From the NCBI GenBank assembly GCA_020832415.1, contig JAFIES010000141.1, positions 62,001 to 126,000 of the forward strand: a DNA stretch of 64,000 nucleotides, given 5' to 3'. This DNA is from Balneolaceae bacterium (GTDB lineage: Bacteria; Bacteroidota; Rhodothermia; Balneolales; Balneolaceae). Positions 1 to 64,000 of this stretch are shown here, piece by piece. Below the pieces are notes generated by a model, which worked only from the letters and a program-made list of their open reading frames with translations, made no database searches and was not told the origin of the DNA. The first letter of the stretch is position 1. Each line of letters opens with the position of its first letter. Position numbers and translations under genes: made by a program.

Positions 1-61
1 CTGCGCAGGGTGCCAGGAATGCCAGCACACCCTGCACAAAAGAGAACGCGTAAAAATCCAT
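1..61 (-). CDS. ccdA: CcdA/DsbD-type thiol-disulfide transmembrane protein, N-terminus only
   Basis: Only the first 20 codons lie in the window; the gene continues past the left edge. The start reads MDFYAFSFVQGVLAFLAPCA. The FLAPCA stretch is the hallmark of transmembrane helix 1 in CcdA/DsbD electron transporters, where this cysteine is one of the redox pair. The ATG at 61 is 5 nt downstream of the stop of the TlpA-like lipoprotein gene, so the two are probably translated from one mRNA. CcdA proteins carry electrons from cytoplasmic thioredoxin to periplasmic thioredoxin-like proteins, which fits this neighbour. The family call rests on one short motif plus context; length and remaining motifs cannot be checked here. 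Confidence 0.7.
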   Translation of the reverse strand, partial: MDFYAFSFVQGVLAFLAPCA

Positions 62-66
62 TCCGC

Positions 67-585
67 TTAATTGAGAAGTTGGGCAAACAGCTCCCTGAAC
101 TCATCAGCAGAAAGAGCCTGGCCGGCCTTTTTAAATGCGATATTTCCGTCACGATCCACGCCAACAGTTGTGGCCTGTCCGCTTACACCAAAATCCATCA
201 TGATCTCAGGCTTTCCTGCCGTACTTGGGAACTTGAATCCCCGTTCTTCAGATAATTTACGGATCACATCTTCCGTGTCAGTGGGGTCGATACTAATCGC
301 TACCATCGTAAGCCTGTCTTCGTATTCAGGATAAACTTCCGACATGACCGGCCAGTTACGTGCACATGTTGGGCACCAGGATGCTGTAAAATAGACTACT
401 ACCGGCTTGCCGTCATCAAGGGATTGTTGCAGGCTGATGGTTTGCCCGTCGATAGTGGTTACTTCAAAATCAGGAGCTCTGTCTGGTGTTTGAACCTGAT
501 CTCTTTCACCATTCTGGGCGCAGGAAACAAGTATAAGTAGTGCCAGAACGATTGTAATTTTTAACGAATGGATAAATTTTGTCAT
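67..585 (-). CDS. TlpA-like thioredoxin-fold lipoprotein
   Basis: 172 residues. An N-terminal hydrophobic segment ends in the lipobox LVSC (Cys22 predicted to be lipidated), so the protein should be anchored in the periplasm. The rest is an AhpC/TSA-redoxin type thioredoxin fold with the active site WCPTC (Cys71 and Cys74) followed by the typical VSxQ-type helix region. It probably reduces a periplasmic disulfide or delivers reductant for cytochrome c or metal-centre assembly; the substrate cannot be told. The next gene on the same strand starts 5 nt downstream and is a CcdA-type reductant supplier, which supports a reducing role. A CxxC spacer of PT is common in TlpA/ResA-like proteins. Confidence 0.85.
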   Translation of the reverse strand: MTKFIHSLKITIVLALLILVSCAQNGERDQVQTPDRAPDFEVTTIDGQTISLQQSLDDGKPVVVYFTASWCPTCARNWPVMSEVYPEYEDRLTMVAISIDPTDTEDVIRKLSEERGFKFPSTAGKPEIMMDFGVSGQATTVGVDRDGNIAFKKAGQALSADEFRELFAQLLN

Positions 586-701
586 CTTCTTTTTAATGGT
601 TGAATTATTGATTTTGATATCATTTCAACCAAACTAAAGAATCAGTGACCGGTTAGTATCCCAAAACTGTAACAGGTTATTGTTGTTTCTGTAAACCCTG
701 T

Positions 702-2165
702 TTAAAATCCATTACCGGGTATCGCAACCGTGAACGTAGTTCCTTCATTCTCTACACTGCTCACCATTACTTCAGCTCCGTGAAGGCGGAATATTTTCTG
801 TGCGATGGCAAGCCCCAGTCCGGCTCCCTGTTTTTCAGATCGGCTTTTATCGGCACGGTAAAAACGGTCAAAAACATGGGGCAGATCTTTTTCGGGAATA
901 CCAATACCTGTATCGGAAATTTCCAACACAAAATCCTGCCCGCTTTTTACCGATGATATCGTCACTTTCCCACCTTCCGGTGTATGTTGAATAGCATTAT
1001 CAATAAGATTTGTAAGTGCCCGGTTCATCAAACTGATATCAGCCTCAATGAGTGTATTGGGATTTTTTGGAAATTCTGCTTCCAGTAAAACTCCTTTTTT
1101 CTCTGCTATGGGTTTGAACTGCTGCACAAGATCCTGGATCAGTTCCGCCATAGATATATTTTCCAGGTTTGGCGTTACCTCTTCTGCGTCAAGCTTACTC
1201 AGTTCAAACAGGTCATCAATCAGTCGGTTCAGTTTTTTTGTATTACTCAGTACGGTTCCAAAATAGCTGTTCAGCTCTTCTTTCGTGATCGATTCACCTT
1301 TCATCTGGATTGTTTCCAGGTAGCCCTGAATCGAGGCTATAGGACTGCGCAGGTCGTGCGATACATTTGCAACAAGGTCTCGGCGTAATCGGTCGGTTTT
1401 TTGAATCTCTTTCATATTTTCAACGAGCGTATCTGCCATTCTGTTAAAACAGACCGACAAATCAGAAAGCTCATCATTGCCCTGTACTTCTATTCGGTCG
1501 TTAAGCTGACCCCGCTCAAATCCGGTCACTGTTTTTTTGATCTTTTTGAGCCGTTTGCTAAGGTTTGAGAAGATAAAAAGCCCGGTTAACAAGCTAATGA
1601 GCAGTACAAAACCCAGCAGCATGAGAGTGCCGCGCACGATGTAGCTGTCGGTAATCATAGCAGTTGCCTGTGTAAACTGATCACCCTCAAGCACTACATA
1701 AAGGTAGCACCCCTCCGATCCCATGATGCTTACATTTGCAACGCTGAATGGTTTTTTACGGACCGGATTGAGTGGGTCACTTGCCAGGATTGGCAATGGA
1801 TCGCCGTTAATAAATTTGTCCAGCGGATCTGTATCAATTATTATTTTGTCGAGCGCTACATTTTCCCGATTAGCAGGGATGATACTTTTTACATATCCTT
1901 CTCTGCTAAGGAGGTAAAAATCGAATTGGGGATTTTTACCGCTCAGTTCTGTCAGCTTCGCTTCAATCTCTTCCTGGTTAAACGATTCGGAAAGCATCGG
2001 CTGAAATTCATGGGCAAGAGCCGAAGCAATATCCCTGTTGGTTTTTTGAATAGCCTCCTGGGCAATTTCAGAGGATGCTTTCATTGTAATAAAAACAACC
2101 AACAGGCCAAAAATCACCAGTATGGCTGAAAAGATAACGGCTATTTTCAGGTAAAAGCTACGCAT
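702..2165 (-). CDS. HAMP-containing membrane sensor histidine kinase
   Basis: Orthodox transmembrane kinase of about 487 residues. From the ATG at 2165 it has TM1, a roughly 145-residue extracytoplasmic sensor with no recognisable domain, TM2, a HAMP linker and a HisKA domain with the phospho-accepting motif VSHDLRSP. A HATPase_c domain follows with an N box (NLIDNAIQHT), G1 (DTGIGIP), F box and G2 (GAGLGLAIA). An in-frame ATG 27 nt further upstream (2192) also exists. I prefer 2165 because it overlaps the response-regulator stop by only 8 nt and has a GAGGAG sequence about 10 nt upstream. It pairs with the OmpR-type regulator encoded just upstream. The signal sensed is unknown; the nearby thiol-redox genes are on the same strand but 117 nt away. 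Confidence 0.9.
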   Translation of the reverse strand: MRSFYLKIAVIFSAILVIFGLLVVFITMKASSEIAQEAIQKTNRDIASALAHEFQPMLSESFNQEEIEAKLTELSGKNPQFDFYLLSREGYVKSIIPANRENVALDKIIIDTDPLDKFINGDPLPILASDPLNPVRKKPFSVANVSIMGSEGCYLYVVLEGDQFTQATAMITDSYIVRGTLMLLGFVLLISLLTGLFIFSNLSKRLKKIKKTVTGFERGQLNDRIEVQGNDELSDLSVCFNRMADTLVENMKEIQKTDRLRRDLVANVSHDLRSPIASIQGYLETIQMKGESITKEELNSYFGTVLSNTKKLNRLIDDLFELSKLDAEEVTPNLENISMAELIQDLVQQFKPIAEKKGVLLEAEFPKNPNTLIEADISLMNRALTNLIDNAIQHTPEGGKVTISSVKSGQDFVLEISDTGIGIPEKDLPHVFDRFYRADKSRSEKQGAGLGLAIAQKIFRLHGAEVMVSSVENEGTTFTVAIPGNGF

Positions 2166-2886
2166 GCTGGCTGCTCTCCTCGCTGTCTGCAAATCGGTAT
2201 CCTACACCCCAGACAGTTCGAATAAAATGCGGTTCTGATGCATCCTCTTCAATTTTGCTCCGCAGCCGGTTGATGTGTGAGTTCACAGTATGGCTGTATC
2301 CTTCATAGCTGTAACCCCAGATAGTATTCAGCAGTTCTTCTCTGCTGTACGCTTTACCGGGATTTCTGAAAAAGAGCAGAAGCAGGTCGTACTCTTTGCT
2401 GGTTAAATCAACCAGTTCATTTCTTAGTGTAACTTTCCGTTTTCTAACATCGATTCTGAGCTCATCAAACTCGAGAGTTTCCTCTCCGGTTTCTGCCTCA
2501 GAGCGCGATACTTCAATCCTCCGAAACATCGCTTTTACTCTTGCCAAAAATTCGCGAATGCTGAAGGGTTTGGTCATGTAATCGTCGGCCCCCAGTTCAA
2601 GGCCAAGAACTTTATCTACCTCTTCAGCTTTTGCAGTAAGCATTAGAATGGGAACAGACCGGTTTTCAATTCTGATTTTTTTACATACTTCCAATCCATC
2701 CATCTTTGGGAGCATAATGTCCAGAATTACCAGGTCGGGATTTTGAGTATGGAATATATCTAGTGCAGCGATCCCGTTTTCGGCAGTGTGAATCACATAA
2801 CCCTGATCTTTCAGGTTAATCTGTAATAGGTTGAGAAGATCTTTATTATCCTCAACAACCAGAATGGAGTTGGTTTTTGTATTCAT
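2158..2886 (-). CDS. OmpR/PhoB-family response regulator
   Basis: 242 residues with two domains. The N-terminal receiver (about 8-120) has acidic residues in VVEDNKD, the phospho-acceptor Asp56 in LVILDIMLPK, a conserved Thr in MLTAKA and the Lys of MTKPFS. The C-terminal winged-helix Trans_reg_C domain (about 140-235) includes TSKEYDLLLLFFRNPGKAYS and the recognition region around HTVNSHINRLRSKIE. It is transcribed first in a two-gene operon with the histidine kinase, overlapping it by 8 nt. The target regulon cannot be deduced; no palindrome in the 186 nt upstream stands out as an autoregulatory site. Confidence 0.92.
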   Translation of the reverse strand: MNTKTNSILVVEDNKDLLNLLQINLKDQGYVIHTAENGIAALDIFHTQNPDLVILDIMLPKMDGLEVCKKIRIENRSVPILMLTAKAEEVDKVLGLELGADDYMTKPFSIREFLARVKAMFRRIEVSRSEAETGEETLEFDELRIDVRKRKVTLRNELVDLTSKEYDLLLLFFRNPGKAYSREELLNTIWGYSYEGYSHTVNSHINRLRSKIEEDASEPHFIRTVWGVGYRFADSEESSQHA

Positions 2887-3072
2887 AAAGTGAACGGTTT
2901 CAGTGTTCAGAGAGTAGTATAATATCCTCAGATCACTTTATGAAATCATCACACAAGAGTAACAAATTGATGAGTCCTTATCGAAACAAACAACTTTCTC
3001 AAACCGATTGATGATACACCCGTTTATACGGAATGCACATCAATCTCAACTCATAAAGCAGAATAAATCAGC

Positions 3073-3687
3073 TTACTCATGCCCCCATGGTGCCGGTGGC
3101 AGTTCTTCGAGTGCTTCTGTAAGGTCGAAATCTACGCGCCAGCTCCAGGTTGTATCGCGAATGGTGCCGTATGTGTAGCGTTCACCGGGTACAATTTCAA
3201 TCCGCCAGCCACGAAATATGCCCGTTTCTTCTGTTCTCTCAACCGATTTGAATTCGTGACGAACAGCGGTTCCTTCACCGTATGAAAAACCGCCATACAT
3301 AGTAAAGTCATCATCACTTCCATCCCGCATGCGGTGATCGTGCCGTAACTCCAGGTTGTTGGGGTGCTTTGTGTAGATCCAGGTACGAGAACGGTCCCAA
3401 TCGTTCTCATCTTCCAGTTCAATGTGGAACGGAAGTTTCAGCTGATTCTCATCACACTCCCTGAAGTGGACAATCAGCAGTTCGTTGCCCGTAAGCATCT
3501 CATCACCGGGTGGTTCCAAAGTAAGCCCGCCGGGATATGCATTGCCACACTGCTGGGCCAGCGCTTCAAAAAATTGCTCAAAAGGCTCCGGATCTGTTTC
3601 CGATTCGGCCTGACGTGTCTGATCTTCAGGCTGAGCGCAGGAGATAAGAAAAGTAATTGCTGTTAAAATGGAGAGGAATGGCTTCAT
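3073..3687 (-). CDS. Uncharacterised lipoprotein
   Basis: 204 residues beginning with a signal peptide and lipobox LISC (about residues 14-17), then an acidic, Gln/Glu-rich linker and a mixed alpha/beta region rich in Trp, Tyr and charged residues. I do not recognise a family. The acidic C-terminus (PPAPWGHE) and lack of further membrane segments suggest a soluble domain tethered to a membrane, probably on the periplasmic side. It lies alone between the two-component operon and the tonB gene on the same strand, with short AT-rich gaps on both sides. A dense set of Asp/Glu (DGSDDDFT) is visible, but no catalytic motif. Confidence 0.7.
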   Translation of the reverse strand: MKPFLSILTAITFLISCAQPEDQTRQAESETDPEPFEQFFEALAQQCGNAYPGGLTLEPPGDEMLTGNELLIVHFRECDENQLKLPFHIELEDENDWDRSRTWIYTKHPNNLELRHDHRMRDGSDDDFTMYGGFSYGEGTAVRHEFKSVERTEETGIFRGWRIEIVPGERYTYGTIRDTTWSWRVDFDLTEALEELPPAPWGHE

Positions 3688-3762
3688 AGTGTTTGTTTTT
3701 TTTCAACGTTCAGAAGCCAATATATGGAATGGGTATGGATGAAGAAATTTCTTTCTAAACCA

Positions 3763-4599
3763 TTAATCCAGTACAAATCTAAACGTAATGGTTCCCCACT
3801 GCGGCTCTTGCGGTACTCCGGATGGCAGGCGTGAAAATCTCCAGCTTCTGAGAGTTCTCATTACTTCCCGCTCAAGTTCCGGGTTCATTTTCCGAAGGGG
3901 AATTACCCGTCCAAGTGAACCGTCAGGGTGTACTTCAAATCGAATGGTAATTACAGCTTCTTCGTTTGTTCGGTTGTCTGGCAGCGGTTGAACCATAGGG
4001 TTACGGTTCAGCTCACCTTCCCACTGAAGATCATACGGTGCAGAACGGTCCGGATTGTTACCTATACCCTGGTCTACATCGGGAGCTCCTCTCGAGCCAC
4101 GTACATCACCGCTTTCTGTAACTCCTTCCTGAATTTGCTCTGCTTCGATTGTTTGAGGGGGAACAACCTCCTCTCTTACATCTTCGGTAATATCTACAAC
4201 TTCCGGATCAATGATATCCGTATCCGGTGTTTCTACAACTTCATCATCAATAATTTCTTCTGTCTGATCGGGAAGATCAACCGGCTTTGTGGTCTCATCC
4301 ACCTGTACCTGGGGAATTTCAACTGGTTGTGTTATATCCGGGTCGGGTTGATCAGGGCGGGTTTCTGAAGGGTTGGGACGTGTGGCAACCTGCTCTCTCT
4401 GTACTTCAGCTCTCTCTGCAATGGTTCCGCTTCGAAACTCTCCAAGTGTTACCTCCATAAAAGCGGCACGATCCATGGTTTTGAAATCCACAGTGTAGAG
4501 TAGTGCAATAATCAGCAGGAGAAGGTGAATGGCCGCAGTAATGCTTAGTCCAAAACGGTCTTCATCATCAGAAATATATTTTTTAAACCATTCACGCAT
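3763..4599 (-). CDS. tonB: TonB-family energy transducer
   Basis: 278 residues with one N-terminal transmembrane helix (about 17-37), a long acidic linker with many Pro, Glu and Asp (about 60-170), and a C-terminal TonB domain (about 205-278) containing ITIRFEVHPDGS and the LRSWRF motif typical of TonB/TolA C-termini. It should couple the proton gradient harnessed by ExbB/ExbD to outer-membrane transporters. The gene is last in the exbB-exbD-tonB run, 5 nt after exbD. The linker is strongly anionic rather than the classic Lys-Pro/Glu-Pro repeat, which is frequent in Bacteroidota-type TonB proteins. A TolA role is possible but less likely from domain length. Confidence 0.85.
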   Translation of the reverse strand: MREWFKKYISDDEDRFGLSITAAIHLLLLIIALLYTVDFKTMDRAAFMEVTLGEFRSGTIAERAEVQREQVATRPNPSETRPDQPDPDITQPVEIPQVQVDETTKPVDLPDQTEEIIDDEVVETPDTDIIDPEVVDITEDVREEVVPPQTIEAEQIQEGVTESGDVRGSRGAPDVDQGIGNNPDRSAPYDLQWEGELNRNPMVQPLPDNRTNEEAVITIRFEVHPDGSLGRVIPLRKMNPELEREVMRTLRSWRFSRLPSGVPQEPQWGTITFRFVLD

Positions 4600-4604
4600 G
4601 GGGA

Positions 4605-5009
4605 TTAATTTCGTTCGGTTGCCATAACAATATTCATGTTCAATGCACGCCCTATATTCATTGCACTTACCGCATCATCTACACGCGCATCGCGGTCAGC
4701 TCTTACTACTAACGTAGCATTTGGCTTATTCTGATATGCCTGACGAATTGCCAGGGAAAGATTTGCGCGTGGGGTCTGCTCGCCATCCACAAAGAAGTCG
4801 CCTTCAGAGGTAATAGCTACCGAAATTTGAGTGGCATCTGTAGTAACACTCGATTCTGCCTGAGGTACATTTACCCGGATACCAAAATTGGTAACAAAAG
4901 ATGATGTAAGAAGAAAAAATATGAGCAACAGAAGGATAATGTCCGTCAGTGAAGACTGCGAGAACATATACAGTGGCTCTTTCGTATTGCTGTCTGCACG
5001 AAAGTCCAT
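4605..5009 (-). CDS. exbD: ExbD/TolR biopolymer transport protein
   Basis: 134 residues with a short cytoplasmic N-terminus, a single transmembrane helix (about 21-40) and a periplasmic domain. The helix carries the family's functional aspartate in LTDIILLLLI (Asp23), which takes part in proton translocation. The periplasmic part shows the usual ExbD fold signature near its end (ATLVVRADRDARVDDAVSAMN). It forms the inner-membrane motor with ExbB; its start is 3 nt after the exbB stop and it is followed 5 nt later by tonB, so the three are clearly co-transcribed. ExbD and TolR are hard to separate by sequence; the tonB neighbour favours ExbD. Confidence 0.9.
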   Translation of the reverse strand: MDFRADSNTKEPLYMFSQSSLTDIILLLLIFFLLTSSFVTNFGIRVNVPQAESSVTTDATQISVAITSEGDFFVDGEQTPRANLSLAIRQAYQNKPNATLVVRADRDARVDDAVSAMNIGRALNMNIVMATERN

Positions 5010-5012
5010 AGG

Positions 5013-5732
5013 TTATACCTCTTGTTTTTTCTTAGGTGACGGTGCCTGAAGAAGGTCTACAAAATCGGCCGAAGCGTTTTCCAGTTCAAAAATAGAGCGA
5101 TTGATCTTGCCGAGCAGAAAGTTGTAGAAACCGTATGCAATAATACCAACAATCAGCCCTGTTGCAGTAGTGATCAAAGCTTCCCAGATACCACCGGCCA
5201 GTACACTTGGGTTTACATTGCCCTGCAGAGATTGAATATCCATAAAGGCGCGGATCATACCGGTTACGGTTCCTGTAAAACCAATAAGCGGGGCCACACC
5301 GGCTATTGTTGCCAGCCAGTTCATCCGTTTTTCAAGCATAAAAACTTCTTTTTTTCCAGCTTTTTTGATGGATTCCTCAATGTCTCGAATCGGCCGTCCA
5401 AGCCTCTTGATTCCCGCTTTCAAAATTCGCGCAAGTGGTTTGTCAAAATCTTCACAGTACTGAATGGCTCGCTGCTGGCTGCCTGATTTGAGAAGCGCCT
5501 CAATATTGTTCAGTGTGGTATTTATATCCATTTTTGAGTTCTCTATAGTTCTCCAGCGCTCTGCAATCACATAAATTGCAAGAATTGAGAGAATAAAGAG
5601 CGGAATCATCAAAAGGCCGCCTTGTGAAAGTATTTCGAAGAACGACATAGATGCTTCTTCCTGCAGCATCTCGATAAGGGTGTCCGCTTCAGCTGTCTGT
5701 GCTTGTAGGAGAAATAAGTAGATGATTTTCAT
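5013..5732 (-). CDS. exbB: ExbB/TolQ/MotA proton-channel protein
   Basis: 239 residues. An N-terminal hydrophobic segment is followed by a transmembrane helix (about 39-60), a cytoplasmic domain and two further helices (about 140-165 and 185-208). The conserved MotA/TolQ/ExbB region includes TIAGVAPLIGFTGTVTGMI and the Thr-rich helix WEALITTATGLIVGI, where proton-path residues lie. It builds the pentameric stator that powers TonB. Gene order exbB-exbD-tonB with gaps of 3-5 nt supports a single transcription unit that begins further upstream with the HU-domain genes. Confidence 0.92.
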   Translation of the reverse strand: MKIIYLFLLQAQTAEADTLIEMLQEEASMSFFEILSQGGLLMIPLFILSILAIYVIAERWRTIENSKMDINTTLNNIEALLKSGSQQRAIQYCEDFDKPLARILKAGIKRLGRPIRDIEESIKKAGKKEVFMLEKRMNWLATIAGVAPLIGFTGTVTGMIRAFMDIQSLQGNVNPSVLAGGIWEALITTATGLIVGIIAYGFYNFLLGKINRSIFELENASADFVDLLQAPSPKKKQEV

Positions 5733-5740
5733 TTATGTGC

Positions 5741-6895
5741 TTAATTGATCTGAATTCTGTGAATAAAGTTTTGAGTGTTATAGGGTGTGGGTAACTGCCT
5801 TGCGGCTTCTTGTGCATCGCTTAGTGTTTCAAACTGCCCAACACTTACACGCCACATTGAATTGCCTGCTACTGTTCTTGAATTTACAAGAGTGCGGTAC
5901 CCATCTTGTGTTAATGTGGCAGCCGTTGTTCTTGCTGTTTCTTCTGTGTTAAAAGAGTGAATAACTATGGAATAACCGTCATTTGCTTCATCCAAAACCG
6001 CACCTCTCAAACCGTACAGAGGCTGCTCAGAAATTTGTTGTTGCGTAGCAGGTACTGCATCAATCTCTTCTTCTACCTCAGTTTCAGGTTCCTGTTCCAC
6101 GGGTAAGTCACCATCTTCTGTTTCTGCCTCTTCAATAGCTGTAAGCTGATCTATATTATCTTCATCCTCTTCTGTAATTACCGATAATTCATCAGGAACC
6201 ACCAAAACAGGCAGTTCTGCTGCTGAAGTTTCTGCTGTCTCCTCTGAGTTATTCAGCGTGTCCATAAACCAAATGGTGCCACCTATCAATATAACCAGCA
6301 AAAGAATTGCTGCAATTGCAATAAAGCCGGCATTACTCTTTTTCCTGGGAGGTATTTTTTTTACCGGTGATGACTTCTCTTTCTTTAACGGTTTTTCTTC
6401 CGGAACAACAGCCGCTGCAACTTCATCCGCTTCTTCTGTCTCAGTAACCGGCTCTTCAATATCGGACAGAAAATCGAAATCATCCTCTGATTCATCATCA
6501 AGCCCGAAAGGATCCTGTTCTGCATCATCTTCCTCTATCGCTTCCGTAATAGGTTTGGATGGTACCGTATCAGGTTCAGAATCTAACTCCTCATTGCCTT
6601 GCTGAATGTCAAGCGGAGGCATTGAACTGTCGCGTTCCGGTTTTAACTCCACCGGTTTCATGCCGGCATATTTAAAACTGATTTCGGTACTCAGTTCTTC
6701 AGCTGCATCAAATTTCAATTCACCGCTTTCATCAAAATAGAACAGCCCGAAATCTTTTATTTCAAGTGCTTTCCCCCTATTTGCCGCGTCTACTATTCGT
6801 TCAATCAGCTGATCTAACTGACGCTCAACATCCTCTGGCTGCATTCCTGTTTTATCAACAAGAAGCTCTACAAGCTTAGGTTTATCAATATTCAT
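5741..6895 (-). CDS. Membrane protein with HU-like N-terminus and SPOR C-terminus
   Basis: 384 residues. The N-terminus (about 1-85) resembles the HU/IHF-type fold found in CCDC81-like bacterial proteins (LVELLVDKTGM, IKDFGLFYF). A very acidic linker (about 100-185), a Lys/Pro-rich stretch, one transmembrane helix (about 189-211) and a second acidic linker follow. It ends in a SPOR domain (about 306-384, YSIVIHSFNTEETA and WRVSVGQFETLSDAQEAA). SPOR domains bind denuded peptidoglycan glycans, usually at division sites, so the topology puts the HU-like part in the cytoplasm and SPOR at the wall. It overlaps the 69-residue HU gene by 11 nt and precedes exbB by 8 nt. This architecture is known in Bacteroidota; its function is not settled. 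Confidence 0.85.
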   Translation of the reverse strand: MNIDKPKLVELLVDKTGMQPEDVERQLDQLIERIVDAANRGKALEIKDFGLFYFDESGELKFDAAEELSTEISFKYAGMKPVELKPERDSSMPPLDIQQGNEELDSEPDTVPSKPITEAIEEDDAEQDPFGLDDESEDDFDFLSDIEEPVTETEEADEVAAAVVPEEKPLKKEKSSPVKKIPPRKKSNAGFIAIAAILLLVILIGGTIWFMDTLNNSEETAETSAAELPVLVVPDELSVITEEDEDNIDQLTAIEEAETEDGDLPVEQEPETEVEEEIDAVPATQQQISEQPLYGLRGAVLDEANDGYSIVIHSFNTEETARTTAATLTQDGYRTLVNSRTVAGNSMWRVSVGQFETLSDAQEAARQLPTPYNTQNFIHRIQIN

Positions 6896-7094
6896 TTGAA
6901 ATCCTGATATTAGATTTGAATTCTAATACATCAGCGGGAGGTATCATCACAACTTTGCCATTATCGTATTTTTTTTGATGTTGCTCGCGATGCTTTACTT
7001 CAAATGTACCAAGCCCTTCGATGTCAACTTTGTGTTTGTCCACAAATTGTTCGCGTAATACTTCTTTAAATGCTATGATAAATTCTGATTCCAT
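6885..7094 (-). CDS. Small HU/IHF-like DNA-binding domain protein
   Basis: 69 residues, shorter than canonical HU (about 90). It keeps the N-terminal helical part (FIIAFKEVLREQF) and the HU-typical IEGLGTFEVKHR turn and beta region, ending with PPADVLEFKSNIRI, which matches the HU pattern ending in PAxxxxFKxxxxL. The DNA-embracing beta arms are short or absent, so it may be an adaptor rather than a nucleoid protein. It starts 3 nt after the stop of the upstream barrel gene and overlaps the HU-SPOR gene by 11 nt, suggesting a joint function with that protein. Confidence 0.8.
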   Translation of the reverse strand: MESEFIIAFKEVLREQFVDKHKVDIEGLGTFEVKHREQHQKKYDNGKVVMIPPADVLEFKSNIRISNEY

Positions 7095-7097
7095 ATA

Positions 7098-8843
7098 CTA
7101 CAGAAGATAGGTGAATCCTACGAAAGCTTGAAATCCGCGTTCAGGATAGCCACTCCAAATCTCATACTCTTCATTTAATACGTTTCTCATCTTCCCATAT
7201 ACACCAAAACGATCGGATAGTGAAACTTCAAACTTGCCGCCAAGCGTGAAAAATGATGACAAATTTTCTCCCAAATGATTTTCCCTGCCACTCAAAAATT
7301 CACTCCATCCTTCAATCAGTACTTGTTGTGCAGGCCTGAACGATACAGTTCCTTTTATTGAAAGATTCTCCACAAAGGGTATTTTATCCCCGCCGTCGAG
7401 GCGCGGAATTTGCCAGTGGCCATCTGCACTCACCCATAACACTTCCGGCCGAAGATCCTGAGTAACACCACCATAAACCCTGAAGATGTTCGCATCACTA
7501 AAAGCTGCCGAATAGTATCCTTCTGATATACCCATAGCTGATACATTAATGCTTGATTCAAATGGATCTGGACTTCGTTCGAAATAAAGAAAATTATTGA
7601 TGTTTTGGTAGGATGCTCCGCCAATTATTTTTGTACCATAAAATGGCTCGAGCAGTACTTCACCAAGTGCTTTCAGTTCATATTGATGGCGTAGCGGTGT
7701 TGAGAAATCAAAAAAGCGATTTTGGTTTTGTACCTCTGCAAATGAGTAGTGGTTTGCCTTTCCGTAAGCATTACCCCGAACCGAAAAACCGGTGAAGAAT
7801 GTATGCTTTACCTCTATTTCGGGGGCTACATAAAACGTAAAATCGTCCAATGCATCAGAAACACCGCTTGCACCGAGAGATACTTTTACATCTGTTCTGT
7901 AGTTAAAAAGCCGCTCATAATGTGCAGAAAGTGTTGAAACCGACCACAACCCTCCATCTTCCATAAATGGCTGCTGGTCACCAATTTTTGTACTAACCTT
8001 AATTCTATGTATTTCATTGATGTTATTACCGAGCCTTGAGTAACTGGCCGCAACATTCATACCCCATTCGCCGGCATCTCCATTGAACGGATTGAGGGTA
8101 GAATTAAGTGAATAATCATTACCATAACCACCTGCAGAGATCTTCACTCCGCTCAGCGATGTCTGTGCTACATCGAGATCAGCCGAGCCGTAAAAACCGG
8201 TTTTGGAAACTCTTGTTTCAAAATCATAGAAACCTCCATTAACGCCCACAAGCCATGGCATATAATTAAAATTAGAAGAAAAACCGGCATTTAAGTTCAT
8301 CTGTGTTCGGTCAGAAAATCGATTATATGACCGTATATCCGTATTAAAATAGCGGTACGAACTTGAAAAATTGGAAATATGGCCATCCGTAGATTCGAAA
8401 CTTGCACTGCCTGATATCCAGTTTTTGTCACTCAGTTTTGCAACAGCAAAAACATCTGCTTCGGGAGAAATGAACGAACCTACTCCACCCCTGAAAAATG
8501 CATGCTTCGGATCGGCATATCCCAGCCTATGATAATCAGGTGCTTCGGGCCGATCGAGCGTACCGATGGGCAGATTTGCAGCTACGGTTTCTTCATCCTC
8601 AATAAATGGAATTCGGTTTGGGTCGATTTGAAAAACCCTTGGGCGAGGATTAAACCCTAAAATCGGTTGTCTCCGCAAACCGGGAAAACGGGCCTGAAAC
8701 TGGCTTCTGATCTCTATATCCTGTGGATCAATTTCCGGCAAAAGGGATTGCTCTGTGTCTGCCTGAGCGTCTTGAGCCTTGATTTCGTGAGAAAAAAGCA
8801 AAGAAACGGTGAGCAACACAAGTATTAAAAAAGGTCTGTACAT
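7098..8843 (-). CDS. Outer-membrane beta-barrel protein (TonB-receptor-like, no plug seen)
   Basis: About 581 residues from the ATG at 8843, chosen because it gives a compact signal peptide (MYRPFLILVLLTVSLLFS, cut near KAQ); an ATG at 8882 would add 13 residues ahead of it. The remainder is alternating amphipathic beta-strands rich in aromatic residues and ends in FQAFVGFTYLL, the aromatic C-terminal strand expected of barrels inserted by BAM. I see no carboxylate plug or TonB box. It is the first gene of a run leading into HU, HU-SPOR, exbB, exbD and tonB. It may be a porin-like or TonB-linked channel; the substrate is unknown. Confidence 0.7.
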   Translation of the reverse strand: MYRPFLILVLLTVSLLFSHEIKAQDAQADTEQSLLPEIDPQDIEIRSQFQARFPGLRRQPILGFNPRPRVFQIDPNRIPFIEDEETVAANLPIGTLDRPEAPDYHRLGYADPKHAFFRGGVGSFISPEADVFAVAKLSDKNWISGSASFESTDGHISNFSSSYRYFNTDIRSYNRFSDRTQMNLNAGFSSNFNYMPWLVGVNGGFYDFETRVSKTGFYGSADLDVAQTSLSGVKISAGGYGNDYSLNSTLNPFNGDAGEWGMNVAASYSRLGNNINEIHRIKVSTKIGDQQPFMEDGGLWSVSTLSAHYERLFNYRTDVKVSLGASGVSDALDDFTFYVAPEIEVKHTFFTGFSVRGNAYGKANHYSFAEVQNQNRFFDFSTPLRHQYELKALGEVLLEPFYGTKIIGGASYQNINNFLYFERSPDPFESSINVSAMGISEGYYSAAFSDANIFRVYGGVTQDLRPEVLWVSADGHWQIPRLDGGDKIPFVENLSIKGTVSFRPAQQVLIEGWSEFLSGRENHLGENLSSFFTLGGKFEVSLSDRFGVYGKMRNVLNEEYEIWSGYPERGFQAFVGFTYLL

Positions 8844-8954
8844 GTTTAAATAAGGTAATGAGCTCTTAAAGTGATGATTCATTCAAAAAATTGCTCAATG
8901 CGGTAAAATAGCAACCTCACGGAAGATACCACAACTTTTGAGAATATTTAACAC

Positions 8955-9962
8955 TTAACGATTGTCATTTCGAGTAAGTGTATGGTACTTATCCCACCAT
9001 AACGCAGCGGGACTAACAATAAATACCAACAGCATGGTAAATGCATGCACTACGGTAGCATAGGTTAGTGCTGTTGTAAGGGGCACATCATAAAGCAGCC
9101 ATAAAGCCTGCTGAACCAAAAGATGGTATGAGCCGATTGCCGCCGGTGTTGGGATACTTACACCCACAGATGAAACTACTGTAATTACAATAGCTTCACC
9201 TAAACCGAGGGCAAATTGATCCTGCATATTCATCATATAAAACGGCAGGTATGTCATCAGTATGTAACCAATCCAGATACCTGTTGTGAGCAGCAGAAAC
9301 ATCGGCCAGTTTTTCACTTTATTCAGAGAAACCATCCCCTCACCAAATGATTTAGCAGATGAGAGAATTTTTATAATCACCGGATTGCTGAAATGTTCCT
9401 TCTCATCAAGCCAAAGCATTACTCTGTAGAAAACCCAGACTGACGCAACGATTAATAGTAAAGATGCAGGAAGTATCAAATAATAGAGTCCGCTCCAGTT
9501 CTCTATGCCAAAAAGCTGCTGAACTATATCAAGATCACCCAGAATAAGTACCATCGTGATAAAAATGAGCAGAAAAAGAACCAATACATCAAAAAGACGT
9601 TCTGCCACGATGGTGCCCATCAGGTTACCCGTGCTTACTTTCTCTTTTTTTGCCACATAAACGGGCCTTGAAACTTCACCAAGCCTCGGTACGAGATTAT
9701 TCACCATGTAACCGAGCATTACACCGGCAAAAAGAGTACTTCTGGAAATATGTTTGCAGTCATCAGGCAGCAGCTGTCGCCATCGCTCGGCACGCAACAG
9801 GTGGCTAAATATCATAACGACTAAAAAGAATGGCAGCCAGTAGAGTGTTACTGTACTTATTTGATCCCAAAGTTCACCAAAATCAATCGTTCTGAATGCC
9901 AGCCAGAGAAGCAGTATGGCCGCAATGATGGAAACAATGATGTTGAGATGTTTTATTCTCAT
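8955..9962 (-). CDS. YbhN/UPF0104-type lysylphosphatidylglycerol synthase-like integral membrane protein
   Basis: 335 residues with about 8 predicted transmembrane helices. The family's typical run is present: SHLLRAERWRQLL, then VMLGYMVNNLVPRLGEVSRPVYVAKKE, then VAERLFDVLVL. A C-terminal glycine/proline region (SIPTPAAIGSYHLLVQQAL) also matches. Members of this superfamily include the flippase domain of MprF and proteins implicated in moving lipids or lipid-linked sugars across the inner membrane; here only the membrane part exists, with no aminoacyl-transferase domain. Its start codon shares one base with the lolA stop (TGATG), so the two are translationally coupled. Confidence 0.82.
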   Translation of the reverse strand: MRIKHLNIIVSIIAAILLLWLAFRTIDFGELWDQISTVTLYWLPFFLVVMIFSHLLRAERWRQLLPDDCKHISRSTLFAGVMLGYMVNNLVPRLGEVSRPVYVAKKEKVSTGNLMGTIVAERLFDVLVLFLLIFITMVLILGDLDIVQQLFGIENWSGLYYLILPASLLLIVASVWVFYRVMLWLDEKEHFSNPVIIKILSSAKSFGEGMVSLNKVKNWPMFLLLTTGIWIGYILMTYLPFYMMNMQDQFALGLGEAIVITVVSSVGVSIPTPAAIGSYHLLVQQALWLLYDVPLTTALTYATVVHAFTMLLVFIVSPAALWWDKYHTLTRNDNR

Positions 9963-10606
9963 CAGGAATCATGCCGGAGATCTATCAGCTCTGCACCTTC
10001 GGGTGGATGGAACCGGAACGTTTCTTCCGTTTCTGTGATAAAACTCCCGTTTCTGAAGTATGTAATTAATTCGTTATCAACCTGGTCGATAGCCTCAATT
10101 CGTACAGGTACACCCGAAGCGTTCAGCCAGATAGTTACATTCATGAACATGGCAAACGGATCTTCGGTTGAAAGGTGCACTCGTGTACGACCTTCAGACC
10201 CGGGCTCTTCCCTTACCGTGTACGAGTCGTCCACACCCTGAAGCATTCTTGAAGGTGCAAAATCATCATCTTCCTCTTCGTATTCGCTGATGATTACCCG
10301 GCCTTTGGTGCCATCATATACACGCGAAATTTCACCATCCACAACCATAATGCTGTTGCCGCTCTCTATTTTATAACGATCTTTGCCAACCCAGATGGTT
10401 CCCTCTGTGAGTTGTTGTTCTCCTGTAAATGTATCGTTGAATTCGTGGATAAATGTTGCGGAGAACACCTCGTTACGTTCGAACCGATCTTTGAGATCGT
10501 CAAATTTAGGTGAGGTTCTGTCTGCCTGCAGATCCATAACAAACAGAAACAGAAAGGAGAGAACTGCTTTAAATACCAAGTTTTGCAAAGATTTCATCGA
10601 GTTCAT
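9962..10606 (-). CDS. lolA: Periplasmic lipoprotein carrier protein LolA family
   Basis: 214 residues with an N-terminal signal peptide (hydrophobic core FKAVLSFLFLFVM, likely cut after LQA) and a LolA-like half-barrel. Supporting stretches are FSATFIHEFNDTFTGEQQLTEGTIWV, RYKIES, and the later ITYFRNGSF and FRFHPPEGAELIDLR, matching the family's Fx(F/V)xPP(K/E)G(A/V)EVID ending. It should ferry outer-membrane lipoproteins, several of which occur in this window. It overlaps the 3' end of ftsK by 38 nt (29 nt if the internal ATG at 10597 is used), an ftsK-lolA order that is common in bacteria. Confidence 0.87.
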   Translation of the reverse strand: MNSMKSLQNLVFKAVLSFLFLFVMDLQADRTSPKFDDLKDRFERNEVFSATFIHEFNDTFTGEQQLTEGTIWVGKDRYKIESGNSIMVVDGEISRVYDGTKGRVIISEYEEEDDDFAPSRMLQGVDDSYTVREEPGSEGRTRVHLSTEDPFAMFMNVTIWLNASGVPVRIEAIDQVDNELITYFRNGSFITETEETFRFHPPEGAELIDLRHDS

Positions 10607-13013
10607 CCTCTTCGGTTATTTTAACATCGCGTGCGGTACTTCCCTGAAACGGGCCAACAACTTCGGCATTGTACAGCTGATCAATAATCCTGCCGGCCCT
10701 GTTATACCCTATCTTCAGCTTTCTTTGTAAGAGTGATACAGATCCCTGCTGGTGAAGAACTACAATTTTTGCAGCATCTTTAAACAAGTCATCTATGTCA
10801 TCAAGCGGATCGGGTATTCCTGATTCTTCCTTTTCAACAACCGGAAGTGGAAAAGGTTTCTTGTACCCGCGCTGATTGCCAATAAAAGATGTGATGCGCT
10901 CAACCTCATCTGTTGCAACATATGCGTTCTGGATACGGGTCATCCCCGCACCGTTTGAAAAAAGCATGTCACCTTGCCCAACAAGCTGATCGGCTCCGCC
11001 TACATCAAGAATGGTTCTTGAGTCCACCTTAGAAGCCACCTGATAAGCCATTCGTGCCGGGAAATTTGCCTTAATTGTACCGGTAATTACATTTACACTG
11101 GGGCGCTGTGTTGCCACCACCAGATGAATTCCGATGGCCCGTGCAAGCTGTGCAATTCGCGCGATTGGTTCTTCAATTTGTTTTCCGGCCGTCATCATCA
11201 GATCTGCAAGTTCATCAATCACCACAACAATATAGGGCAGGTGACGGTGACCGAGCTCTTCATCCAACTCTCCGCTGTCGAACTTTTCGTTGTATGATTT
11301 CAGATCGCGAACCATCGCCATTTTCAGGAGATCGTAGCGCTCATCCATCTCCATGGTTACGCTTTGCAGCGTTTCGAGCGCGGCGCTTGTGTCGGTTACA
11401 ATCGGCTCTTCTGATCCGGGCAGTACAGCCAAAAAGTGATTCTGAATATTTCGATAGAGTGACAGCTCAATCTTTTTGGGGTCGATCAGTACAAACTTCA
11501 GATCATCGGGATGGCATTTGTAGAGAAGGCAGGTAATCACCGTATTGATACCAACCGACTTACCTGACCCGGTGGCCCCTGCAATAAGCAGATGCGGCAT
11601 TCGGGTCAGATCGATCATGAACACTTCATTCTCAATGGTCTTTCCAAGGGCAACAGGTAACTCAAACCCGGTGTCAACAAACTTTTTGGTGTTGATAACC
11701 GATTTGATGTAAACCGTTTCGCGGGTTTTATTTGGCACTTCAATACCCACAGCCGACCGGCCCGGAATCGGAGCTATGATTCTGAGACCATGCGCAGCTG
11801 TTGCCATTTTCAGATCGTTAGCGTAGCTCTCAATCTTGCTGATTTTTACATCAGGTGCCGGTTCTATTTCGTAAAGTGTAACGGTGGGGCCAACAATTGC
11901 ATTGATGCTCAAAATTTCAATTTTGTGCCTTTTGAGCTTCTCGAGGATGATTTTCTTGTTGATCTTAATCTCTTCAAGATCTACTTCATTGCCCTCATTG
12001 GGAGGTGCATCCAGCAAATCGATACCGGGAAACTTATACTTGATGACGGGAATCTCTTTAGCTTTCTCTTTATTCTGCCGGTCGAGTTCCCTATGATCGG
12101 CCTCTTCATCGCCTTTTCCAACAAAAACAGAAATTTCAACATCGTCGTCTGTTTCATCAGAATCTTCACGCCTGTTTTTTTCCAGAACGGCTCGCGGTGG
12201 CAGATTTTCCAGCTCAGCGGTCTCTTTCCGCCGCTCGATCTCTCTTATCCTGTCTTCTTCTTCAGAACGACTTACTATCTCATCGATTGAATGCAGTTTT
12301 TGAGACTCCTGATGCTTCTCTTTTGCAGCAGCATCAGCGGCCTGCCTTTTTCTGATTGCATCCGTTTCCGCTTTTAGCTTTCCGGCTTTTTCCCTGCGTT
12401 CATTCAGGCCGGCAAACCAACCGGAGAAACGGTCAATACTTTTCTGTACATCACGATCAATCAAAAGAAGTACCGATACCAACAGGAGTACAAAAAGTAT
12501 GAATATGGACCCCATTCCCGTAAAAAACCGGAGCCGGTCAGCAAAGTAGAGCCCCGAATGCCCGCTCAGAGCAATAGAGTACGCTTCGTATTCAAGATAA
12601 AACCAGCCAAAAATTGTTGAAATCAGTACAATCAGCCAAAGTGTGTATGCCGCCGGCCAGGTCAGATCATTCAGGTCATTTCGGCGAAAAACGAACCATC
12701 CTAAAGAGAAAAGTAGTAAGGGAATCAACAGTGAGGTGTACCCAAACAGAGTTCTTACAAAGAGCTGCGAAATATACGCACCGGTAACGCCAAGCCAGTT
12801 CTGCACTCTTAATACAGGCCCTTGGTCAGGCTGTACGAGCGACTCGTAGGAGAGAGACTTTACGATGGAGTAGTCATTTTCATGGTAGGAGGCTATGCTG
12901 AGCAGCAGCAATACCGAAATTGCCATGATCAGTATTCCCGTAATCTCCATTTTGCGGGAATAGCTTAAACTACCAAATAAAGTATTTGAGCGTTTACGTT
13001 TTGCCATTTTCAA
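10569..13013 (-). CDS. ftsK: DNA translocase FtsK/SpoIIIE
   Basis: 814 residues. The N-terminus has four transmembrane helices (within about 24-186), followed by a charged coiled linker (about 190-320), the alpha/beta motor and a C-terminal gamma winged-helix domain (about 745-805). Walker A is GATGSGKS (479-486), with FVLIDPKKIELSLY and Walker B YIVVVIDELADL downstream. The gamma domain (VSLLQRKLKIGYNRAGRIID) recognises KOPS-type chromosome polarity motifs. It pumps chromosome ends at the closing septum and activates XerCD. The gene overlaps comB upstream and lolA downstream, consistent with one operon. An ATG two codons in (13007) is an alternative start. Confidence 0.95.
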   Translation of the reverse strand: MKMAKRKRSNTLFGSLSYSRKMEITGILIMAISVLLLLSIASYHENDYSIVKSLSYESLVQPDQGPVLRVQNWLGVTGAYISQLFVRTLFGYTSLLIPLLLFSLGWFVFRRNDLNDLTWPAAYTLWLIVLISTIFGWFYLEYEAYSIALSGHSGLYFADRLRFFTGMGSIFILFVLLLVSVLLLIDRDVQKSIDRFSGWFAGLNERREKAGKLKAETDAIRKRQAADAAAKEKHQESQKLHSIDEIVSRSEEEDRIREIERRKETAELENLPPRAVLEKNRREDSDETDDDVEISVFVGKGDEEADHRELDRQNKEKAKEIPVIKYKFPGIDLLDAPPNEGNEVDLEEIKINKKIILEKLKRHKIEILSINAIVGPTVTLYEIEPAPDVKISKIESYANDLKMATAAHGLRIIAPIPGRSAVGIEVPNKTRETVYIKSVINTKKFVDTGFELPVALGKTIENEVFMIDLTRMPHLLIAGATGSGKSVGINTVITCLLYKCHPDDLKFVLIDPKKIELSLYRNIQNHFLAVLPGSEEPIVTDTSAALETLQSVTMEMDERYDLLKMAMVRDLKSYNEKFDSGELDEELGHRHLPYIVVVIDELADLMMTAGKQIEEPIARIAQLARAIGIHLVVATQRPSVNVITGTIKANFPARMAYQVASKVDSRTILDVGGADQLVGQGDMLFSNGAGMTRIQNAYVATDEVERITSFIGNQRGYKKPFPLPVVEKEESGIPDPLDDIDDLFKDAAKIVVLHQQGSVSLLQRKLKIGYNRAGRIIDQLYNAEVVGPFQGSTARDVKITEEDELDEIFAKLGI

Positions 13014-13737
13014 GGGTTATCATCCCTTCTTTTAACCGGGGTAATGTATCCGTTATATCCACCTGGCAGCAATAATCAATATCATCCGTACCAATTAATG
13101 CTTTAAGCCGAGAGGCGTGATTGGTTTGATGCACTACAGAAGCGATATCACTTCCATATTTTTCATAAAGACCATGTGCTACTTTTGCTCCATCCCTGGA
13201 ATCTTCCGGCAGTGTACCATCACCAATCAGATGAATAATGTTTCCGGCAAGAAGTACATCCTCAAAAGCCAGCCTGCCCTTCCAGCCTGCGCAAAGCAGA
13301 ACTATATCCTTTTTCTGAGATTTCAGAGCTTCCACAATTGCAGAAACATTGAGGAATGCTGCTACATAAATATTTTGAGAGCCGGATGCCTTTTTTATAG
13401 CCTTGGTGCCATTTGTAGTGTTGAATATCAAAGTTTTACCACCAACAATCTCTTTTGTAAACTCAATTGGCGAGTTACCCAGATCATATCCTTCAATTTT
13501 AATACCATCTTTTTCTCCGCAAAGAAGGTAATTCTCTGAATCTACGTTTTGCGCTATCTTACTCGCTTCACCCATATCCGCCACTGGAATAATAGCCTTT
13601 GCACCATTATTGAGTGCAGTAACAATGGAAGATGAGGCTCTCAGCACATCAATGATTACCACGGTTTTATTCCGCAGTTCATCCTCCTGAAAGGAGTGTA
13701 AAGAGTAGAATACGTCTAATGTTTTTAAATTTGCCAT
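12994..13737 (-). CDS. comB: 2-phosphosulfolactate phosphatase (ComB family)
   Basis: 247 residues from the ATG at 13737; an upstream start (13788) would overlap gcvT and add 17 residues without homology. Family motifs include VVIIDVLRASSSIVTALNNGA, LLCGEKDG, GYDLGNSP, LIFNTTNGT and LCAGWKGRLAFEDVLLAG. ComB is a Mg-dependent acid phosphatase, first defined in coenzyme M synthesis in methanogens, but the family is widespread in bacteria that do not make coenzyme M, where the true substrate is unclear (sulfolactate or a housecleaning phosphatase). It overlaps ftsK by 20 nt and follows gcvT closely. Confidence 0.88.
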   Translation of the reverse strand: MANLKTLDVFYSLHSFQEDELRNKTVVIIDVLRASSSIVTALNNGAKAIIPVADMGEASKIAQNVDSENYLLCGEKDGIKIEGYDLGNSPIEFTKEIVGGKTLIFNTTNGTKAIKKASGSQNIYVAAFLNVSAIVEALKSQKKDIVLLCAGWKGRLAFEDVLLAGNIIHLIGDGTLPEDSRDGAKVAHGLYEKYGSDIASVVHQTNHASRLKALIGTDDIDYCCQVDITDTLPRLKEGMITLENGKT

Positions 13738-13747
13738 GAGGTTCGAA

Positions 13748-14845
13748 TCATTTTTTAATGAACGGGGGCCTTGTAATGATAGCCTCAACCCGCTTTTTCC
13801 TGATGTTAATAGTAATTTTTTCGTTTTCTGAAGCCCTGCCCATCTCTATATAGCCCATTCCAATCCCTTTATCAAGGGTAATGGATTGCGTACCACTGGT
13901 TACAAAACCGATATTTTTGCCATTCTCGTCTGTGAGCTCGTAACCCGACCTTGGCACACTTCTTGGTTCTGTTACTACAAACCCCATTAATTTTCTATTG
14001 AGTCCGGACTCTTTCTGTTTGATGAGTGCCTCTTTCCCAATAAATTCGCCTTTTTCAAGTTTGGTGAGCCAGCTCATTCTTGCTTCAAGCGGATTGGTAT
14101 CTTTGGTGATATCATTTCCATACAGTGCATAGCCCATTTCAAGGCGCAGTGTGTCGCGAGCACCCAGGCCTGCAGGCTCCAACCCAAACTGCTCACCGGC
14201 TTTCAGAATATCCGTCCAGATTTTAACCGGATCTGCTTTTTTGGTATTAATGTAAAGTTCAAAACCCTTCTCGCCTGTATAACCGGTAGCCGAAATGATC
14301 ACCTCTCTCTCACCAGCTACGGTTCCGGTAGTGAAAGAGTAAAATTGTACTGCTGAAGCATCCACTTCAGTAAGTTTTTGGAGGATTTCCACAGACTTCG
14401 GTCCTTGCAGTGCAATTAATGCATAATCATCCGAGCGGTTTTCAAAAGTTGCACCCATGTCATTGTGGCTGCTGATCCACTCAAAATCTTTCTCAATATT
14501 TGATGCATTAACTACAAGCATATATTCATTTTTGTCCATCATATAGACCAGGAGATCATCCACAATGCCACCATCTTCATAGCACATTGCTGTGTACTGA
14601 GCCTTTCCTGGAACCAGCTTTGAGGCGTCATTGATGGTTACTTTTTGGATTAAATCAAGCGCCTTTGGACCGCTCACAAAAAACTCACCCATATGAGATA
14701 CATCAAACAAGCCGGCTTGTTCCCTCACTGCAGTGTGCTCTTGCTTGATACCTTTGTATTGAACCGGCATTTCAAAACCACCGAAATCGATCAGTCTTGC
14801 ATCCAGTTTTTTATGTTCGTTATAAAGGGGAGTTCGTTTTAACAT
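13748..14845 (-). CDS. gcvT: Glycine cleavage system aminomethyltransferase T protein
   Basis: 365 residues from the ATG at 14845 (MLKRTPLY, the normal GcvT beginning; an ATG four codons upstream is less likely). Typical signatures are FGGFEMPVQY, AGLFDVSHMGEF, YEDGGIVDDLLVYM, GYTGEKGFELYI and GLGARDTLRLEMGYALYGNDI. It transfers the aminomethyl carbon from the lipoylated H protein to tetrahydrofolate, giving methylene-THF and ammonia. The other system proteins (gcvH, gcvP) are not in this window. The upstream region is shared divergently with mrp and carries two inverted repeats, but no recognisable glycine aptamer. Confidence 0.95.
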   Translation of the reverse strand: MLKRTPLYNEHKKLDARLIDFGGFEMPVQYKGIKQEHTAVREQAGLFDVSHMGEFFVSGPKALDLIQKVTINDASKLVPGKAQYTAMCYEDGGIVDDLLVYMMDKNEYMLVVNASNIEKDFEWISSHNDMGATFENRSDDYALIALQGPKSVEILQKLTEVDASAVQFYSFTTGTVAGEREVIISATGYTGEKGFELYINTKKADPVKIWTDILKAGEQFGLEPAGLGARDTLRLEMGYALYGNDITKDTNPLEARMSWLTKLEKGEFIGKEALIKQKESGLNRKLMGFVVTEPRSVPRSGYELTDENGKNIGFVTSGTQSITLDKGIGMGYIEMGRASENEKITINIRKKRVEAIITRPPFIKK

Positions 14846-14857
14846 CTCAGTGTCCAA

Positions 14858-15081
14858 CTCAATTTATATGTCAACTTAATTTTATGGAGTTTAGCGACTT
14901 ATCAGAGTTTCAAAAATCTCACAACCTGATAAGCGGTTACTATGCTAAAGCCAAGCAAGAAAGGTAACTATTCTCACAAACTTAAAACAATGCTAATAAA
15001 CGTAAAGTGAGAATATAGCGTTTAGTTTCCCTCTTATTCTGATTATCTTAATATCAAAATTAAAGACGGTAAAAATCAGTT
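14858..15081. promoter_or_regulatory. Divergent gcvT/mrp control region with two inverted repeats
   Basis: This 224-nt AT-rich region separates the divergent gcvT and mrp genes. Two spaced inverted repeats are visible. CTTATCAG (14898-14905) pairs with CTGATAAG (14926-14933), and TATTCTCAC (14969-14977) pairs with GTGAGAATA (15007-15015). They could be leader hairpins or operator half-sites; nothing in the sequence names a regulator. Confidence 0.35.
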
Positions 15082-16215
15082 ATGTCTATCCACAAGGAAC
15101 AAGTAAAAAGTGCGCTATCCCACGTAATTCATCCACAGTATGAACGCGATTTAATAACCCTTGATCTTATTCAGGACCTGATCACGCAAGACAAGTACAT
15201 CTCATTCACACTGGAACTACCCAAAAAAGATGATGCCCTTGCCGACCATCTCAAAAAAGAGTGCCTGGCAGCCATCCACAAATTTGTAGATAAAGAAGCC
15301 ATACTTGACATTACAGTTGGAATTAATATTTCGAGGCAGCGCGAACTTGAAGGCTCTGATTCAAAAGAGACTCCGCCGCAACAACCACAACAGCAGCCGG
15401 TTCTGGCCGGTGTTAAAAACGTAATTGCTGTGGCATCCGGTAAGGGTGGAGTGGGCAAATCAACCGTGGCTGCAAATCTGGCTGTCTCATTGGCCCAAAC
15501 CGGCGCAAGTGTAGGCCTGCTTGATACAGATATATACGGGCCGAGTGTACCCACCATGTTTGGAGTAACTGAGCGGCCCAATGTAACCACTCAAAAAAAG
15601 CTGGTGCCAATCTTCAAACATGGAGTGCATCTCGTTTCTATGGGTTTTCTGGTTGATACGGATCAGGCAATGATCTGGCGCGGGCCCATGGTAACCAGTG
15701 CAGTAAAACAGTTTATGCAGGAAGTGGAATGGGGCGAACTCGATTATCTCGTGCTCGATCTTCCTCCCGGCACAGGTGATATCCAGTTAACGATTGTACA
15801 AACTGTACCCCTTACGGGAGCAGTGATTGTATCAACACCGCAAACCGTAGCACTGGATGATGCCCGCAAAGGTGTGGCTATGTTTAACAAAGTAAATGTG
15901 CCGGTTTTGGGAATTGTGGAGAATATGGCCTACTTCGTACCTGAAGATATGCCTGAGAAGAAATACTACATTTTTGGCAAACACGGTGCCCGTAAACTTG
16001 CAGACCGGCTTGAAGTACCCTTTTTAGGTGAGCTGCCTCTTCGCGAAGTTGTGCGGCAAACCGGTGATGACGGCACACCTGTTGTAGCAAGTGATCCAAC
16101 TTCAGCGGCGGCTATCGGTTTCAAAGAGATAGCAAACCGGGTTCATCAGGCACTGATTGTTCGAAATAAAGAGCAGGAAAAAACCAAGAAAATTGATATT
16201 AAAATCAGGCCGTAA
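15082..16215 (+). CDS. mrp: Mrp/NBP35-family iron-sulfur carrier ATPase
   Basis: 377 residues. The N-terminal MIP18/DUF59 domain (about 1-95) is followed by a Gln/Pro-rich linker and the P-loop ATPase with the deviant Walker A GKGGVGKST, the LLDTDIYGPSVPTMFG switch region and LVLDLPPGTGD. Such proteins assemble or transfer Fe-S clusters. The region after ENMAYF that normally holds the bridging CxxC reads VPEDMPEKKYYIFGKHG, with no cysteine, so a dimer-bridging 4Fe-4S site in the usual place is not possible. I believe this form is usual among Bacteroidota relatives. A TlpA-like gene follows 24 nt downstream on the same strand. Confidence 0.92.
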   Translation: MSIHKEQVKSALSHVIHPQYERDLITLDLIQDLITQDKYISFTLELPKKDDALADHLKKECLAAIHKFVDKEAILDITVGINISRQRELEGSDSKETPPQQPQQQPVLAGVKNVIAVASGKGGVGKSTVAANLAVSLAQTGASVGLLDTDIYGPSVPTMFGVTERPNVTTQKKLVPIFKHGVHLVSMGFLVDTDQAMIWRGPMVTSAVKQFMQEVEWGELDYLVLDLPPGTGDIQLTIVQTVPLTGAVIVSTPQTVALDDARKGVAMFNKVNVPVLGIVENMAYFVPEDMPEKKYYIFGKHGARKLADRLEVPFLGELPLREVVRQTGDDGTPVVASDPTSAAAIGFKEIANRVHQALIVRNKEQEKTKKIDIKIRP

Positions 16216-16239
16216 TCTTTTATCAGCAGTTTAAATAAA

Positions 16240-16845
16240 ATGAAAGAAGAAAAAGACAAGTCAAAAAGCATAAGGCGTAATTTCATAGAATGGGGGGCAA
16301 TTATCGGAGTGATTTTGTTCCTCTATCTAACCGGTTTGCATACTCAAGTTATAGGTACCATGCAGCGCGGATTGCTTGCAACCGGCCTCATCAAACCCTC
16401 CATACCCGAACTCACCAGAGATTTTCCCGTTGCTAACCGCGATTTCTACTTTGCAGATGTTGATGGACGCGTAACTTCACTCAATGAATTTGACGGAGAA
16501 GTTGTATTCATGAATATCTGGGCTACGTGGTGCCCGCCCTGTATTGCAGAAATGCCTTCAATTGAAGCACTCTACAACAGCCTGAAAGATCAGGACAATG
16601 TTAAGTTTGTTCTGGTTTCAGTTGATGAAGATTTCAACAGAGCGAAAGAGTTTATGCAGAGAAGGGGTTTTGATCTGCCAATCTATCACTTCCGAACAAA
16701 AGTACCGGGCACATACGAGAGTACTGTTATTCCAACAACCTATGTGATCAGTAAGGATGGAAGGCTGGCACTTGAAAAACGTGGTTTGGCCAAGTACGAT
16801 ACTCCAGAATTTGAGAGCTTTATGATTGAACTTGCAGAGATTTGA
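16240..16845 (+). CDS. Membrane-anchored TlpA-like thioredoxin
   Basis: 201 residues: a Lys/Glu-rich cytoplasmic N-terminus, one transmembrane helix (about 15-35) and a periplasmic thioredoxin fold with active site WCPPC (Cys98 and Cys101) preceded by MNIWATW. The cis-Pro region is VIPTTYVI. It likely reduces disulfides in the periplasm. It is co-directional with mrp and 24 nt downstream, so the two may form an operon. It ends exactly where the convergent T9SS metalloprotease gene ends (16846), leaving no room for a separate terminator. Confidence 0.88.
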   Translation: MKEEKDKSKSIRRNFIEWGAIIGVILFLYLTGLHTQVIGTMQRGLLATGLIKPSIPELTRDFPVANRDFYFADVDGRVTSLNEFDGEVVFMNIWATWCPPCIAEMPSIEALYNSLKDQDNVKFVLVSVDEDFNRAKEFMQRRGFDLPIYHFRTKVPGTYESTVIPTTYVISKDGRLALEKRGLAKYDTPEFESFMIELAEI

Positions 16846-18585
16846 TTATCTCACATACATAAGCTTTTTACTTTCAACCCGGTCACCAATTACCAACCTG
16901 TAAATATAAACTCCGCTTGAGAGGCTGCTCATATCCGGTGCTTCGTTATACCGCCCGGCAGCTCTTCTGCTGTTTACGATAGAGTGAATATGCCTCCCGT
17001 CGATTGTAAACAGATCAAGCCTTACATCAGACTCCTCAGAAATAACAAAAGGGATGGTTGGGGAAGTACCCGCAGCTGCAACAGCCGGGTTCGGAAAACT
17101 CTGCTCCAATCGCACTACCTGGTTTGACCGAAGTGCCTCACCACTGAGAGGTATTACGATGGGAGACGGAATATTTCTGGCATTATGAAATACAGAGAGG
17201 CTGCCCTCATGTTGTTCATCACTTCGGGGGGCGTACTGAATTGTGAATTGAGCAGATTCTCCCGGTTGAAGCCCAAATGCAGTCTCACCATCAACAGCAA
17301 AATTATCTCCCTCAATGGACAGACCTCCGGATAGCATCTCAGCAGAATCGCTATCATTACCAATAGAGATTGTTTGCTGAACAGTCTGCCCTTCGTTAGA
17401 AACACCAAACTCAATCTGATTTCTATCTACAGCGATAAACGCATCAGCCGCAAGAAAACTGAGGCATCCTACACCAAGAGGCCAGCCCATATCGCTGAGC
17501 ATTCCGCAAAAAAGCGGGCCCGGTGAATGAACTGCAAAGGCACGGTCAACCCTTGGCCGCATCAATGCATTTGGTGTATTTGTAAATGTTTCCTGATCCA
17601 CATGGGAGTAGCTTGAGCCCGGTCTGTATTGCTCCGGCGTATATAATTTGGCACGATCAACAGGAATGTCAGACAGAGAGTTAACAGCCTCATCACCATC
17701 AAAAAAGATTCCACCACGGCCTCCTGTTACAGCCTCAAAAATTGCACCGGATGGATTCGGATAAATCGTAGTGTTGAGAATACTGTTAAAATCACCATCA
17801 AATGCGTAATGATCGTAAATAAAAGGCAGTGGTGGTGAACCTTGCCCAATCGAGCCGGTCTCATCCGTAACCTCCTGATCCTCATCAGTAGGAACGGAGA
17901 TGCTTCCTATAAACCCAATTCCATGGCCAATCTCGTGCAGAACCACCGTTACAAAATCTATTCGACCGGCTGGTGTATTTGCATCTGTTCCAAAATACCA
18001 GTCATCAAAATTACAGTTTATGTTAATACGCACATCGTGATTAACCCCGTCAATCTCATCACGAATAACCCTGTTCGACATAGCACTAAGCTGCGATATT
18101 GTGTACCAGGTATTTGGCACACCAACTCCGGGAAGCTGAACAATTCTGGTGGGTCCTGCACTTCCAAGAGTTCGCTCTCCAAGCTCCGTCCAGTTGGCAT
18201 CAATTCGAATTGGTACACTTGATGAGAGGTGAACCGACCATACATCCATCGCAAACTCAAACGCTTCAAAGGCATCTTCCGGCCAGGAAGTATCGCCACA
18301 GGAATTTCCCTGATCAACGCGATAGTCTACCTCAAATGTAGATGTTGCCAGTGTTTGAAAATTTTTCGCCATCTCTCTGTCCGGAGCTATAAAAAAGTTT
18401 GCTTCAACATCAGTGGGGTCAAGTGTGCAAACATGCTCAACATGTGGTACCGGCATCACCATGAGATCTTCCATGTTTATTTCCTGTGCAGACAAACTAT
18501 TTAAAGAAATAGTGAGCATTATTACAGGAAGAACAAAAGCAACTTTAGAGAATAACAGATTAGATACAAGCCGGCTATGTAACAT
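16846..18585 (-). CDS. Secreted zinc metalloprotease with type IX sorting domain
   Basis: 579 residues: a signal peptide (cut near LSAQ), a metalloprotease-like region with the zinc motif HEIGH (217-221) followed by GIGF, then an Ig-like Hydin/choice-of-anchor type module (about 395-490; QTISIGNDSDSAEMLSGG, FGLQPGESAQFTIQYAP). The last about 85 residues are a T9SS type-A C-terminal sorting domain, with SFPNP, DVRLDLFTIDGR and LSSGVYIYRLVIGD as key pieces and a basic KKLMYVR end. It should be exported across the outer membrane and lose its tail. A third zinc ligand after HExxH is not obvious, so the exact peptidase clan stays open. Confidence 0.82.
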   Translation of the reverse strand: MLHSRLVSNLLFSKVAFVLPVIMLTISLNSLSAQEINMEDLMVMPVPHVEHVCTLDPTDVEANFFIAPDREMAKNFQTLATSTFEVDYRVDQGNSCGDTSWPEDAFEAFEFAMDVWSVHLSSSVPIRIDANWTELGERTLGSAGPTRIVQLPGVGVPNTWYTISQLSAMSNRVIRDEIDGVNHDVRININCNFDDWYFGTDANTPAGRIDFVTVVLHEIGHGIGFIGSISVPTDEDQEVTDETGSIGQGSPPLPFIYDHYAFDGDFNSILNTTIYPNPSGAIFEAVTGGRGGIFFDGDEAVNSLSDIPVDRAKLYTPEQYRPGSSYSHVDQETFTNTPNALMRPRVDRAFAVHSPGPLFCGMLSDMGWPLGVGCLSFLAADAFIAVDRNQIEFGVSNEGQTVQQTISIGNDSDSAEMLSGGLSIEGDNFAVDGETAFGLQPGESAQFTIQYAPRSDEQHEGSLSVFHNARNIPSPIVIPLSGEALRSNQVVRLEQSFPNPAVAAAGTSPTIPFVISEESDVRLDLFTIDGRHIHSIVNSRRAAGRYNEAPDMSSLSSGVYIYRLVIGDRVESKKLMYVR

Positions 18586-18932
18586 ATATTAAAAGAAGAA
18601 CTTAATTGAAATGATATTTAACGTGAGTTCGATAAAAAAATGAACATTTTAACTGAACCCGTCATGTTGAGCGCACTCCCGATGCAGTTGAATCGGGAGA
18701 AGTCGCTCATCTGTTTAACGCGAAGCGAAATATGAGTTTTCGACTCTGTCCCTCCTGAAATACATCGGGAGTGCGCTCAAACTGACGATTCTTATAAATC
18801 TTATATCGAATGCTCACGTTATTTAAGTATTTTTTGAATAAGGTACTGTGTTGAATTAATAGATACTGAAATCAAACGATACCTGCTTTGAAAAAGTTTG
18901 TCTGTTTGAGAAATCAATATACACATTAAATT
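18586..18932. other. Gene-free stretch with a large imperfect palindrome
   Basis: Between the divergent metalloprotease and tspO genes. It contains the REP-like inverted repeat described separately (18661-18786) and is otherwise AT-rich. The last about 140 nt must hold the tspO promoter. I see no open frame with coding character. Confidence 0.6.
18661..18786. repeat. REP-like inverted repeat element
   Basis: A 24-nt left arm (18661-18684) and right arm (18763-18786) are complementary except for two adjacent positions near the outer end; both contain GAGCGCACTCCCGATG or its complement. Inside the left half, CTCCCGAT pairs with ATCGGGAG (18692-18699), and AGTCG/CTCAT at 18701-18710 faces ATGAG...CGACT further right, so nested stems are possible. 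The element resembles dispersed GTCATG(C/T)TGAGC-type intergenic repeats of Bacteroidota genomes. No transposase is nearby. Confidence 0.65.
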
Positions 18933-19430
18933 ATGGATTCAGTTTTGCAGAGATCAACGTTTCAGCAAATAACAGGCCTCATACTATGGATTGGCATTTG
19001 CTATTTTACTGCATGGACTGGCGCACAGGTTTCCCCGGGTATTGCCCCTGCAGAATGGTACGAAACTATAAACAAACCGGATTGGAATCCGCCTGGTTGG
19101 TTGTTTGGCCCTGTCTGGACCCTGCTCTACACTTTAATGGGCATCGCAGCCTGGACTATCTGGAGAAAGTTTGGTTTTGACCGGGCAAAAGCTGCGCTAA
19201 CCTTCTTTTTTATTCAGCTGATTCTGAATGGATTATGGTCGCAAATATTTTTCGGAGCACAGGAAATTGGATGGGCATTTTTTGAAATCATCCTGCTTCT
19301 GGCAGCTATTATTATAACAACGTTTCTCTTTTTTCAAAAATCAGCACCTGCAGGATGGCTGATGGTACCCTACATACTTTGGGTTAGTTTTGCCACCGTT
19401 TTGAATGGTACAATCTGGTGGATGAACTGA
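18933..19430 (+). CDS. tspO: TspO/MBR tryptophan-rich sensory protein
   Basis: 165 residues with five predicted transmembrane helices, typical TspO size. Diagnostic segments are WYETINKPDWNPPGWLFGPVW, the conserved PxWxPPxWxFGxxW signature, and the Trp/Asn region LILNGLWSQIFFGAQ. TspO proteins bind porphyrins and modulate tetrapyrrole or stress responses; in phototrophs they affect pigment gene expression. The gene stands alone, convergent with tyrA (8-nt gap) and preceded by the REP-like repeat. Confidence 0.93.
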   Translation: MDSVLQRSTFQQITGLILWIGICYFTAWTGAQVSPGIAPAEWYETINKPDWNPPGWLFGPVWTLLYTLMGIAAWTIWRKFGFDRAKAALTFFFIQLILNGLWSQIFFGAQEIGWAFFEIILLLAAIIITTFLFFQKSAPAGWLMVPYILWVSFATVLNGTIWWMN

Positions 19431-19438
19431 TCCGAACA

Positions 19439-20569
19439 CTATGAAAACCTGTCGGCCAGGCGATTGATCAGATAGCTGCTCTCGGTTAGTGCCTGCGAAG
19501 CGAAACTGCCGAAAAAGTCGGTAACTGCTTCAAACTCTCTGATGAATCCTTTTTTATCATCCCTTTCAACCATCTCCATCAGCTTTTTCTGGTGGTTGAA
19601 AAACGATAGAAGAAGATCCCGCCTCTCCTTATTTGCAAAAACAATATCCGCATAGAGTTCGGCATCCTGGGCAAAAATTCTGCCGGTCATCATCAGTTCA
19701 GCACGGTAGATTGGGCTGGAGTAGTCGAGCATTTCTGCCGGATTCAGATCAAATTCTTTCATAAATGAACCATGCAGCAGAGCTACAAAGTGCCGCAAAC
19801 CCTGAACCAGATTCATCACGTGGTCGTGCTTATCCGGGTTGGCTTCAATCACCCGCATTCCCCATAAAACGCATTGTTGTTTGAACCAGTCTGCCTTTGA
19901 CGAATCACGGCCTTCGCAAATTACCATCAGCTGTTTGGAGAGATTGGGTACGTCGGGACCGTGCATGGGGTGAAGCCCGACAACGGGACCCGGGTGCGCG
20001 GCAAGCATCGCTTCAAGAGGTTTTGATTTGTTGCTTGTGAAATCAGCCAAAATGGTATCGGCCGAAAGTTTTGGTGCAATCCGGTTAATTACATCAACGG
20101 TAATATTGATTGGAACCGTGATAATCACCATATCGAGTTTGGGAGCCATCTCCTCCAGCTGGTACCAGTTTCCTTTATCGATGCTGTAAGCCTTATGGCC
20201 GCTGTGCTCCGTAAACTTACGGTAAAGTTTGCCCATACCACCTTCGCCACCCACATAGAGAATATGTTTTGTCTCCGCTGTTGATGAAGGGAACGTCTGG
20301 GCTGATTGTGCTGCTCGGGATGCCGCCATTACCATTCGCAGAAAATCTTCGGCCCAATCCGGGTCGAGTCCGCGTTTCTGTGCCTCCTCGCGAAATGATT
20401 CTGTTTTTTCGATTTCCCGTTTTGCCACAAAGACAGGCAGCTGTTTTTCAACTTTTCTCTTGAGCACATCCTGCACCACTTCTTTTCGTTGTTGAAGCAG
20501 ATCAAGAATTTCTTTATCAATTCGGTCTATTTCTGAGCGCTGATCTTTTAAAATATTCTGGTCGGACAT
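19439..20569 (-). CDS. tyrA: Chorismate mutase / prephenate dehydrogenase
   Basis: 376 residues with two domains. The AroQ-type chorismate mutase helix bundle is about residues 10-90 (IDRIDKEILDLLQQRKEVV). The NAD-dependent prephenate dehydrogenase is about 100-370, beginning with the nucleotide-binding ILYVGGEGGMGKLYRKF and containing VGLHPMHGPDVPNLSKQLM. It converts chorismate through prephenate to 4-hydroxyphenylpyruvate for tyrosine synthesis. The fusion order matches the enterobacterial bifunctional T protein. No other aromatic biosynthesis gene is adjacent. It is the lone minus-strand gene between tspO and the barrel gene. Confidence 0.93.
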   Translation of the reverse strand: MSDQNILKDQRSEIDRIDKEILDLLQQRKEVVQDVLKRKVEKQLPVFVAKREIEKTESFREEAQKRGLDPDWAEDFLRMVMAASRAAQSAQTFPSSTAETKHILYVGGEGGMGKLYRKFTEHSGHKAYSIDKGNWYQLEEMAPKLDMVIITVPINITVDVINRIAPKLSADTILADFTSNKSKPLEAMLAAHPGPVVGLHPMHGPDVPNLSKQLMVICEGRDSSKADWFKQQCVLWGMRVIEANPDKHDHVMNLVQGLRHFVALLHGSFMKEFDLNPAEMLDYSSPIYRAELMMTGRIFAQDAELYADIVFANKERRDLLLSFFNHQKKLMEMVERDDKKGFIREFEAVTDFFGSFASQALTESSYLINRLADRFS

Positions 20570-20680
20570 CCGGTTAGATAATAGCTATGTGAGCCCTTTA
20601 TGGGTTTAATTTAAATGTCTTCAAAGTTAAAACTATAAATTGGATATTGGTAGCAAACAGGAGTTGGCGCATCAAATATC

Positions 20681-22663
20681 TTAAAAACGCATCTCAACCC
20701 TTGCCATATATCCAAATCGCTCCCGAATACCAAGGGGATGGGTTTGATAATCGTTGTTCAACAGGTTCTTTAACAGAAGTTCTCCTCGCAAGCGCTGCCC
20801 TAAAAACCATTTACCCATTTTCAGATCGATATTGAAGTGTGGCGGTATTGTATCAGAAAACTCAAAGAACCGAAATGGATACTGCACATGAAAGGTACGG
20901 TTTAGTTCACCATCCAGGTTTGAAAACTCACTCCAGGTTGTTTCGGATCTGTATTGGAGATTCAGTGCAAGGTTTACATCAGAAAATGGAGTGTAGTCAA
21001 CGGAATATTGCACCACGAATTCAGGAATCATTTTCCAGTATGCTTCATATTCGGTATCACCGCTCAACGTACTGTTTACTGTAACTGCTGCCCTGTGAAC
21101 CATATTCCTGAGCGGAACAAATTGAAGATCAGCTGTGGCTTTCAACCGCTCTCCCGATATTTCGGGTAATAGAGTATATGTTCCCGGCATTGTGCTGTAT
21201 TCAAGATTGTAGATTGCCGCTTGAAATGGGATATTCATCGAAATGTGCCGGGTCCACTCTGCACCAACATTGAGGCTCACATCATCTTGTATATCAAATT
21301 GATGATGATGATTGATCGACAGTTTTCGGGTATTTCCGATCTGACCGGGCAGTTCAAAAGGGATCTCAAGATGGCTGAAAATATAGTATCCGTTCATCAC
21401 CTGATGTTCAAGCGGATGGGCAACCTCCGGAAGAAGCTCTGTGTAGGATGCCCCCAGCCTGATATTCCAGAATGGGTTTGCCCGAACCTGAAACTCTCCC
21501 CCGACCTGTATGGCATATTCTTCATCAGAAAATTGTACCTGGGTTGTTGCTGAAACTGAAAATTGAGGAATAATTTGAAGTTTTTGCTGCAAAAATGCCG
21601 TCGTTATGATCTGCTCATATTCTGAAAGTCCCGGAGCTTCAACATTCGTTGTTTCATATTCCGCTCCCACATCAGCCTGATATCTTTCACCATTGTAGTA
21701 GAATGATCCTCTCAAGCTGTTGATCTCTTTTCGCCAATCAAAATTGTGTTCAAACCGGTTTAACCGATAATCCAAACCTTGCTCTCTGTATTGATAAAGG
21801 CCCCGCACACCCATATTTGAGTGCAATTTAATGTCGGCAAGGGCAGAGTATTGATTTACTTTAAATTCTGCCGGTACTTCCCTGGCAAATGGCTGGAAAA
21901 ACAGAAAATCCTCACTTTCTGATTGATAAGCCTGCAATTTCAGGGTGATCCATGAGCCGGAATACCCGGTCTCAGCAAGAGTAAGTAACGAGCGAGTTTC
22001 AACTCCAAGCCAATCGGTTGGATCTGTTGGCGAACGCCTTAGATTGATCATCCGAAGCTGTACAAATTCATCCACATGCTTGTACTCCTGAAATTTCAGC
22101 AACCCTTTTGCATACCAGTTCCCAAACTTCATGGATATTCCGCCGTTTATCCACGGGCCAAAGCGCTCTACATTTGGTGATACCCTCTCAGGATTAAATA
22201 CCCAGGGGCCAGGTTCACCGCTGTTGTGTCCATACTGCCCTGATCCAAAAAGAGATATTCCACCTTTAACCGGCTCTAAATCTATCTGCATCAATCCGGC
22301 CCGGTAACTCACACCATTTCTTACTCCGTGCCCTCCTGTTAACTCCGTATGTTGAGACTGAAAATAGGGAACAGGAAAGTGCTGCGAATAGGCCATACCA
22401 AAAAATGCCGGATCGAAAGGGATGCCATCCAGCATAAACAGAGGCTGGGGACCATAGAACCCAAAATCACCTGAGTTTGTCAGCATCGACATTCGGTCAA
22501 GCGAAGAATAATTCCAGCCTGTCTGCCACACATAATCACTTACACCTGAAATTTTCGGTGTAAAGGTTGAGTCACTATCGGATGAATACGTCGTATCGGC
22601 CGCGAAAAGATCAGAAGAATGTACTAAAAAAAAGACGACTAAAATGATCAGGTTTCGCTTCAT
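20681..22663 (-). CDS. TonB-receptor-like outer-membrane barrel protein
   Basis: About 660 residues. The start at 22663 is decided by AGGAGG about 8-9 nt upstream and by the ATGA overlap with the upstream gene's stop. It gives the signal peptide MKRNLIILVVFFLVHSSDLF, cut near FAA. The N-terminal part (about 55-130) is plug-like (PLFMLDGIPFDPAFFGMAYS, then TELTGGHGVRNG), reduced relative to full TonB receptors. The remainder is a beta-barrel ending in RFGYMARVEMRF, with terminal Phe. Substrate is unknown. It is transcribed after, and coupled to, a 195-residue barrel-like protein; the two may form a membrane pair. Confidence 0.75.
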   Translation of the reverse strand: MKRNLIILVVFFLVHSSDLFAADTTYSSDSDSTFTPKISGVSDYVWQTGWNYSSLDRMSMLTNSGDFGFYGPQPLFMLDGIPFDPAFFGMAYSQHFPVPYFQSQHTELTGGHGVRNGVSYRAGLMQIDLEPVKGGISLFGSGQYGHNSGEPGPWVFNPERVSPNVERFGPWINGGISMKFGNWYAKGLLKFQEYKHVDEFVQLRMINLRRSPTDPTDWLGVETRSLLTLAETGYSGSWITLKLQAYQSESEDFLFFQPFAREVPAEFKVNQYSALADIKLHSNMGVRGLYQYREQGLDYRLNRFEHNFDWRKEINSLRGSFYYNGERYQADVGAEYETTNVEAPGLSEYEQIITTAFLQQKLQIIPQFSVSATTQVQFSDEEYAIQVGGEFQVRANPFWNIRLGASYTELLPEVAHPLEHQVMNGYYIFSHLEIPFELPGQIGNTRKLSINHHHQFDIQDDVSLNVGAEWTRHISMNIPFQAAIYNLEYSTMPGTYTLLPEISGERLKATADLQFVPLRNMVHRAAVTVNSTLSGDTEYEAYWKMIPEFVVQYSVDYTPFSDVNLALNLQYRSETTWSEFSNLDGELNRTFHVQYPFRFFEFSDTIPPHFNIDLKMGKWFLGQRLRGELLLKNLLNNDYQTHPLGIRERFGYMARVEMRF

Positions 22664-23247
22664 TCCATCACCCTCCTGAACCATTGCGATGACTGAAATT
22701 TAAACGTTAAACCTGCAGTGCCATAAAATGCGGCAAATGGTATGTTAAAAATCGTTCGGTTATACGCTGTTCCTATATAAATCTCTACATTTCGGGTGAT
22801 TTCGTACTGAAGCCTCATTTGCAGCTCGTATGAAAATTCACTCTCCTCTCTGCTAAATCTATATTCGTCGCCATAGATCATATCTTCATCATGCAGCATA
22901 AACTGTTTTCCGAAACGAACTCCGTAGGCGAGTGCAACCTCATCAGATGCGGCATAGCTGTAGTTCCAGCCAAAAAACAGATAGTGAGAATGGAAGCCGG
23001 AGTTTTCAAAATCGATCTCATTAAAACGAAGGTATCGGTAACCGGCCTCCAGGTTGCCAACATGATATGGAGTGGATAGTTCAAACCCGAAACCTTCGCT
23101 GGGTTCCCAGCTTCTCAGCAACGTGTTCCCACTCATCAGTTTATTGCCCGTTAGTGTGAACCGAACTTCAGAAAATGCTTCCTGCCCTTGTATGTTTTGA
23201 TTTGCTGCTGCCAGTAAAATCAGAGTGATTATTGTAATTCGAATCAT
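22660..23247 (-). CDS. Predicted small outer-membrane beta-barrel protein
   Basis: 195 residues with a signal peptide (MIRITIITLILLAAANQNIQG) and amphipathic strands rich in Tyr and Phe; for example, FGFELSTPYHVGNLEAGYRYL and FSYELQMRLQYEITRNVEIYI. No named family is recognised. The length would suit an 8-strand barrel. Its stop overlaps the start of the 660-residue barrel gene by ATGA, so translation is coupled. Upstream (23373-23381) sits a GAGCTAAAT motif shared with another barrel-like gene at 24.4-25.3 kb. Confidence 0.65.
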   Translation of the reverse strand: MIRITIITLILLAAANQNIQGQEAFSEVRFTLTGNKLMSGNTLLRSWEPSEGFGFELSTPYHVGNLEAGYRYLRFNEIDFENSGFHSHYLFFGWNYSYAASDEVALAYGVRFGKQFMLHDEDMIYGDEYRFSREESEFSYELQMRLQYEITRNVEIYIGTAYNRTIFNIPFAAFYGTAGLTFKFQSSQWFRRVME

Positions 23248-23398
23248 TAAGAAAACTATCTTTTTTCTGATCTGAAGATATCGGGAATTACACTAACAGG
23301 CAGATATTGTTCCATTTTACGATTATGAATTTTCCTCACTCCCATTCCGATGAAAAATAAACTTCTTTTTTTGAGCTAAATATCAGTTTTTTCTCGTG

Positions 23399-23484
23399 TA
23401 TAATAGCACACACCTGATTAGCGATACATACGTAATCAAGAAGGGGAAAGCTCACAGGCTCATTTTGACCGGTGAGCTTTTTTA
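23399..23484 (+). ncRNA. Candidate small RNA with its own terminator
   Basis: On the plus strand, a TATAAT box (23399-23404) precedes a small hairpin: GATTA and CG (23416-23423) pair with CG and TAATC (23431-23437). A strong intrinsic terminator follows at 23447-23483, where AAAGCTCAC pairs with GTGAGCTTT and is followed by a T run. The transcript would be about 75 nt. No coding gene lies upstream on this strand to explain the terminator. Weak points are that no convincing -35 box is seen, and the hairpin also sits just behind the stop of the minus-strand hydrolase, where it could act as a poor terminator. Confidence 0.35.
23447..23483 (+). terminator. Intrinsic terminator hairpin (plus-strand orientation)
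   Basis: Nine-base arms AAAGCTCAC (23447-23455) and GTGAGCTTT (23472-23480), with GG/CC pairs further in, are followed by a run of six T. The T run overlaps the stop codon of the opposing hydrolase gene. Confidence 0.6.
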
Positions 23485-24303
23485 TTGCCCAAAAAATTCT
23501 GCTAATGCCCGTCTGTATTCAACTGATTTTGGTAAATCATTGTGTGACCCCCCGGTGATTCTGACCAGCTTCTTTTCAGAGGATGCCGAGACATCATAAA
23601 GCTCCTCAGCCATTCGAAATGGTGTAACTTCATCATTCGAGCCACCCATAATAAGCAGCGGCTTATCGATACGGCTTACTTTATCGGTATTGCTTTGTCC
23701 TTTTAAAGCATCATCAATATCAAACCGGATAAAAATTCTGGCTATCCAGGGCACCATCTTGCGGGTCCAGTTATGAACATCCGTTATTGGGCTTTCGAGA
23801 ATGTAGCCATCCACTTGTTGCTCATCCGTAATTTTTGCTGATAAGAATGATCCCATCGAGTGGCCATGCACATAAATTTCCTTATCGCCTCCGCTTAAAT
23901 TTCTTGCAAATTGATAGGCAGCCAGTGCGTCTTCCTGTATTCCAGCCACAGATGGGTCGCCTGTACTCTGCCCGTAACCGCGATAATCAAACAGAAGAAG
24001 GTTGACAGGAACAGTAGCATAAGCCTCAATAAGTGGCCTCGATTTAACCATCAAAAAACCATTGCCCCCAAAGTAAACTACAGTTGCAACAGCATCTTCT
24101 CGCTCAAAAAACCATGCATCAAGGGTCTCACCATCATTTGTATCGATTGAAATGTCGTGTAATTCAATTCCTGATCGTTCAAACAACTTAGGGAAAATTG
24201 TGCGGTGTGCATCAAATGCATCGCTCTCAGAAATCTGGATGGTTGTACAACTGCTAAGCAGAAATAGAAGGGTTATTGCTGAAAGTGGAGTGAACCTTTT
24301 CAT
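23482..24303 (-). CDS. Alpha/beta-hydrolase lipoprotein
   Basis: About 273 residues from the ATG at 24303, which places a signal peptide and lipobox LSSC at the N-terminus; an ATG at 24393 would bury this signal behind 30 residues. The serine hydrolase fold shows the oxyanion region YFGGNG, the nucleophile elbow GHSMGS, Asp in GGSNDEVTP and His in GGSHNDLP. It resembles the BEM46/YfhR-like and dipeptidyl-peptidase-like hydrolases of unknown natural substrate. The leader implies a periplasm-facing membrane anchor. It is the only gene in its unit, between two barrel-like genes. Confidence 0.85.
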   Translation of the reverse strand: MKRFTPLSAITLLFLLSSCTTIQISESDAFDAHRTIFPKLFERSGIELHDISIDTNDGETLDAWFFEREDAVATVVYFGGNGFLMVKSRPLIEAYATVPVNLLLFDYRGYGQSTGDPSVAGIQEDALAAYQFARNLSGGDKEIYVHGHSMGSFLSAKITDEQQVDGYILESPITDVHNWTRKMVPWIARIFIRFDIDDALKGQSNTDKVSRIDKPLLIMGGSNDEVTPFRMAEELYDVSASSEKKLVRITGGSHNDLPKSVEYRRALAEFFGQ

Positions 24304-24423
24304 AACGACACGATTTTTTGAAGTTGAGTTGGATAATACCTGTTTTACTGCAGATTGTTCAATTGTTTCAGAAGAAATAACTAAATAAACCATCCAAAAG
24401 TTGTAATGATATCTATTGATTTT

Positions 24424-25308
24424 TTACAGCACACTTCCCGGAGCCATAATCCTTACACCTGCACCGATTAGTGTTACTGCCCGAGGACGTACGGGAATAC
24501 CGCTGTCTCCCAAATATTCCAGATGAACGCCAAAACGCAGATCTCCTGCGGCTGTTTTTCTGCCAATCTCTGCCCGAACCATTCCGTTGAACAGACTTTC
24601 ATTCCGTAATAGAGTTCCCATAGCATATCCATTCAGGTGCAGATTCAGGCTGCCGGCCGGGACTAACCAATCTGCATTCATAGTAGCAGAACTGATCAGG
24701 TCTTCCCAATTTGGCCCTGCATTCCAATATTCATGCGGAGTTCGCTTTTCCCATGTGATGGTGTAGTGATCGTACCTGAATGCAAGAGTTGCCCTGCTGT
24801 TTCCTGTGCGAAATGGAAAGATGATGGCAGCCATTGCACTGCCAAAAACCGACGTTCTTTCTTCCCCAATCCGGAGGTTATCAATATCGTGCTTACAGCG
24901 ATGATAATATCCCAGCTGAAGGAAGAATCTGTTTTGGCGACGTGTAATCAGAAGCCCTTCCTCCCAGAATATAGCCCTGGGGCTGAAATTTACATCATTG
25001 TCATCATTGGCGATGAACTCAATTTGAGAAGTAACAGCCACACTCCACTCATTTCCATGCCTGTAAATCTCTGCAAATGCAGCCAGCTGCTGGTACCAGT
25101 GGTGGTCTCTGTCGCCCGATAATGCATAACTCCCAAAAGAGCCCCATCCACCAACCTGGGAAAACCATTTTCTATCATGATCTTCGGGTTGATAGGATTT
25201 GCTCTCCATTGGATTCAGGATCCATCCGCGTTCAATCACTCTTTGAGCATTTGTGGTGAAAGGCGCCCATAAACAGAAGAACAATAGCAGTAACGGTAGA
25301 ATTTTCAT
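24424..25308 (-). CDS. Exported protein, probable outer-membrane barrel
   Basis: 294 residues with a clear signal peptide (MKILPLLLLFFCLWAPFTTN, cut near NAQ). The mature part is rich in Trp, Tyr, Phe and Arg and alternates in a beta-strand manner (WYQQLAAFAEIYRHGNEWSV, NRFFLQLGYYHRCKHDI), with a Gly-rich final segment. I do not recognise a family. Its upstream region shares the GAGCTAAAT block (25362-25370) and flanking pyrimidine runs with the 195-residue barrel gene at 22.7-23.2 kb, hinting at shared control. Confidence 0.6.
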   Translation of the reverse strand: MKILPLLLLFFCLWAPFTTNAQRVIERGWILNPMESKSYQPEDHDRKWFSQVGGWGSFGSYALSGDRDHHWYQQLAAFAEIYRHGNEWSVAVTSQIEFIANDDNDVNFSPRAIFWEEGLLITRRQNRFFLQLGYYHRCKHDIDNLRIGEERTSVFGSAMAAIIFPFRTGNSRATLAFRYDHYTITWEKRTPHEYWNAGPNWEDLISSATMNADWLVPAGSLNLHLNGYAMGTLLRNESLFNGMVRAEIGRKTAAGDLRFGVHLEYLGDSGIPVRPRAVTLIGAGVRIMAPGSVL

Positions 25309-25440
25309 CGCGGTTAAGAGATTAATTTATACCACCTTTACTATCAAAAAACGACTTTTTGGAGCTAAATTCGAGTCTCTTTCTCTTTTTACGCGATGAT
25401 TACCGATACACTGCAATCGGCATGCACTAAACCAACTATG

Positions 25441-25704
25441 CTAATTGCTTAATTCATTTCTTGAGGAGTGAATTACACGGCGTAAATGCTCGCGGTTCTT
25501 TGAGGATTTAAGCTTCTTCTCTCTTTTCATCGCCTCAGAGCGTGTTTCAAAGCCCTCTTTGTAAACCAGTTTCCACGGTATACCAAATTTCGTGTACTTG
25601 CTGCCACCCTGATTATGCCTGCTGACGCGCTCTTCAAGATTGGATGTTTGGCCAACATAATATCGGTCAGCTACTACACTGTATAAAATGTAAACGTAAA
25701 CCAT
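25441..25704 (-). CDS. GIY-YIG domain endonuclease-like protein
   Basis: About 87 residues from MVYVYILYS (ATG at 25704; two in-frame ATGs upstream would add up to 6 residues). The core is the UPF0213/YhbQ-type GIY-YIG domain: YVYILYS, then RYYVGQTSNLEERVSRHNQG with the catalytic Tyr and Arg, Glu in EAMKREKKLKS, and a basic tail. These small proteins are widespread and their role (DNA repair or processing) is poorly defined. It lies just downstream of tRNA-Val on the same strand, separated by a terminator whose T tract falls about 17-23 nt before its start codon. Confidence 0.88.
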   Translation of the reverse strand: MVYVYILYSVVADRYYVGQTSNLEERVSRHNQGGSKYTKFGIPWKLVYKEGFETRSEAMKREKKLKSSKNREHLRRVIHSSRNELSN

Positions 25705-25720
25705 ATTCATCTCCATCAAC

Positions 25721-25757
25721 AAAAAAAGGACAGCCCTGCACGTGAGAACTGTCCTTT
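25721..25757 (-). terminator. Intrinsic terminator behind tRNA-Val
   Basis: On the minus strand, AAAGGACAG (25757 to 25749) pairs with CTGTCCTTT (25733 to 25725) and runs into a T tract (25727 to 25721). It directly follows the tRNA 3' end at 25765. Confidence 0.75.
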
Positions 25758-25764
25758 GTAATTG

Positions 25765-25839
25765 TGGGCAATGAGGGATTCGAACCCCCGACCCCCTCGG
25801 TGTAAACGAGGTGCTCTAAACCAACTGAGCTAATTGCCC
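25765..25839 (-). tRNA. tRNA-Val (anticodon TAC)
   Basis: 75 nt including the discriminator A; CCA is not encoded. The acceptor arm pairs GGGCAAT (25839-25833) with ATTGCCC (25772-25766). The D arm contains AGCTCAGTTGG, the anticodon stem pairs CCTCG with CGAGG around the loop TTTACAC (anticodon TAC, valine), and the T arm holds GGTTCGAATC. A terminator hairpin follows immediately. Confidence 0.95.
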
Positions 25840-25976
25840 CTTTTTGATCAGACTTTAAATATAAGAACTTCGTGAATTCAATAAAACAGTTTTTATAGAG
25901 CAAGATTTTTTTTATTTATATACATGTGGTTAACAGTGTTAAGTTGCTTTTAAACTCTTTAAACATCAAAGCTGGC

Positions 25977-27278
25977 ATGAGCAAAGAACCTGGAAAAAGA
26001 GAAATTGTTTTTGTAGATGGCGTGCGAACTCCATTTTTGAGAGCGCAAACAGACTTCAAGAAGTTTTCTGCGTACGAACTGGGTCTGTTTTCGGTAACAG
26101 GATTGGTAACAAAAACGAAACTTAGCGATACAGACGCAGAGCATATTTACTTCGGAAACGTAATTCAGGATATCAATACAAGTAATATTGCCAGGGAAAT
26201 TGGCCTTGCGGCGGGCTTGCCCGGCTCAACTCCGGCTACCACAGTTTCAATGGCTTGTATTTCTTCCAATATGGCACTTACATCGGCAATGAATGCTATT
26301 GGTCAATCTCAAATTGATGGGGCAATTGTGGGTGGAGTTGAAGTGATGAGTGATATCCCCATCCGGTTCAGAAAAAAGTTCAGGCAAAAACTTCTTGAAA
26401 CACAGCGATATCGTAAGCCTACAGACTGGCTTGGTTTCTTCAAGGGACTCCGGCCGGGCGATCTGTTACCGGAAATTCCATCCATTTCTGAGTTTTCAAC
26501 TGGTGAAACCATGGGGCAAAGCTGCGATAAAATGACAGCAAAATTTGGTGTTACACGGGAGGAACAGGATCAATTCGCAGCCCGATCGCACCAACTTGCA
26601 GCAGAAGCCACAGAAAAGGGTTTTCTTGAAGATGAAATTATATCCGTTTCAGTAAATCGTGGTGAAATCATTGTAAAAACGGATAATGGAATTCGAGGGG
26701 ATACAACCATCGAGAAGCTCTCCTCACTCAGGCCGGCTTTTATCAAACCACACGGAACTGCCACAGCCGGAAATTCATCATTCTTAACGGATGGAGCATC
26801 CGCTGCACTGATCATGGAAAAGAGTGCAGCGTTAAAGGCGGGGCATCAGCCCAAAGCAATCCTCAGAGATTACAGCTATGTGGCACAACGCCCGGGTGAT
26901 GAACTTCTTATTGGCCCGGCATTTGCTGTTCCTAATGTACTGGAACGGATGAACCTGACGTTGAACGACATTGACGTATTTGAATTTCACGAAGCCTTTG
27001 CGGGACAGATGGTAACCGTACTGAAGGCTTTAGGGAGCAAGCAATTCGCACAAGAACGATTAAATCAGGAAAAGGAAGTGGGAGATGTGCCGCTGGACAA
27101 ACTGAACCGCTGGGGAGGCTCTCTCTCTATTGGGCATCCGTTTGGAGCAACCGGCATACGCCTTGTAACTACAGCCGCTAACAGGCTGATTCATGAAGAC
27201 GGACGATACGCTCTCATCGCTGCATGTGCCGCCGGAGGGCAGGGCCATGCAATGGTGATTGAACGATATAAGGATTGA
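25977..27278 (+). CDS. fadI: Acetyl-CoA acyltransferase (thiolase), FadI-like
   Basis: 433 residues from the ATG at 25977, which matches the usual thiolase N-terminus (REIVFVDGVRTPF); a GTG at 25926 would add 17 unrelated residues. The active-site Cys is in VSMACISSNMAL (Cys94 in this frame), His in GHPFGATG and the second catalytic Cys in CAAGGQGHAM. The NIAREI and EYSTG-like (EFSTGETMG) stretches resemble FadI, the thiolase subunit of the trifunctional beta-oxidation complex. It cleaves 3-ketoacyl-CoA to acetyl-CoA. fadJ starts 7 nt downstream, so the pair forms one operon. Confidence 0.92.
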   Translation: MSKEPGKREIVFVDGVRTPFLRAQTDFKKFSAYELGLFSVTGLVTKTKLSDTDAEHIYFGNVIQDINTSNIAREIGLAAGLPGSTPATTVSMACISSNMALTSAMNAIGQSQIDGAIVGGVEVMSDIPIRFRKKFRQKLLETQRYRKPTDWLGFFKGLRPGDLLPEIPSISEFSTGETMGQSCDKMTAKFGVTREEQDQFAARSHQLAAEATEKGFLEDEIISVSVNRGEIIVKTDNGIRGDTTIEKLSSLRPAFIKPHGTATAGNSSFLTDGASAALIMEKSAALKAGHQPKAILRDYSYVAQRPGDELLIGPAFAVPNVLERMNLTLNDIDVFEFHEAFAGQMVTVLKALGSKQFAQERLNQEKEVGDVPLDKLNRWGGSLSIGHPFGATGIRLVTTAANRLIHEDGRYALIAACAAGGQGHAMVIERYKD

Positions 27279-27285
27279 TACGACT

Positions 27286-29418
27286 ATGAAAACCCAAAAC
27301 ATTCTCCATATTGAAATCAGCAACCGAGTTGCCATTATTACACTCGACAATCCGGATGAAAAGGTTAACAAGCTGGATGAAACGCTAATAGAAGAGTTTT
27401 CTGCATTTCTTGAGCAGTTTAAGAATGACGATTCCATAGATGGTGCAGTTTTGATAAGCGGCAAGGATGAGAATTTCATAGCCGGGGCCGATATTGAGAT
27501 GTTTAAAACCCGCGAAACCGCAGAAGAGCTCTCCGAATTGAGCTGGATTGGCCACGAGATTTTGCTTCAGATTGAGAACTCACCAAAACCGGTGGTTGCA
27601 GCCATCAATGGGTCGTGCATGGGTGGCGGTTCTGAACTTGCACTGGCTTGTCATTATCGAATTGTCTCGGATCACTCCTCAACAAAAATAGGGCTTCCCG
27701 AAGTAAAACTTGGCCTGTTGCCCGGCATGGGAGGTACACAGCGCCTGCCGCGGCTCATTGGTATTCAAAAAGCATTGGGATACATGCTTCCCGGGAAAAA
27801 TATGTACAGTTATCAGGCTAAAAAGACGGGATTTGCTAATGAAGTGGTCCACCGGCACGCACTTAAGGAGGCTGCCATCAAAGCTGTACAGAAATTAAGC
27901 GAAAACAAATCTGCCGCGAAGGATAAGAGATCCCTCCTTGAAAAAATACTTGAAGGAAATCCGTTAGGCCGAAAAATCATCTTCAGTCAGGCAAGAAAGC
28001 AAACTCTTGGGCAGACAAAAGGCAAATACCCCGCGCCACTCAAGATAATCGACAGTGTGGAGTTTGGCTACAGGAATGGATTTGAAAAAGGCTTAATGAA
28101 TGAGTCAAAACTATTTGGTGAACTTGCCGTAACCAGTGAATCGCGTGAGCTTGTTAACCTCTTTTTCGGGATAACGGCTGCCAAAAAAAATCCGCATGAA
28201 AATGAAATTCAACCGGTATCGAAAATTGGTGTTCTTGGCGCCGGCCTGATGGGATCAGGAATCACTGAAGTGAGTATTGAACAGGGGTACCATGTCTGGC
28301 TGAAAGATCAAACAATAGAAAATTCGTTAAAAGGGTCGGAATCCATCCGGGAAAATCTGGATCAAAAAGTGAATAAACGGATCATTTCACGATTTGAACG
28401 CGATGAAAAAATGAGTCTTATTCACCCAACAGACAGCTATGATGGTTTTGAAAAAATAGATTTGGTGATAGAAGCTGTGTTTGAGGATCTCTCACTGAAG
28501 CAATCCATCGTGGCAGATGTAGAAAACAGAGCATCGGAGAAAACCATTTTTGCTACCAACACCTCTTCGCTGCCAATATCAGATATTGCCTCGAAGGCCA
28601 AACGGCCCGAAAATATCATCGGCATGCACTACTTTTCACCGGTTCAAAAAATGCCCCTGCTCGAAATTATCAAAACAGAAAAAACGGCAGATTGGGTAGT
28701 TGCCACCGCTTACGATATTGGCGTAAAACAGGGGAAAACGGTTATAGTGGTAAATGATGGACCGGGATTCTACACAACCCGAATTCTTGCACCTTATATG
28801 AATGAAGCGTTACTGCTTCTTGAAGAGGGGGCATCCATCGAACAGCTTGATAAAGCGATGAAACAGTTTGGATTCCCTGTAGGTCCGGTGGCTCTTTTTG
28901 ATGAGGTAGGGATTGATGTGGGAGCGCACGTGGCAGATGTACTGAGTGATAAATTTGAGGCCAGAGGTGCTAAAACAAGCACCAAAGCGAAGGAGCTTGT
29001 AGATGGCGGGTACAAAGGTCGAAAAAACCGGAAAGGGTTTTACCGATATGAATCCGGCTCGAAGAAAAAGAAAGAGATTAATGAGGAGATTTACGGTTTC
29101 TTTGGAGGATCAAACCGAAAAAACTTCAGTGATGATGAAATCCAGCAGCGCCTTACACTGATGATGGTAAATGAAGCGGTTTACTGCATGCAGGATGGAA
29201 TTCTTGAGAATCCTATTGATGGTGACCTTGGTGCAATTATGGGGCTTGGCTTCCCTCCGTTTCTTGGCGGTCCTTTCCGATATATTGATAAGCTCGGTTC
29301 AGAAGAGATATCAAATCGAATGAAATCCCTTCAAAAAGACCATGGTGCCCGGTTTAAACCGGCCGCTCTGCTTGAAGATTTCGCAAAACAGGGCAAAACG
29401 TTTCACGAATCAGCCTAA
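27286..29418 (+). CDS. fadJ: 3-hydroxyacyl-CoA dehydrogenase / enoyl-CoA hydratase, FadJ-like
   Basis: 710 residues from the ATG at 27286. The N-terminal crotonase domain (about 1-190) has the oxyanion loop AGADIEMF and the two catalytic glutamates in [14 protein letters not shown] and [13 protein letters not shown] linker leads to the dehydrogenase, with the NAD motif [13 protein letters not shown] (about 315) and the catalytic His in [16 protein letters not shown], then two C-terminal 3HCDH helical domains ([32 protein letters not shown]). It performs the hydration and oxidation steps of fatty-acid beta-oxidation with the thiolase encoded just upstream. No acyl-CoA dehydrogenase or ligase is nearby. 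Confidence 0.94.
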
Positions 29419-29507
29419 AACGCTCTCTATTTTGTTGAGATGAAACAATACAATATCTTGAAATCCATTCCACACCAGTTGATTATATCCATTTAAAATT
29501 ATCCCTC

Positions 29508-29963
29508 ATGAAATTCACCACCATTTTACTCGCCACACTTTTCATTCTCAGCTCAACACTTTCAGCCCAATCAAACGAACAGGAAGTTAACGTGAAGATC
29601 AATCATATTGCTATCAGCGTAACCAATCTGCAGGAGAGTGAACATTTTTACAGAGATATTCTGGGCTTAAAACAGATTCCTGAACCGTTTGGATTGGGAA
29701 TCCATGCGTGGTTTGATATTGGCTCTGCAGAACTCCATGTTATCGAAATGGCGGAAGAGCGCAAAGAGCATAGCATCAGCAGCCACCTCTGTTTTAGTGT
29801 GAGGGATATGGACGCTTTCATTGAAACGCTGGCTGAACACAACATTCCATTTTACGATTTTGAGGAGAATCCCGGCCAGATGACCCTGCGGCCCGATGGC
29901 ATCAGCCAAATCTACATTACCGACCCGGATGGCTACTGGGTAGAAATTAATGATGATTTTTAA
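29508..29963 (+). CDS. Exported VOC (glyoxalase/bleomycin-resistance) family protein
   Basis: 151 residues: a signal peptide (MKFTTILLATLFILSSTLSAQ) and a single vicinal-oxygen-chelate domain. Metal-ligand-like residues are in INHIAISVTNLQESEHFY (His), AELHVIEMAE, ISSHLCFSVRDM (His) and PDGYWVEIND (Glu). The pattern is like lactoylglutathione lyase, but the protein is exported, which argues against cytosolic methylglyoxal detoxification. The substrate is unknown. It is convergent with the NmrA-like gene (5-nt gap). Confidence 0.85.
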   Translation: MKFTTILLATLFILSSTLSAQSNEQEVNVKINHIAISVTNLQESEHFYRDILGLKQIPEPFGLGIHAWFDIGSAELHVIEMAEERKEHSISSHLCFSVRDMDAFIETLAEHNIPFYDFEENPGQMTLRPDGISQIYITDPDGYWVEINDDF

Positions 29964-29968
29964 GGCTT

Positions 29969-30856
29969 CTAAAAATCTCTGACCGAAGGAGGTGACGGAT
30001 TATCGATCTCCTTCATTTTTTTCATCCACCGCTCAACAGTTAGTGCGTTGGGATAAATTTCCCTTGTCTCTTCAATAACAGTTAATGACTCTGATCTGCT
30101 TTTCATCCAAAGAAACATTTGGTGCAGATCGTGCTGCATTTTTTTAAAAATCCATACCGGTGCCGGAATGCGTTTTGGCTGCTTACCATACGTTATACGG
30201 TATAACTCTTTGCACTCTTTAACCGACTTCAAATCTGCACCCAGAGAGAGTTCCTTGCCAGTAAACTTATCGGGATCCTTTAAAGCAGCTGCTGCAACTG
30301 CTCCCACATCATCGGCAGAAATCCACCTAATCGGGTGATCTTCACCCAAAATTTTTGGCATAACATTCCACATCACCAGGGGCGGTAAAAAATCTTTATC
30401 CCGCATTAACTCCATGAAAGATGCCGATCGAAGTATGGTGTATGGAACACCCGATGATTTCAGGGTTTCTTCAACTTCCACTTTTGAATTGAAATGCGGT
30501 ACATTTGTATCTCTTTTTCCCGTACCGGCTGACGCATATATCAGGTGCTGTACACCCGCATCATTTGCCATTGTTACAATTCGCTTTCCGTGCTCTACCT
30601 CTTTTTTTAAACCTGTTATCCACGGATTTTGTACGCTGAAAACTCCATAGACTCCATGAAAAGCACTTTTCAAAGTTTCCGGATCATTCAGATTGGCTTT
30701 AATCATCTCCACACCGGAAGCCTCTGCCTCTTTAGCTTTTTTCTTGTCCGGGTTTCTCGTGATTCCTCTCACCTTCCAGCCGGATTTAAGCAAGTGTTTA
30801 GCCGTGGCACCTCCTTGCCTTCCGGTTGCTCCAAATACAAGTACTGTTTTTTCCAT
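29969..30856 (-). CDS. NmrA-like NAD(P)-binding protein
   Basis: 295 residues, atypical short-chain dehydrogenase fold. The N-terminal nucleotide-binding motif VLVFGATGRQGGATAKHLL and the following GWKVRGITRNPDK basic patch (NADP-type preference) are clear. The central YASAGTGKRDTNVPHFNSKVEVEETLKSSG and YTILRSASFMELM match NmrA/HSCARG-type redox sensors, which lack the usual YxxxK catalytic geometry. It may sense NADPH or act as a reductase. It stands alone and is divergent from the methyltransferase gene. Confidence 0.85.
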   Translation of the reverse strand: MEKTVLVFGATGRQGGATAKHLLKSGWKVRGITRNPDKKKAKEAEASGVEMIKANLNDPETLKSAFHGVYGVFSVQNPWITGLKKEVEHGKRIVTMANDAGVQHLIYASAGTGKRDTNVPHFNSKVEVEETLKSSGVPYTILRSASFMELMRDKDFLPPLVMWNVMPKILGEDHPIRWISADDVGAVAAAALKDPDKFTGKELSLGADLKSVKECKELYRITYGKQPKRIPAPVWIFKKMQHDLHQMFLWMKSRSESLTVIEETREIYPNALTVERWMKKMKEIDNPSPPSVRDF

Positions 30857-30997
30857 ATGATCAAGTATTTCGGTTGATTTGATATCAAAACTACCTTCAT
30901 CGGAAATAAAGCAAATTATGTTCTAAAATGTTTTTGGAATATTTTTCAGTATAGAAAGGTTTCAAGAGTAGCTAAACAAAATTAAGTGAGGTGTACC

Positions 30998-31591
30998 ATG
31001 CAAGAGTTTTGGAACAAACGTTATTCTGACCAAAATTACGTCTACGGAATAGATCCCAACAAATTTTTCAAAGAGCAGATTGGGAAATTACAGCCTGGCA
31101 AATTACTTCTTCCGGGCGAAGGTGAGGGACGAAATGCGGTGTATGCAGCAAAGCGCGGGTGGGAGGTAACTGCTGTAGATTTTAGTGTAAAAGCCCAAAT
31201 CAAGGCGAATAATCTTGCCGCCGAGCATGATGTAGAGATCAACTACATCATCAGCAACTTAATGCAGGCCGAAATTCCGCAAGAAGAGTTTGATGCTGCT
31301 GCATTTATCTATGTACACCTGACCAATGATGAGGCTGAAAAAATACTGCAAAAGGTTATAAACGGACTGAAGCCCGGTGGCACATTTTTTATGGAATGTT
31401 ACTCCGAAAAACAGCTCGGTCGTAAATCCGGCGGACCAAAAGATATCAACCGGTTGTATACGGTTTCTCAGGTTCGCAAGCTGCTTTCAGAGCTGAAAAT
31501 TTCCAAACTGGTGGAAGTTGAAGTACCTCTTGAGGAGGGTGAATTCCACCGTGGCAAGGCTATGGTGATCCGAGCTGTGGGCACGAAGTAG
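30998..31591 (+). CDS. Class I SAM-dependent methyltransferase (TehB-like)
   Basis: 197 residues from the ATG at 30998, preceded by GTGAGGTG as a possible ribosome site; an in-frame GTG at 30986 is an alternative. The Rossmann methyltransferase core shows motif I LLLPGEGEGRNAVYAAKRG, motif II EVTAVDFS and the post-I acidic region. The opening FWNKRYSDQNYVYGIDPNKFF is typical of the small tellurite-resistance/thiopurine-methyltransferase-like group in Bacteroidota. The substrate is unknown. It converges on the rhodanese unit. Confidence 0.87.
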   Translation: MQEFWNKRYSDQNYVYGIDPNKFFKEQIGKLQPGKLLLPGEGEGRNAVYAAKRGWEVTAVDFSVKAQIKANNLAAEHDVEINYIISNLMQAEIPQEEFDAAAFIYVHLTNDEAEKILQKVINGLKPGGTFFMECYSEKQLGRKSGGPKDINRLYTVSQVRKLLSELKISKLVEVEVPLEEGEFHRGKAMVIRAVGTK

Positions 31592-31594
31592 ACA

Positions 31595-31771
31595 CTATTT
31601 TTCAAGCTGTTTGAGCCGTTTCTCGATTGCATCAAGCCTGCTATCAAGCTGCTGAAGCATATGAATGATAATGATATGTGTCTTTTTCGCATCGATGCCC
31701 ACCACACTTTGATCACTGCCGATGATTCGCTCGATCTCTTTGTAGGCTTTTTCCGGTACTTCGTTACTCAT
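31595..31771 (-). CDS. Small conserved-looking coiled-coil protein
   Basis: 58 residues from the ATG at 31771, where MSNEVPEKAYKEIERIIG begins and the reading frame overlaps the rhodanese stop by 8 nt (ATGAGTAA). A longer frame exists upstream but lies inside the rhodanese gene. The C-terminal half (MLQQLDSRLDAIEKRLKQLEK) is a heptad-like helix likely to oligomerise; the middle contains the hydrophobic THIIIIHML. No family is known to me. Tight coupling to the rhodanese gene suggests co-expression. Confidence 0.55.
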   Translation of the reverse strand: MSNEVPEKAYKEIERIIGSDQSVVGIDAKKTHIIIIHMLQQLDSRLDAIEKRLKQLEK

Positions 31772-32165
31772 TGTCTGGCCCGTTTGGTTCAAAGCCGGCA
31801 TCCACCAGTTCCTCAAAACCGCCAACGTTATAAACATTTTCAAAGCCTTCTTTTTGCATGATACGGGCTGCCTGCCCACTGCGATTACCTGACCTGCAAT
31901 AGAGATAGTAGGTTTTATCCTTTTCCAGATTAACTATCTGATTCTGAAAATCTCCATTCAGAAAGTCGTACTGGGCATCTGTAATTTTAAGATGACCGGC
32001 ATTGTATTCGTCACTCGTGCGCACATCTAATACAACACCCGGTTCTTTCTCGAGTTTTTGTTTAAACTCTTCAGTGCTGATATCAACACCGGTTGAACTT
32101 GAAAATAAATTAAACATAATGATTCCTGTTATTAGTATTAATACGGTTAAAAAATGTTTTTTCAT
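31764..32165 (-). CDS. Exported rhodanese-domain protein
   Basis: 133 residues: a signal peptide or N-terminal membrane anchor (HFLTVLILITGIIMFNLF) followed by one rhodanese domain (about 30-125). Signatures are VLDVRTSDEYNAGHL and the active-site loop YCRSGNRS, whose Cys would carry a persulfide; it ends in NVGGFEEL. This six-residue loop with Arg is the normal sulfurtransferase type. It is predicted to act in the periplasm, at the edge of the sulfide/persulfide region. The downstream 58-residue gene overlaps it by 8 nt. Confidence 0.88.
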   Translation of the reverse strand: MKKHFLTVLILITGIIMFNLFSSSTGVDISTEEFKQKLEKEPGVVLDVRTSDEYNAGHLKITDAQYDFLNGDFQNQIVNLEKDKTYYLYCRSGNRSGQAARIMQKEGFENVYNVGGFEELVDAGFEPNGPDNE

Positions 32166-32430
32166 GACTTTATAAATCGTTTACCACCGGTTTATTTAGT
32201 GCATTCACCCGCTGAGCCTCCTGCAATTCGGATGTTATAGTATAAATTCTGAAGTAAAAAATGCGGCAGACAAGCCAAAACTTTCGGCTCTGCCATCAAT
32301 CAGTTGCTGCTGTTAAAACGCCGGGCACATCACTGCGGTTCCATTACCGTGCAATGAAGCTATCACAACATAGTGATAATATCTGTGCAATCAGTGTAAA
32401 CTGATTTTTACGGATTCGTCAATCAAATTT

Positions 32431-34224
32431 TTAAAAGAACGTATAGTAGAAAAAGAATACAGAAACAAAGAGGAACACAACTGTCATCCCGCCGCCTGCT
32501 TTAAAATAGTCTTTGGTTTTATACCCGCCGGCAGTCATCATCAACGCATTTACCTGATGTGTAGGCAGAATAAATGAGTTACCTGCATTAACAGCTGCGA
32601 GCAATACAAGCGGCCGGGGATCAACTCCCGCAATTAAACCGATACTTACCACCAAAGGCGCCAAAACAACCACAGCACCCACGTTCGACATTACCAGTGA
32701 AAATCCTGTGGATAGAATGGCTACAGTGAAAAGCAGAACCAGAAGATGACTTCCATCTACAATACTCATCACACTTTCTGCTAAAAACTCCGCGGTACCG
32801 CTGTTTTGCATGGCCACTCCGAGCGGTATGAGCCCAACTAACAAGAACACAACTTTCCACTCGATGGCTTTGTATGCATCTTGTATACTCATCACATTGG
32901 TAAGAACCATCACAATGGCGCCGGTAAGGAACGAGATTGAAATTGAAAAGCCGGACATTGCCAGTACAATTGCAAGTATAAAACTTCCCGCTGCCTGCCA
33001 GGTTTTTGACGGATGCTTCTCATCCACCGAAAACGGTGTGGCTACAACAAACGGATCGGTGCTCTGTAGCCGTTTGATATGGCTCCAGGGACCATAAATG
33101 ATAAATGTATCACCGGTTTTAATTTGATGATCGGAAAAATCTCCCTCTACACGCTTGCCATCACTAAAGAGCATGATTGGTTCCACTTCATACCGTTTTC
33201 GCATTGAAAACTGACGGATACTCTGGCCAACCAGCTCAGACCGTGGTGGTACAATCACCTCAACGAAACCGGATTCATCGGGATCGTCCAGATTTTCAAA
33301 CATCGGATGGGTTGTCACTGCTTCCAGTGCGTAATCATCTGCAAACCGGGTCACCCGCTCTTCTTCACCATAAAGCGCCATGATCTGCCCTTCGTTAAAC
33401 TCTGTCTCACGCCAGGGAGCATAATCTGCATGTTTATCGTGCGAAAGTGCAAGTATATTGATATCGTACTTGTTCCATATACCCGATTGCTCAACGGTTT
33501 GATTGATGATGCCGCTGCTTTTTGCAATCCGGAAATATCGAATGTCTTTCTTCAGATTGAACGCTTCAATAACTTTCTCCTGCTCGGTTGCTTCAAGTTT
33601 TCCATCAGATGAACCTTGCGGAAGGAAGATCTTTCCGAAGAATAAAAAGAATACAATAGCAGCAACCAGAAGGGCTATACCTACGGGAGTTACTGCAAAG
33701 AGGCCGTATGGCTCAAGGTTTGCAGCTTCGAGGAGGTCGTTTGTGAGGATAAGATGGCCCGAACCCACCATGGTTAACGTTCCTCCGATAATGGCCATAA
33801 ATCCAATCGGCATGATCAGCTCAGAGGCTGATACTTTTATACGCCTTGCGATATCTATAATACTTGGCAGAAAAAGTGCTGCTGCACCAATGTTCTGTAT
33901 CACTCCGGAAAGTGTGCCCACCGACAAGGATAGCGACCCCAGCACAGTAGATTTTTTCGTACCAACTCGTTTAAGAAGCCACTTTGAAAAACGCGACATC
34001 ATGCCGGTTCGGGCAACTCCTTCTCCTAAAATCATCACAGCGATCATCGCTACAACCGCATTACTCGAAAAACCGGAGAGAGCTTCGCTGCTGGTAAGAA
34101 TTCCGCTCCAGCTCAGAGCAAGCATGGTAATGATGGCGGTTACGTCAATCCGAACCTTTTCGGTTACCAGCATAAAGATGGTAAAGGCCATAATTGCCAA
34201 TACTATAATAATTTGTGAGTCCAT
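32431..34224 (-). CDS. SLC13/DASS-family permease with two TrkA-C domains
   Basis: 597 residues: N-terminal transmembrane bundle (about 1-195), two cytoplasmic RCK_C/TrkA-C domains (about 220-375; EVIVPPRSELVGQSIRQF and GDTFIIYG are visible in the second) and a second bundle (about 400-597). Key membrane motifs are GALFLP-like (GAAALFLPSIIDIA) and NAGNSFILPTHQVNALM near the end. This architecture is that of sulfate or dicarboxylate permeases such as the SLT/SAC-like group. It is 14 nt downstream of the SulP gene, so both are probably co-transcribed as anion transporters, plausibly for sulfate or sulfite. Confidence 0.87.
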   Translation of the reverse strand: MDSQIIIVLAIMAFTIFMLVTEKVRIDVTAIITMLALSWSGILTSSEALSGFSSNAVVAMIAVMILGEGVARTGMMSRFSKWLLKRVGTKKSTVLGSLSLSVGTLSGVIQNIGAAALFLPSIIDIARRIKVSASELIMPIGFMAIIGGTLTMVGSGHLILTNDLLEAANLEPYGLFAVTPVGIALLVAAIVFFLFFGKIFLPQGSSDGKLEATEQEKVIEAFNLKKDIRYFRIAKSSGIINQTVEQSGIWNKYDINILALSHDKHADYAPWRETEFNEGQIMALYGEEERVTRFADDYALEAVTTHPMFENLDDPDESGFVEVIVPPRSELVGQSIRQFSMRKRYEVEPIMLFSDGKRVEGDFSDHQIKTGDTFIIYGPWSHIKRLQSTDPFVVATPFSVDEKHPSKTWQAAGSFILAIVLAMSGFSISISFLTGAIVMVLTNVMSIQDAYKAIEWKVVFLLVGLIPLGVAMQNSGTAEFLAESVMSIVDGSHLLVLLFTVAILSTGFSLVMSNVGAVVVLAPLVVSIGLIAGVDPRPLVLLAAVNAGNSFILPTHQVNALMMTAGGYKTKDYFKAGGGMTVVFLFVSVFFFYYTFF

Positions 34225-34238
34225 CGTGCTAAATCTCC

Positions 34239-35960
34239 TTATTTCGTATCAAGATGAATAGTGTATTCTGTTTCTTTTTCTGATTTTTCGCTGTCTGTAA
34301 ATGCCAGAACGGCATCTTCAATTCTCATGTAAAATGTCCACTCGCTATCTATTTTTGAGCTCGATTTCATCATATCACGAACAGGCGCTTTTACCTCGGC
34401 CAGTTTAACGGAAATGTTCTTTTCGCTGAGATCTTTCATGGTTTCCAGCAGCTCATCCAGCCCTGTTGAATCGATCTCATTTACACCGTTCAGATCAAGA
34501 ACCATACAGGTGGTATCCGGCCTTTCAGTAACCAGCTCATTTACTTTTTCCCTGAAATATTCTGCATTGGCAAAGTGCAGGGGTGCATCAAACCGAAAAA
34601 CTACCAGGTTTGGATCTTCCTCAGTTTCGTACCGGTTGATACTTCTGTAGACTGATGTACCGGGAATTTTTCCAATTACAGCGTGATTTGGCCTGGCAGA
34701 ACGATAGAGCAGCATGATGACAGAGAGGGAAATGCCCAGTAAAATCCCCTCTTTAATACCAATAAACAGTGTTCCTGCGAACGTTGCCAGGAGCATATAA
34801 CGATCGTAATGGCCAATTTGCCAGAGCCGTTTGAACTCACTGTAATCAATCAAACCAAAAACAGCCACAATAATGATGGCACCCAGCACGGCATTTGGCA
34901 GGTAGTAAAATAGTGGTGTTAAGAAAAGCAGGGTTAATGCTACTACAGCAGCACTTATAATACCTGCCACACCAGTTTTTGCACCGGTTTCATAATTAAT
35001 TGCTGTTCTCGAAAAACTCCCTGTAGTTGGGAACGACTGGAACAGCGAACCGCCAATATTTGCAGCTCCCAGTGCGATAAGCTCCTTGTTTGAGTCGATT
35101 TTGTATTCTTTTGATTTTTGCTGAACAGCTTTTGCAACTGCAATCGATTCCATAAATGCCACCAGGGCGATAGCAACTGCCATTGGCATTAACTGCATGA
35201 TAGCCTCCCATTCAATAACAGGCATAATGAAGGCCGGTAGTCCTCGGGAAATCTCCCCTACAATCGCAACACCCGACTCATTCAGGTTTGTTGTGTAGAT
35301 GAAAAGAATACCGGCAACCACTGCCAAAACTGGACCCGGAACTGCCGGAAATTTCTTTTTTGCAAAGACTATAAGCGCAATTGCCGCCACCCCTGTTACT
35401 AGAGTGAATAGCTGGACATTTGCCAACTGGACAGCAATTCCGTAAAGAATCTCATGAAGGCCCCCTGTAACTGAACTCACTCCCAAGATGTGGTGAAGCT
35501 GGCTCAGCCCAATAATAACAGCTGCTGCCGATACAAAGCCTGAAAGTACCGGATGTGACAAAAGATTTACCAAAAATCCCATTCTCATCAGGCCGAACAT
35601 CAGTTGCAAAACACCCACCATTAATGCCAGCACTATACTAAGTGCGATATACTCTTCGGGTGTTTCGGTTAAAGGCGCAACTGCCGAGGCTACAAGAAGT
35701 GCAATCAATGCAACCGGGCCGATTCCCAAATGCTTTGATGTTCCAAGGAAGGCATAGATCAACAGTGGCACCACCGATGCATAGAGGCCGTATTGCGGAG
35801 GAAGGCCTGCAATCAACGCATATGCCATTCCCTGTGGAATCAGCATAATACCAACGGTAAGACCTGCGCTCAAATCGCCTTTAAATTTCTCCTTGCTGTA
35901 GGTCGCTAAATCCTTAGCGAGGGGAAAAGCCTGTTTGATATAATGTTTAAGTGGATTCAA
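34239..35960 (-). CDS. SulP-family anion transporter with STAS domain
   Basis: 573 residues with about 12-14 transmembrane helices and a cytoplasmic STAS domain (about 440-555). The SulP signature region is GDLSAGLTVGIMLIPQGMAYA followed by AGLPPQYGLYASVVP; FPTTGSFSRTAIN is also typical. The STAS domain retains MVLDLNGVNEIDSTGLDELL, including Asp and Ser of the phosphorylation-site region. Transported ions could be sulfate, bicarbonate or others; context beside sulfur oxidation genes favours sulfate or sulfite. A TTCTGT-CTGA-ACAGAA palindrome (35964-35979) touches the ribosome-binding region. Confidence 0.92.
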   Translation of the reverse strand: MNPLKHYIKQAFPLAKDLATYSKEKFKGDLSAGLTVGIMLIPQGMAYALIAGLPPQYGLYASVVPLLIYAFLGTSKHLGIGPVALIALLVASAVAPLTETPEEYIALSIVLALMVGVLQLMFGLMRMGFLVNLLSHPVLSGFVSAAAVIIGLSQLHHILGVSSVTGGLHEILYGIAVQLANVQLFTLVTGVAAIALIVFAKKKFPAVPGPVLAVVAGILFIYTTNLNESGVAIVGEISRGLPAFIMPVIEWEAIMQLMPMAVAIALVAFMESIAVAKAVQQKSKEYKIDSNKELIALGAANIGGSLFQSFPTTGSFSRTAINYETGAKTGVAGIISAAVVALTLLFLTPLFYYLPNAVLGAIIIVAVFGLIDYSEFKRLWQIGHYDRYMLLATFAGTLFIGIKEGILLGISLSVIMLLYRSARPNHAVIGKIPGTSVYRSINRYETEEDPNLVVFRFDAPLHFANAEYFREKVNELVTERPDTTCMVLDLNGVNEIDSTGLDELLETMKDLSEKNISVKLAEVKAPVRDMMKSSSKIDSEWTFYMRIEDAVLAFTDSEKSEKETEYTIHLDTK

Positions 35961-36114
35961 TGGTTCTGTCTGAACAGAAATCCTGTTCTTCTCTTTGTAT
36001 TAAAATTCAGGAAAGATCTGCGTGTTGTTTGGAATGAAAAATATTCATTCTCATTCCGGATAAAGTAACCGGCAACTTTCACATTGCCGGCACTACAGTC
36101 TTAATTAATCGGGA

Positions 36115-37521
36115 TTATGCTGTTTGAAGATTTTTATAGTTTGCAAAATCGTCTTCAATCAGTGCTACATCAAATCCTGCTCTCTTCAACAGGGCTGATG
36201 CCACAGCTGATCGTCCGCCTGTCTGGCAGTGAACGAATAGCTTTTTATCTCTTGGCAGTTCTTCTTTTTTCGGCAGTAATCGTGTGTGAGCAATATTCAG
36301 GGCACCTTCTACATGTGCTTCTCCATACTCTGAACCTTTTCTCACATCAAGAACTGCTTCATTCTCTTTGAGTTCTGTAATGCGTTCGAATGTTACTGTT
36401 TCCAGCGTATCGATTTCACCGCCTTGCTCTTTGTACATCTGCAGATCTCTTGGTGTTACAAAACCGGCAACCTTATCGAGACCAATATTGTAAAGATCGA
36501 GAACGGCTTCTTTTACCTGATGATCATTCACTACAAGATAGATCTCTTCATCTTCTGTGATGTACGATCCTGCTACAGTATTAAACTGCTTGTTTAGTGG
36601 TGAAAGAAGTGAGCCGGGAATGTGTCCTGCGGCGTATTCATTTCTCTCGCGGGTATCAAGAAGTACTGCATTCTCTTTATCTGCGATGCCTTTCAGCTCT
36701 TTAATGGTGAGCCTCTTTGGCTGTGGTAATCCACCAATCAATGCCGGACCTATTTTGTTATCGCGCTTCATTCGGGCAAAATAGAGTGGTGGCTCAGGCT
36801 GACCTTCAAGAATAAACTTCACAAAGCTATCTTCTGAAGTGGCAGATTTGAGAGAGTTGTTGTATCTCAGCTCATAACCAACTGTAGTTTCCGGAATTGC
36901 ACCCAGGGCTTTTCCACAGGCACTACCGGCACCGTGTCCCGGCCAGATTTGCATATACTCAGGCATTTTTTTGAACTCTTCAACTGTTTTGTAGAGTGTA
37001 CGGGCTGAGGGCTCCATTACATCTGCCATACCGGCGGCTGATTCAAGAAGATCCGGACGACCTACATCACCTACGAATACAAAATCGCCGGTTGCCATAC
37101 CCATGGGCTCATCAGCAGCGGCTCCGTCTGTAATCAGAAATGTTAAATGCTCGGGTGTGTGGCCGGGTGTGTGCCACGCTTTAATGGTGATATTTCCAAC
37201 TTTGAAAAAGTCACCATCTTTCATCAGTTCATAGTCATAGTCGCTGTCTTTCAGCCACTCATATTTCCAGTCTTTGTCACCTTCGTCTGATGCATACACT
37301 TTTACACCTCTCTCGGCAAATTCGCGAAGACCTGAAATATAATCTGCGTGAATGTGCGTATCTGTTGCTGCAACAATAGTAAGATTTTGTTTTGCAGCGT
37401 GATCGATGTACTGATCGATGTCTCTCATCGGATCAATTACAACTGCAGTGCCGTTGGCCTGACAGCCGATTAAGTATGCATATTGTGCGAGTTTTTCGTC
37501 AAAGAATTGTTTGAAATACAT
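36115..37521 (-). CDS. CstB-like persulfide dioxygenase with pseudo-rhodanese and rhodanese domains
   Basis: 468 residues. The N-terminal metallo-beta-lactamase domain (about 1-250) holds the metal motifs THIHADY, WHTPGHTPEH and GDVGRPDL of the ETHE1/persulfide dioxygenase group. A first rhodanese-like domain (about 265-360; VLLDTRERNEYAAGHIPGS) has no active-site Cys: its loop reads VVNDHQVK. The last rhodanese domain (about 375-468) has an intact loop, VHCQTGGRS. This dioxygenase, pseudo-rhodanese, rhodanese order is that of staphylococcal CstB, which converts low-molecular-weight persulfides to thiosulfate. AAGGAG sits 7 nt before the start. It follows the two yeeE genes on the same strand (62-nt gap). 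Confidence 0.92.
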   Translation of the reverse strand: MYFKQFFDEKLAQYAYLIGCQANGTAVVIDPMRDIDQYIDHAAKQNLTIVAATDTHIHADYISGLREFAERGVKVYASDEGDKDWKYEWLKDSDYDYELMKDGDFFKVGNITIKAWHTPGHTPEHLTFLITDGAAADEPMGMATGDFVFVGDVGRPDLLESAAGMADVMEPSARTLYKTVEEFKKMPEYMQIWPGHGAGSACGKALGAIPETTVGYELRYNNSLKSATSEDSFVKFILEGQPEPPLYFARMKRDNKIGPALIGGLPQPKRLTIKELKGIADKENAVLLDTRERNEYAAGHIPGSLLSPLNKQFNTVAGSYITEDEEIYLVVNDHQVKEAVLDLYNIGLDKVAGFVTPRDLQMYKEQGGEIDTLETVTFERITELKENEAVLDVRKGSEYGEAHVEGALNIAHTRLLPKKEELPRDKKLFVHCQTGGRSAVASALLKRAGFDVALIEDDFANYKNLQTA

Positions 37522-37583
37522 GTTTATTTCTCCTTAGTGTTTTGTTTTGTTTTTGATACTCTTTGTGATAAATCCCTCGAATC

Positions 37584-38009
37584 TTAATGAGGTATTTTAT
37601 CTCTTAAAATCCCATAGGTATATGTGCCGGCAAGTGCGGCAAGTATTGGAATCACCATAATAGTGAGTCCGCTTCCAAGCAGGGCAAACATCGGGCCGGG
37701 GCATGCTCCTAAAAGCGCCCATCCAAGGCCAAACATTGATCCGCCAATCAGGTATCGTTTTACCTGCGATGCATCTTTAGGGGGAATCGAAATAGGATTG
37801 CCCTGTGCATCTTTCATATTATTTCGTTTGATGATCTGAACAGAGATAATACCGACAACTACTGCAAGGCCGATAATTCCGTACATGTGAAATGCATCAA
37901 ACCGAAACATCTCCTGGATTCTGAACCAGGATACCACTTCTGATTTCATCAGCACAAAACCAAACGCCGTGCCGATCAATAAATATTTTAGATATTCTGA
38001 AAATTTCAT
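37584..38009 (-). CDS. YeeE/YedE-family half transporter (second subunit)
   Basis: 141 residues with about four transmembrane helices. It carries the sulfur-transporter motif GACPGP, with a conserved Cys, near FGLGWALLGACPGPMFALLG. Full-length YeeE proteins move thiosulfate through a path lined by such cysteines; here the protein is split into two short polypeptides encoded 13 nt apart, like the PmpA/PmpB type pairs. Being between the first half gene and the CstB-like gene, it likely moves thiosulfate or another reduced sulfur species. Direction of transport cannot be told. Confidence 0.87.
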   Translation of the reverse strand: MKFSEYLKYLLIGTAFGFVLMKSEVVSWFRIQEMFRFDAFHMYGIIGLAVVVGIISVQIIKRNNMKDAQGNPISIPPKDASQVKRYLIGGSMFGLGWALLGACPGPMFALLGSGLTIMVIPILAALAGTYTYGILRDKIPH

Positions 38010-38022
38010 AGCTAATCGTTGT

Positions 38023-38586
38023 TTAGGATAAGATGATTGGATAGATGAACCATGTCATAAGCAGGCCGCCGATAAAGAAACCGATTACCGCTATGAGTGA
38101 TGCAAGCTGGAGGTCAGACAAACCGGATATGGCATGACCTGATGTACATCCACCCGCATATCGCGCGCCAAAGCCTACCAAAAAACCGCCCAAAATAAGC
38201 ACGATTAATCCCGGAACTGTTCCCAAAGCACCCCAGGTAAAGAGATCATCCGGCACAAGGCCATTAAAATCCTGAATACCCATTGCCTGCAAATCTGCAA
38301 TTGTAGATTGTGCCAATGCAATTGGCTCGGGATTGGCAAATACAAAGCCGCCTAAAAAACCGCCTAAAACTGAACCAACTAAAAATGTAATGTTCCATTT
38401 ACCGGCTTTTTTCCAGTCGTAATTAAAGAACTCTACATTACCAAAGTTGCATGCGGCGCAGGCGTGCCGAAGATTGGCTGATACGCCAAACATCTTGCCG
38501 CCCAGCAGCAAAAGAACCGGTACTGTTAACCCGATAATGGGGCCGGCCACGTACCAGGGCCAGGGTTGATATAGAATGTCAAACAT
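38023..38586 (-). CDS. YeeE/YedE-family half transporter (first subunit)
   Basis: 187 residues with about four to five transmembrane helices. The diagnostic motif is [20 protein letters not shown], containing the conserved Cys of the thiosulfate-conducting YeeE fold. A second cysteine pair occurs in [15 protein letters not shown]. It is the first gene of the yeeE-yeeE-cstB run and is preceded by a perfect ACTTGT-CAAT-ACAAGT palindrome 57 nt upstream of its start. The combination with the second half gene presumably forms one pore. Confidence 0.88.
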
Positions 38587-38642
38587 GATTTAAATTCATT
38601 TTGTGTTTTTGTTTCTGAGGTAAATATATAACAAATGTAACT

Positions 38643-38658
38643 ACTTGTCAATACAAGT
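38643..38658. promoter_or_regulatory. Palindromic operator candidate A, upstream of yeeE-yeeE-cstB
   Basis: ACTTGT-CAAT-ACAAGT, with perfect six-base arms, located 57-72 nt upstream of the first YeeE gene. The GT-N4-AC core matches what is known of HutC-type GntR operators. Three related sites occur at 39977, 41532 and 48758. Confidence 0.5.
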
Positions 38659-38670
38659 TGAATTCTTTTC

Positions 38671-39930
38671 TTACGCTCTTCCTTTAAGCATTCCCTCCCA
38701 ATACATTATGGGGAGTAAATCTTTCTTCATATGATACATCGATCGCCTCTCTTTCATCTGATTGATAGGAAAAGAGGGCGTTATTTTGTTGTTGTAATCA
38801 AATTCTGCGAGTATCAGCTTGCCAAAACCTGTTATCAACGGGCATGACCCATATCCATCATAAGATAGCGACGTATCGGTAGTGCCAGATTTAAGCAAAG
38901 CTACCAGATTACCTGTAACCACACGAGACTGCTTGCGTACAGCTGCTCCGGTTTTCGCATTTGGCGTACTGCCGGCATCACCAAGGGAAAATATGTTCGG
39001 ATATTTGTTGTGCTGCAAGCTATGCTTGTCAACATCCACCCAGCCTTCAGCATCTGCCAGCGGACTCATTTTAATAAAATCAGGCGAACTTTGAGGCGGA
39101 GTTACGTGTAGCATATCAAACTTTATTTCGGCCTGATCTGTCACTTTTCCATCTTTGTAGATATCATAAACAGCGATCTTCTTTTCTGCTTTAATAGCTT
39201 TCAAATTGTGGAAAAATTTTGGTTCCACTCCATACCTTTTCACTACGGGACCTAATGCCTCAGCCACCTCTTTAACTCCAAATATCACAGAACCTCCGGT
39301 AGTAAACTGCACATTAATATTGTTCAGATCTCCACGCTTTCTCCAGGTATCTGATGCGAGATACATTATTTTCTGAGGCGCACCCCCGCACTTAAACTTA
39401 GTGTTTGGCTGGGTAAACAGCGCCGTACCACTCTTGGTATTTTTAATACACTCCTGCACATAATCAAGGCTTCTGTAGGAGTAGATACTGCAGATGCCAT
39501 TCGTGCCCAAATTTTCAGCAAGTCCATCTACCTTATCCCAGTCAACCTGAATGCCGGGCGCCACTACAAGATATTCATAGGATATGATGCGCCCGCCGGC
39601 TGTTTCAACACTGTTCTGATCCGGATGAAATGCCACAACACTATCTTTAATCCAGGCTACGTTTTTGGGGATTACATCCTCCATCAGCTTTTTGGATTTC
39701 TCCTTATTAAATACTCCGGCCGCGTTGAATGTCCACATCGGCTGATAGTAGTGAACTTCAGATGGCTCAATGATAGCTATATCGTTTTCTGACAATTTTT
39801 TTCTAAGCTGAGCAGCAACGGTAATTCCGGCTGAGCCGCCCCCGATGATCAGTATTTGATGATGTGTGGTAAATGGCAATGATTTGTCTCCTTTCACATC
39901 CTTACCCGAAATTGTGTGTAATGTCTTCAT
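38671..39930 (-). CDS. sqr: Sulfide:quinone oxidoreductase-like flavoprotein
   Basis: 419 residues from the ATG at 39930 (an upstream start at 39975 would run to within 2 nt of the operator palindrome). The FAD-binding motif is ILIIGGGSAGITVAAQLRK. Further SQR features are HYYQPMWTF, EYLVVAPGIQ, two candidate redox cysteines in TNGICSIYS and TKFKCGGAPQK, and the C-terminal FAD segment FSLGDAGSTPNAKTGAAVRKQ. It resembles the type II (mitochondrial SQOR-like) group. It oxidises sulfide to a persulfide and reduces quinone at the inner membrane, feeding the CstB-like enzyme and, via quinol, oxidases such as the CydAB encoded nearby. Confidence 0.9.
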   Translation of the reverse strand: MKTLHTISGKDVKGDKSLPFTTHHQILIIGGGSAGITVAAQLRKKLSENDIAIIEPSEVHYYQPMWTFNAAGVFNKEKSKKLMEDVIPKNVAWIKDSVVAFHPDQNSVETAGGRIISYEYLVVAPGIQVDWDKVDGLAENLGTNGICSIYSYRSLDYVQECIKNTKSGTALFTQPNTKFKCGGAPQKIMYLASDTWRKRGDLNNINVQFTTGGSVIFGVKEVAEALGPVVKRYGVEPKFFHNLKAIKAEKKIAVYDIYKDGKVTDQAEIKFDMLHVTPPQSSPDFIKMSPLADAEGWVDVDKHSLQHNKYPNIFSLGDAGSTPNAKTGAAVRKQSRVVTGNLVALLKSGTTDTSLSYDGYGSCPLITGFGKLILAEFDYNNKITPSFPINQMKERRSMYHMKKDLLPIMYWEGMLKGRA

Positions 39931-39976
39931 AATTTTTTGATTCGTTGAGAGGTATTCCATAAATATAACTAACAAT

Positions 39977-39992
39977 ACATGTTAATACAAGT
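39977..39992. promoter_or_regulatory. Palindromic operator candidate B, between sqr and gntR
   Basis: ACATGT-TAAT-ACAAGT. The palindrome extends outward to ten-base arms (39973-39982 and 39987-39996) with one mismatch. It is 47 nt from the sqr start on one side and 55 nt from the gntR start on the other, so it could control both. Confidence 0.55.
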
Positions 39993-40046
39993 ATTGTTGT
40001 TTTGTTATTTTCTTTGTAGATTCAAATAAAAATTTTAGAAATCATT

Positions 40047-40832
40047 ATGATGTTAAAAGAAGGAGTACCCCGTCACTTACAAATTTCACAATGGCTGCGC
40101 CAACAGATTGAATCCGGCGTTTTCAAACCGGAGGACAAGCTCCCTTCTGAGAACGAACTTGCCGGCAAATTTGATGTAAGCCGTGTTACAGTTCGCCGGG
40201 CCTTACAATCACTCGAGAGTGAATCGATTATTTATCGCTGCCAGGGGCTGGGATCTTTCGTGAGCGATGGCCGTGTATCGCAAAATCTTGTGAAACTGAC
40301 CGACTTTAATGAGGACATGTCGCAAGCCGGACTTCAGCCATCATCCGAAGTTAAACTTTTTAAAACTGTAGAAGCCCCCGACTGGCTTGCAGAAATGCTC
40401 AATATTGAACAGGGAAATAAGGTTCTTCAGATTGATCGCCTCAGAAAAGGTGATGGCGAACCGATAGCCTTCGACAGCACCTGGCTTCCCATATTTTACG
40501 GACAGCTTCTCGATGAGAAAAAGCTGCAAGACTCTACCATTTACGATCTTCTCGAGCAAGACTACGACATCTCTGTTATAAAAGGATGTTACAGGATGTC
40601 GGCCGAGGCAGCCGATGAGCAACTCGCCATAGAACTTGATGTTGAAGCAGGCTCACCGCTTTTTCTGATCGACAGAATGACTTACACCATCGGCAACAAA
40701 CCGCTCTACTACCAAAAGCGATACTACCGAAACGATAAGGTAATTTACGAAATGACCCTTGAACGATCGGCCGATGGCGCCCCCGGCGACCAGATGCCAC
40801 TGAAAGAGTTCACACCCGTTTTTAAATCATAA
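40047..40832 (+). CDS. GntR-family (HutC-type) transcriptional regulator with UTRA domain
   Basis: 261 residues. The N-terminal winged helix-turn-helix (about 8-75) has the GntR signature LPSENELAGKFDVSRVTVRRAL and the wing GLGSFV. The UTRA effector domain (about 95-240; VLQIDRLRKGDGEPIAFDSTWLP, PLFLIDRMTY) defines the HutC subfamily. Effectors of known members are small metabolites; here the surrounding sqr, yeeE and cstB genes suggest a sulfur-related or thiol signal, which is inference. The palindrome 55 nt upstream suits autoregulation. It is divergent from sqr and followed 10 nt later by the DsrE-like gene. Confidence 0.92.
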   Translation: MMLKEGVPRHLQISQWLRQQIESGVFKPEDKLPSENELAGKFDVSRVTVRRALQSLESESIIYRCQGLGSFVSDGRVSQNLVKLTDFNEDMSQAGLQPSSEVKLFKTVEAPDWLAEMLNIEQGNKVLQIDRLRKGDGEPIAFDSTWLPIFYGQLLDEKKLQDSTIYDLLEQDYDISVIKGCYRMSAEAADEQLAIELDVEAGSPLFLIDRMTYTIGNKPLYYQKRYYRNDKVIYEMTLERSADGAPGDQMPLKEFTPVFKS

Positions 40833-40842
40833 ATAACTAATC

Positions 40843-41259
40843 ATGTATATACTATTCTTAGCCTTAACACTCATTATGACTGACCTGAACAGCAATCAAC
40901 ATCAAGATGAACTATTTCTTGTTCTCACATCCGGTGATCAAGAAACACAAATGATGGCGATGGTTCTCGCCACACAATCTGCAAATCAGGATGTTCCTGT
41001 TCGCATTTTACTCTGCAGCGAAGCAGGCTATCTTGGTATCGAAAGAACTGAATCCAGAGAGTTCAAACCTGCCGGCCGCTCCCCGAAAGATCTTCTCAAC
41101 GGACTAATGCAAAGAGGAGTTATTGTTGAAGTTTGCGGAATATTCCTTCCAAACCGTGAACTCTCTGAACAAGATCTTACTGAAGGCATAACCGTGGCAA
41201 GTCCGCCTGAAGTGGCAGAATATATGAAAGGCGAGTCTGTCAGGTACTTTACATTTTAG
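40843..41259 (+). CDS. DsrE-like small sulfur-relay protein
   Basis: 138 residues (127 if the ATG at 40876 is used, which removes a short hydrophobic start lacking positive charges). The fold resembles DsrE/peroxiredoxin-like proteins: ELFLVLTSGDQETQMMAMVLATQSA, VRILLCSEAGYLGI, then LLNGLMQRGVIVEVCGIFLPN with a Cys in the position that carries persulfide in this family, and a short end. Such proteins pass sulfane sulfur between enzymes. It is encoded directly after the GntR regulator and next to sqr, which supports that role. The start is uncertain. Confidence 0.78.
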   Translation: MYILFLALTLIMTDLNSNQHQDELFLVLTSGDQETQMMAMVLATQSANQDVPVRILLCSEAGYLGIERTESREFKPAGRSPKDLLNGLMQRGVIVEVCGIFLPNRELSEQDLTEGITVASPPEVAEYMKGESVRYFTF

Positions 41260-41572
41260 GTTGCAGCAGATGTAATTCCCGGTTCTAACTAATTCAGTCT
41301 TTTTGTTTCTCCATAAAGCCTTCTCCTTATGAGAGGGGTACTAATTGCTGTAACCTGCATTTGTATCCTGGATTCTCATGAGAAACTTGCACAGGGCTTT
41401 TATGCAGACACCTTGCCCTGTTTATATCCACTCGAAGCCGCGCCCATCCAATAAAAGTATTGTATTACTGATCCTGATACATGTCATAGCAAATTTCGAT
41501 TTGAAAAGTGCTAGTAATAAGGCAATCTTTCTCTTGTCTTAACAAGTAATAACAATATAAATATACATCAAC
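41260..41572. other. Intergenic region upstream of prx with terminator-like hairpin and palindromes
   Basis: 313 nt. ACAGGGC (41391-41397) pairs with GCCCTGT (41415-41421) and may terminate the gntR-dsrE transcript, though the T run is short. A perfect 12-nt palindrome, TTCTCATGAGAA, sits at 41373-41384. Operator candidate C lies at 41532-41547. No coding frame is evident. Confidence 0.45.
41532..41547. promoter_or_regulatory. Palindromic operator candidate C, upstream of prx
   Basis: TCTTGT-CTTA-ACAAGT; the central CTTGT/ACAAG arms are perfect. It ends 25 nt before the peroxiredoxin start codon, near where a promoter or early leader would be. Confidence 0.45.
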
Positions 41573-42220
41573 ATGGAAGATCAAAAAACAATAGCAATGC
41601 CCAGACTCAACGAAAGGGCGCCAGATTTTGAAGCAAAAACCACACAAGGTGTTAAATCACTTGATGACTACGAAGGCAAATGGCTGGTGTTATTTTCCCA
41701 CCCGGCTGATTTCACACCCGTATGTACTACTGAATTTATTGGATTTGCTGAATATGCGGATCAATTCAAAGAGCTGAACACAGAGCTTTTAGGGCTCTCA
41801 ATCGACAGTACCCACTCACACTTAGCGTGGGTGCGAAATATCAAAGAAAAATTTGGGGTGGAAATTCCTTTCCCAATTATCGAAGATCTGTCAATGAAAG
41901 TTGCCCATGCATACGGAATGATTCAACCCGGCGCCAGTGATACCTCTGCAGTTCGCACCACATTTATTATCGACGATAAAGGGATTCTCAGGGCAATGCT
42001 CTATTATCCTATGACCAACGGACGCTCCGTTAAGGAAGTTCTGCGACTCGTTAAGTCGCTGCAAACCTCCGATGAGCACAAAATTGCCACTCCGGAAGGC
42101 TGGGAACCCGGAGATAAGGTAATTGTGCCGCCACCCGCAACTGCAGAAGAGGCAGAAAAACGAATGGATGAGGGTTATGAATGCATTGACTGGTATTTCT
42201 GCAGAAAAGACCTCAACTAA
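41573..42220 (+). CDS. Prx6-type peroxiredoxin with extra C-terminal cysteines
   Basis: 215 residues. The peroxidatic Cys51 is in HPADFTPVCTTEF, with the conserved Arg further on (RTTFIIDDKGILRAMLYYP). The C-terminal arm ends in YECIDWYFCRKDL, giving Cys204 and Cys210, close to the Cys50/Cys207/Cys213 arrangement of the archaeal Aeropyrum thioredoxin peroxidase. It should reduce hydrogen peroxide or organic peroxides and could also handle persulfides. The gene is preceded by a palindrome related to those in front of yeeE and sqr, and followed by a terminator hairpin. Confidence 0.93.
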   Translation: MEDQKTIAMPRLNERAPDFEAKTTQGVKSLDDYEGKWLVLFSHPADFTPVCTTEFIGFAEYADQFKELNTELLGLSIDSTHSHLAWVRNIKEKFGVEIPFPIIEDLSMKVAHAYGMIQPGASDTSAVRTTFIIDDKGILRAMLYYPMTNGRSVKEVLRLVKSLQTSDEHKIATPEGWEPGDKVIVPPPATAEEAEKRMDEGYECIDWYFCRKDLN

Positions 42221-42249
42221 TCGTACCTAAATTCCCAATCCATCGAGTT

Positions 42250-42283
42250 AAAAAAGACAGGGCACATCTCCCTGTCTTTTTTT
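42250..42283. terminator. Bidirectional terminator, copy next to prx
   Basis: AAAAAAGACAGGG pairs with CCCTGTCTTTTTT around a six-base loop, with A and T runs on both sides. It ends the prx transcript. An identical hairpin at 42762-42795 ends the cydC transcript on the other strand. Confidence 0.85.
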
Positions 42284-42338
42284 ATTACTATACGCTCTTA
42301 AAACACTGCTATTAAATTAGCTGAGTTAACTCTTCACA
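42250..42338. repeat. 89-bp direct repeat, copy 1
   Basis: It matches 42762-42850 with two substitutions (87 of 89). It contains the terminator hairpin plus a copy of the last codons and stop region of cydC. It abuts the left end of the 423-bp element exactly. Confidence 0.9.
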
Positions 42339-42761
42339 CCTGACTTCCGCACTTTTTTACTTTACAATTTTCAGGTATTGATAATCAACGAGTTGCGAGT
42401 CTTTAAAGAACATTTCAGGTGTCCCAAAACCATTTCAACCCTCCAAAAAGGTGGGAAGCTCAACTCTGAAATAAGGCTCTGCGGCCTTGAATTCCCGGTT
42501 CGTAAGGCGGTGCAGTGCTTTACGAATCCTAAGCCACGCAGGAAGTGATTGTGCCATGATGTTGTAGTTTAAAAGGCGGGGCCTTGGATTCGTTCTGCAC
42601 AGCCGAAGCGAACGCCTCGGGAATTCATCGCCTTGACTTTTTGCTCCTTTTGGGTCAAGCCAAAAGGAGAGGAAAGATGTCACCAGTATCCATGCTTATT
42701 GTTGAGATATTCAATCAAAAAATAGAAATTCCAGAATAGGTGTCCCGATGCGGAAGTCAGG
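42339..42761. mobile_element. 423-bp non-coding element with 13-bp terminal inverted repeats
   Basis: The ends are CCTGACTTCCGCA (42339-42351) and TGCGGAAGTCAGG (42749-42761), a perfect 13-bp inverted pair. Inside are a strong hairpin, CTCCTTTTGG and CCAAAAGGAG (42644-42669), of a type dispersed in Bacteroidota genomes, and a direct repeat AGGTGTCCC (42417 and 42738). No transposase is encoded. An 82-codon open frame over 42435-42683 lacks protein character. It is flanked without a gap by 89-bp direct repeats, so it looks like a non-autonomous (MITE-like) insertion or a repair-mediated capture. Confidence 0.6.
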
Positions 42762-42850
42762 AAAAAAGACAGGGCACATCTCCCTGTCTTTTTTTATTAC
42801 TATACGCTCTTAAAACACTACTATTAAATTAGCTGAGCTAACTCTTCACA
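42762..42850. repeat. 89-bp direct repeat, copy 2 (includes cydC 3' end)
   Basis: This is the functional original: it contains the terminator hairpin (42762-42795) for the minus-strand cydC transcript and the last codons of cydC. It starts immediately at the right end of the 423-bp element. Confidence 0.9.
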
Positions 42851-44494
42851 TACAGCACCTTCCTTCATACTATATACCTTATCCACAGCAAAGTGCCTTC
42901 TGTTTTGATGCGTGATATGCAAAACCGTTTTCTTCTCGATCAATTCTTGAAGTGTTTGCATAATTTCGTCAGCCATCTCCCGGTCCAGATTGGAAAGAGG
43001 CTCATCCAGAATCCAAATAGGTGCATCTTTGAGGAGTGCTCTTGCTAAAGCTACTCTCTGTCTCTCTCCGCCACTCAATCTCAAGCCCAGCTCACCAACT
43101 TGTGTATTAAGACCTTCAGGCAACTTCTTTAATGTTTTGCTGAATCCAACTCGATTCAGTGCTCCAACCAAATCCGCATCCGATGCATCCGGATCTGCGA
43201 TTTTTAAGTTATTGCGCAATGAAGTATTAAACAGCCGAGTGTGCTGGCCGACAACGGTTATATATTTCCGAACATCAGAGCCTCTAAAGTTTTTAGTATT
43301 CAGACTTCCGATCCTTACTTCTCCTTTCCACGGCTCAAACCATTTAACTAAAAGATGAGCAATTGTGCTTTTTCCACACCCGGATGGCCCCATTAGAAGT
43401 GCATGCTCTCCGGAGTGGATCTGTAGATTTAATTCTTTAATTACCGGATTGCTGCCGTAGCCAAATGATACATTATCAAATACCACAGAAAATTTTTGCG
43501 GTTTAAAACTATCACCTCCGCTCTCCTTTAACACTTTATCGGGTGATGAAGTTACCTCTTTAATTCTCCCGGCCGCCTCTTTTGATTCAATATAGTGCTG
43601 AAGCGCGCTTCCAACCGGTTCCATAGCCTCGAATACTGAAAAAATACCAAGCACTATAGCTGTCATTACCAGCCCGCTAATTGCACCATCCAGAACCAAT
43701 GGCAGCAATAATATAAACGATATTGGCAAACTGGCGTTACTTAAAAAGGTGAACAACCCGGTATCCATTCCAAAAGCACCTGCTCTCTTGAGCTGGATAG
43801 CAGCCAACTCTTCAATTTTATCTTCGCCGATTCGTACCCACTCCCTGTGATATCCTGAAAATAACAGATCTGTTGCCCCCCGAACATGGTCATTCATATA
43901 TTGACTAAGCCCGGAGTGAGCAACGGATATATCCCTTGCGGATTTTCCTGCTTTATACCTGATAAAAACCGGCATTAAAAATGCATTCAGTACCATAAGA
44001 GTAAAAACAGTAAGTCCAAGGATTTGAGAATACCAACTGATAATAATGGCTGTAAGAACAATAAAGAAAAGTGCTGTGAGTACCGGAGCAATGGTTTTCA
44101 GATAAAATTCCTGCAGTTGATCCACATCATCGGAAAAGCGACTGAGCAGATCAGCCGAACGATACTGAATTGCTTTTCCCGGAAGAAGCGGTTCAAGTTT
44201 TTCATAAAAGTGAACCCTTAAATTTTTGAGTATTCTAAAGGTAAGATCGTGTGAGAAAAGACGCTCTGCATAACGAAAAGCAGCTCTGGAAATCCCAAAA
44301 AATCGTACCGCAACCAATACCAATATTAAATCTAATATAGGCGGACGTAGTGCTGCCCAGCTGATCAAGTAGCCGGACGCAGCTATCAACCCAACGCCTG
44401 TCATCACGGTTAAACTACCTAATAACAGAGAGAGTGAGGCCCTGCCCTTTAAATTCATAAGCTCGGAAAATACTTCACTAAAGTCTCTCATCAT
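42824..44494 (-). CDS. cydC: Thiol reductant ABC exporter subunit CydC
   Basis: 556 residues: six-helix ABC transmembrane domain (about 15-310) and C-terminal nucleotide-binding domain with Walker A MGPSGCGKST, ABC signature LSGGERQRVALARALL, Walker B IWILDEPLSNLD and a switch His in VLHITHQNRR. With CydD it exports cysteine or glutathione to the periplasm and is required for assembly of cytochrome bd. The start overlaps the cydD stop by ATGA. The last codons are duplicated in the downstream 89-bp repeat. Confidence 0.93.
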   Translation of the reverse strand: MMRDFSEVFSELMNLKGRASLSLLLGSLTVMTGVGLIAASGYLISWAALRPPILDLILVLVAVRFFGISRAAFRYAERLFSHDLTFRILKNLRVHFYEKLEPLLPGKAIQYRSADLLSRFSDDVDQLQEFYLKTIAPVLTALFFIVLTAIIISWYSQILGLTVFTLMVLNAFLMPVFIRYKAGKSARDISVAHSGLSQYMNDHVRGATDLLFSGYHREWVRIGEDKIEELAAIQLKRAGAFGMDTGLFTFLSNASLPISFILLLPLVLDGAISGLVMTAIVLGIFSVFEAMEPVGSALQHYIESKEAAGRIKEVTSSPDKVLKESGGDSFKPQKFSVVFDNVSFGYGSNPVIKELNLQIHSGEHALLMGPSGCGKSTIAHLLVKWFEPWKGEVRIGSLNTKNFRGSDVRKYITVVGQHTRLFNTSLRNNLKIADPDASDADLVGALNRVGFSKTLKKLPEGLNTQVGELGLRLSGGERQRVALARALLKDAPIWILDEPLSNLDREMADEIMQTLQELIEKKTVLHITHQNRRHFAVDKVYSMKEGAVCEELAQLI

Positions 44495-46242
44495 TTCACC
44501 TTCCGGGTATCAATTTCAGTCCAAAAATCTGGAAATAACTCATCAGGCGAACCACTTTCTGATATTTTACCATTACTCAAAATCGATAATCTGTCTGATG
44601 CCAATATTGTTCTCGGTTGATGGCTTGAAAGCAATACAATGCGGTTTTCAGACAGTTTTTTAATGGATTTCAGAAGCAGCAGTTCAAGCTCTTCATTTAA
44701 AAAACTAGCCGGCTCATCCAGTAATAATATGGGCGATTTCTTCAAAAACACCCTCGCCAGGGCTATGCGCTGGCGCTCACCACCGCTCAAATTCAGCCCG
44801 CCCTCACCCAAAATAGTATTGTAACCATCTGGGAGTTTTGTAATGAATTCATGTGCCAAAGCACCGTCTGCTGCATCAATAATTTCACTGTCTGTAGCTT
44901 GATGATTACCAAGCCGGATATTGTCTGCAATGTTTCCCGTAATGAAGTGCGGGAACTGTGGCAGAAATGAAATCTGACCTCTCCACTTCTCAATATTCAG
45001 TTCGATCAGTGAGGTTCCATTCACTATTATATCGCCATGTTCGGCGCGAAGTAACTTTCCAATTAAATTCAGAATGGTTGTTTTACCTTCGCCACTTGCT
45101 CCTGTAAGTGTATGGACTTCGCCCGGCCTTAATGTAAGATTTACACCTTTTAGCACCTCATTTGCCGAATTCGGATAGTTAAATCGCAATCCAATCAGGC
45201 CGATGTTAAACGGGGGAGGTGGAATCTCAAAGTTCTCATCAGCCTCTTTCGAGTTTTGATCCGTCTTTTCGTCGAGTAAATCAAACAACCTTGTCCCCGC
45301 CTCAGCGCCTTCCATGCCGGCATGGTGTGCACTGCCAAAGTTCCGAAAGGGCAGATAGAATTCGGGGGCTAATAAGAGCATAAAAAGCCCCATCTGGAAT
45401 CCAATCATGCCCTCAATCAATCTTACCCCAATTTCAACAGCTACAACAGCAGTGCTTACAGATGCCGAAAGTTCCAGTACCATTCCGGAAAGAAAAGCAA
45501 CTTTCAGTACCCTCATTGTAGTAACACGAAACATCCTGCTCACATTATTGATACTGCGGCTGGCATTTTTCTCCCTGCCGAAAAGCTTTAGCGTGTCCAT
45601 CCCTTGTATGGTATCAAGAAAATGAGCATTCAAACGCCGGAATGAACTCCATTGTTCACGAATTTTATCACCTGCCTTCGTGCCAATCAGATACATAAAA
45701 ATCGGGATAAGAGGACCGGTAATCATAAAAACCAATCCGGTAGGCCAGTCGAACCACATAGCCGCTCCGAAGATAATTAACGGAATGGTCATCATACGGA
45801 TGGCGGCAGGTACATATTGGCTGAAAAAATCATCCAGTTTTTCAACTCCGTTTAGCTGTACTCCTATCAGTTCTCCGGTCATCTCTTTTTTTAAACGGAC
45901 CGGCCCGAGATCATGAATTTTATGCAGCAATCTTCTTCTGTACTCCGATTTTTTACCAATCGCCAGCTTTAGCCCTAACCACTTATCCAGCCATGCCAGT
46001 GCCGCTCGAATAAAAACTGCACCTAATAGTAAAAAAAAGAAAGGATAGTACGCATCTGCACTCCACTCTTTTAAAAAAGCGGCATCGATTAATACACTAA
46101 GACTGTACATCTGTACAAGAATCGCCACTCCGGTCAATATCGCAGCAATAGCAATCCCGGCTATCACTCCTCTTTCGGAGAGTGCATCCTGGAACAGGCG
46201 TTGTTGAGCCTGTTCTGCTTTTTCTGGATGTACTGAGCGCAT
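44491..46242 (-). CDS. cydD: Thiol reductant ABC exporter subunit CydD
   Basis: 583 residues with an N-terminal ABC transmembrane domain and C-terminal ATPase. The ATPase has Walker A LTGASGEGKTTI, signature LSGGERQRIALARVFL and Walker B ILLLDEPAS. GREKNASRSIN and FRNFGSAHHAGMEGAEAGTRLF are typical CydD pieces. It pairs with CydC, whose gene follows with a 4-nt overlap. The gene starts 9 nt after cydB, so cydABDC is one operon in this strain, matching the known functional link between exporter and bd oxidase maturation. Confidence 0.93.
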   Translation of the reverse strand: MRSVHPEKAEQAQQRLFQDALSERGVIAGIAIAAILTGVAILVQMYSLSVLIDAAFLKEWSADAYYPFFFLLLGAVFIRAALAWLDKWLGLKLAIGKKSEYRRRLLHKIHDLGPVRLKKEMTGELIGVQLNGVEKLDDFFSQYVPAAIRMMTIPLIIFGAAMWFDWPTGLVFMITGPLIPIFMYLIGTKAGDKIREQWSSFRRLNAHFLDTIQGMDTLKLFGREKNASRSINNVSRMFRVTTMRVLKVAFLSGMVLELSASVSTAVVAVEIGVRLIEGMIGFQMGLFMLLLAPEFYLPFRNFGSAHHAGMEGAEAGTRLFDLLDEKTDQNSKEADENFEIPPPPFNIGLIGLRFNYPNSANEVLKGVNLTLRPGEVHTLTGASGEGKTTILNLIGKLLRAEHGDIIVNGTSLIELNIEKWRGQISFLPQFPHFITGNIADNIRLGNHQATDSEIIDAADGALAHEFITKLPDGYNTILGEGGLNLSGGERQRIALARVFLKKSPILLLDEPASFLNEELELLLLKSIKKLSENRIVLLSSHQPRTILASDRLSILSNGKISESGSPDELFPDFWTEIDTRKVK

Positions 46243-46251
46243 TAAAAATAT

Positions 46252-47265
46252 TTAATGGGTCGGAATTGAATCACGCGTAACGCGTTTTTTAAATACGTAA
46301 TAGCTGTAACCCTGATACCCGAGAATAAGTGGCAGAAAAATCAAAGCCACAACACTCATAATGGTAAGAGTCAATTCGCTTGAGGATGAATTATATATTG
46401 TAAGAGACCAATCTGGATTCAAAGTGGATGGCATCAGCAGGGGAAAAAGCCCTTCAAAAGCAACGATTGTTCCAAACACAATTGTTGCGCCTGTTGCAGT
46501 GAACGACCATCCTGTTCGGCCCAATTTTAACAAAAAGTAACCAGCAACAAATGCTAAAACTGTAAGGATAGGCAATGTGCCGGGTATAAGCCCAAGGTCA
46601 TCAAACAGGATAGTGTATCTGTACCCAAGAAGTGCAAAAACAAGTAGCAGTACACCTGACGGAATCCACATTTTTTCAGCAACTTTTGCTGCTCGCTCCA
46701 TAAGAGGCCCTTCCGTTCTGAGTGTTAAAAACACTGCCCCATGAAGAGTAAACACCACTGTTGAAGCCAGACCTCCCAAAATAGCGTAAGGTGAGAGTAA
46801 ACCAAAGAATCCACCGGTGAAATTCATGTCCTCACCGATGGGCAACCCCATCACAATGTTTGTAAGCGCAACTCCCCAAATAAATGCCGGAATCAAACTA
46901 CCCCAAAAAATGAAATGATCTGCGCTTCTTTTCCAAAACATTTTGTTCACCTTTGACCTAAACTCAAAACCTACCGCCCTGAATATGAGTGCCAGCAAAA
47001 TGAGTAAAAGCGGCAGATAAAAGCCACTGAATAGAGTAGCATACCAGTGTGGGAATGCAGCAAACATTGCTCCGCCGGCAGTGATTAACCATACCTCATT
47101 AGCATCCCAAAAAGGGCCAATAGTGTTGATACAGACCCTGCGATCAACCTCATCCCTACTGATAAAGGGCATTAAAATCCCAACTCCAAAATCAAACCCT
47201 TCCAGAAAAAAGTACCCAATAAAGAGTACCGCAATTAGAATAAACCATATAAGTTGAAAGTCCAT
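46252..47265 (-). CDS. cydB: Cytochrome bd quinol oxidase subunit II
   Basis: 337 residues, about nine transmembrane helices. The N-terminus IGYFFLEGFDFGVGILMPF is the standard CydB opening; EVWLITAGGAMFAAFPHWYATLFSG is also conserved. It is the structural partner of CydA in the bd-type terminal oxidase, which reduces oxygen at high affinity and is insensitive to sulfide in characterised bacteria. The start lies 26 nt after the cydA stop. Confidence 0.95.
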   Translation of the reverse strand: MDFQLIWFILIAVLFIGYFFLEGFDFGVGILMPFISRDEVDRRVCINTIGPFWDANEVWLITAGGAMFAAFPHWYATLFSGFYLPLLLILLALIFRAVGFEFRSKVNKMFWKRSADHFIFWGSLIPAFIWGVALTNIVMGLPIGEDMNFTGGFFGLLSPYAILGGLASTVVFTLHGAVFLTLRTEGPLMERAAKVAEKMWIPSGVLLLVFALLGYRYTILFDDLGLIPGTLPILTVLAFVAGYFLLKLGRTGWSFTATGATIVFGTIVAFEGLFPLLMPSTLNPDWSLTIYNSSSSELTLTIMSVVALIFLPLILGYQGYSYYVFKKRVTRDSIPTH

Positions 47266-47291
47266 AATCTATAAAATTTATAACCTGATTA

Positions 47292-48677
47292 TTAGTACGC
47301 AAAAGCGTCTGATGTGTCGGAGCCGGTATTTGATTTTTCAATCTCTTTTGGGATTCCAGGCTTTGCATATTTTACAATCAGAAAGACTGCAATTGCTGCT
47401 AAAAACCCATAAACCAGGGTAAATGCAGTCATACTGATCCATATTGAACTGCTTGCCACAGAGGGAGAAACTCCATCTGCTGTAAGTAATAAGCCATAGA
47501 CAACCCAAGGTTGTCTTCCCATTTCTGTAACCAGCCATCCCGCTGTGTTTGCTATATATGGAAGAAACAGGCTAATCATTAAAAGTTTGTGAAACCATGT
47601 TGTGGTTTCGAGTTTTCCCTTCCACCACAAAAACAAGCCTGTGAATGCTGTTACTATGAAAAGCATACCCAAACCAACCATTACCCGAAAACTCCAGTAC
47701 ACTGTTCTCACAGGTGGAATGTAGTTTCCTTCCCCATACATTTCTTCCATTTCAGCCTGAAGTTCGTTCATGCCTTTCACTTCAGAAGTAGTATTGTTGT
47801 GAGCCAGTACGCTTAGCATATATGGTAATCGCACCTCCCTCATTGACGTACGGTTGTCCTGGTCAATCATGGCAAACAGGGAAAAACTGGCCGGCTGTTC
47901 TGTATCCCATAACCCTTCCATTGCCGCCATTTTCATTGGCTGAGACTTTACAGTGTCCTGAGCCTGGCTGTGGCCTGTGGTTGCCGTCATTAGAGAAGCG
48001 ACCGCTGTAAAGACAAGTGCAATTTGTGCGGCTTTCTTAAATGTTTGAACCTGATTACCGCGATACATCATCCATGCGCTTATTCCAAGCACAAAAAGGC
48101 CACCTGTTACAAACCCAGCAATGATGGTATGGGGCATTTGAACAAGCAATCGTTCATTTAGGAGAATGGCTACAAAATCAGCGAGCTCTGCTCTGCCTCC
48201 CACGATCTCATATCCTACAGGAACCTGCATCCATGAATTCGCCATCAAAATCCAGATCGCAGAGAGGTTCGATGCAATAGCAACCAACCATATCGATAAG
48301 AGGTGAACACCTTTACTGAGCCGATTCCAGCCAAAGAGCCACAGCCCTAAAAATGTAGACTCTAAAAAGAATGCCATAAGCGCTTCAATGGCCAATGGTA
48401 TTCCAAAAATATCTCCAACAAATCTGGAGTATTCGCTCCAGTTCATGCCAAACTGAAACTCCTGAACTATTCCTGTCACAATTCCCAATGTGAAAACAAT
48501 GACAAAAAGCTTACCGAAATATTTTGTCAGGTGTTTGTAATTCTCATCGCCGGTTCTGTACCAGAATGTCTGCATAATAGCTACCAATACAGATAGGCCT
48601 AAGGTTAGTGGTACAAAAACGAAGTGGTATACAGTGGTGATTCCAAACTGCCAGCGGGCTAAATCTAATGCTTCCAT
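47292..48677 (-). CDS. cydA: Cytochrome bd quinol oxidase subunit I
   Basis: 461 residues from the ATG at 48677 (MEALDLARWQFG, the usual CydA start; an ATG at 48725 would prepend 16 unrelated residues). The heme b595 ligand His is in VYHFVFVPLTLGLS, later heme ligands fall in helices near SAIWILMANSWMQVP and FRVMVGLGM, and the GRQPW motif is present. The Q loop is of the short type. It is the first gene of cydABDC. An ACTTGT-CTCT-ACATGA palindrome lies 81-96 nt upstream. Confidence 0.95.
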   Translation of the reverse strand: MEALDLARWQFGITTVYHFVFVPLTLGLSVLVAIMQTFWYRTGDENYKHLTKYFGKLFVIVFTLGIVTGIVQEFQFGMNWSEYSRFVGDIFGIPLAIEALMAFFLESTFLGLWLFGWNRLSKGVHLLSIWLVAIASNLSAIWILMANSWMQVPVGYEIVGGRAELADFVAILLNERLLVQMPHTIIAGFVTGGLFVLGISAWMMYRGNQVQTFKKAAQIALVFTAVASLMTATTGHSQAQDTVKSQPMKMAAMEGLWDTEQPASFSLFAMIDQDNRTSMREVRLPYMLSVLAHNNTTSEVKGMNELQAEMEEMYGEGNYIPPVRTVYWSFRVMVGLGMLFIVTAFTGLFLWWKGKLETTTWFHKLLMISLFLPYIANTAGWLVTEMGRQPWVVYGLLLTADGVSPSVASSSIWISMTAFTLVYGFLAAIAVFLIVKYAKPGIPKEIEKSNTGSDTSDAFAY

Positions 48678-48757
48678 TCTATCCCAATTATTTATATCGA
48701 TTGCATTATTTATGAATCCGGACAAGCTAATTTATCAAGTGCTATACCTGGCCACAC

Positions 48758-48773
48758 ACTTGTCTCTACATGA
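48758..48773. promoter_or_regulatory. Palindromic operator candidate D, upstream of cydABDC
   Basis: ACTTGT-CTCT-ACATGA on the plus strand; read on the cyd strand, TCATGT-AGAG-ACAAGT, close to candidate B (ACATGT-TAAT-ACAAGT). In the same intergenic region a separate perfect palindrome, GTCTATAGAC, occurs between the divergent cydA and dps genes. Confidence 0.35.
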
Positions 48774-48953
48774 TCTTACAAATATGTTGTGAAATAATTA
48801 TGAAAAATCAATGCAGGCCTTTTAAAGATGGCAAATTCAAAATTGAAAGATTCTGTCTATAGACTGTATCACAATTAGCAACAAGCTTTAGAGGGTTGCT
48901 TTCATTATTTTTAAATAGAGATAAGCAATCATTCACATCATAATTTATCAGAC

Positions 48954-49427
48954 ATGAACAATACAAATCAGATTGGATTAGACAACACTAAAGCTGAAAA
49001 ACTGGCCATAAAATTGAACTCACTTTTAGCCAGCTATTCAGTGTTTTATCAAAACACAAGAGGCTTCCATTGGAATATCAAAGGTGAGCAGTTTTTTGTA
49101 CTGCATGAAAAGTTTGAAGAGCTCTACAACGATCTCATTGTAAAAATTGATGAAGTTGCTGAGCGAATTCTCACACTGGGTTACACGCCCGACCATCAAT
49201 ATTCAACCTATGTGGAGCTTTCTGAAATCTCAGAAAGCAAAAAGATCTCAGACGGTAAAGAGTCTGTTACAGAAATTTTGAGCGCACTTAAAATCACTCT
49301 TAAACTACAGCGGGAAATTCTGAATCTTTCAGATGAAGCCGGCGATGAAGGTACTAATGCCCTGATGAGCGACTACATCAGTGAGCAAGAGAAGTTGGTT
49401 TGGATGTATACTTCGTTCATCAAATAA
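48954..49427 (+). CDS. dps: Dps-family ferritin-like DNA-protection protein
   Basis: 157 residues forming one four-helix bundle. The Dps ferroxidase-site residues appear in TRGFHWNIKGEQFFVLHEKFEELYNDL (His and Glu/Asp), and the family-typical RILTLGYTP follows. Dodecamers store iron oxidised with hydrogen peroxide and protect DNA. No long basic N-terminal tail is present, so DNA binding may be weak. It is transcribed divergently from cydABDC and ends in a good terminator. Confidence 0.92.
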   Translation: MNNTNQIGLDNTKAEKLAIKLNSLLASYSVFYQNTRGFHWNIKGEQFFVLHEKFEELYNDLIVKIDEVAERILTLGYTPDHQYSTYVELSEISESKKISDGKESVTEILSALKITLKLQREILNLSDEAGDEGTNALMSDYISEQEKLVWMYTSFIK

Positions 49428-49524
49428 GAGCACCGAATGCTCCCCGTGTGCAGACATAATATGTGATAAACAGCGCTTTTGCTGATATTGAGTATCTATA
49501 TCGAATCATTACAATAAACAATTT

Positions 49525-49557
49525 GAGCAGAAACAGAGTGGTTTCTGCTCTTTTTTT
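49525..49557 (+). terminator. Intrinsic terminator of dps
   Basis: GAGCAGAAAC (49525-49534) pairs with GTTTCTGCTC (49541-49550) around a six-base loop and is followed by seven T. Confidence 0.9.
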
Positions 49558-49568
49558 CATGTAATTGA

Positions 49569-49808
49569 CTCTCTGTAGTTTTTTATTACCAGAAAATTGA
49601 TAGATCAATCATCACTTTACAATCCTGCAGCGAAGAGAACCAAAACGATCTTGGCTCCCGCACCCAAAATCACGGGTTTGAAATGAGTAAGGTGGCAGGC
49701 TTGCCGGACCCTACTGATTTTACCCTCGAATCCCTGGATGCCAAAGGAAAAGTGATTGATAATTTATTAGTATCTACTGGATGCGAACTCTCACAGAAGA
49801 TTTCCTAA
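49569..49808 (+). pseudogene. Possible remnant of a small lipoprotein-like gene
   Basis: An uninterrupted 79-codon frame without an acceptable start codon until an internal ATG at 49683. It reads like real protein, with LQSCSEENQNDLGSRTQ followed by FEMSKVAGLPDPTDFTLESL and AKGKVIDNLLVSTG. The LQSC preceding a polar stretch looks like the end of a lipoprotein leader whose N-terminal part is gone. I do not recognise the family. It may be the tail of a decayed gene; chance cannot be excluded. Confidence 0.25.
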
Positions 49809-49987
49809 AACAGCTGCGAAGCAGAGAAAAGTTTTTCCCTTACTTAAAGAGGTTATAACTTGAAAACGTTTACCTAACAGCTATTTTTACCTGAATTATA
49901 AACATATTGGTTCCCCCAATAAATTGCTCTCCGTTCAAGAATACGCTATCTTGGTTAGCTGAATAATTAATCAATAAAACTTCGTTT

Positions 49988-50305
49988 ATGACATTCCTGA
50001 CAACTTTTTTTCTTATGGCTCCACCCGATGGCGATGGCGGCGGTGCAATGATCAATCTGCTATTTCTCGCAGCTATTTTCTTTGTTTTCTACTTTTTCAT
50101 CATCCGTCCACAAACTAAACGCCAGAAAGAGATCCAGCAAAAAGTAAGTGAAATGAAAAAAGGCGATAAGGTGGTAACCGGCGGCGGAATGATCGGTATT
50201 GTAAATACCATTGATGATGATACCGTACTGCTTGAAATTGACAGCGGCGTGAAAGCGCGTTTTCAAAAGGGCTCCATCACTGATGTAAATCCCGGGAAGA
50301 AATAA
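49988..50305 (+). CDS. yajC: Preprotein translocase auxiliary subunit YajC
   Basis: 105 residues: short Gly/Asp-rich N-terminus, one transmembrane helix (about 20-40) with the family motif FFIIRPQTKRQKE, then a cytoplasmic domain with MKKGDKVVTGGGMIGIV. It is part of the SecDF-YajC complex that assists export; secDF is not in the window. An alternative start at the ATG before APPDGDGGG (codon 10) is possible. It is a lone gene upstream of ribBA. Confidence 0.93.
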   Translation: MTFLTTFFLMAPPDGDGGGAMINLLFLAAIFFVFYFFIIRPQTKRQKEIQQKVSEMKKGDKVVTGGGMIGIVNTIDDDTVLLEIDSGVKARFQKGSITDVNPGKK

Positions 50306-50441
50306 CGATTTCGCCCACGTTGAATTGACAATTAGCAGTTGATAGTTGACTAATCATCAACAAATTGCCAACTGCCTGTTGTCAACTTATAGATTTCATC
50401 GTCATTAATTTCTCACGAATTGCAGTTAATTTAAACACTAC
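50306..50441. promoter_or_regulatory. ribBA leader region with repetitive inverted motifs
   Basis: 136 nt made of repeated TTGACAA/CAGTTG-like words that can fold imperfectly (CAGTTG near 50336 with CAACTG near 50369). The conserved FMN-riboswitch elements are not recognisable. Confidence 0.3.
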
Positions 50442-51665
50442 ATGCCCGAATTCTCCTTTAATACCATTTCCGAAGCCATTGAGGATATCCGTGCCGGTAA
50501 AATGATCATCGTAGTTGATGATGAAGACCGCGAAAATGAAGGAGATTTTCTGATGGCAGCCGACAAAGTCACTCCGGAAGCGATCAACACCATGGTGATG
50601 CATGGCCGCGGGCTTGTATGTGTGCCTATTACAACAACCCGGGCAAAAGAACTGGACCTGGATTACATGGTAACTGAGGGTGCTGATCCCGATGAAGCAG
50701 CATTTACTATTTCGGTTGATCACAAAGAGCTGACTACTACCGGTATTTCAGCCCCCGACCGTTCCAATACCATTCGGGAGATGATCAATCCGGATGCCAA
50801 GCCTTCTGATTTCCGCCGGCCCGGGCATGTGTTCCCATTAACCGGTGTTGATGGCGGTGTACTTCGGCGTGCAGGCCATACCGAAGCAGCTATTGATTTA
50901 GCAAGGCTTGCAGGATGTGCACCGGCAGGAATCATCTGTGAAATTATGCACGATGATGGTGAAATGGCCCGCCTTCCCGAACTCATAAAGCTCTCTGAAA
51001 AGTTTGGCATGAAGCTCATCACCATCAAAGATCTTATTGCTTACCGAATGAAGCATGAGTCGCTCGTTAAAAATATTATGAGCGTAAACATGCCAACCAT
51101 CTTTGGTGATTTCAAACTGCATGTATTTGAGGAAAAGCTGACCGGTGAACACCATCTTGCCTTTACAAAAGGAGAATTAAATGAAGAAAACCCTGTTTTG
51201 GTACGTGTACACTCATCCAATTTACTGGCCGATATTTTTGGCAGTAAACGGAGCGACAAGACTGGAATTCTGCAACAGTGCCTCCGAATGATTGAAAAAG
51301 AGGGTAAAGGTGCTGTGATCTATATGGATCAGATGAGTAAAGAGTACAGCATTACCGATCAGATTACGGCAATAAAACTGCAGGATGACGGCCTTTCAAA
51401 GGATGAAATCCGAACGCGCCTTGGCGCTAAAATGGACTCCCGTGATTATGGAATCGGCGCTCAAATTCTGCATGCACTCGGCATCCGCAAGTTAAAGCTG
51501 CTCACCAACAATCCTGTAAAACGTGTGGGGTTAAACAGCTTCGGCCTGGATATGGTTGAAGAAGTGGCTGTTCCGCTCGACCATATCGATACAGATCATC
51601 CTGAGGAAAAACTCGACAAACCCCTGCAGCGCGATGAGTTTTTGAAACGACTGATTTTGGAGTAA
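50442..51665 (+). CDS. ribB: RibBA-like protein: intact DHBP synthase, degenerate GTP cyclohydrolase II
   Basis: 407 residues. The N-terminal 3,4-dihydroxy-2-butanone 4-phosphate synthase half (about 1-200) is complete, with DDEDRENEGDFLMAADKVTPE, HGRGLVCVPI, HVFPLTGVDGGVLRRAGHTE and CEIMHDDGEMARL. The C-terminal half keeps the fold (DYGIGAQILHALGIRKLKLLTNNP), but the zinc-binding site, normally ECLTGDVFGSLRCDC, reads SNLLADIFGSKRSDK, losing all three cysteines. The substrate-site EGRGIGL segment is replaced by MSKEYSITDQ. GTP cyclohydrolase II activity is therefore unlikely, and riboflavin synthesis would need another RibA. Confidence 0.9.
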   Translation: MPEFSFNTISEAIEDIRAGKMIIVVDDEDRENEGDFLMAADKVTPEAINTMVMHGRGLVCVPITTTRAKELDLDYMVTEGADPDEAAFTISVDHKELTTTGISAPDRSNTIREMINPDAKPSDFRRPGHVFPLTGVDGGVLRRAGHTEAAIDLARLAGCAPAGIICEIMHDDGEMARLPELIKLSEKFGMKLITIKDLIAYRMKHESLVKNIMSVNMPTIFGDFKLHVFEEKLTGEHHLAFTKGELNEENPVLVRVHSSNLLADIFGSKRSDKTGILQQCLRMIEKEGKGAVIYMDQMSKEYSITDQITAIKLQDDGLSKDEIRTRLGAKMDSRDYGIGAQILHALGIRKLKLLTNNPVKRVGLNSFGLDMVEEVAVPLDHIDTDHPEEKLDKPLQRDEFLKRLILE

Positions 51666-51708
51666 CAGTCAATTTTCACCAACCCAATTTAGAAAGGTAT
51701 CGCATGAA

Positions 51709-52317
51709 TCAGATCGATTCCTGCTGATTCTCTTCAGATTTTTCCACCTGAACTTCTGCGCCCTGCAACTCATCTTCACTTTCCGGTTCTTCCTCAACTT
51801 CAACCGGCATGATTATTTTATGAAACAGTAACAGGATGATGATAGATGTGCTTATTGCAATATCGGCCACATTAAATATGTAGGGGAAAACGGCCCAATC
51901 GCCAATGGTTAAATTAAAGTGGATAAAATCGACTACATGGCCGTGCAGAACGCCACCATAACCATATACAATTCCCATAAAAAGCCGATCGGCAATGTTT
52001 CCAAGTGCGCCACCAAGAATGAGGCCCATGCAGAGCAGGTAAGCAAAGTTTGCCCTGTCGAGGGTAATGTAGATGTAGGTAAAGATCCCGATGGTAGCCA
52101 GGATTGCAATCACACTAATTACAGGAGTGGAGAGCCAGTCCATACCCAGGGCCATTCCGGGATTTTTGGTAAAATTGAAGGCCAGCCATCCCTCAATCAG
52201 ATCATACCTGTGCAAATCGCTGTTGGTACGCACAAGATATTTCGATATCTGATCGAGAATCAGTACGATGATTGCAGGAATAATAAGGGCCGCTAATTTT
52301 TTACTGCGAATCGACAA
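51709..52317 (-). CDS. lspA: Lipoprotein signal peptidase (signal peptidase II)
   Basis: 202 residues with four transmembrane helices and a 40-residue acidic C-terminal tail (about 160-202) absent from most family members. The catalytic aspartates are in GNIADRLF and FNVADIAIS, and the first conserved Asp is in LILDQISKYLV. It cleaves lipoprotein leaders below the lipid-modified Cys; many of its likely substrates are encoded in this window. It is the third gene of ileS-dksA-lspA (gap 11 nt). Confidence 0.95.
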   Translation of the reverse strand: MSIRSKKLAALIIPAIIVLILDQISKYLVRTNSDLHRYDLIEGWLAFNFTKNPGMALGMDWLSTPVISVIAILATIGIFTYIYITLDRANFAYLLCMGLILGGALGNIADRLFMGIVYGYGGVLHGHVVDFIHFNLTIGDWAVFPYIFNVADIAISTSIIILLLFHKIIMPVEVEEEPESEDELQGAEVQVEKSEENQQESI

Positions 52318-52328
52318 ACTTAGTCCGG

Positions 52329-52733
52329 TTATCTTCTTTTCAGTTTTGCTTCAATACTAAGCTGAGTGTGGGGTACGGCTTCAAGCCTGCCTTTTGCAAT
52401 TTTTTTGCCCGTAACTTTACATACACCGTATGTTTTATTTTCAATTCTCTTCAGAGCATCATCCAGATACCGGATAAATTTTTTGGTACGGTTGAAAAGC
52501 ATGTAGGTTTTTTCTCGCTCCTGTGCATCAGTGCCTGCATCAGCCATGTGAAACGAATAGGCCGACTCATCGGATGCATTTTCCATGCTTTCCCGAAGCA
52601 GATTTTGCAGTGTAGTGAGTTCCGATTCTGCTTCGTCCCTTTTATTCAAAATAATTTGCTTGAAATACTCAAGCTCCTCATCATTATATGGAGAGATACG
52701 ATCTTCTTTCGGGGTTTCTTTTGATGCTGCCAT
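52329..52733 (-). CDS. TraR/DksA-family protein without zinc cysteines
   Basis: 134 residues: an N-terminal coiled coil (about 15-60), the DksA-like tip region with conserved acidic residues (MADAGTDAQEREKTYML) and a C-terminal zinc-finger fold. The canonical CxxC...CxxC has decayed: only one Cys remains in YGVCKVTGKKIAKGRL, and the second half reads VPHTQLSIEAK. It probably binds the RNA-polymerase secondary channel and modulates transcription, possibly with ppGpp, without zinc. The cluster ileS-dksA-lspA is common in Bacteroidota. Confidence 0.9.
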   Translation of the reverse strand: MAASKETPKEDRISPYNDEELEYFKQIILNKRDEAESELTTLQNLLRESMENASDESAYSFHMADAGTDAQEREKTYMLFNRTKKFIRYLDDALKRIENKTYGVCKVTGKKIAKGRLEAVPHTQLSIEAKLKRR

Positions 52734-52744
52734 AATCTTGCTGA

Positions 52745-55700
52745 TTAATTATTATTAGTTCTTCTTATAGAAATTTCGGCATCCTCACCTTCAATCTGCC
52801 ATGTTTTTACAAAATCAGATACGTCGAGCAATTCGGGCTGAACCTCTTCCGCAAGTGTTTCCGTTTTAATCGATTCAACAGTTGCTGCTATTGCCGCTTC
52901 CAGTTTTTCCGATCCTGAATATCCAATATGAATACGGTCGGTTACTTCAAAATCTGCCTCCTTGCGCATATTTTGTACCCGGTTCACAAATTCACGTGAT
53001 AACCCCTCACGAATCAACTCTTCCGTCAGTTCAGTGTCTACAGCTACGGTAATGCCTTTTTCCGACTCTACCGACCAGCCTTCAAGGCCGGTTCTCTGAA
53101 TGTCCATTTCATTTAATGATATTCTTATAATTTCGCCATTATCCATAGTCAGGTCAATAGAACCTTCGTTTTCAAACCCGGAAATTTCCTGAGTAGTAAG
53201 CTGATTTATTTTCGCAGTAACCGCTTTCATCTGCTTACCAAGGCGCTTACCCAATACAGGAAAGTTTGGCTTTGCTGTTTTGTTCACAATGCCGGAATCG
53301 TCCGCCACGTACTCTATCTCTTTAACATTTACTTCATCCAGAATAATTTCTTTCACCGCTTCCACTACAGCCTGATCCTCCACCCCAATCGGCAGAATAA
53401 TCTTCGACAATGGCTGCCGTACATTTACATCGATCTGATTCCGTACTCGCAGCACGATTGAACTGATCGTACGGGCGATTTCCATTCGCCGTTCAAGTTG
53501 TTTGTCGATGGCTGTCTCTTCAACAGGAGGATAAAATGCGATATGAACCGATTTTTCTTCCTGCTTAACGACCTCATTCAAATTTTGATAGAGCCACTCA
53601 CTGATAAACGGTGCAATGGGCGACATAATTTTCGACAAGCTCAGTAAACATTCAAACAGGGTCTGATAGGCGGCTGTCTTATCCAGGCTTTTACCCTCTT
53701 TCCAGAAACGGCGGCGGCTTCGGCGGATGTACCAGTTACTCAGCTCATCCACAAACTCTTCCATTGCCCTGGCGGCTTTGGTGGGTTCGTACTGCTCTAA
53801 AAAGTCGTCTGTCTGTTTGATGGTTGTGTTCAGCCGGGAAATAATCCAGCGATCCATCTCGGTCCTGTCTGTAATCGGAATGGGTGAGCCTTTGTATGTG
53901 AACCCATCAATATTCGCATAAAGCGCAAAGAACGAATAGGTGTTTATGATGGTGTTGAAGAATTTTCGCTGGACTTCACTCAAACCCTCTTCACTGAACT
54001 TCAGGTTTTCCCATGGTGATGAATTGCTCATCATATACCATCGAACGGTATCCGCCCCAAATTTCTGGATCACCTCATTTGGATCTACCGTATTTCCCTT
54101 CGACTTACTCATCTTCTCGCCCTTGCCATCCAGTACAAGACCATTTGATACCACGTTCAGATAGGCCGGCTTATCAAACAGCATGGTTCCGAGTGCATGA
54201 AGCGTGTAGAACCAGCCGCGTGTCTGATCTACTCCCTCAGCAATAAAATCTGCCGGGTAGTTCTGCTTGAATTTCTTCTTGTTTTCGAAAGGGTAGTGCC
54301 ACTGCGCCCATGGCATAGCGCCTGAATCGAACCAAACATCCAGAAGATCGGGGATACGTCGCATGGTTCCGCCTTCCGGGCATTCCCAGGTAAACTCATC
54401 GATGTGCGGACGATGCAGATCAATCTCCACATCATCATCGATGCCCGCTTTTTTTCTGAGCTCTTCAATACTGCCGATGCACTCAAAGTAATCCGGATTT
54501 GTATCACTCACCCAGATTGGTATTGGCGTACCCCAATATCGCTGCCGGGAAACTGCCCAGTCCACATTATTCTCCAGCCAAGTACCAAAGCGGCCGGTAC
54601 CTGTACTTTCCGGTTTCCAGTTGATGGTTTTATTCAGATCCACCATTTTTTGCTTTACTTCGGTTGTTCGGATAAACCACGATTCCACCGGGTACGACAT
54701 TAACGGTGTGCCTTTTCTCCAGTCAAATGGATAGTTGTGTAAGTAGGTTTCGTGATGGTACATCAATCCCTTCTCTTTGATAGCGCGATTGATCTCCTTA
54801 TCGGCATCTTTGAACCACATGCCTGCAAATTCCTTCACCTGATCGGTAAATTTCCCTTCCCGATCGATCGGGTTGAACATTGGGATATCGGCTTTCCTGG
54901 CGGTTTCAAAGTCATCCGCACCAAATGCCGGCGCTGTATGGACAACGCCGGTGCCATCTTCCGTTGTTACATAATCGGCACCAATCACCCGCCACGCATC
55001 TTCTTTAGCGAACTCTTTTCTTGCGTATTCAAAAACAGGTTTATATACCCAGCCTATTAAGTCCGCACCTTTGTACTCTTCTACAATTTCATAGTCGTGA
55101 TTGATTGCATTCTCAAGGCAATTTTTAGCGAGGATATAGAACTCAGTTTTTTCTCCCTCAGTCACCCTGATCTTTACATAATCGAGCTTAGGATTTACTG
55201 CAAGTGCCATATTGGAGATGATCGTCCATGGAGTTGTTGTCCAGGCCAGGAAATAGACACTTTCATCGGCATCCAGCGGGAATTTTACGGTAATGGATGG
55301 ATCCTGGGTCTCTTCATACCCAAGACTTACTTCGTGTGACGATAGCACTGTACCACTGCCCGGTGAGTACCACTGTATTTTGTATCCCTGATAGACCAGC
55401 CCTTTATCATACAGCTGCTTAAATGCCCACCATACAGATTCGATGTATTCATTCTCAAACGTGATATATGGATTATCCAGATCTACCCAGTAGCCCATTC
55501 GGTTGGTCAGATCGTCCCAGAGGTGCTTGTATTTGAGCACACTTTCCCGGCACTGTGCGTTGTATTCGGCCATGCCATACTCTTCAACCTGCGACCGCCC
55601 CTCAAGCCCAAGTGCTTTTTCAACTTCAATCTCTACCGGCAGTCCGTGTGTGTCCCATCCGCCTTTTCTCTCTACGCGATAACCCTTCAGTGTTTTATAA

Positions 55701-55915
55701 CGGCAAAAAAGATCTTTCACCGTACGTGCCATCACATGGTGGATACCCGGCTTACCATTAGCGGTAGGCGGACCTTCAAAAAAGGTAAAAGGAATTCCAT
55801 CCTCGCGGGTATCAAGGCTTTTTTCAAAAACCTTCTCCTTCTTCCACCAGTTGAGGATTTCAACTTCCGCTTTAGGGTATGCCAGTTGTTTTGTTTCGCT
55901 GAATTTTTTAGCCAT
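52745..55915 (-). CDS. ileS: Isoleucyl-tRNA synthetase
   Basis: 1056 residues, class I synthetase. The HIGH-type motif lies in PPTANGKPGIHHVMARTVKD (positions about 49-68) as GIHH, and the KMSKS motif is exact in GEKMSKSKGNTVDP. The CP1 editing domain (about 190-400), with WTTTPWT and GTGVVHTAPAFGADD, is present. The C-terminus lacks the cysteine zinc finger of E. coli-type IleRS. Length and motif form match the eukaryote-like type 2 enzymes, which are often naturally mupirocin-resistant; that trait is inferred. It is the first gene of the ileS-dksA-lspA operon. Confidence 0.97.
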   Translation of the reverse strand: MAKKFSETKQLAYPKAEVEILNWWKKEKVFEKSLDTREDGIPFTFFEGPPTANGKPGIHHVMARTVKDLFCRYKTLKGYRVERKGGWDTHGLPVEIEVEKALGLEGRSQVEEYGMAEYNAQCRESVLKYKHLWDDLTNRMGYWVDLDNPYITFENEYIESVWWAFKQLYDKGLVYQGYKIQWYSPGSGTVLSSHEVSLGYEETQDPSITVKFPLDADESVYFLAWTTTPWTIISNMALAVNPKLDYVKIRVTEGEKTEFYILAKNCLENAINHDYEIVEEYKGADLIGWVYKPVFEYARKEFAKEDAWRVIGADYVTTEDGTGVVHTAPAFGADDFETARKADIPMFNPIDREGKFTDQVKEFAGMWFKDADKEINRAIKEKGLMYHHETYLHNYPFDWRKGTPLMSYPVESWFIRTTEVKQKMVDLNKTINWKPESTGTGRFGTWLENNVDWAVSRQRYWGTPIPIWVSDTNPDYFECIGSIEELRKKAGIDDDVEIDLHRPHIDEFTWECPEGGTMRRIPDLLDVWFDSGAMPWAQWHYPFENKKKFKQNYPADFIAEGVDQTRGWFYTLHALGTMLFDKPAYLNVVSNGLVLDGKGEKMSKSKGNTVDPNEVIQKFGADTVRWYMMSNSSPWENLKFSEEGLSEVQRKFFNTIINTYSFFALYANIDGFTYKGSPIPITDRTEMDRWIISRLNTTIKQTDDFLEQYEPTKAARAMEEFVDELSNWYIRRSRRRFWKEGKSLDKTAAYQTLFECLLSLSKIMSPIAPFISEWLYQNLNEVVKQEEKSVHIAFYPPVEETAIDKQLERRMEIARTISSIVLRVRNQIDVNVRQPLSKIILPIGVEDQAVVEAVKEIILDEVNVKEIEYVADDSGIVNKTAKPNFPVLGKRLGKQMKAVTAKINQLTTQEISGFENEGSIDLTMDNGEIIRISLNEMDIQRTGLEGWSVESEKGITVAVDTELTEELIREGLSREFVNRVQNMRKEADFEVTDRIHIGYSGSEKLEAAIAATVESIKTETLAEEVQPELLDVSDFVKTWQIEGEDAEISIRRTNNN

Positions 55916-56021
55916 ACTGAACGCTGCCGTTCAATTTTTGAAAATTTTAATAAGCCTTAAATATACGAAAAGGTATTCAATCAAAATACCGTGTGGAGAA
56001 AGGAATTTTAAAAAGCATCTT

Positions 56022-56055
56022 AAAAAAAAGGCCATCCTCTTGCGGGAGGATGGCC
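56022..56055 (-). terminator. Intrinsic terminator behind the subtilisin-like gene
   Basis: On the minus strand, GGCCATCCTC (56055-56046) pairs with GAGGATGGCC (56039-56030) and runs into a T tract opposite the A run 56022-56029. The hairpin is 67 nt after the protease stop. Confidence 0.88.
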
Positions 56056-56121
56056 ATGGCTTGATATGTCTCAAATGTTCGGGGTACAAATCCGATGTTA
56101 TTCAGACATGTCAACTACTGG

Positions 56122-57765
56122 TTATAGTGTTTTTGTCTCAGTGGTTGAGTTACCGCTGCTATCTGTTACCGTTACGCGAACAGATGACAATGAATTTCTT
56201 GATCTCAACTCATGCTGACCAGAAGCTGAACTTCCGTTTACTGTAGATGTTACACTGTCTACCACACTGCTTCCACTCAGAAGCTCTGTAGTTACTGATG
56301 CAAGGTTGCCGTTCGATTCTGAAACTGTCCATGATATATCTGCATTATTCCATGGTCCCTGGCTTCTTGTAGTTACTGTAATATTCTCAATTACAGGCTC
56401 ATTGCTGCCGGTTGCTTCTTCTTTTTCGTCGCTGCTGTCACCTGTATCCTGGGAAGATGAATCATTTCCGCTATTTCCTGAATAAGCTTGGTTCAGAGCA
56501 AAAAGCATGTGATTATTTGCAGAACTGCTGTTGCTAACGATACCTTTTGTTGAGCTTGTCATGATAGCAGACTGAACTTCAGCTGGAGTCATTCCCGGGT
56601 TTACCTGAAGCAGCAATGCTGCCACACCGGCTACATGGGGGGATGCCATAGATGTTCCGTTTAAGGTTGCAACTGCTTCATCGCCTGTGTGCCATGCTGA
56701 TACTATACCGGAACCAGGAGCAAAAATGTCTACACAGTCACCATGGTTTGAATAAGAGGCACGGCTGTCATTGTTTGTAGTAGCACCGACAGTTAGCACT
56801 TCTGCTACTCTTGAAGGACTTGCCATACATGCATCATTGTTACTATTACCAGCAGATGTCACATATGTAATACCTTTTGCTATTGAATTTCGAACTGCAT
56901 TATCCATTGCAGTAGATCTTCCACTTCCCAAACTCATATTCACAACTGATGGGCCGCTTGCATTCTCAGTAATCCAATTTATCCCTGTAATGATATCACT
57001 CACACTGCCTGTTGCATCACAATTCAATACCCGAACTGAAACTACATTTGCTTTCTTTGCAACTCCCCATGATTTTCCTGCAACTGTACCAGCAACGTGT
57101 GTTCCATGGCCATTACAATCTGCTCCATTGTCTCCAAATACATCGAAACCAAATGATGCACGGCCTTCAAAATCTTTATGAGAGTAGTTAATTCCTGTAT
57201 CCATTACATATACTGTGACCCCTGCACCTGTATGATTTGAATAGTTAAATTCACCACTCAATGGGAGGTATCGCTGATCAATCCTGTCTAATCCCCAACT
57301 TTGGGTACTATAATCAGTTGTTGCCAATACAACTCTTCTTCTTGCCTCAGTATGTACCACATTAGGCCTGTTTCTAATAATCCTGTCTTGCTCTACTAAA
57401 GCAACATTTGGATTGTTTTGAATTGCCTGAAGCGCTCTTTCATTTGCCTGTGGAGGGAGGTTCAGCGTAAATCCTTGAACATTATTCTCAAATACTCTGC
57501 CTACTTGGGCATTTGATCCTCTTGTAAGCTGATTTGCTCTACCCCTTACATCTGTTGTTCCCTCTTTAAACAGAACGATGTATTGACCCGGAATAAGTTC
57601 ATCACCACCGCTGTTTACATCAAATGAGTAATCATCTGTTATAGTATTGGGTGTACTGAAATCTGAATTGTAGTCAGGAGTAAGATTATCACATCCTGTA
57701 AATACGAATACACCTAAAAGAAGTGCATATACGAGTTGTTTGTAGTCTAATTGTAGTGCTCTCAT
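56122..57765 (-). CDS. Subtilisin-family (S8) serine protease lipoprotein
   Basis: 547 residues. A leader with lipobox FTGC (Cys25) is followed by a peptidase-inhibitor I9 prodomain (about 58-130; GQYIVLFKEGT) and the S8 catalytic domain (about 155-430). The triad is Asp189 in VMDTGIN, His220 in NGHGTHVAGT and Ser372 in GTSMASPH, with the oxyanion Asn307 in TSAGNSNND; it resembles proteinase K-like enzymes. The final about 90 residues form an Ig-like adhesive or sorting-like domain (ISWTVSESNGNLASVTTELL) after a Ser/Asp-rich linker. It is probably tethered to a membrane. The leader DNA carries repeated GGTACAA words. Confidence 0.92.
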   Translation of the reverse strand: MRALQLDYKQLVYALLLGVFVFTGCDNLTPDYNSDFSTPNTITDDYSFDVNSGGDELIPGQYIVLFKEGTTDVRGRANQLTRGSNAQVGRVFENNVQGFTLNLPPQANERALQAIQNNPNVALVEQDRIIRNRPNVVHTEARRRVVLATTDYSTQSWGLDRIDQRYLPLSGEFNYSNHTGAGVTVYVMDTGINYSHKDFEGRASFGFDVFGDNGADCNGHGTHVAGTVAGKSWGVAKKANVVSVRVLNCDATGSVSDIITGINWITENASGPSVVNMSLGSGRSTAMDNAVRNSIAKGITYVTSAGNSNNDACMASPSRVAEVLTVGATTNNDSRASYSNHGDCVDIFAPGSGIVSAWHTGDEAVATLNGTSMASPHVAGVAALLLQVNPGMTPAEVQSAIMTSSTKGIVSNSSSANNHMLFALNQAYSGNSGNDSSSQDTGDSSDEKEEATGSNEPVIENITVTTRSQGPWNNADISWTVSESNGNLASVTTELLSGSSVVDSVTSTVNGSSASGQHELRSRNSLSSVRVTVTDSSGNSTTETKTL

Positions 57766-58143
57766 TTTATTGTACCAGTAGTTTTATGGTGCCTTTAGTA
57801 CCCCTTTTATCAAGTTTAGTTTGTACCGTTGTACCTTTGCACCGTTGTAGTTGCCAATCGCTGATATAAAATTAGAGAATTTTAATATTTGAGTAAAGAT
57901 ATTTATTAATTTTTCTTAATTAATTTTGTGCCTGCTGTTTACTATTGATATTTATTGATATACGATTCGAAAATCTGGCAAATAATGAAATTCGACAAAA
58001 TGCTTAGAGATTTTTTATTAAAATATTTTAATAATCTGAGAGCAGATGACTCTCGCGGGCTATGATTGGTTTAATTCAGGAAAATCGGTTACTATTGTTT
58101 TCATCATAATGAGTAACTCTTTAATGACAAAAGTGCCACTGAT
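57766..58143. promoter_or_regulatory. Subtilisin-gene upstream region with GGTRCAA repeats
   Basis: 378 nt. On the minus strand, three consecutive 8-nt units, GGTGCAAA, GGTACAAC and GGTACAAA (57843 down to 57820), stand about 55 nt before the start, with further copies GGTACTAA (near 57795) and GGTACAAT just before the ATG. They could be binding repeats for a regulator. The rest is very AT-rich and holds no gene. Confidence 0.4.
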
Positions 58144-58656
58144 ATGAATACCAGACCCATCACAAAAGAGAACCCATATAAACTCTGCTTTGTATGTCTT
58201 GGCAATATCTGTCGAAGCCCAACTGCTGAGGGGATTTTTCAGCATCTTGTAAATGAGAGGGGATTACAACCCTATTTTTATGTCGATTCTTCGGGTACAT
58301 CTGCCTATCACATTGGGGAACCGGCCAACAGCAAAAGCCAGTGGGTGGCCAATCAACAAGGTGTGCAGCTTCACTCCAAAGCCCGCAGGTTTGATTCTGC
58401 CGACCTGGAAGAGTTTGATCTGATCCTTGCCATGGACAGTGAAAACTTTCGGAATATCTCTCAATCAGACAAAAATGGCACATATTCCGATAAAATCAGG
58501 ATGATGCGTGAATTTGATCCACAACACGATGACCGTGATGTTCCCGACCCCTACTACGGCGGCATGGATGGTTTCCAGATTGTATTTGATGTACTTAAAC
58601 GAAGCTGCAATGAATTACTGAACCGGCTTGAGCCTTTAATTGAAAAGTCCTCGTAG
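58144..58656 (+). CDS. Low-molecular-weight protein tyrosine phosphatase-like protein
   Basis: 170 residues. The P-loop is CLGNICRS (Cys18 to Arg24 in the CX5R signature), starting shortly after the first beta-strand (KLCFVCLG), and the general-acid Asp is in VPDPYYGG. It dephosphorylates phosphotyrosine or small phosphoesters in the cytoplasm. Known relatives next to fructosamine kinases act as ribulosamine-5-phosphatases in protein deglycation, and a fructosamine-kinase-like gene follows on the same strand about 540 nt later, beyond a repeat block. Confidence 0.92.
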   Translation: MNTRPITKENPYKLCFVCLGNICRSPTAEGIFQHLVNERGLQPYFYVDSSGTSAYHIGEPANSKSQWVANQQGVQLHSKARRFDSADLEEFDLILAMDSENFRNISQSDKNGTYSDKIRMMREFDPQHDDRDVPDPYYGGMDGFQIVFDVLKRSCNELLNRLEPLIEKSS

Positions 58657-58702
58657 AAAGACGGTGATTTTCACTGATTTGAACTTCTGCCTTATTGGTT
58701 TA

Positions 58703-58967
58703 AACCGCCAAGAGCGCGAAGATACGCAAAGGGGGTTCATATCCAAGCTCTGTCCCTGAGAATCCTTGGCGATTCTTTGCGGCCATTGCGGTTTCCTCCC
58801 TCCAGGATTTTACCCTGCTATTTTAACCGCCAACATAGCGAAGATACGCAAAGGGGTTTCTTATCTAAGCTCTGATTCCATGAATACATGGCGATTCTTT
58901 GCGGCCATTGTGGTTTCCACCCTCCAGGATTTTACCCTGCTATTTTAACCGCCAAGAGCGCGATACG
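58703..58967. repeat. 122-bp tandem repeat, two full copies plus a partial third
   Basis: Copy 1 (58703-58824) and copy 2 (58825-58946) each begin AACCGCCAA and contain AGATACGCAAAGGGG, GGCGATTCTTTGCGGCCATT and CAGGATTTTACCCTGCTATTT. A third copy starts at 58947 and breaks off after about 20 bases. The unit resembles the GCCAAG-GCAAAG-type dispersed intergenic repeats; related words occur at about 60420-60470. Confidence 0.85.
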
Positions 58968-58998
58968 TTTAGTCCCGGAGGGACGGCAGATCTTGTAA

Positions 58999-59018
58999 CC
59001 ACGGGTTTCAACCCGTGG
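58999..59018. repeat. Palindrome inside a dispersed GGGACGGCA-type repeat
   Basis: CCACGGGTT and AACCCGTGG form nine-base arms around TC. The context (TCCCGGAGGGACGGCA just before) matches a palindromic repeat family scattered in many Bacteroidota genomes. Confidence 0.6.
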
Positions 59019-59198
59019 AAAAAGCAGCCTGTACCTCTCCCTGAGGCTAACAACTCATTAAAACTCGTCACCCAGCCGAAGGGTTAGTGGAAATCCCAAT
59101 CATAACCGCTTACACACCTCAGAATATGGGTATCCACACTGGTTGATAAGAAAATGATTCGTATATTCAACAATGCCATACACATAACCTCACCGTTC

Positions 59199-60059
59199 AT
59201 GATTCCCGATTCTATTCTCCACCACTTAAAAACAACAGCCGGAATAACCGTCCGCCACTCTCAGCCTGCCGGTGGGGGGAGTATCAACCGCGCTTCCATG
59301 CTCGACACGAACAAAGGAAAGTATTTCATAAAATGGAATCAGGACGTCCCCACTGATTTTTTCCAAAAAGAAGCTGAGGGGTTGCAGACACTTCGGGTCG
59401 CAGATCACCCGCTTCGAATCCCGGATGTGCACTCTGTTTTGGATCCCTCTCAAGATTCGCCCGGTTATCTGTTGATGGAATATATCGAAGAGAACCCAAA
59501 CGGCGATTCCCGGCGTTTTGGAGCTGAGCTTGCTAAACTGCACAGCAATCATTCCGAAAAGTTCGGATTTCATTCAGATAACTACATCGGCAGCTTGCCT
59601 CAAAGCAACAATCAACATGAGAATTGGAATGATTTTTTTATTATTGAACGGCTGGAGCCACAATTGACTCTGGCGATAATTTCAGGGAAAGTGAACAGTT
59701 CTGTGAAACAAAATCTCAATAGGCTTGCAGCCAGGCTGGATGATCTCATCCCGCCCTGCAAACCGTCCCTGCTCCATGGCGATCTCTGGGGAGGCAACTA
59801 TCTGTTCGATATGGATGGAAATGCCGTATTGATCGATCCCGCTGTTTACTATGGGCATCCGGAAGTTGATCTCGCCTTTTCTACCATGTTTGGAGGATTC
59901 ACGTATGATTTTTATCAAGGGTATGAATCCGTAACTCCACTTGAGCCCGGTTTTGATGAGCGTGAGCCGATATTTAACCTCTATCCGCTTCTGGTACATG
60001 TGAATTTATTTGGTGGACATTATATACACCAATTCAACTCCATCATTCAAAAATTTTGA
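59199..60059 (+). CDS. Fructosamine/ketosamine 3-kinase family protein
   Basis: 286 residues from the ATG at 59199 (MIPDSILHHL; an ATG at 59154 would add 15 residues). The family pattern is complete: PAGGGSINRASML nucleotide loop, FIKWN with the ATP-anchoring Lys, LLMEYIEENPNG hinge, catalytic LLHGDLWGGNYLFD, and metal-binding LIDPAVYYGHPEVDLAFS. It phosphorylates sugar-derived ketoamine adducts on proteins or amino acids, so that they fall off. The phosphatase gene upstream fits the same pathway. In bacteria, characterised members prefer ribulosamines or erythrulosamines. Confidence 0.92.
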   Translation: MIPDSILHHLKTTAGITVRHSQPAGGGSINRASMLDTNKGKYFIKWNQDVPTDFFQKEAEGLQTLRVADHPLRIPDVHSVLDPSQDSPGYLLMEYIEENPNGDSRRFGAELAKLHSNHSEKFGFHSDNYIGSLPQSNNQHENWNDFFIIERLEPQLTLAIISGKVNSSVKQNLNRLAARLDDLIPPCKPSLLHGDLWGGNYLFDMDGNAVLIDPAVYYGHPEVDLAFSTMFGGFTYDFYQGYESVTPLEPGFDEREPIFNLYPLLVHVNLFGGHYIHQFNSIIQKF

Positions 60060-60572
60060 TCTAAATGCCTTGGTGGTCATTGTGGTTCACTATAAACCTT
60101 AGTTCGATTGTTAAGTGTTGATTATTGCGTTCCCCTCCTGTGTAAGGAGGGGGCAGGGGAGGTAGCCTTAGGATCTTTAGTTTATGACTTGGTTAATTCT
60201 ATGATTAAACCACCCCTAAATTCGCTTCGCGTCCAAAAAATGAGCCCTCCTTGGAAAGGAGGGGACTTTTATCGATACTATTCGACATATTTTGAATCGA
60301 ACTCAGGTTATAAAGTCCCATTTCCAAGTCAGAACTGTGGGCAGCGAACCGTGACTCTACCAGGAACACCGACAATAGACTCGGTGTACTCTTGCAGGAC
60401 ACTTTAGATAAGCCTGATTAAGAATCCCTCTTTGCGCCTCTTTGCGCCCTTTGCGGTTCCCCCAAACCTCACTTTTTTTAACCGGCAGGGTTGCAAAGAT
60501 AATGCAAAAAAAATGACGCAGGCAATCTCTCGCCTGCGCCACTTTAGCCATGTTACAAAACAACTCTTTTTC
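60060..60572. other. Repeat-rich gap behind the fructosamine-kinase gene
   Basis: 513 nt with several palindromes. CCCCTCCT/AGGAGGGG is at 60132-60152, CCCTCCTT/AAGGAGGG at 60245-60263 and ACACCGA/TCGGTGT at 60366-60387. CTTTGCGCC-type words follow near 60430-60455. These match dispersed intergenic repeats. No gene is seen. Confidence 0.55.
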
Positions 60573-63275
60573 TTACTTAATCACGGTAAGTTTGCGTGAT
60601 AAGGTTGTAGAACCTGCCTGCAATCTGTAGAGGTATACACCGCTTGAGAGATTGCTTGCATCGAAATTCACGGTATGTGTACCGGCCTGTACCGTTTCGT
60701 TTACCAGCGTTGCTACCTGCCGACCTACCATGTCGTACACAGTTATGCGCACATCAGACTGCTGTGGCAGTTCGTACCGTATCTGTGTGGTTGGGTTGAA
60801 CGGATTTGGATAGTTCTGCTGCAAAGCAATAGCATCCGGCAGTGTACTATCCACTTCACGTGGCTGTGTGGTAATTAAGAAACGATCACCAAATTCAGTT
60901 GTAGCTTTTTGCGGACCATTCATTATCGATTCCATTGGTGAAGGATTCGCCTTGGCTGCCTGATTGATTGTAAACGTGTAAGAGAAGTTTTCATCAATAA
61001 GCATTGATACATTTTCTTGTGTATCTACGAGATACAGATTGAAAGGTAATGCCAGGCTAAAATCTTCAGCTTTCATTGAATATCTACCGGGAATAGTTGT
61101 TTCAACTGATAATGGCAGCTCAAAATCCTCGCCAGGTTCAGGAAAGTGCGCAAGTGTGAGTAATTTTCCATCTGATTTCTTTGTACCAAAATGAACATAG
61201 TTTTCATTGTAAGATGCCAATTCCAAACCATCATAATCGGATCTTTCAAAAGTGCCATTTTCAGAAAATGAAAGATGAAGAGTGTTACTTAGATTTTCAC
61301 CCGTCACAGAAAAACTCAAAACATTCAGTGGGAGTTCTTTTCTGTAAAATGTTCCTTCAGCACCTACATTTCTCATGGAATTATTAAAATTTACAGCTAC
61401 GCCAGTAGTCTTTCTGACAAAAAATCCTTGAAATGGCATTAATACGCCATTTTGTATTGTTCCAAGTATATCGGGATCACTTTCGGAAACTCCTCCTGGT
61501 AACGTGCCACTGTATCGCCATCCTTTATCAGGATCACTAATCGTACCTCTGTCCCATACATATACAACCCCTCCTAAATTCGGTGTCTCACTTAGAAATG
61601 TCGAAATGGTCATTGGGTCTTTCATCGGGTTACCGAGCAGTAACCAACCTTCCTGATCTTCAGTAGAAAATACTTGAAATGGCAATGATGGCTCCGACCC
61701 AGTTACAGAAAGTGTTTTAGGGAATGTGTTGTTTTCTGTTGGATCACTTAAATCATCGATATCAAACACAGTCATTAAAAAACCGTGACCATTTGGAATC
61801 GTTGAGTTCAAATCAAATCCAGACTCCCAAATATCTCCGGTACCATCATCTTCTGCACCAAGCGGCCACCTGAAAACATTAGGATCACCAAACTCGGTGT
61901 CATACCCGTTTCCAGCAGTTCCTTGTGTCCACAAATTTCCAATCAGATCATCATAAGTGGTACCTGCAACAGGCGAAGAAAGCATCCTGAAACTATCACC
62001 TTCCGTTAGAAGTGTTTCATCCGGCTCCACCTCAGCACTCACACTCAGGATAAATGCATCGCTGGCAATGTTATATTCCGGTATGATCACTCCTTCTTCG
62101 GCTTCATTTGTTCCATCAGAACTCCATCCAAAACCCTCAGAACCTGCATAACACCCATCGTCAACTTCACAGGCACCCGTTGCCCTATATGCAGGTATAT
62201 CCCGAATGGCCCTTGCAAATACATGGAATGTTAGGGTTGTAATCCCTTCTCCATTCACAATAATTGATCCGTTGGCTACACCTGCATCATCATCTTCACT
62301 TGTAAAACCACCATCGTCAAAATCGATTACATCTGGGTAATTCCAACTATTAATAATATTGTTTCCATCAACAGCCAAACCAGTGGTTGCACCAAATGCA
62401 TTTGTTCCGTTCGAATCGTCTGGGTCAACAGGATTGGCAGACAATATATCCATTGTAACCCCTGGTGACCCTAAGTTACTATCGATAAGCGTAAATTCTG
62501 CGGAAGCAGAATTTATATATAAATTGGTATTTGGAGCAAAAAACTCCCAAAAACCGCCAAGCCCAAAGAAATGAAGTATAGGATTATTTACTGGTCGATT
62601 AAAAGAAATTGTCATGGTCGCAAGCCTGTACCGGGCACCCGAAACATAAGGTGTATTTGTATCAAATTCAGTTTCTCCACCAAGACCGGTAAAACTGGCT
62701 GATATAAAGGCCCCTCTGTTAGCAGAAAATGAAATACCATTGCCAATTGTTGGCTGTGTAGAAGAATAAAATGCCTCTAATTGCCCCTCCGTGTAACGAT
62801 TAACCGGGTCAACAATACTCTCTTCCAATTCATCGAATGGTACAAGTAAATCTGTACTTGCACCAGCTGTAATACCATCATCAATATCCGGTCCACCTGG
62901 ATTAAATGTCCATCCGATTACTACAGGCGGGTTTTCAGAATCTCCAGGATTATTGTTGGTGTTTTGATCTGAATCATATGCAAAATCACTCAGGGAAATA
63001 GTAACCGTAGTGTTGGGGAAATACGGCGTAAATACGTTATCGTTCGGGTTTTCAATATTGTGAAAGAGTGGAATAACAACAGAGGTTGAAGGACCTGTAT
63101 TTGGTGCAGGTTCACTTCCTGCACTCATTTCAATAGATTGAGTTTGCGCCAGCACCATGCTAGACAGAACAAAAGGCATAAAAACCAGTATAGAAAATGT
63201 CTTAAGGAATGAACTTATGGCTGCAATTATCTTGTTTTGATGTTTCTCTGTTTTGGATGGTATCAATCTGTTCAT
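60573..63275 (-). CDS. Large secreted protein with type IX C-terminal sorting domain
   Basis: 900 residues: a long basic N-region and signal peptide (hydrophobic core FSILVFMPFVLSSMVLAQ), a large beta-rich ectodomain rich in Asp, Asn and Gly with no catalytic motif I can recognise, and a T9SS type-A sorting domain (about 815-900; QQNYPNPFNPTTQIRYELP, VRITVYDMVGRQVATLV, SSGVYLYRLQAG, ending in KLTVIK). Asp/Asn-rich stretches (DSDQNTNNNPGDSENP; DPDDSNGTN) suggest calcium binding. It is predicted to be displayed or released at the cell surface. The adjacent gene at the right edge could be a partner. Confidence 0.85.
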   Translation of the reverse strand: MNRLIPSKTEKHQNKIIAAISSFLKTFSILVFMPFVLSSMVLAQTQSIEMSAGSEPAPNTGPSTSVVIPLFHNIENPNDNVFTPYFPNTTVTISLSDFAYDSDQNTNNNPGDSENPPVVIGWTFNPGGPDIDDGITAGASTDLLVPFDELEESIVDPVNRYTEGQLEAFYSSTQPTIGNGISFSANRGAFISASFTGLGGETEFDTNTPYVSGARYRLATMTISFNRPVNNPILHFFGLGGFWEFFAPNTNLYINSASAEFTLIDSNLGSPGVTMDILSANPVDPDDSNGTNAFGATTGLAVDGNNIINSWNYPDVIDFDDGGFTSEDDDAGVANGSIIVNGEGITTLTFHVFARAIRDIPAYRATGACEVDDGCYAGSEGFGWSSDGTNEAEEGVIIPEYNIASDAFILSVSAEVEPDETLLTEGDSFRMLSSPVAGTTYDDLIGNLWTQGTAGNGYDTEFGDPNVFRWPLGAEDDGTGDIWESGFDLNSTIPNGHGFLMTVFDIDDLSDPTENNTFPKTLSVTGSEPSLPFQVFSTEDQEGWLLLGNPMKDPMTISTFLSETPNLGGVVYVWDRGTISDPDKGWRYSGTLPGGVSESDPDILGTIQNGVLMPFQGFFVRKTTGVAVNFNNSMRNVGAEGTFYRKELPLNVLSFSVTGENLSNTLHLSFSENGTFERSDYDGLELASYNENYVHFGTKKSDGKLLTLAHFPEPGEDFELPLSVETTIPGRYSMKAEDFSLALPFNLYLVDTQENVSMLIDENFSYTFTINQAAKANPSPMESIMNGPQKATTEFGDRFLITTQPREVDSTLPDAIALQQNYPNPFNPTTQIRYELPQQSDVRITVYDMVGRQVATLVNETVQAGTHTVNFDASNLSSGVYLYRLQAGSTTLSRKLTVIK

Positions 63276-63443
63276 AGTTGCCTAATTTTATGAATTTAAC
63301 AGCACTTTATTAGATAAGTATAACCCCGAATGCAATTAAATCCTGATTCAAAAATATTTATTGTACTGTACGTATTTTTTAGTCAGTAACCAATTATGAT
63401 TTAACTCTATATAATAAATGAGAGTTTTTAATTTAGCAGGAAC

Positions 63444-63477
63444 AAAAAAGGAGTAAATACCGCAATATCTACTCCTT
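63444..63477 (-). terminator. Intrinsic terminator behind the right-edge gene
   Basis: On the minus strand AAGGAGTA (63477-63470) pairs with TACTCCTT (63456-63449) and is followed by T residues opposite 63444-63449. It lies 28 nt after the stop of the partial gene. Confidence 0.75.
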
Positions 63478-63504
63478 CTTATTTACCAGTAGTTGTAAAT
63501 ATGC

Positions 63505-64000
63505 TTAGTTTGCACCATTAAATGATCCGCTTACTTCTGCTGGCGGGCATTCTTTTGTAATTTTGAAATATGTAAAGTGAGCGTTGAAAGGACCCTCTTC
63601 ACCAGCGGTAGCTGTTTGTCCATTTCCATTTTGCACATTTGGGTTGTGTGATTGTCCTTTTGCAGCTATATAAATGGTATCGCCCGTATTGAAGCTTGAA
63701 ATATTCACTTCTCTTGTTACTTCAGCAACTTTGGGATTATGGTCAACGCTGTCGAATCCTCTCCAACCACCTCCGCTTGGGGGAACATTGCTGACGTATA
63801 CTTTTGTTTCAGAAAATTTCCAATTACCTATAGCTTGAAACTTGATAAATAATTTGTCTCCATCAATGCTTGGAGTTACAGTTCCGGTTTGATTTTTGTC
63901 AAAACCATAACCGAGTAACTCAGATTGCATGGTACAACTTGTAGGTGCAGAATTATCTGCATCTGCTGCTGCTTGAGCTGCGGCAACTGCTCTTCTTCTT
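63505..64000 (-). CDS. Exported or pilin-like protein, N-terminus outside the window
   Basis: The frame stays open from its stop at 63505 to the right edge, so at least 164 residues are coded and the true start lies beyond. The visible part begins RRRAVAAAQAAADADN, an Ala-rich helix, then PTSC; the body has many Gly, Asn and Asp and ends in CPPAEVSGSFNGAN with a second Cys. An Ala/Arg helix leading to a globular domain with a cysteine near each end resembles type IV (pseudo)pilins, but the diagnostic N-terminal processing site is not visible. I cannot name the family. Confidence 0.55.
   Translation of the reverse strand, partial: RRRAVAAAQAAADADNSAPTSCTMQSELLGYGFDKNQTGTVTPSIDGDKLFIKFQAIGNWKFSETKVYVSNVPPSGGGWRGFDSVDHNPKVAEVTREVNISSFNTGDTIYIAAKGQSHNPNVQNGNGQTATAGEEGPFNAHFTYFKITKECPPAEVSGSFNGAN

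Follow-up and report, generated by a model that had tools for sequence, protein, structure and literature searches.

An 89-bp target duplication around a 423-bp IS1634-family MITE in a Balneolaceae bacterium, and long duplications across the related transposase clade

The cydC-peroxiredoxin locus and its insertion

The window, that is, the whole stretch of 64,000 nucleotides from a Balneolaceae bacterium analyzed here, contains two convergent genes, one for a peroxiredoxin (41573..42220, plus strand) and an intact cydC (42824..44494, minus strand; CydC TIGR02868 above cut-off). Between them lies a segment of 423 bp (42339..42761) enclosed by perfect terminal inverted repeats (TIRs), CCTGACTTCCGCA at 42339-42351 on the plus strand and TGCGGAAGTCAGG at 42749-42761 on the minus strand, which are complementary at 13 of 13 positions. 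Within the segment only short open reading frames (ORFs) are found, the longest of 82 aa; it is thus a short, TIR-bounded, non-coding segment, that is, a MITE, and, having no ORF of the size of an IS1634-type DDE transposase, it is non-autonomous. Both TIRs are abutted, with no spacer at either junction, by a direct repeat of 89 nt (42250-42338 and 42762-42850), of which 87 positions are identical; the two mismatches are G at 42308 against A at 42820 and T at 42326 against C at 42838. These structural elements had been described from the sequence in an earlier note, and its description of the TIRs, the non-coding interior and the exact junctions proved correct. The alignment score of the two 89-bp flanks is 84, whereas pairing left and right flanks from different copies of the element (812 pairs) gave at most 9.5, which excludes chance.

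The duplicated sequence is derived from the end of cydC, as the note had also claimed: the right copy (42762..42850) carries the terminal 27 nt of the gene together with a terminator hairpin, and the corresponding cydC 3′ end in the left copy (42250..42338) is a non-coding remnant. The hairpin, AAAAAAGACAGGG/CCCTGTCTTTTTT, with a 13-bp stem, a 7-nt loop and a T-run, is present in each copy, at 42250..42282 downstream of the peroxiredoxin gene and, identically, at 42762..42794 downstream of cydC, and is likely a bidirectional terminator. A terminator scan did not list it, probably because the T-run sits within the stem. Duplication of its 3′ end left cydC intact, and both neighboring genes were kept whole because the copied interval included this end and the terminator; each gene retains a hairpin of its own. 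In a sister species (G023), the orthologous cydC-peroxiredoxin interval has a single hairpin and neither the element nor the duplication.

The interior of the MITE is structured; its folding surpasses that of shuffled sequences on both strands (z = -5.2 and -4.9), and the part at 42482..42666 (element positions 144-328) is the best preserved among diverged copies. A search of the element region against Rfam gave no match close to the gathering score, and a distant search of plasmid DNA with the whole region retrieved nothing beyond one short match, to a repeat of Parabacteroides. One hairpin of the interior, TTGACTTTTTGCTCCTTTTGGGTCAAGCCAAAAGGAG (42623-42671; element positions 285-333), also recurs outside the element: same-genus genomes that have no other MITE matches (e.g., G019, G005, and G014) contain several isolated copies of it; in the genome of the window it is confined to the two MITE copies. 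It resembles a captured repeat of the REP type. Elsewhere in the window, a tandem non-coding duplication of two 122-bp units, 86% identical, is located 3′ of an ORF resembling low-molecular-weight phosphatases (58699-58942), and an imperfect 39-bp inverted repeat, CGTCATGTTGAGCGCACTCCCGATG..., with a spacer of 50 bp, lies at 18660-18787.

Copies and family of the MITE

The MITE is multi-copy and dispersed over unrelated sites: its own genome has two copies, and sister genomes yield as many as 14 matches. The second copy of the own genome, on contig C84, is diverged (78%); its flanking repeat, decayed but discernible by eye, falls at the 3′ terminus of a reading frame resembling amidohydrolases. 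A shorter form of 270 bp (L049; G002:C221:19861-20130) is missing approximately 150 bp of the interior, comprising most of the segment corresponding to 42482-42666, and its flanking repeat is undetectable.

A search of relatives with the NCBIfam model NF033559 (IS1634 transposase) yielded elements sharing the ends of the MITE. The element L083, from a genome of the same genus (G005), has the same TIR (13 of 13) and is identical to the MITE at 20 of 20 positions at the left end (42339-42358) and at 22 of 23 at the right end (the final 23 bp, GGTGTCCCGATGCGGAAGTCAGG); its transposase gene is frameshifted, the product matches NF033559 with 352.7 bits (cut-off 100), and the element has a 42-bp repeat of its own. 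At the left end the similarity continues past the TIR (score 39 against a maximum of 32.5 among 1000 shuffles); at the right end, the last 60 bp inside the TIR do not score above shuffles, except for a GGTGTCC block. The TIRs are also common to Bacteroidota members of the IS1634 family. The 423-bp segment is assigned, through its ends, to this family as a MITE, and we infer its parent element from relatives. In the genome of the window, a draft that is 95% complete, no IS1634 transposase scoring above the NF033559 cut-off was found, so the MITE may be an orphan there; among relatives, a split copy of the transposase is present in G012 and a fragment in G002. A 529-bp element in another genome (L085; G017:C168, 1469-1997), with the TIR CCTGTCTTTCGCA, a 93-bp flanking repeat (4 mismatches) and a broken piece of an IS1634 transposase gene, may be another mini-element that is still forming.

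MITEs derived from IS1634-type elements are known from Methanosarcina (247-249 bp); these are likewise non-autonomous and multi-copy, but 6-bp repeats or none are reported for them (PMC3852290), in contrast to the long ones of the MITE in the window.

Long flanking repeats and the transposase tree

The duplication usually described for the IS1634 family is AT-rich and of 5-6 bp (PMC2266710); at the window locus it is 89 bp instead, and this is not exceptional. Long flanking repeats, different in sequence at every site, are present at each of the 12 full-length MITE copies for which both ends could be read; with boundaries set by the TIRs, they measure 89, 80, 89, 47, 112, 74, 47, 69, 81, 91, 34, and 88 bp, and each scores at least 19, against the null maximum of 9.5. 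The site of the MITE in L044, where 48 query bases are present twice in the carrier, is empty, uninterrupted and single-copy in four genomes: G016, G015, G019 and that of the window. The long, length-variable duplication upon insertion (34-112 bp) and the single-copy empty sites place the MITE with elements of the IS1549/IS1634 type, and since the empty sites of sister species hold one copy, the duplication was made by the insertion; the 89-bp duplication arose with the element. Short or absent repeats at other copies, or an empty site already holding both 89-bp copies, had been named beforehand as observations that would speak against a target duplication; the other copies have likewise long duplications and G023 has a single copy of the sequence, and the transposon insertion with target duplication that the note had read from the layout is thereby borne out.

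Full-length IS1634-type elements of the transposase clade related to the MITE (n = 13) have repeats of 32-407 bp, among them 88 bp in L082 (G035, same order) and 75 bp in L081 (G043). The medians for MITE copies and full elements are 80.5 and 131 bp, respectively, with no clear difference between them (Mann-Whitney p = 0.20). In a genome assembled as a single contig (G156), four copies of one IS are associated with repeats of 325, 131, 281, and 156 bp, the latter two of which appear only when the left flank of one copy (L174) is paired with the right flank of another (L175), and vice versa; this exchange is the footprint of later recombination between IS copies, which explains the apparent absence of repeats from some copies. 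No repeat was detectable at the MITE variants L049 and L063 (526 bp) and at one IS (L159). Related elements on complete plasmids, including those of other phyla, add repeats of 406 and 33 bp (Persicobacter), 680 bp (Aliarcobacter), 47 and 61 bp (Rhodococcus), and 56 bp (Actinomyces). The crp/fnr gene at the Aliarcobacter insertion is single-copy in a related plasmid, in a comparison that excludes the right flank; a search for empty sites of the insertions in Rhodococcus ruber and Actinomyces gave no full-length one. Long, site-specific duplications are thus the rule in the long-repeat IS1634 clade. In the Aliarcobacter case (L215; Aliarcobacter cryaerophilus plasmid NZ_CP099557.1), most of a gene for a crp/fnr-type regulator is duplicated, and its 680 bp exceed the 514 bp given in a 2008 review of the IS4 group (PMC2266710).

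The phenomenon itself has precedent, as long, variable direct repeats were reported earlier for two elements of the family, IS1634 of Mycoplasma mycoides and IS1549 of Mycobacterium smegmatis; in that review their length is given as 8-514 bp, and a mechanistic model for its variability is stated as not yet proposed (PMC2266710). The likeness to these elements is in the family and in the repeat lengths as described there; both are autonomous, whereas the window element is a 423-bp derivative without transposase from a Balneolaceae genus. Another type within the family, represented by ISGka5 of Geobacillus and IS1634-1 of Acidiphilium, has repeats of 4-6 bp (PMC8024623, PMC4549789). Elements of short-repeat type were also encountered here (the CTGAACTTCCCCC and CGGAAGTTCC elements); they are similar in size to those of the long type, their transposases belong to the same NCBIfam family, and their repeats of 4-6 bp are consistent with the published duplications of 5-6 bp (PMC2266710, PMC8024623, PMC4549789). 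In a maximum-likelihood tree computed for 51 transposases, of which 11 are associated with long repeats and 5 with repeats of 4-6 bp, they fall on the other side of a single, fully supported branch (support 100/99) which separates long- from short-repeat elements, a separation reached by none of 500 label shuffles. The sample of the tree excludes the plasmid elements (Persicobacter, Aliarcobacter, Rhodococcus, and Actinomyces), ISGka5, and the Acidiphilium element.

Comparison of the transposase with solved structures gave no match. Part of the long-clade transposases (L144, L145, L155, L157, L158, L160, L165, and L177) have QxxLF-like motifs (QPSLF, QASLF, QIKLF, and QLELF) at residues ~57-79, which resemble sliding-clamp motifs; in the short clade, QMSLF is found at residues ~291-335. 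A sliding-clamp motif was considered as the cause of long repeats and rejected: QxxLF-like motifs occur in both clades and are not diagnostic.

Target signature and origin of the duplications

The ends of the duplications are informative because they are target sequence. Among 17 insertions, some from related elements, the motif A-R-A, read inward, is present at 17 of 34 duplication ends, where 1.9 are expected (a count not attained in any of 20,000 resamplings is the observed 17); it is seen at 10/17 of one end and 7/17 of the other, with approximately one expected at each. Position 2 is a purine in 94% of the ends, the richness in A fades by position 7, and outside the interval there is no signal. 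The preference is independent of length, as it is seen both for intervals of <60 bp and of >100 bp. In a second set, A-R-A is present at 7 of 16 ends, four of which stem from G156, whose element had been sampled already; by group, these are 6 of 10 ends from Bacteroidota and Campylobacterota and 1 of 6 from actinobacteria, in whose few copies the preference is weak or absent. At the insertion in the window one duplication end is A-R-A (AAA) and the other is TGT.

The layout at the window locus is very probably explained by a single insertion of the MITE, mobilized in trans by a transposase from the long-direct-repeat clade of the IS1634 family, between the convergent cydC and peroxiredoxin genes; this insertion duplicated 89 bp of target. 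An 89-bp sequence which had been duplicated earlier, or became so later, with an element with ordinary short duplication residing between the copies, is rejected as highly improbable: tandem duplications generally occur and nothing at the window site speaks for one specifically, but both junctions with the TIRs are exact, empty sites are single-copy, and more than 25 unrelated sites, with unrelated sequences, show the same arrangement. Even more remote, and likewise rejected, is the idea that the repeats belong to the element itself in the manner of long terminal repeats; the layout is similar, but the flanks of different copies have no sequence in common (in none of the 812 cross-pairings does the score surpass 9.5) and those in the window include cydC coding sequence. 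Most loci surveyed are in draft assemblies, the relatives checked being metagenome-assembled Balneolaceae drafts with some copies at contig ends, and collapsed or duplicated reads might imitate such repeats; however, the two copies in the window differ at 2 of 89 bases and the same structure is found in the single contig of G156 and in complete plasmids, so that an assembly artefact, too, is rejected and has hardly any probability left.

A more serious competitor, although unlikely, is an insertion in which the transposase joins a single element end and the opposite limit of the duplication is defined by the stopping point of host replication or break repair. It would also yield broad and variable lengths, and binding to the replication clamp has been shown for an IS1634-family transposase in purified form (PMC4549789). 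Clamp binding is compatible with such a route but not specific for it, because the element concerned, from Acidiphilium, is reported to have repeats of 6 bp (PMC4549789). Both copies are abutted exactly by the TIRs, and the same inward A-R-A preference is seen at the two ends, which counts against an end set by repair, as that should have no motif. The two-ended signature instead favors a pair of strand transfers, each to a separately chosen site and the two on opposite strands, after which synthesis fills in the interval. Each end of the element would be joined to an A-R-A-type site of its own, the two sites lying on opposite target strands and tens to hundreds of bp from each other; strand-displacing extension of both target 3′ ends by a host polymerase would then cross the interval, and a complete copy of the interval would result on either side of the element. 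Taken by itself, this mechanism of separate A-R-A sites and strand-displacing synthesis has roughly even chances of being correct. Its extension to the whole IS1634-type clade, in which two spatially uncoupled strand transfers would let the ends pick A-R-A sites of their own, on opposite strands and 30 to about 700 bp apart, is more tentative, with slightly less than even prospects. Of the earlier demand that an 89-bp duplication needs widely staggered nicks, repair- or replication-based insertion or a novel mobilization route, the implied widely separated strand transfers or repair synthesis stand; a new route is not needed, because long repeats are recorded for IS1549 and IS1634 (PMC2266710) and the element is related to these, though non-autonomous.

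In the open literature, no description was found of a MITE with long duplications, of the clade-wide pattern, or of a two-ended A-R-A preference; as far as found, the long-duplication MITE, its clade-wide context and the target signature are new there. What had been an oddity of two elements, IS1549 and IS1634, thereby becomes characteristic of a whole clade that is sharply delimited in the tree. The signature, present at either end of the duplication, discriminates between one-ended and two-ended models, and the 423-bp MITE offers a minimal substrate for assays. Long duplications can spare the genes at both borders of an insertion and can copy whole genes. If the transfers are indeed uncoupled, the geometry of target joining would differ from the fixed stagger of other DDE transposases, and insertion of such elements would duplicate whole gene ends or even genes.
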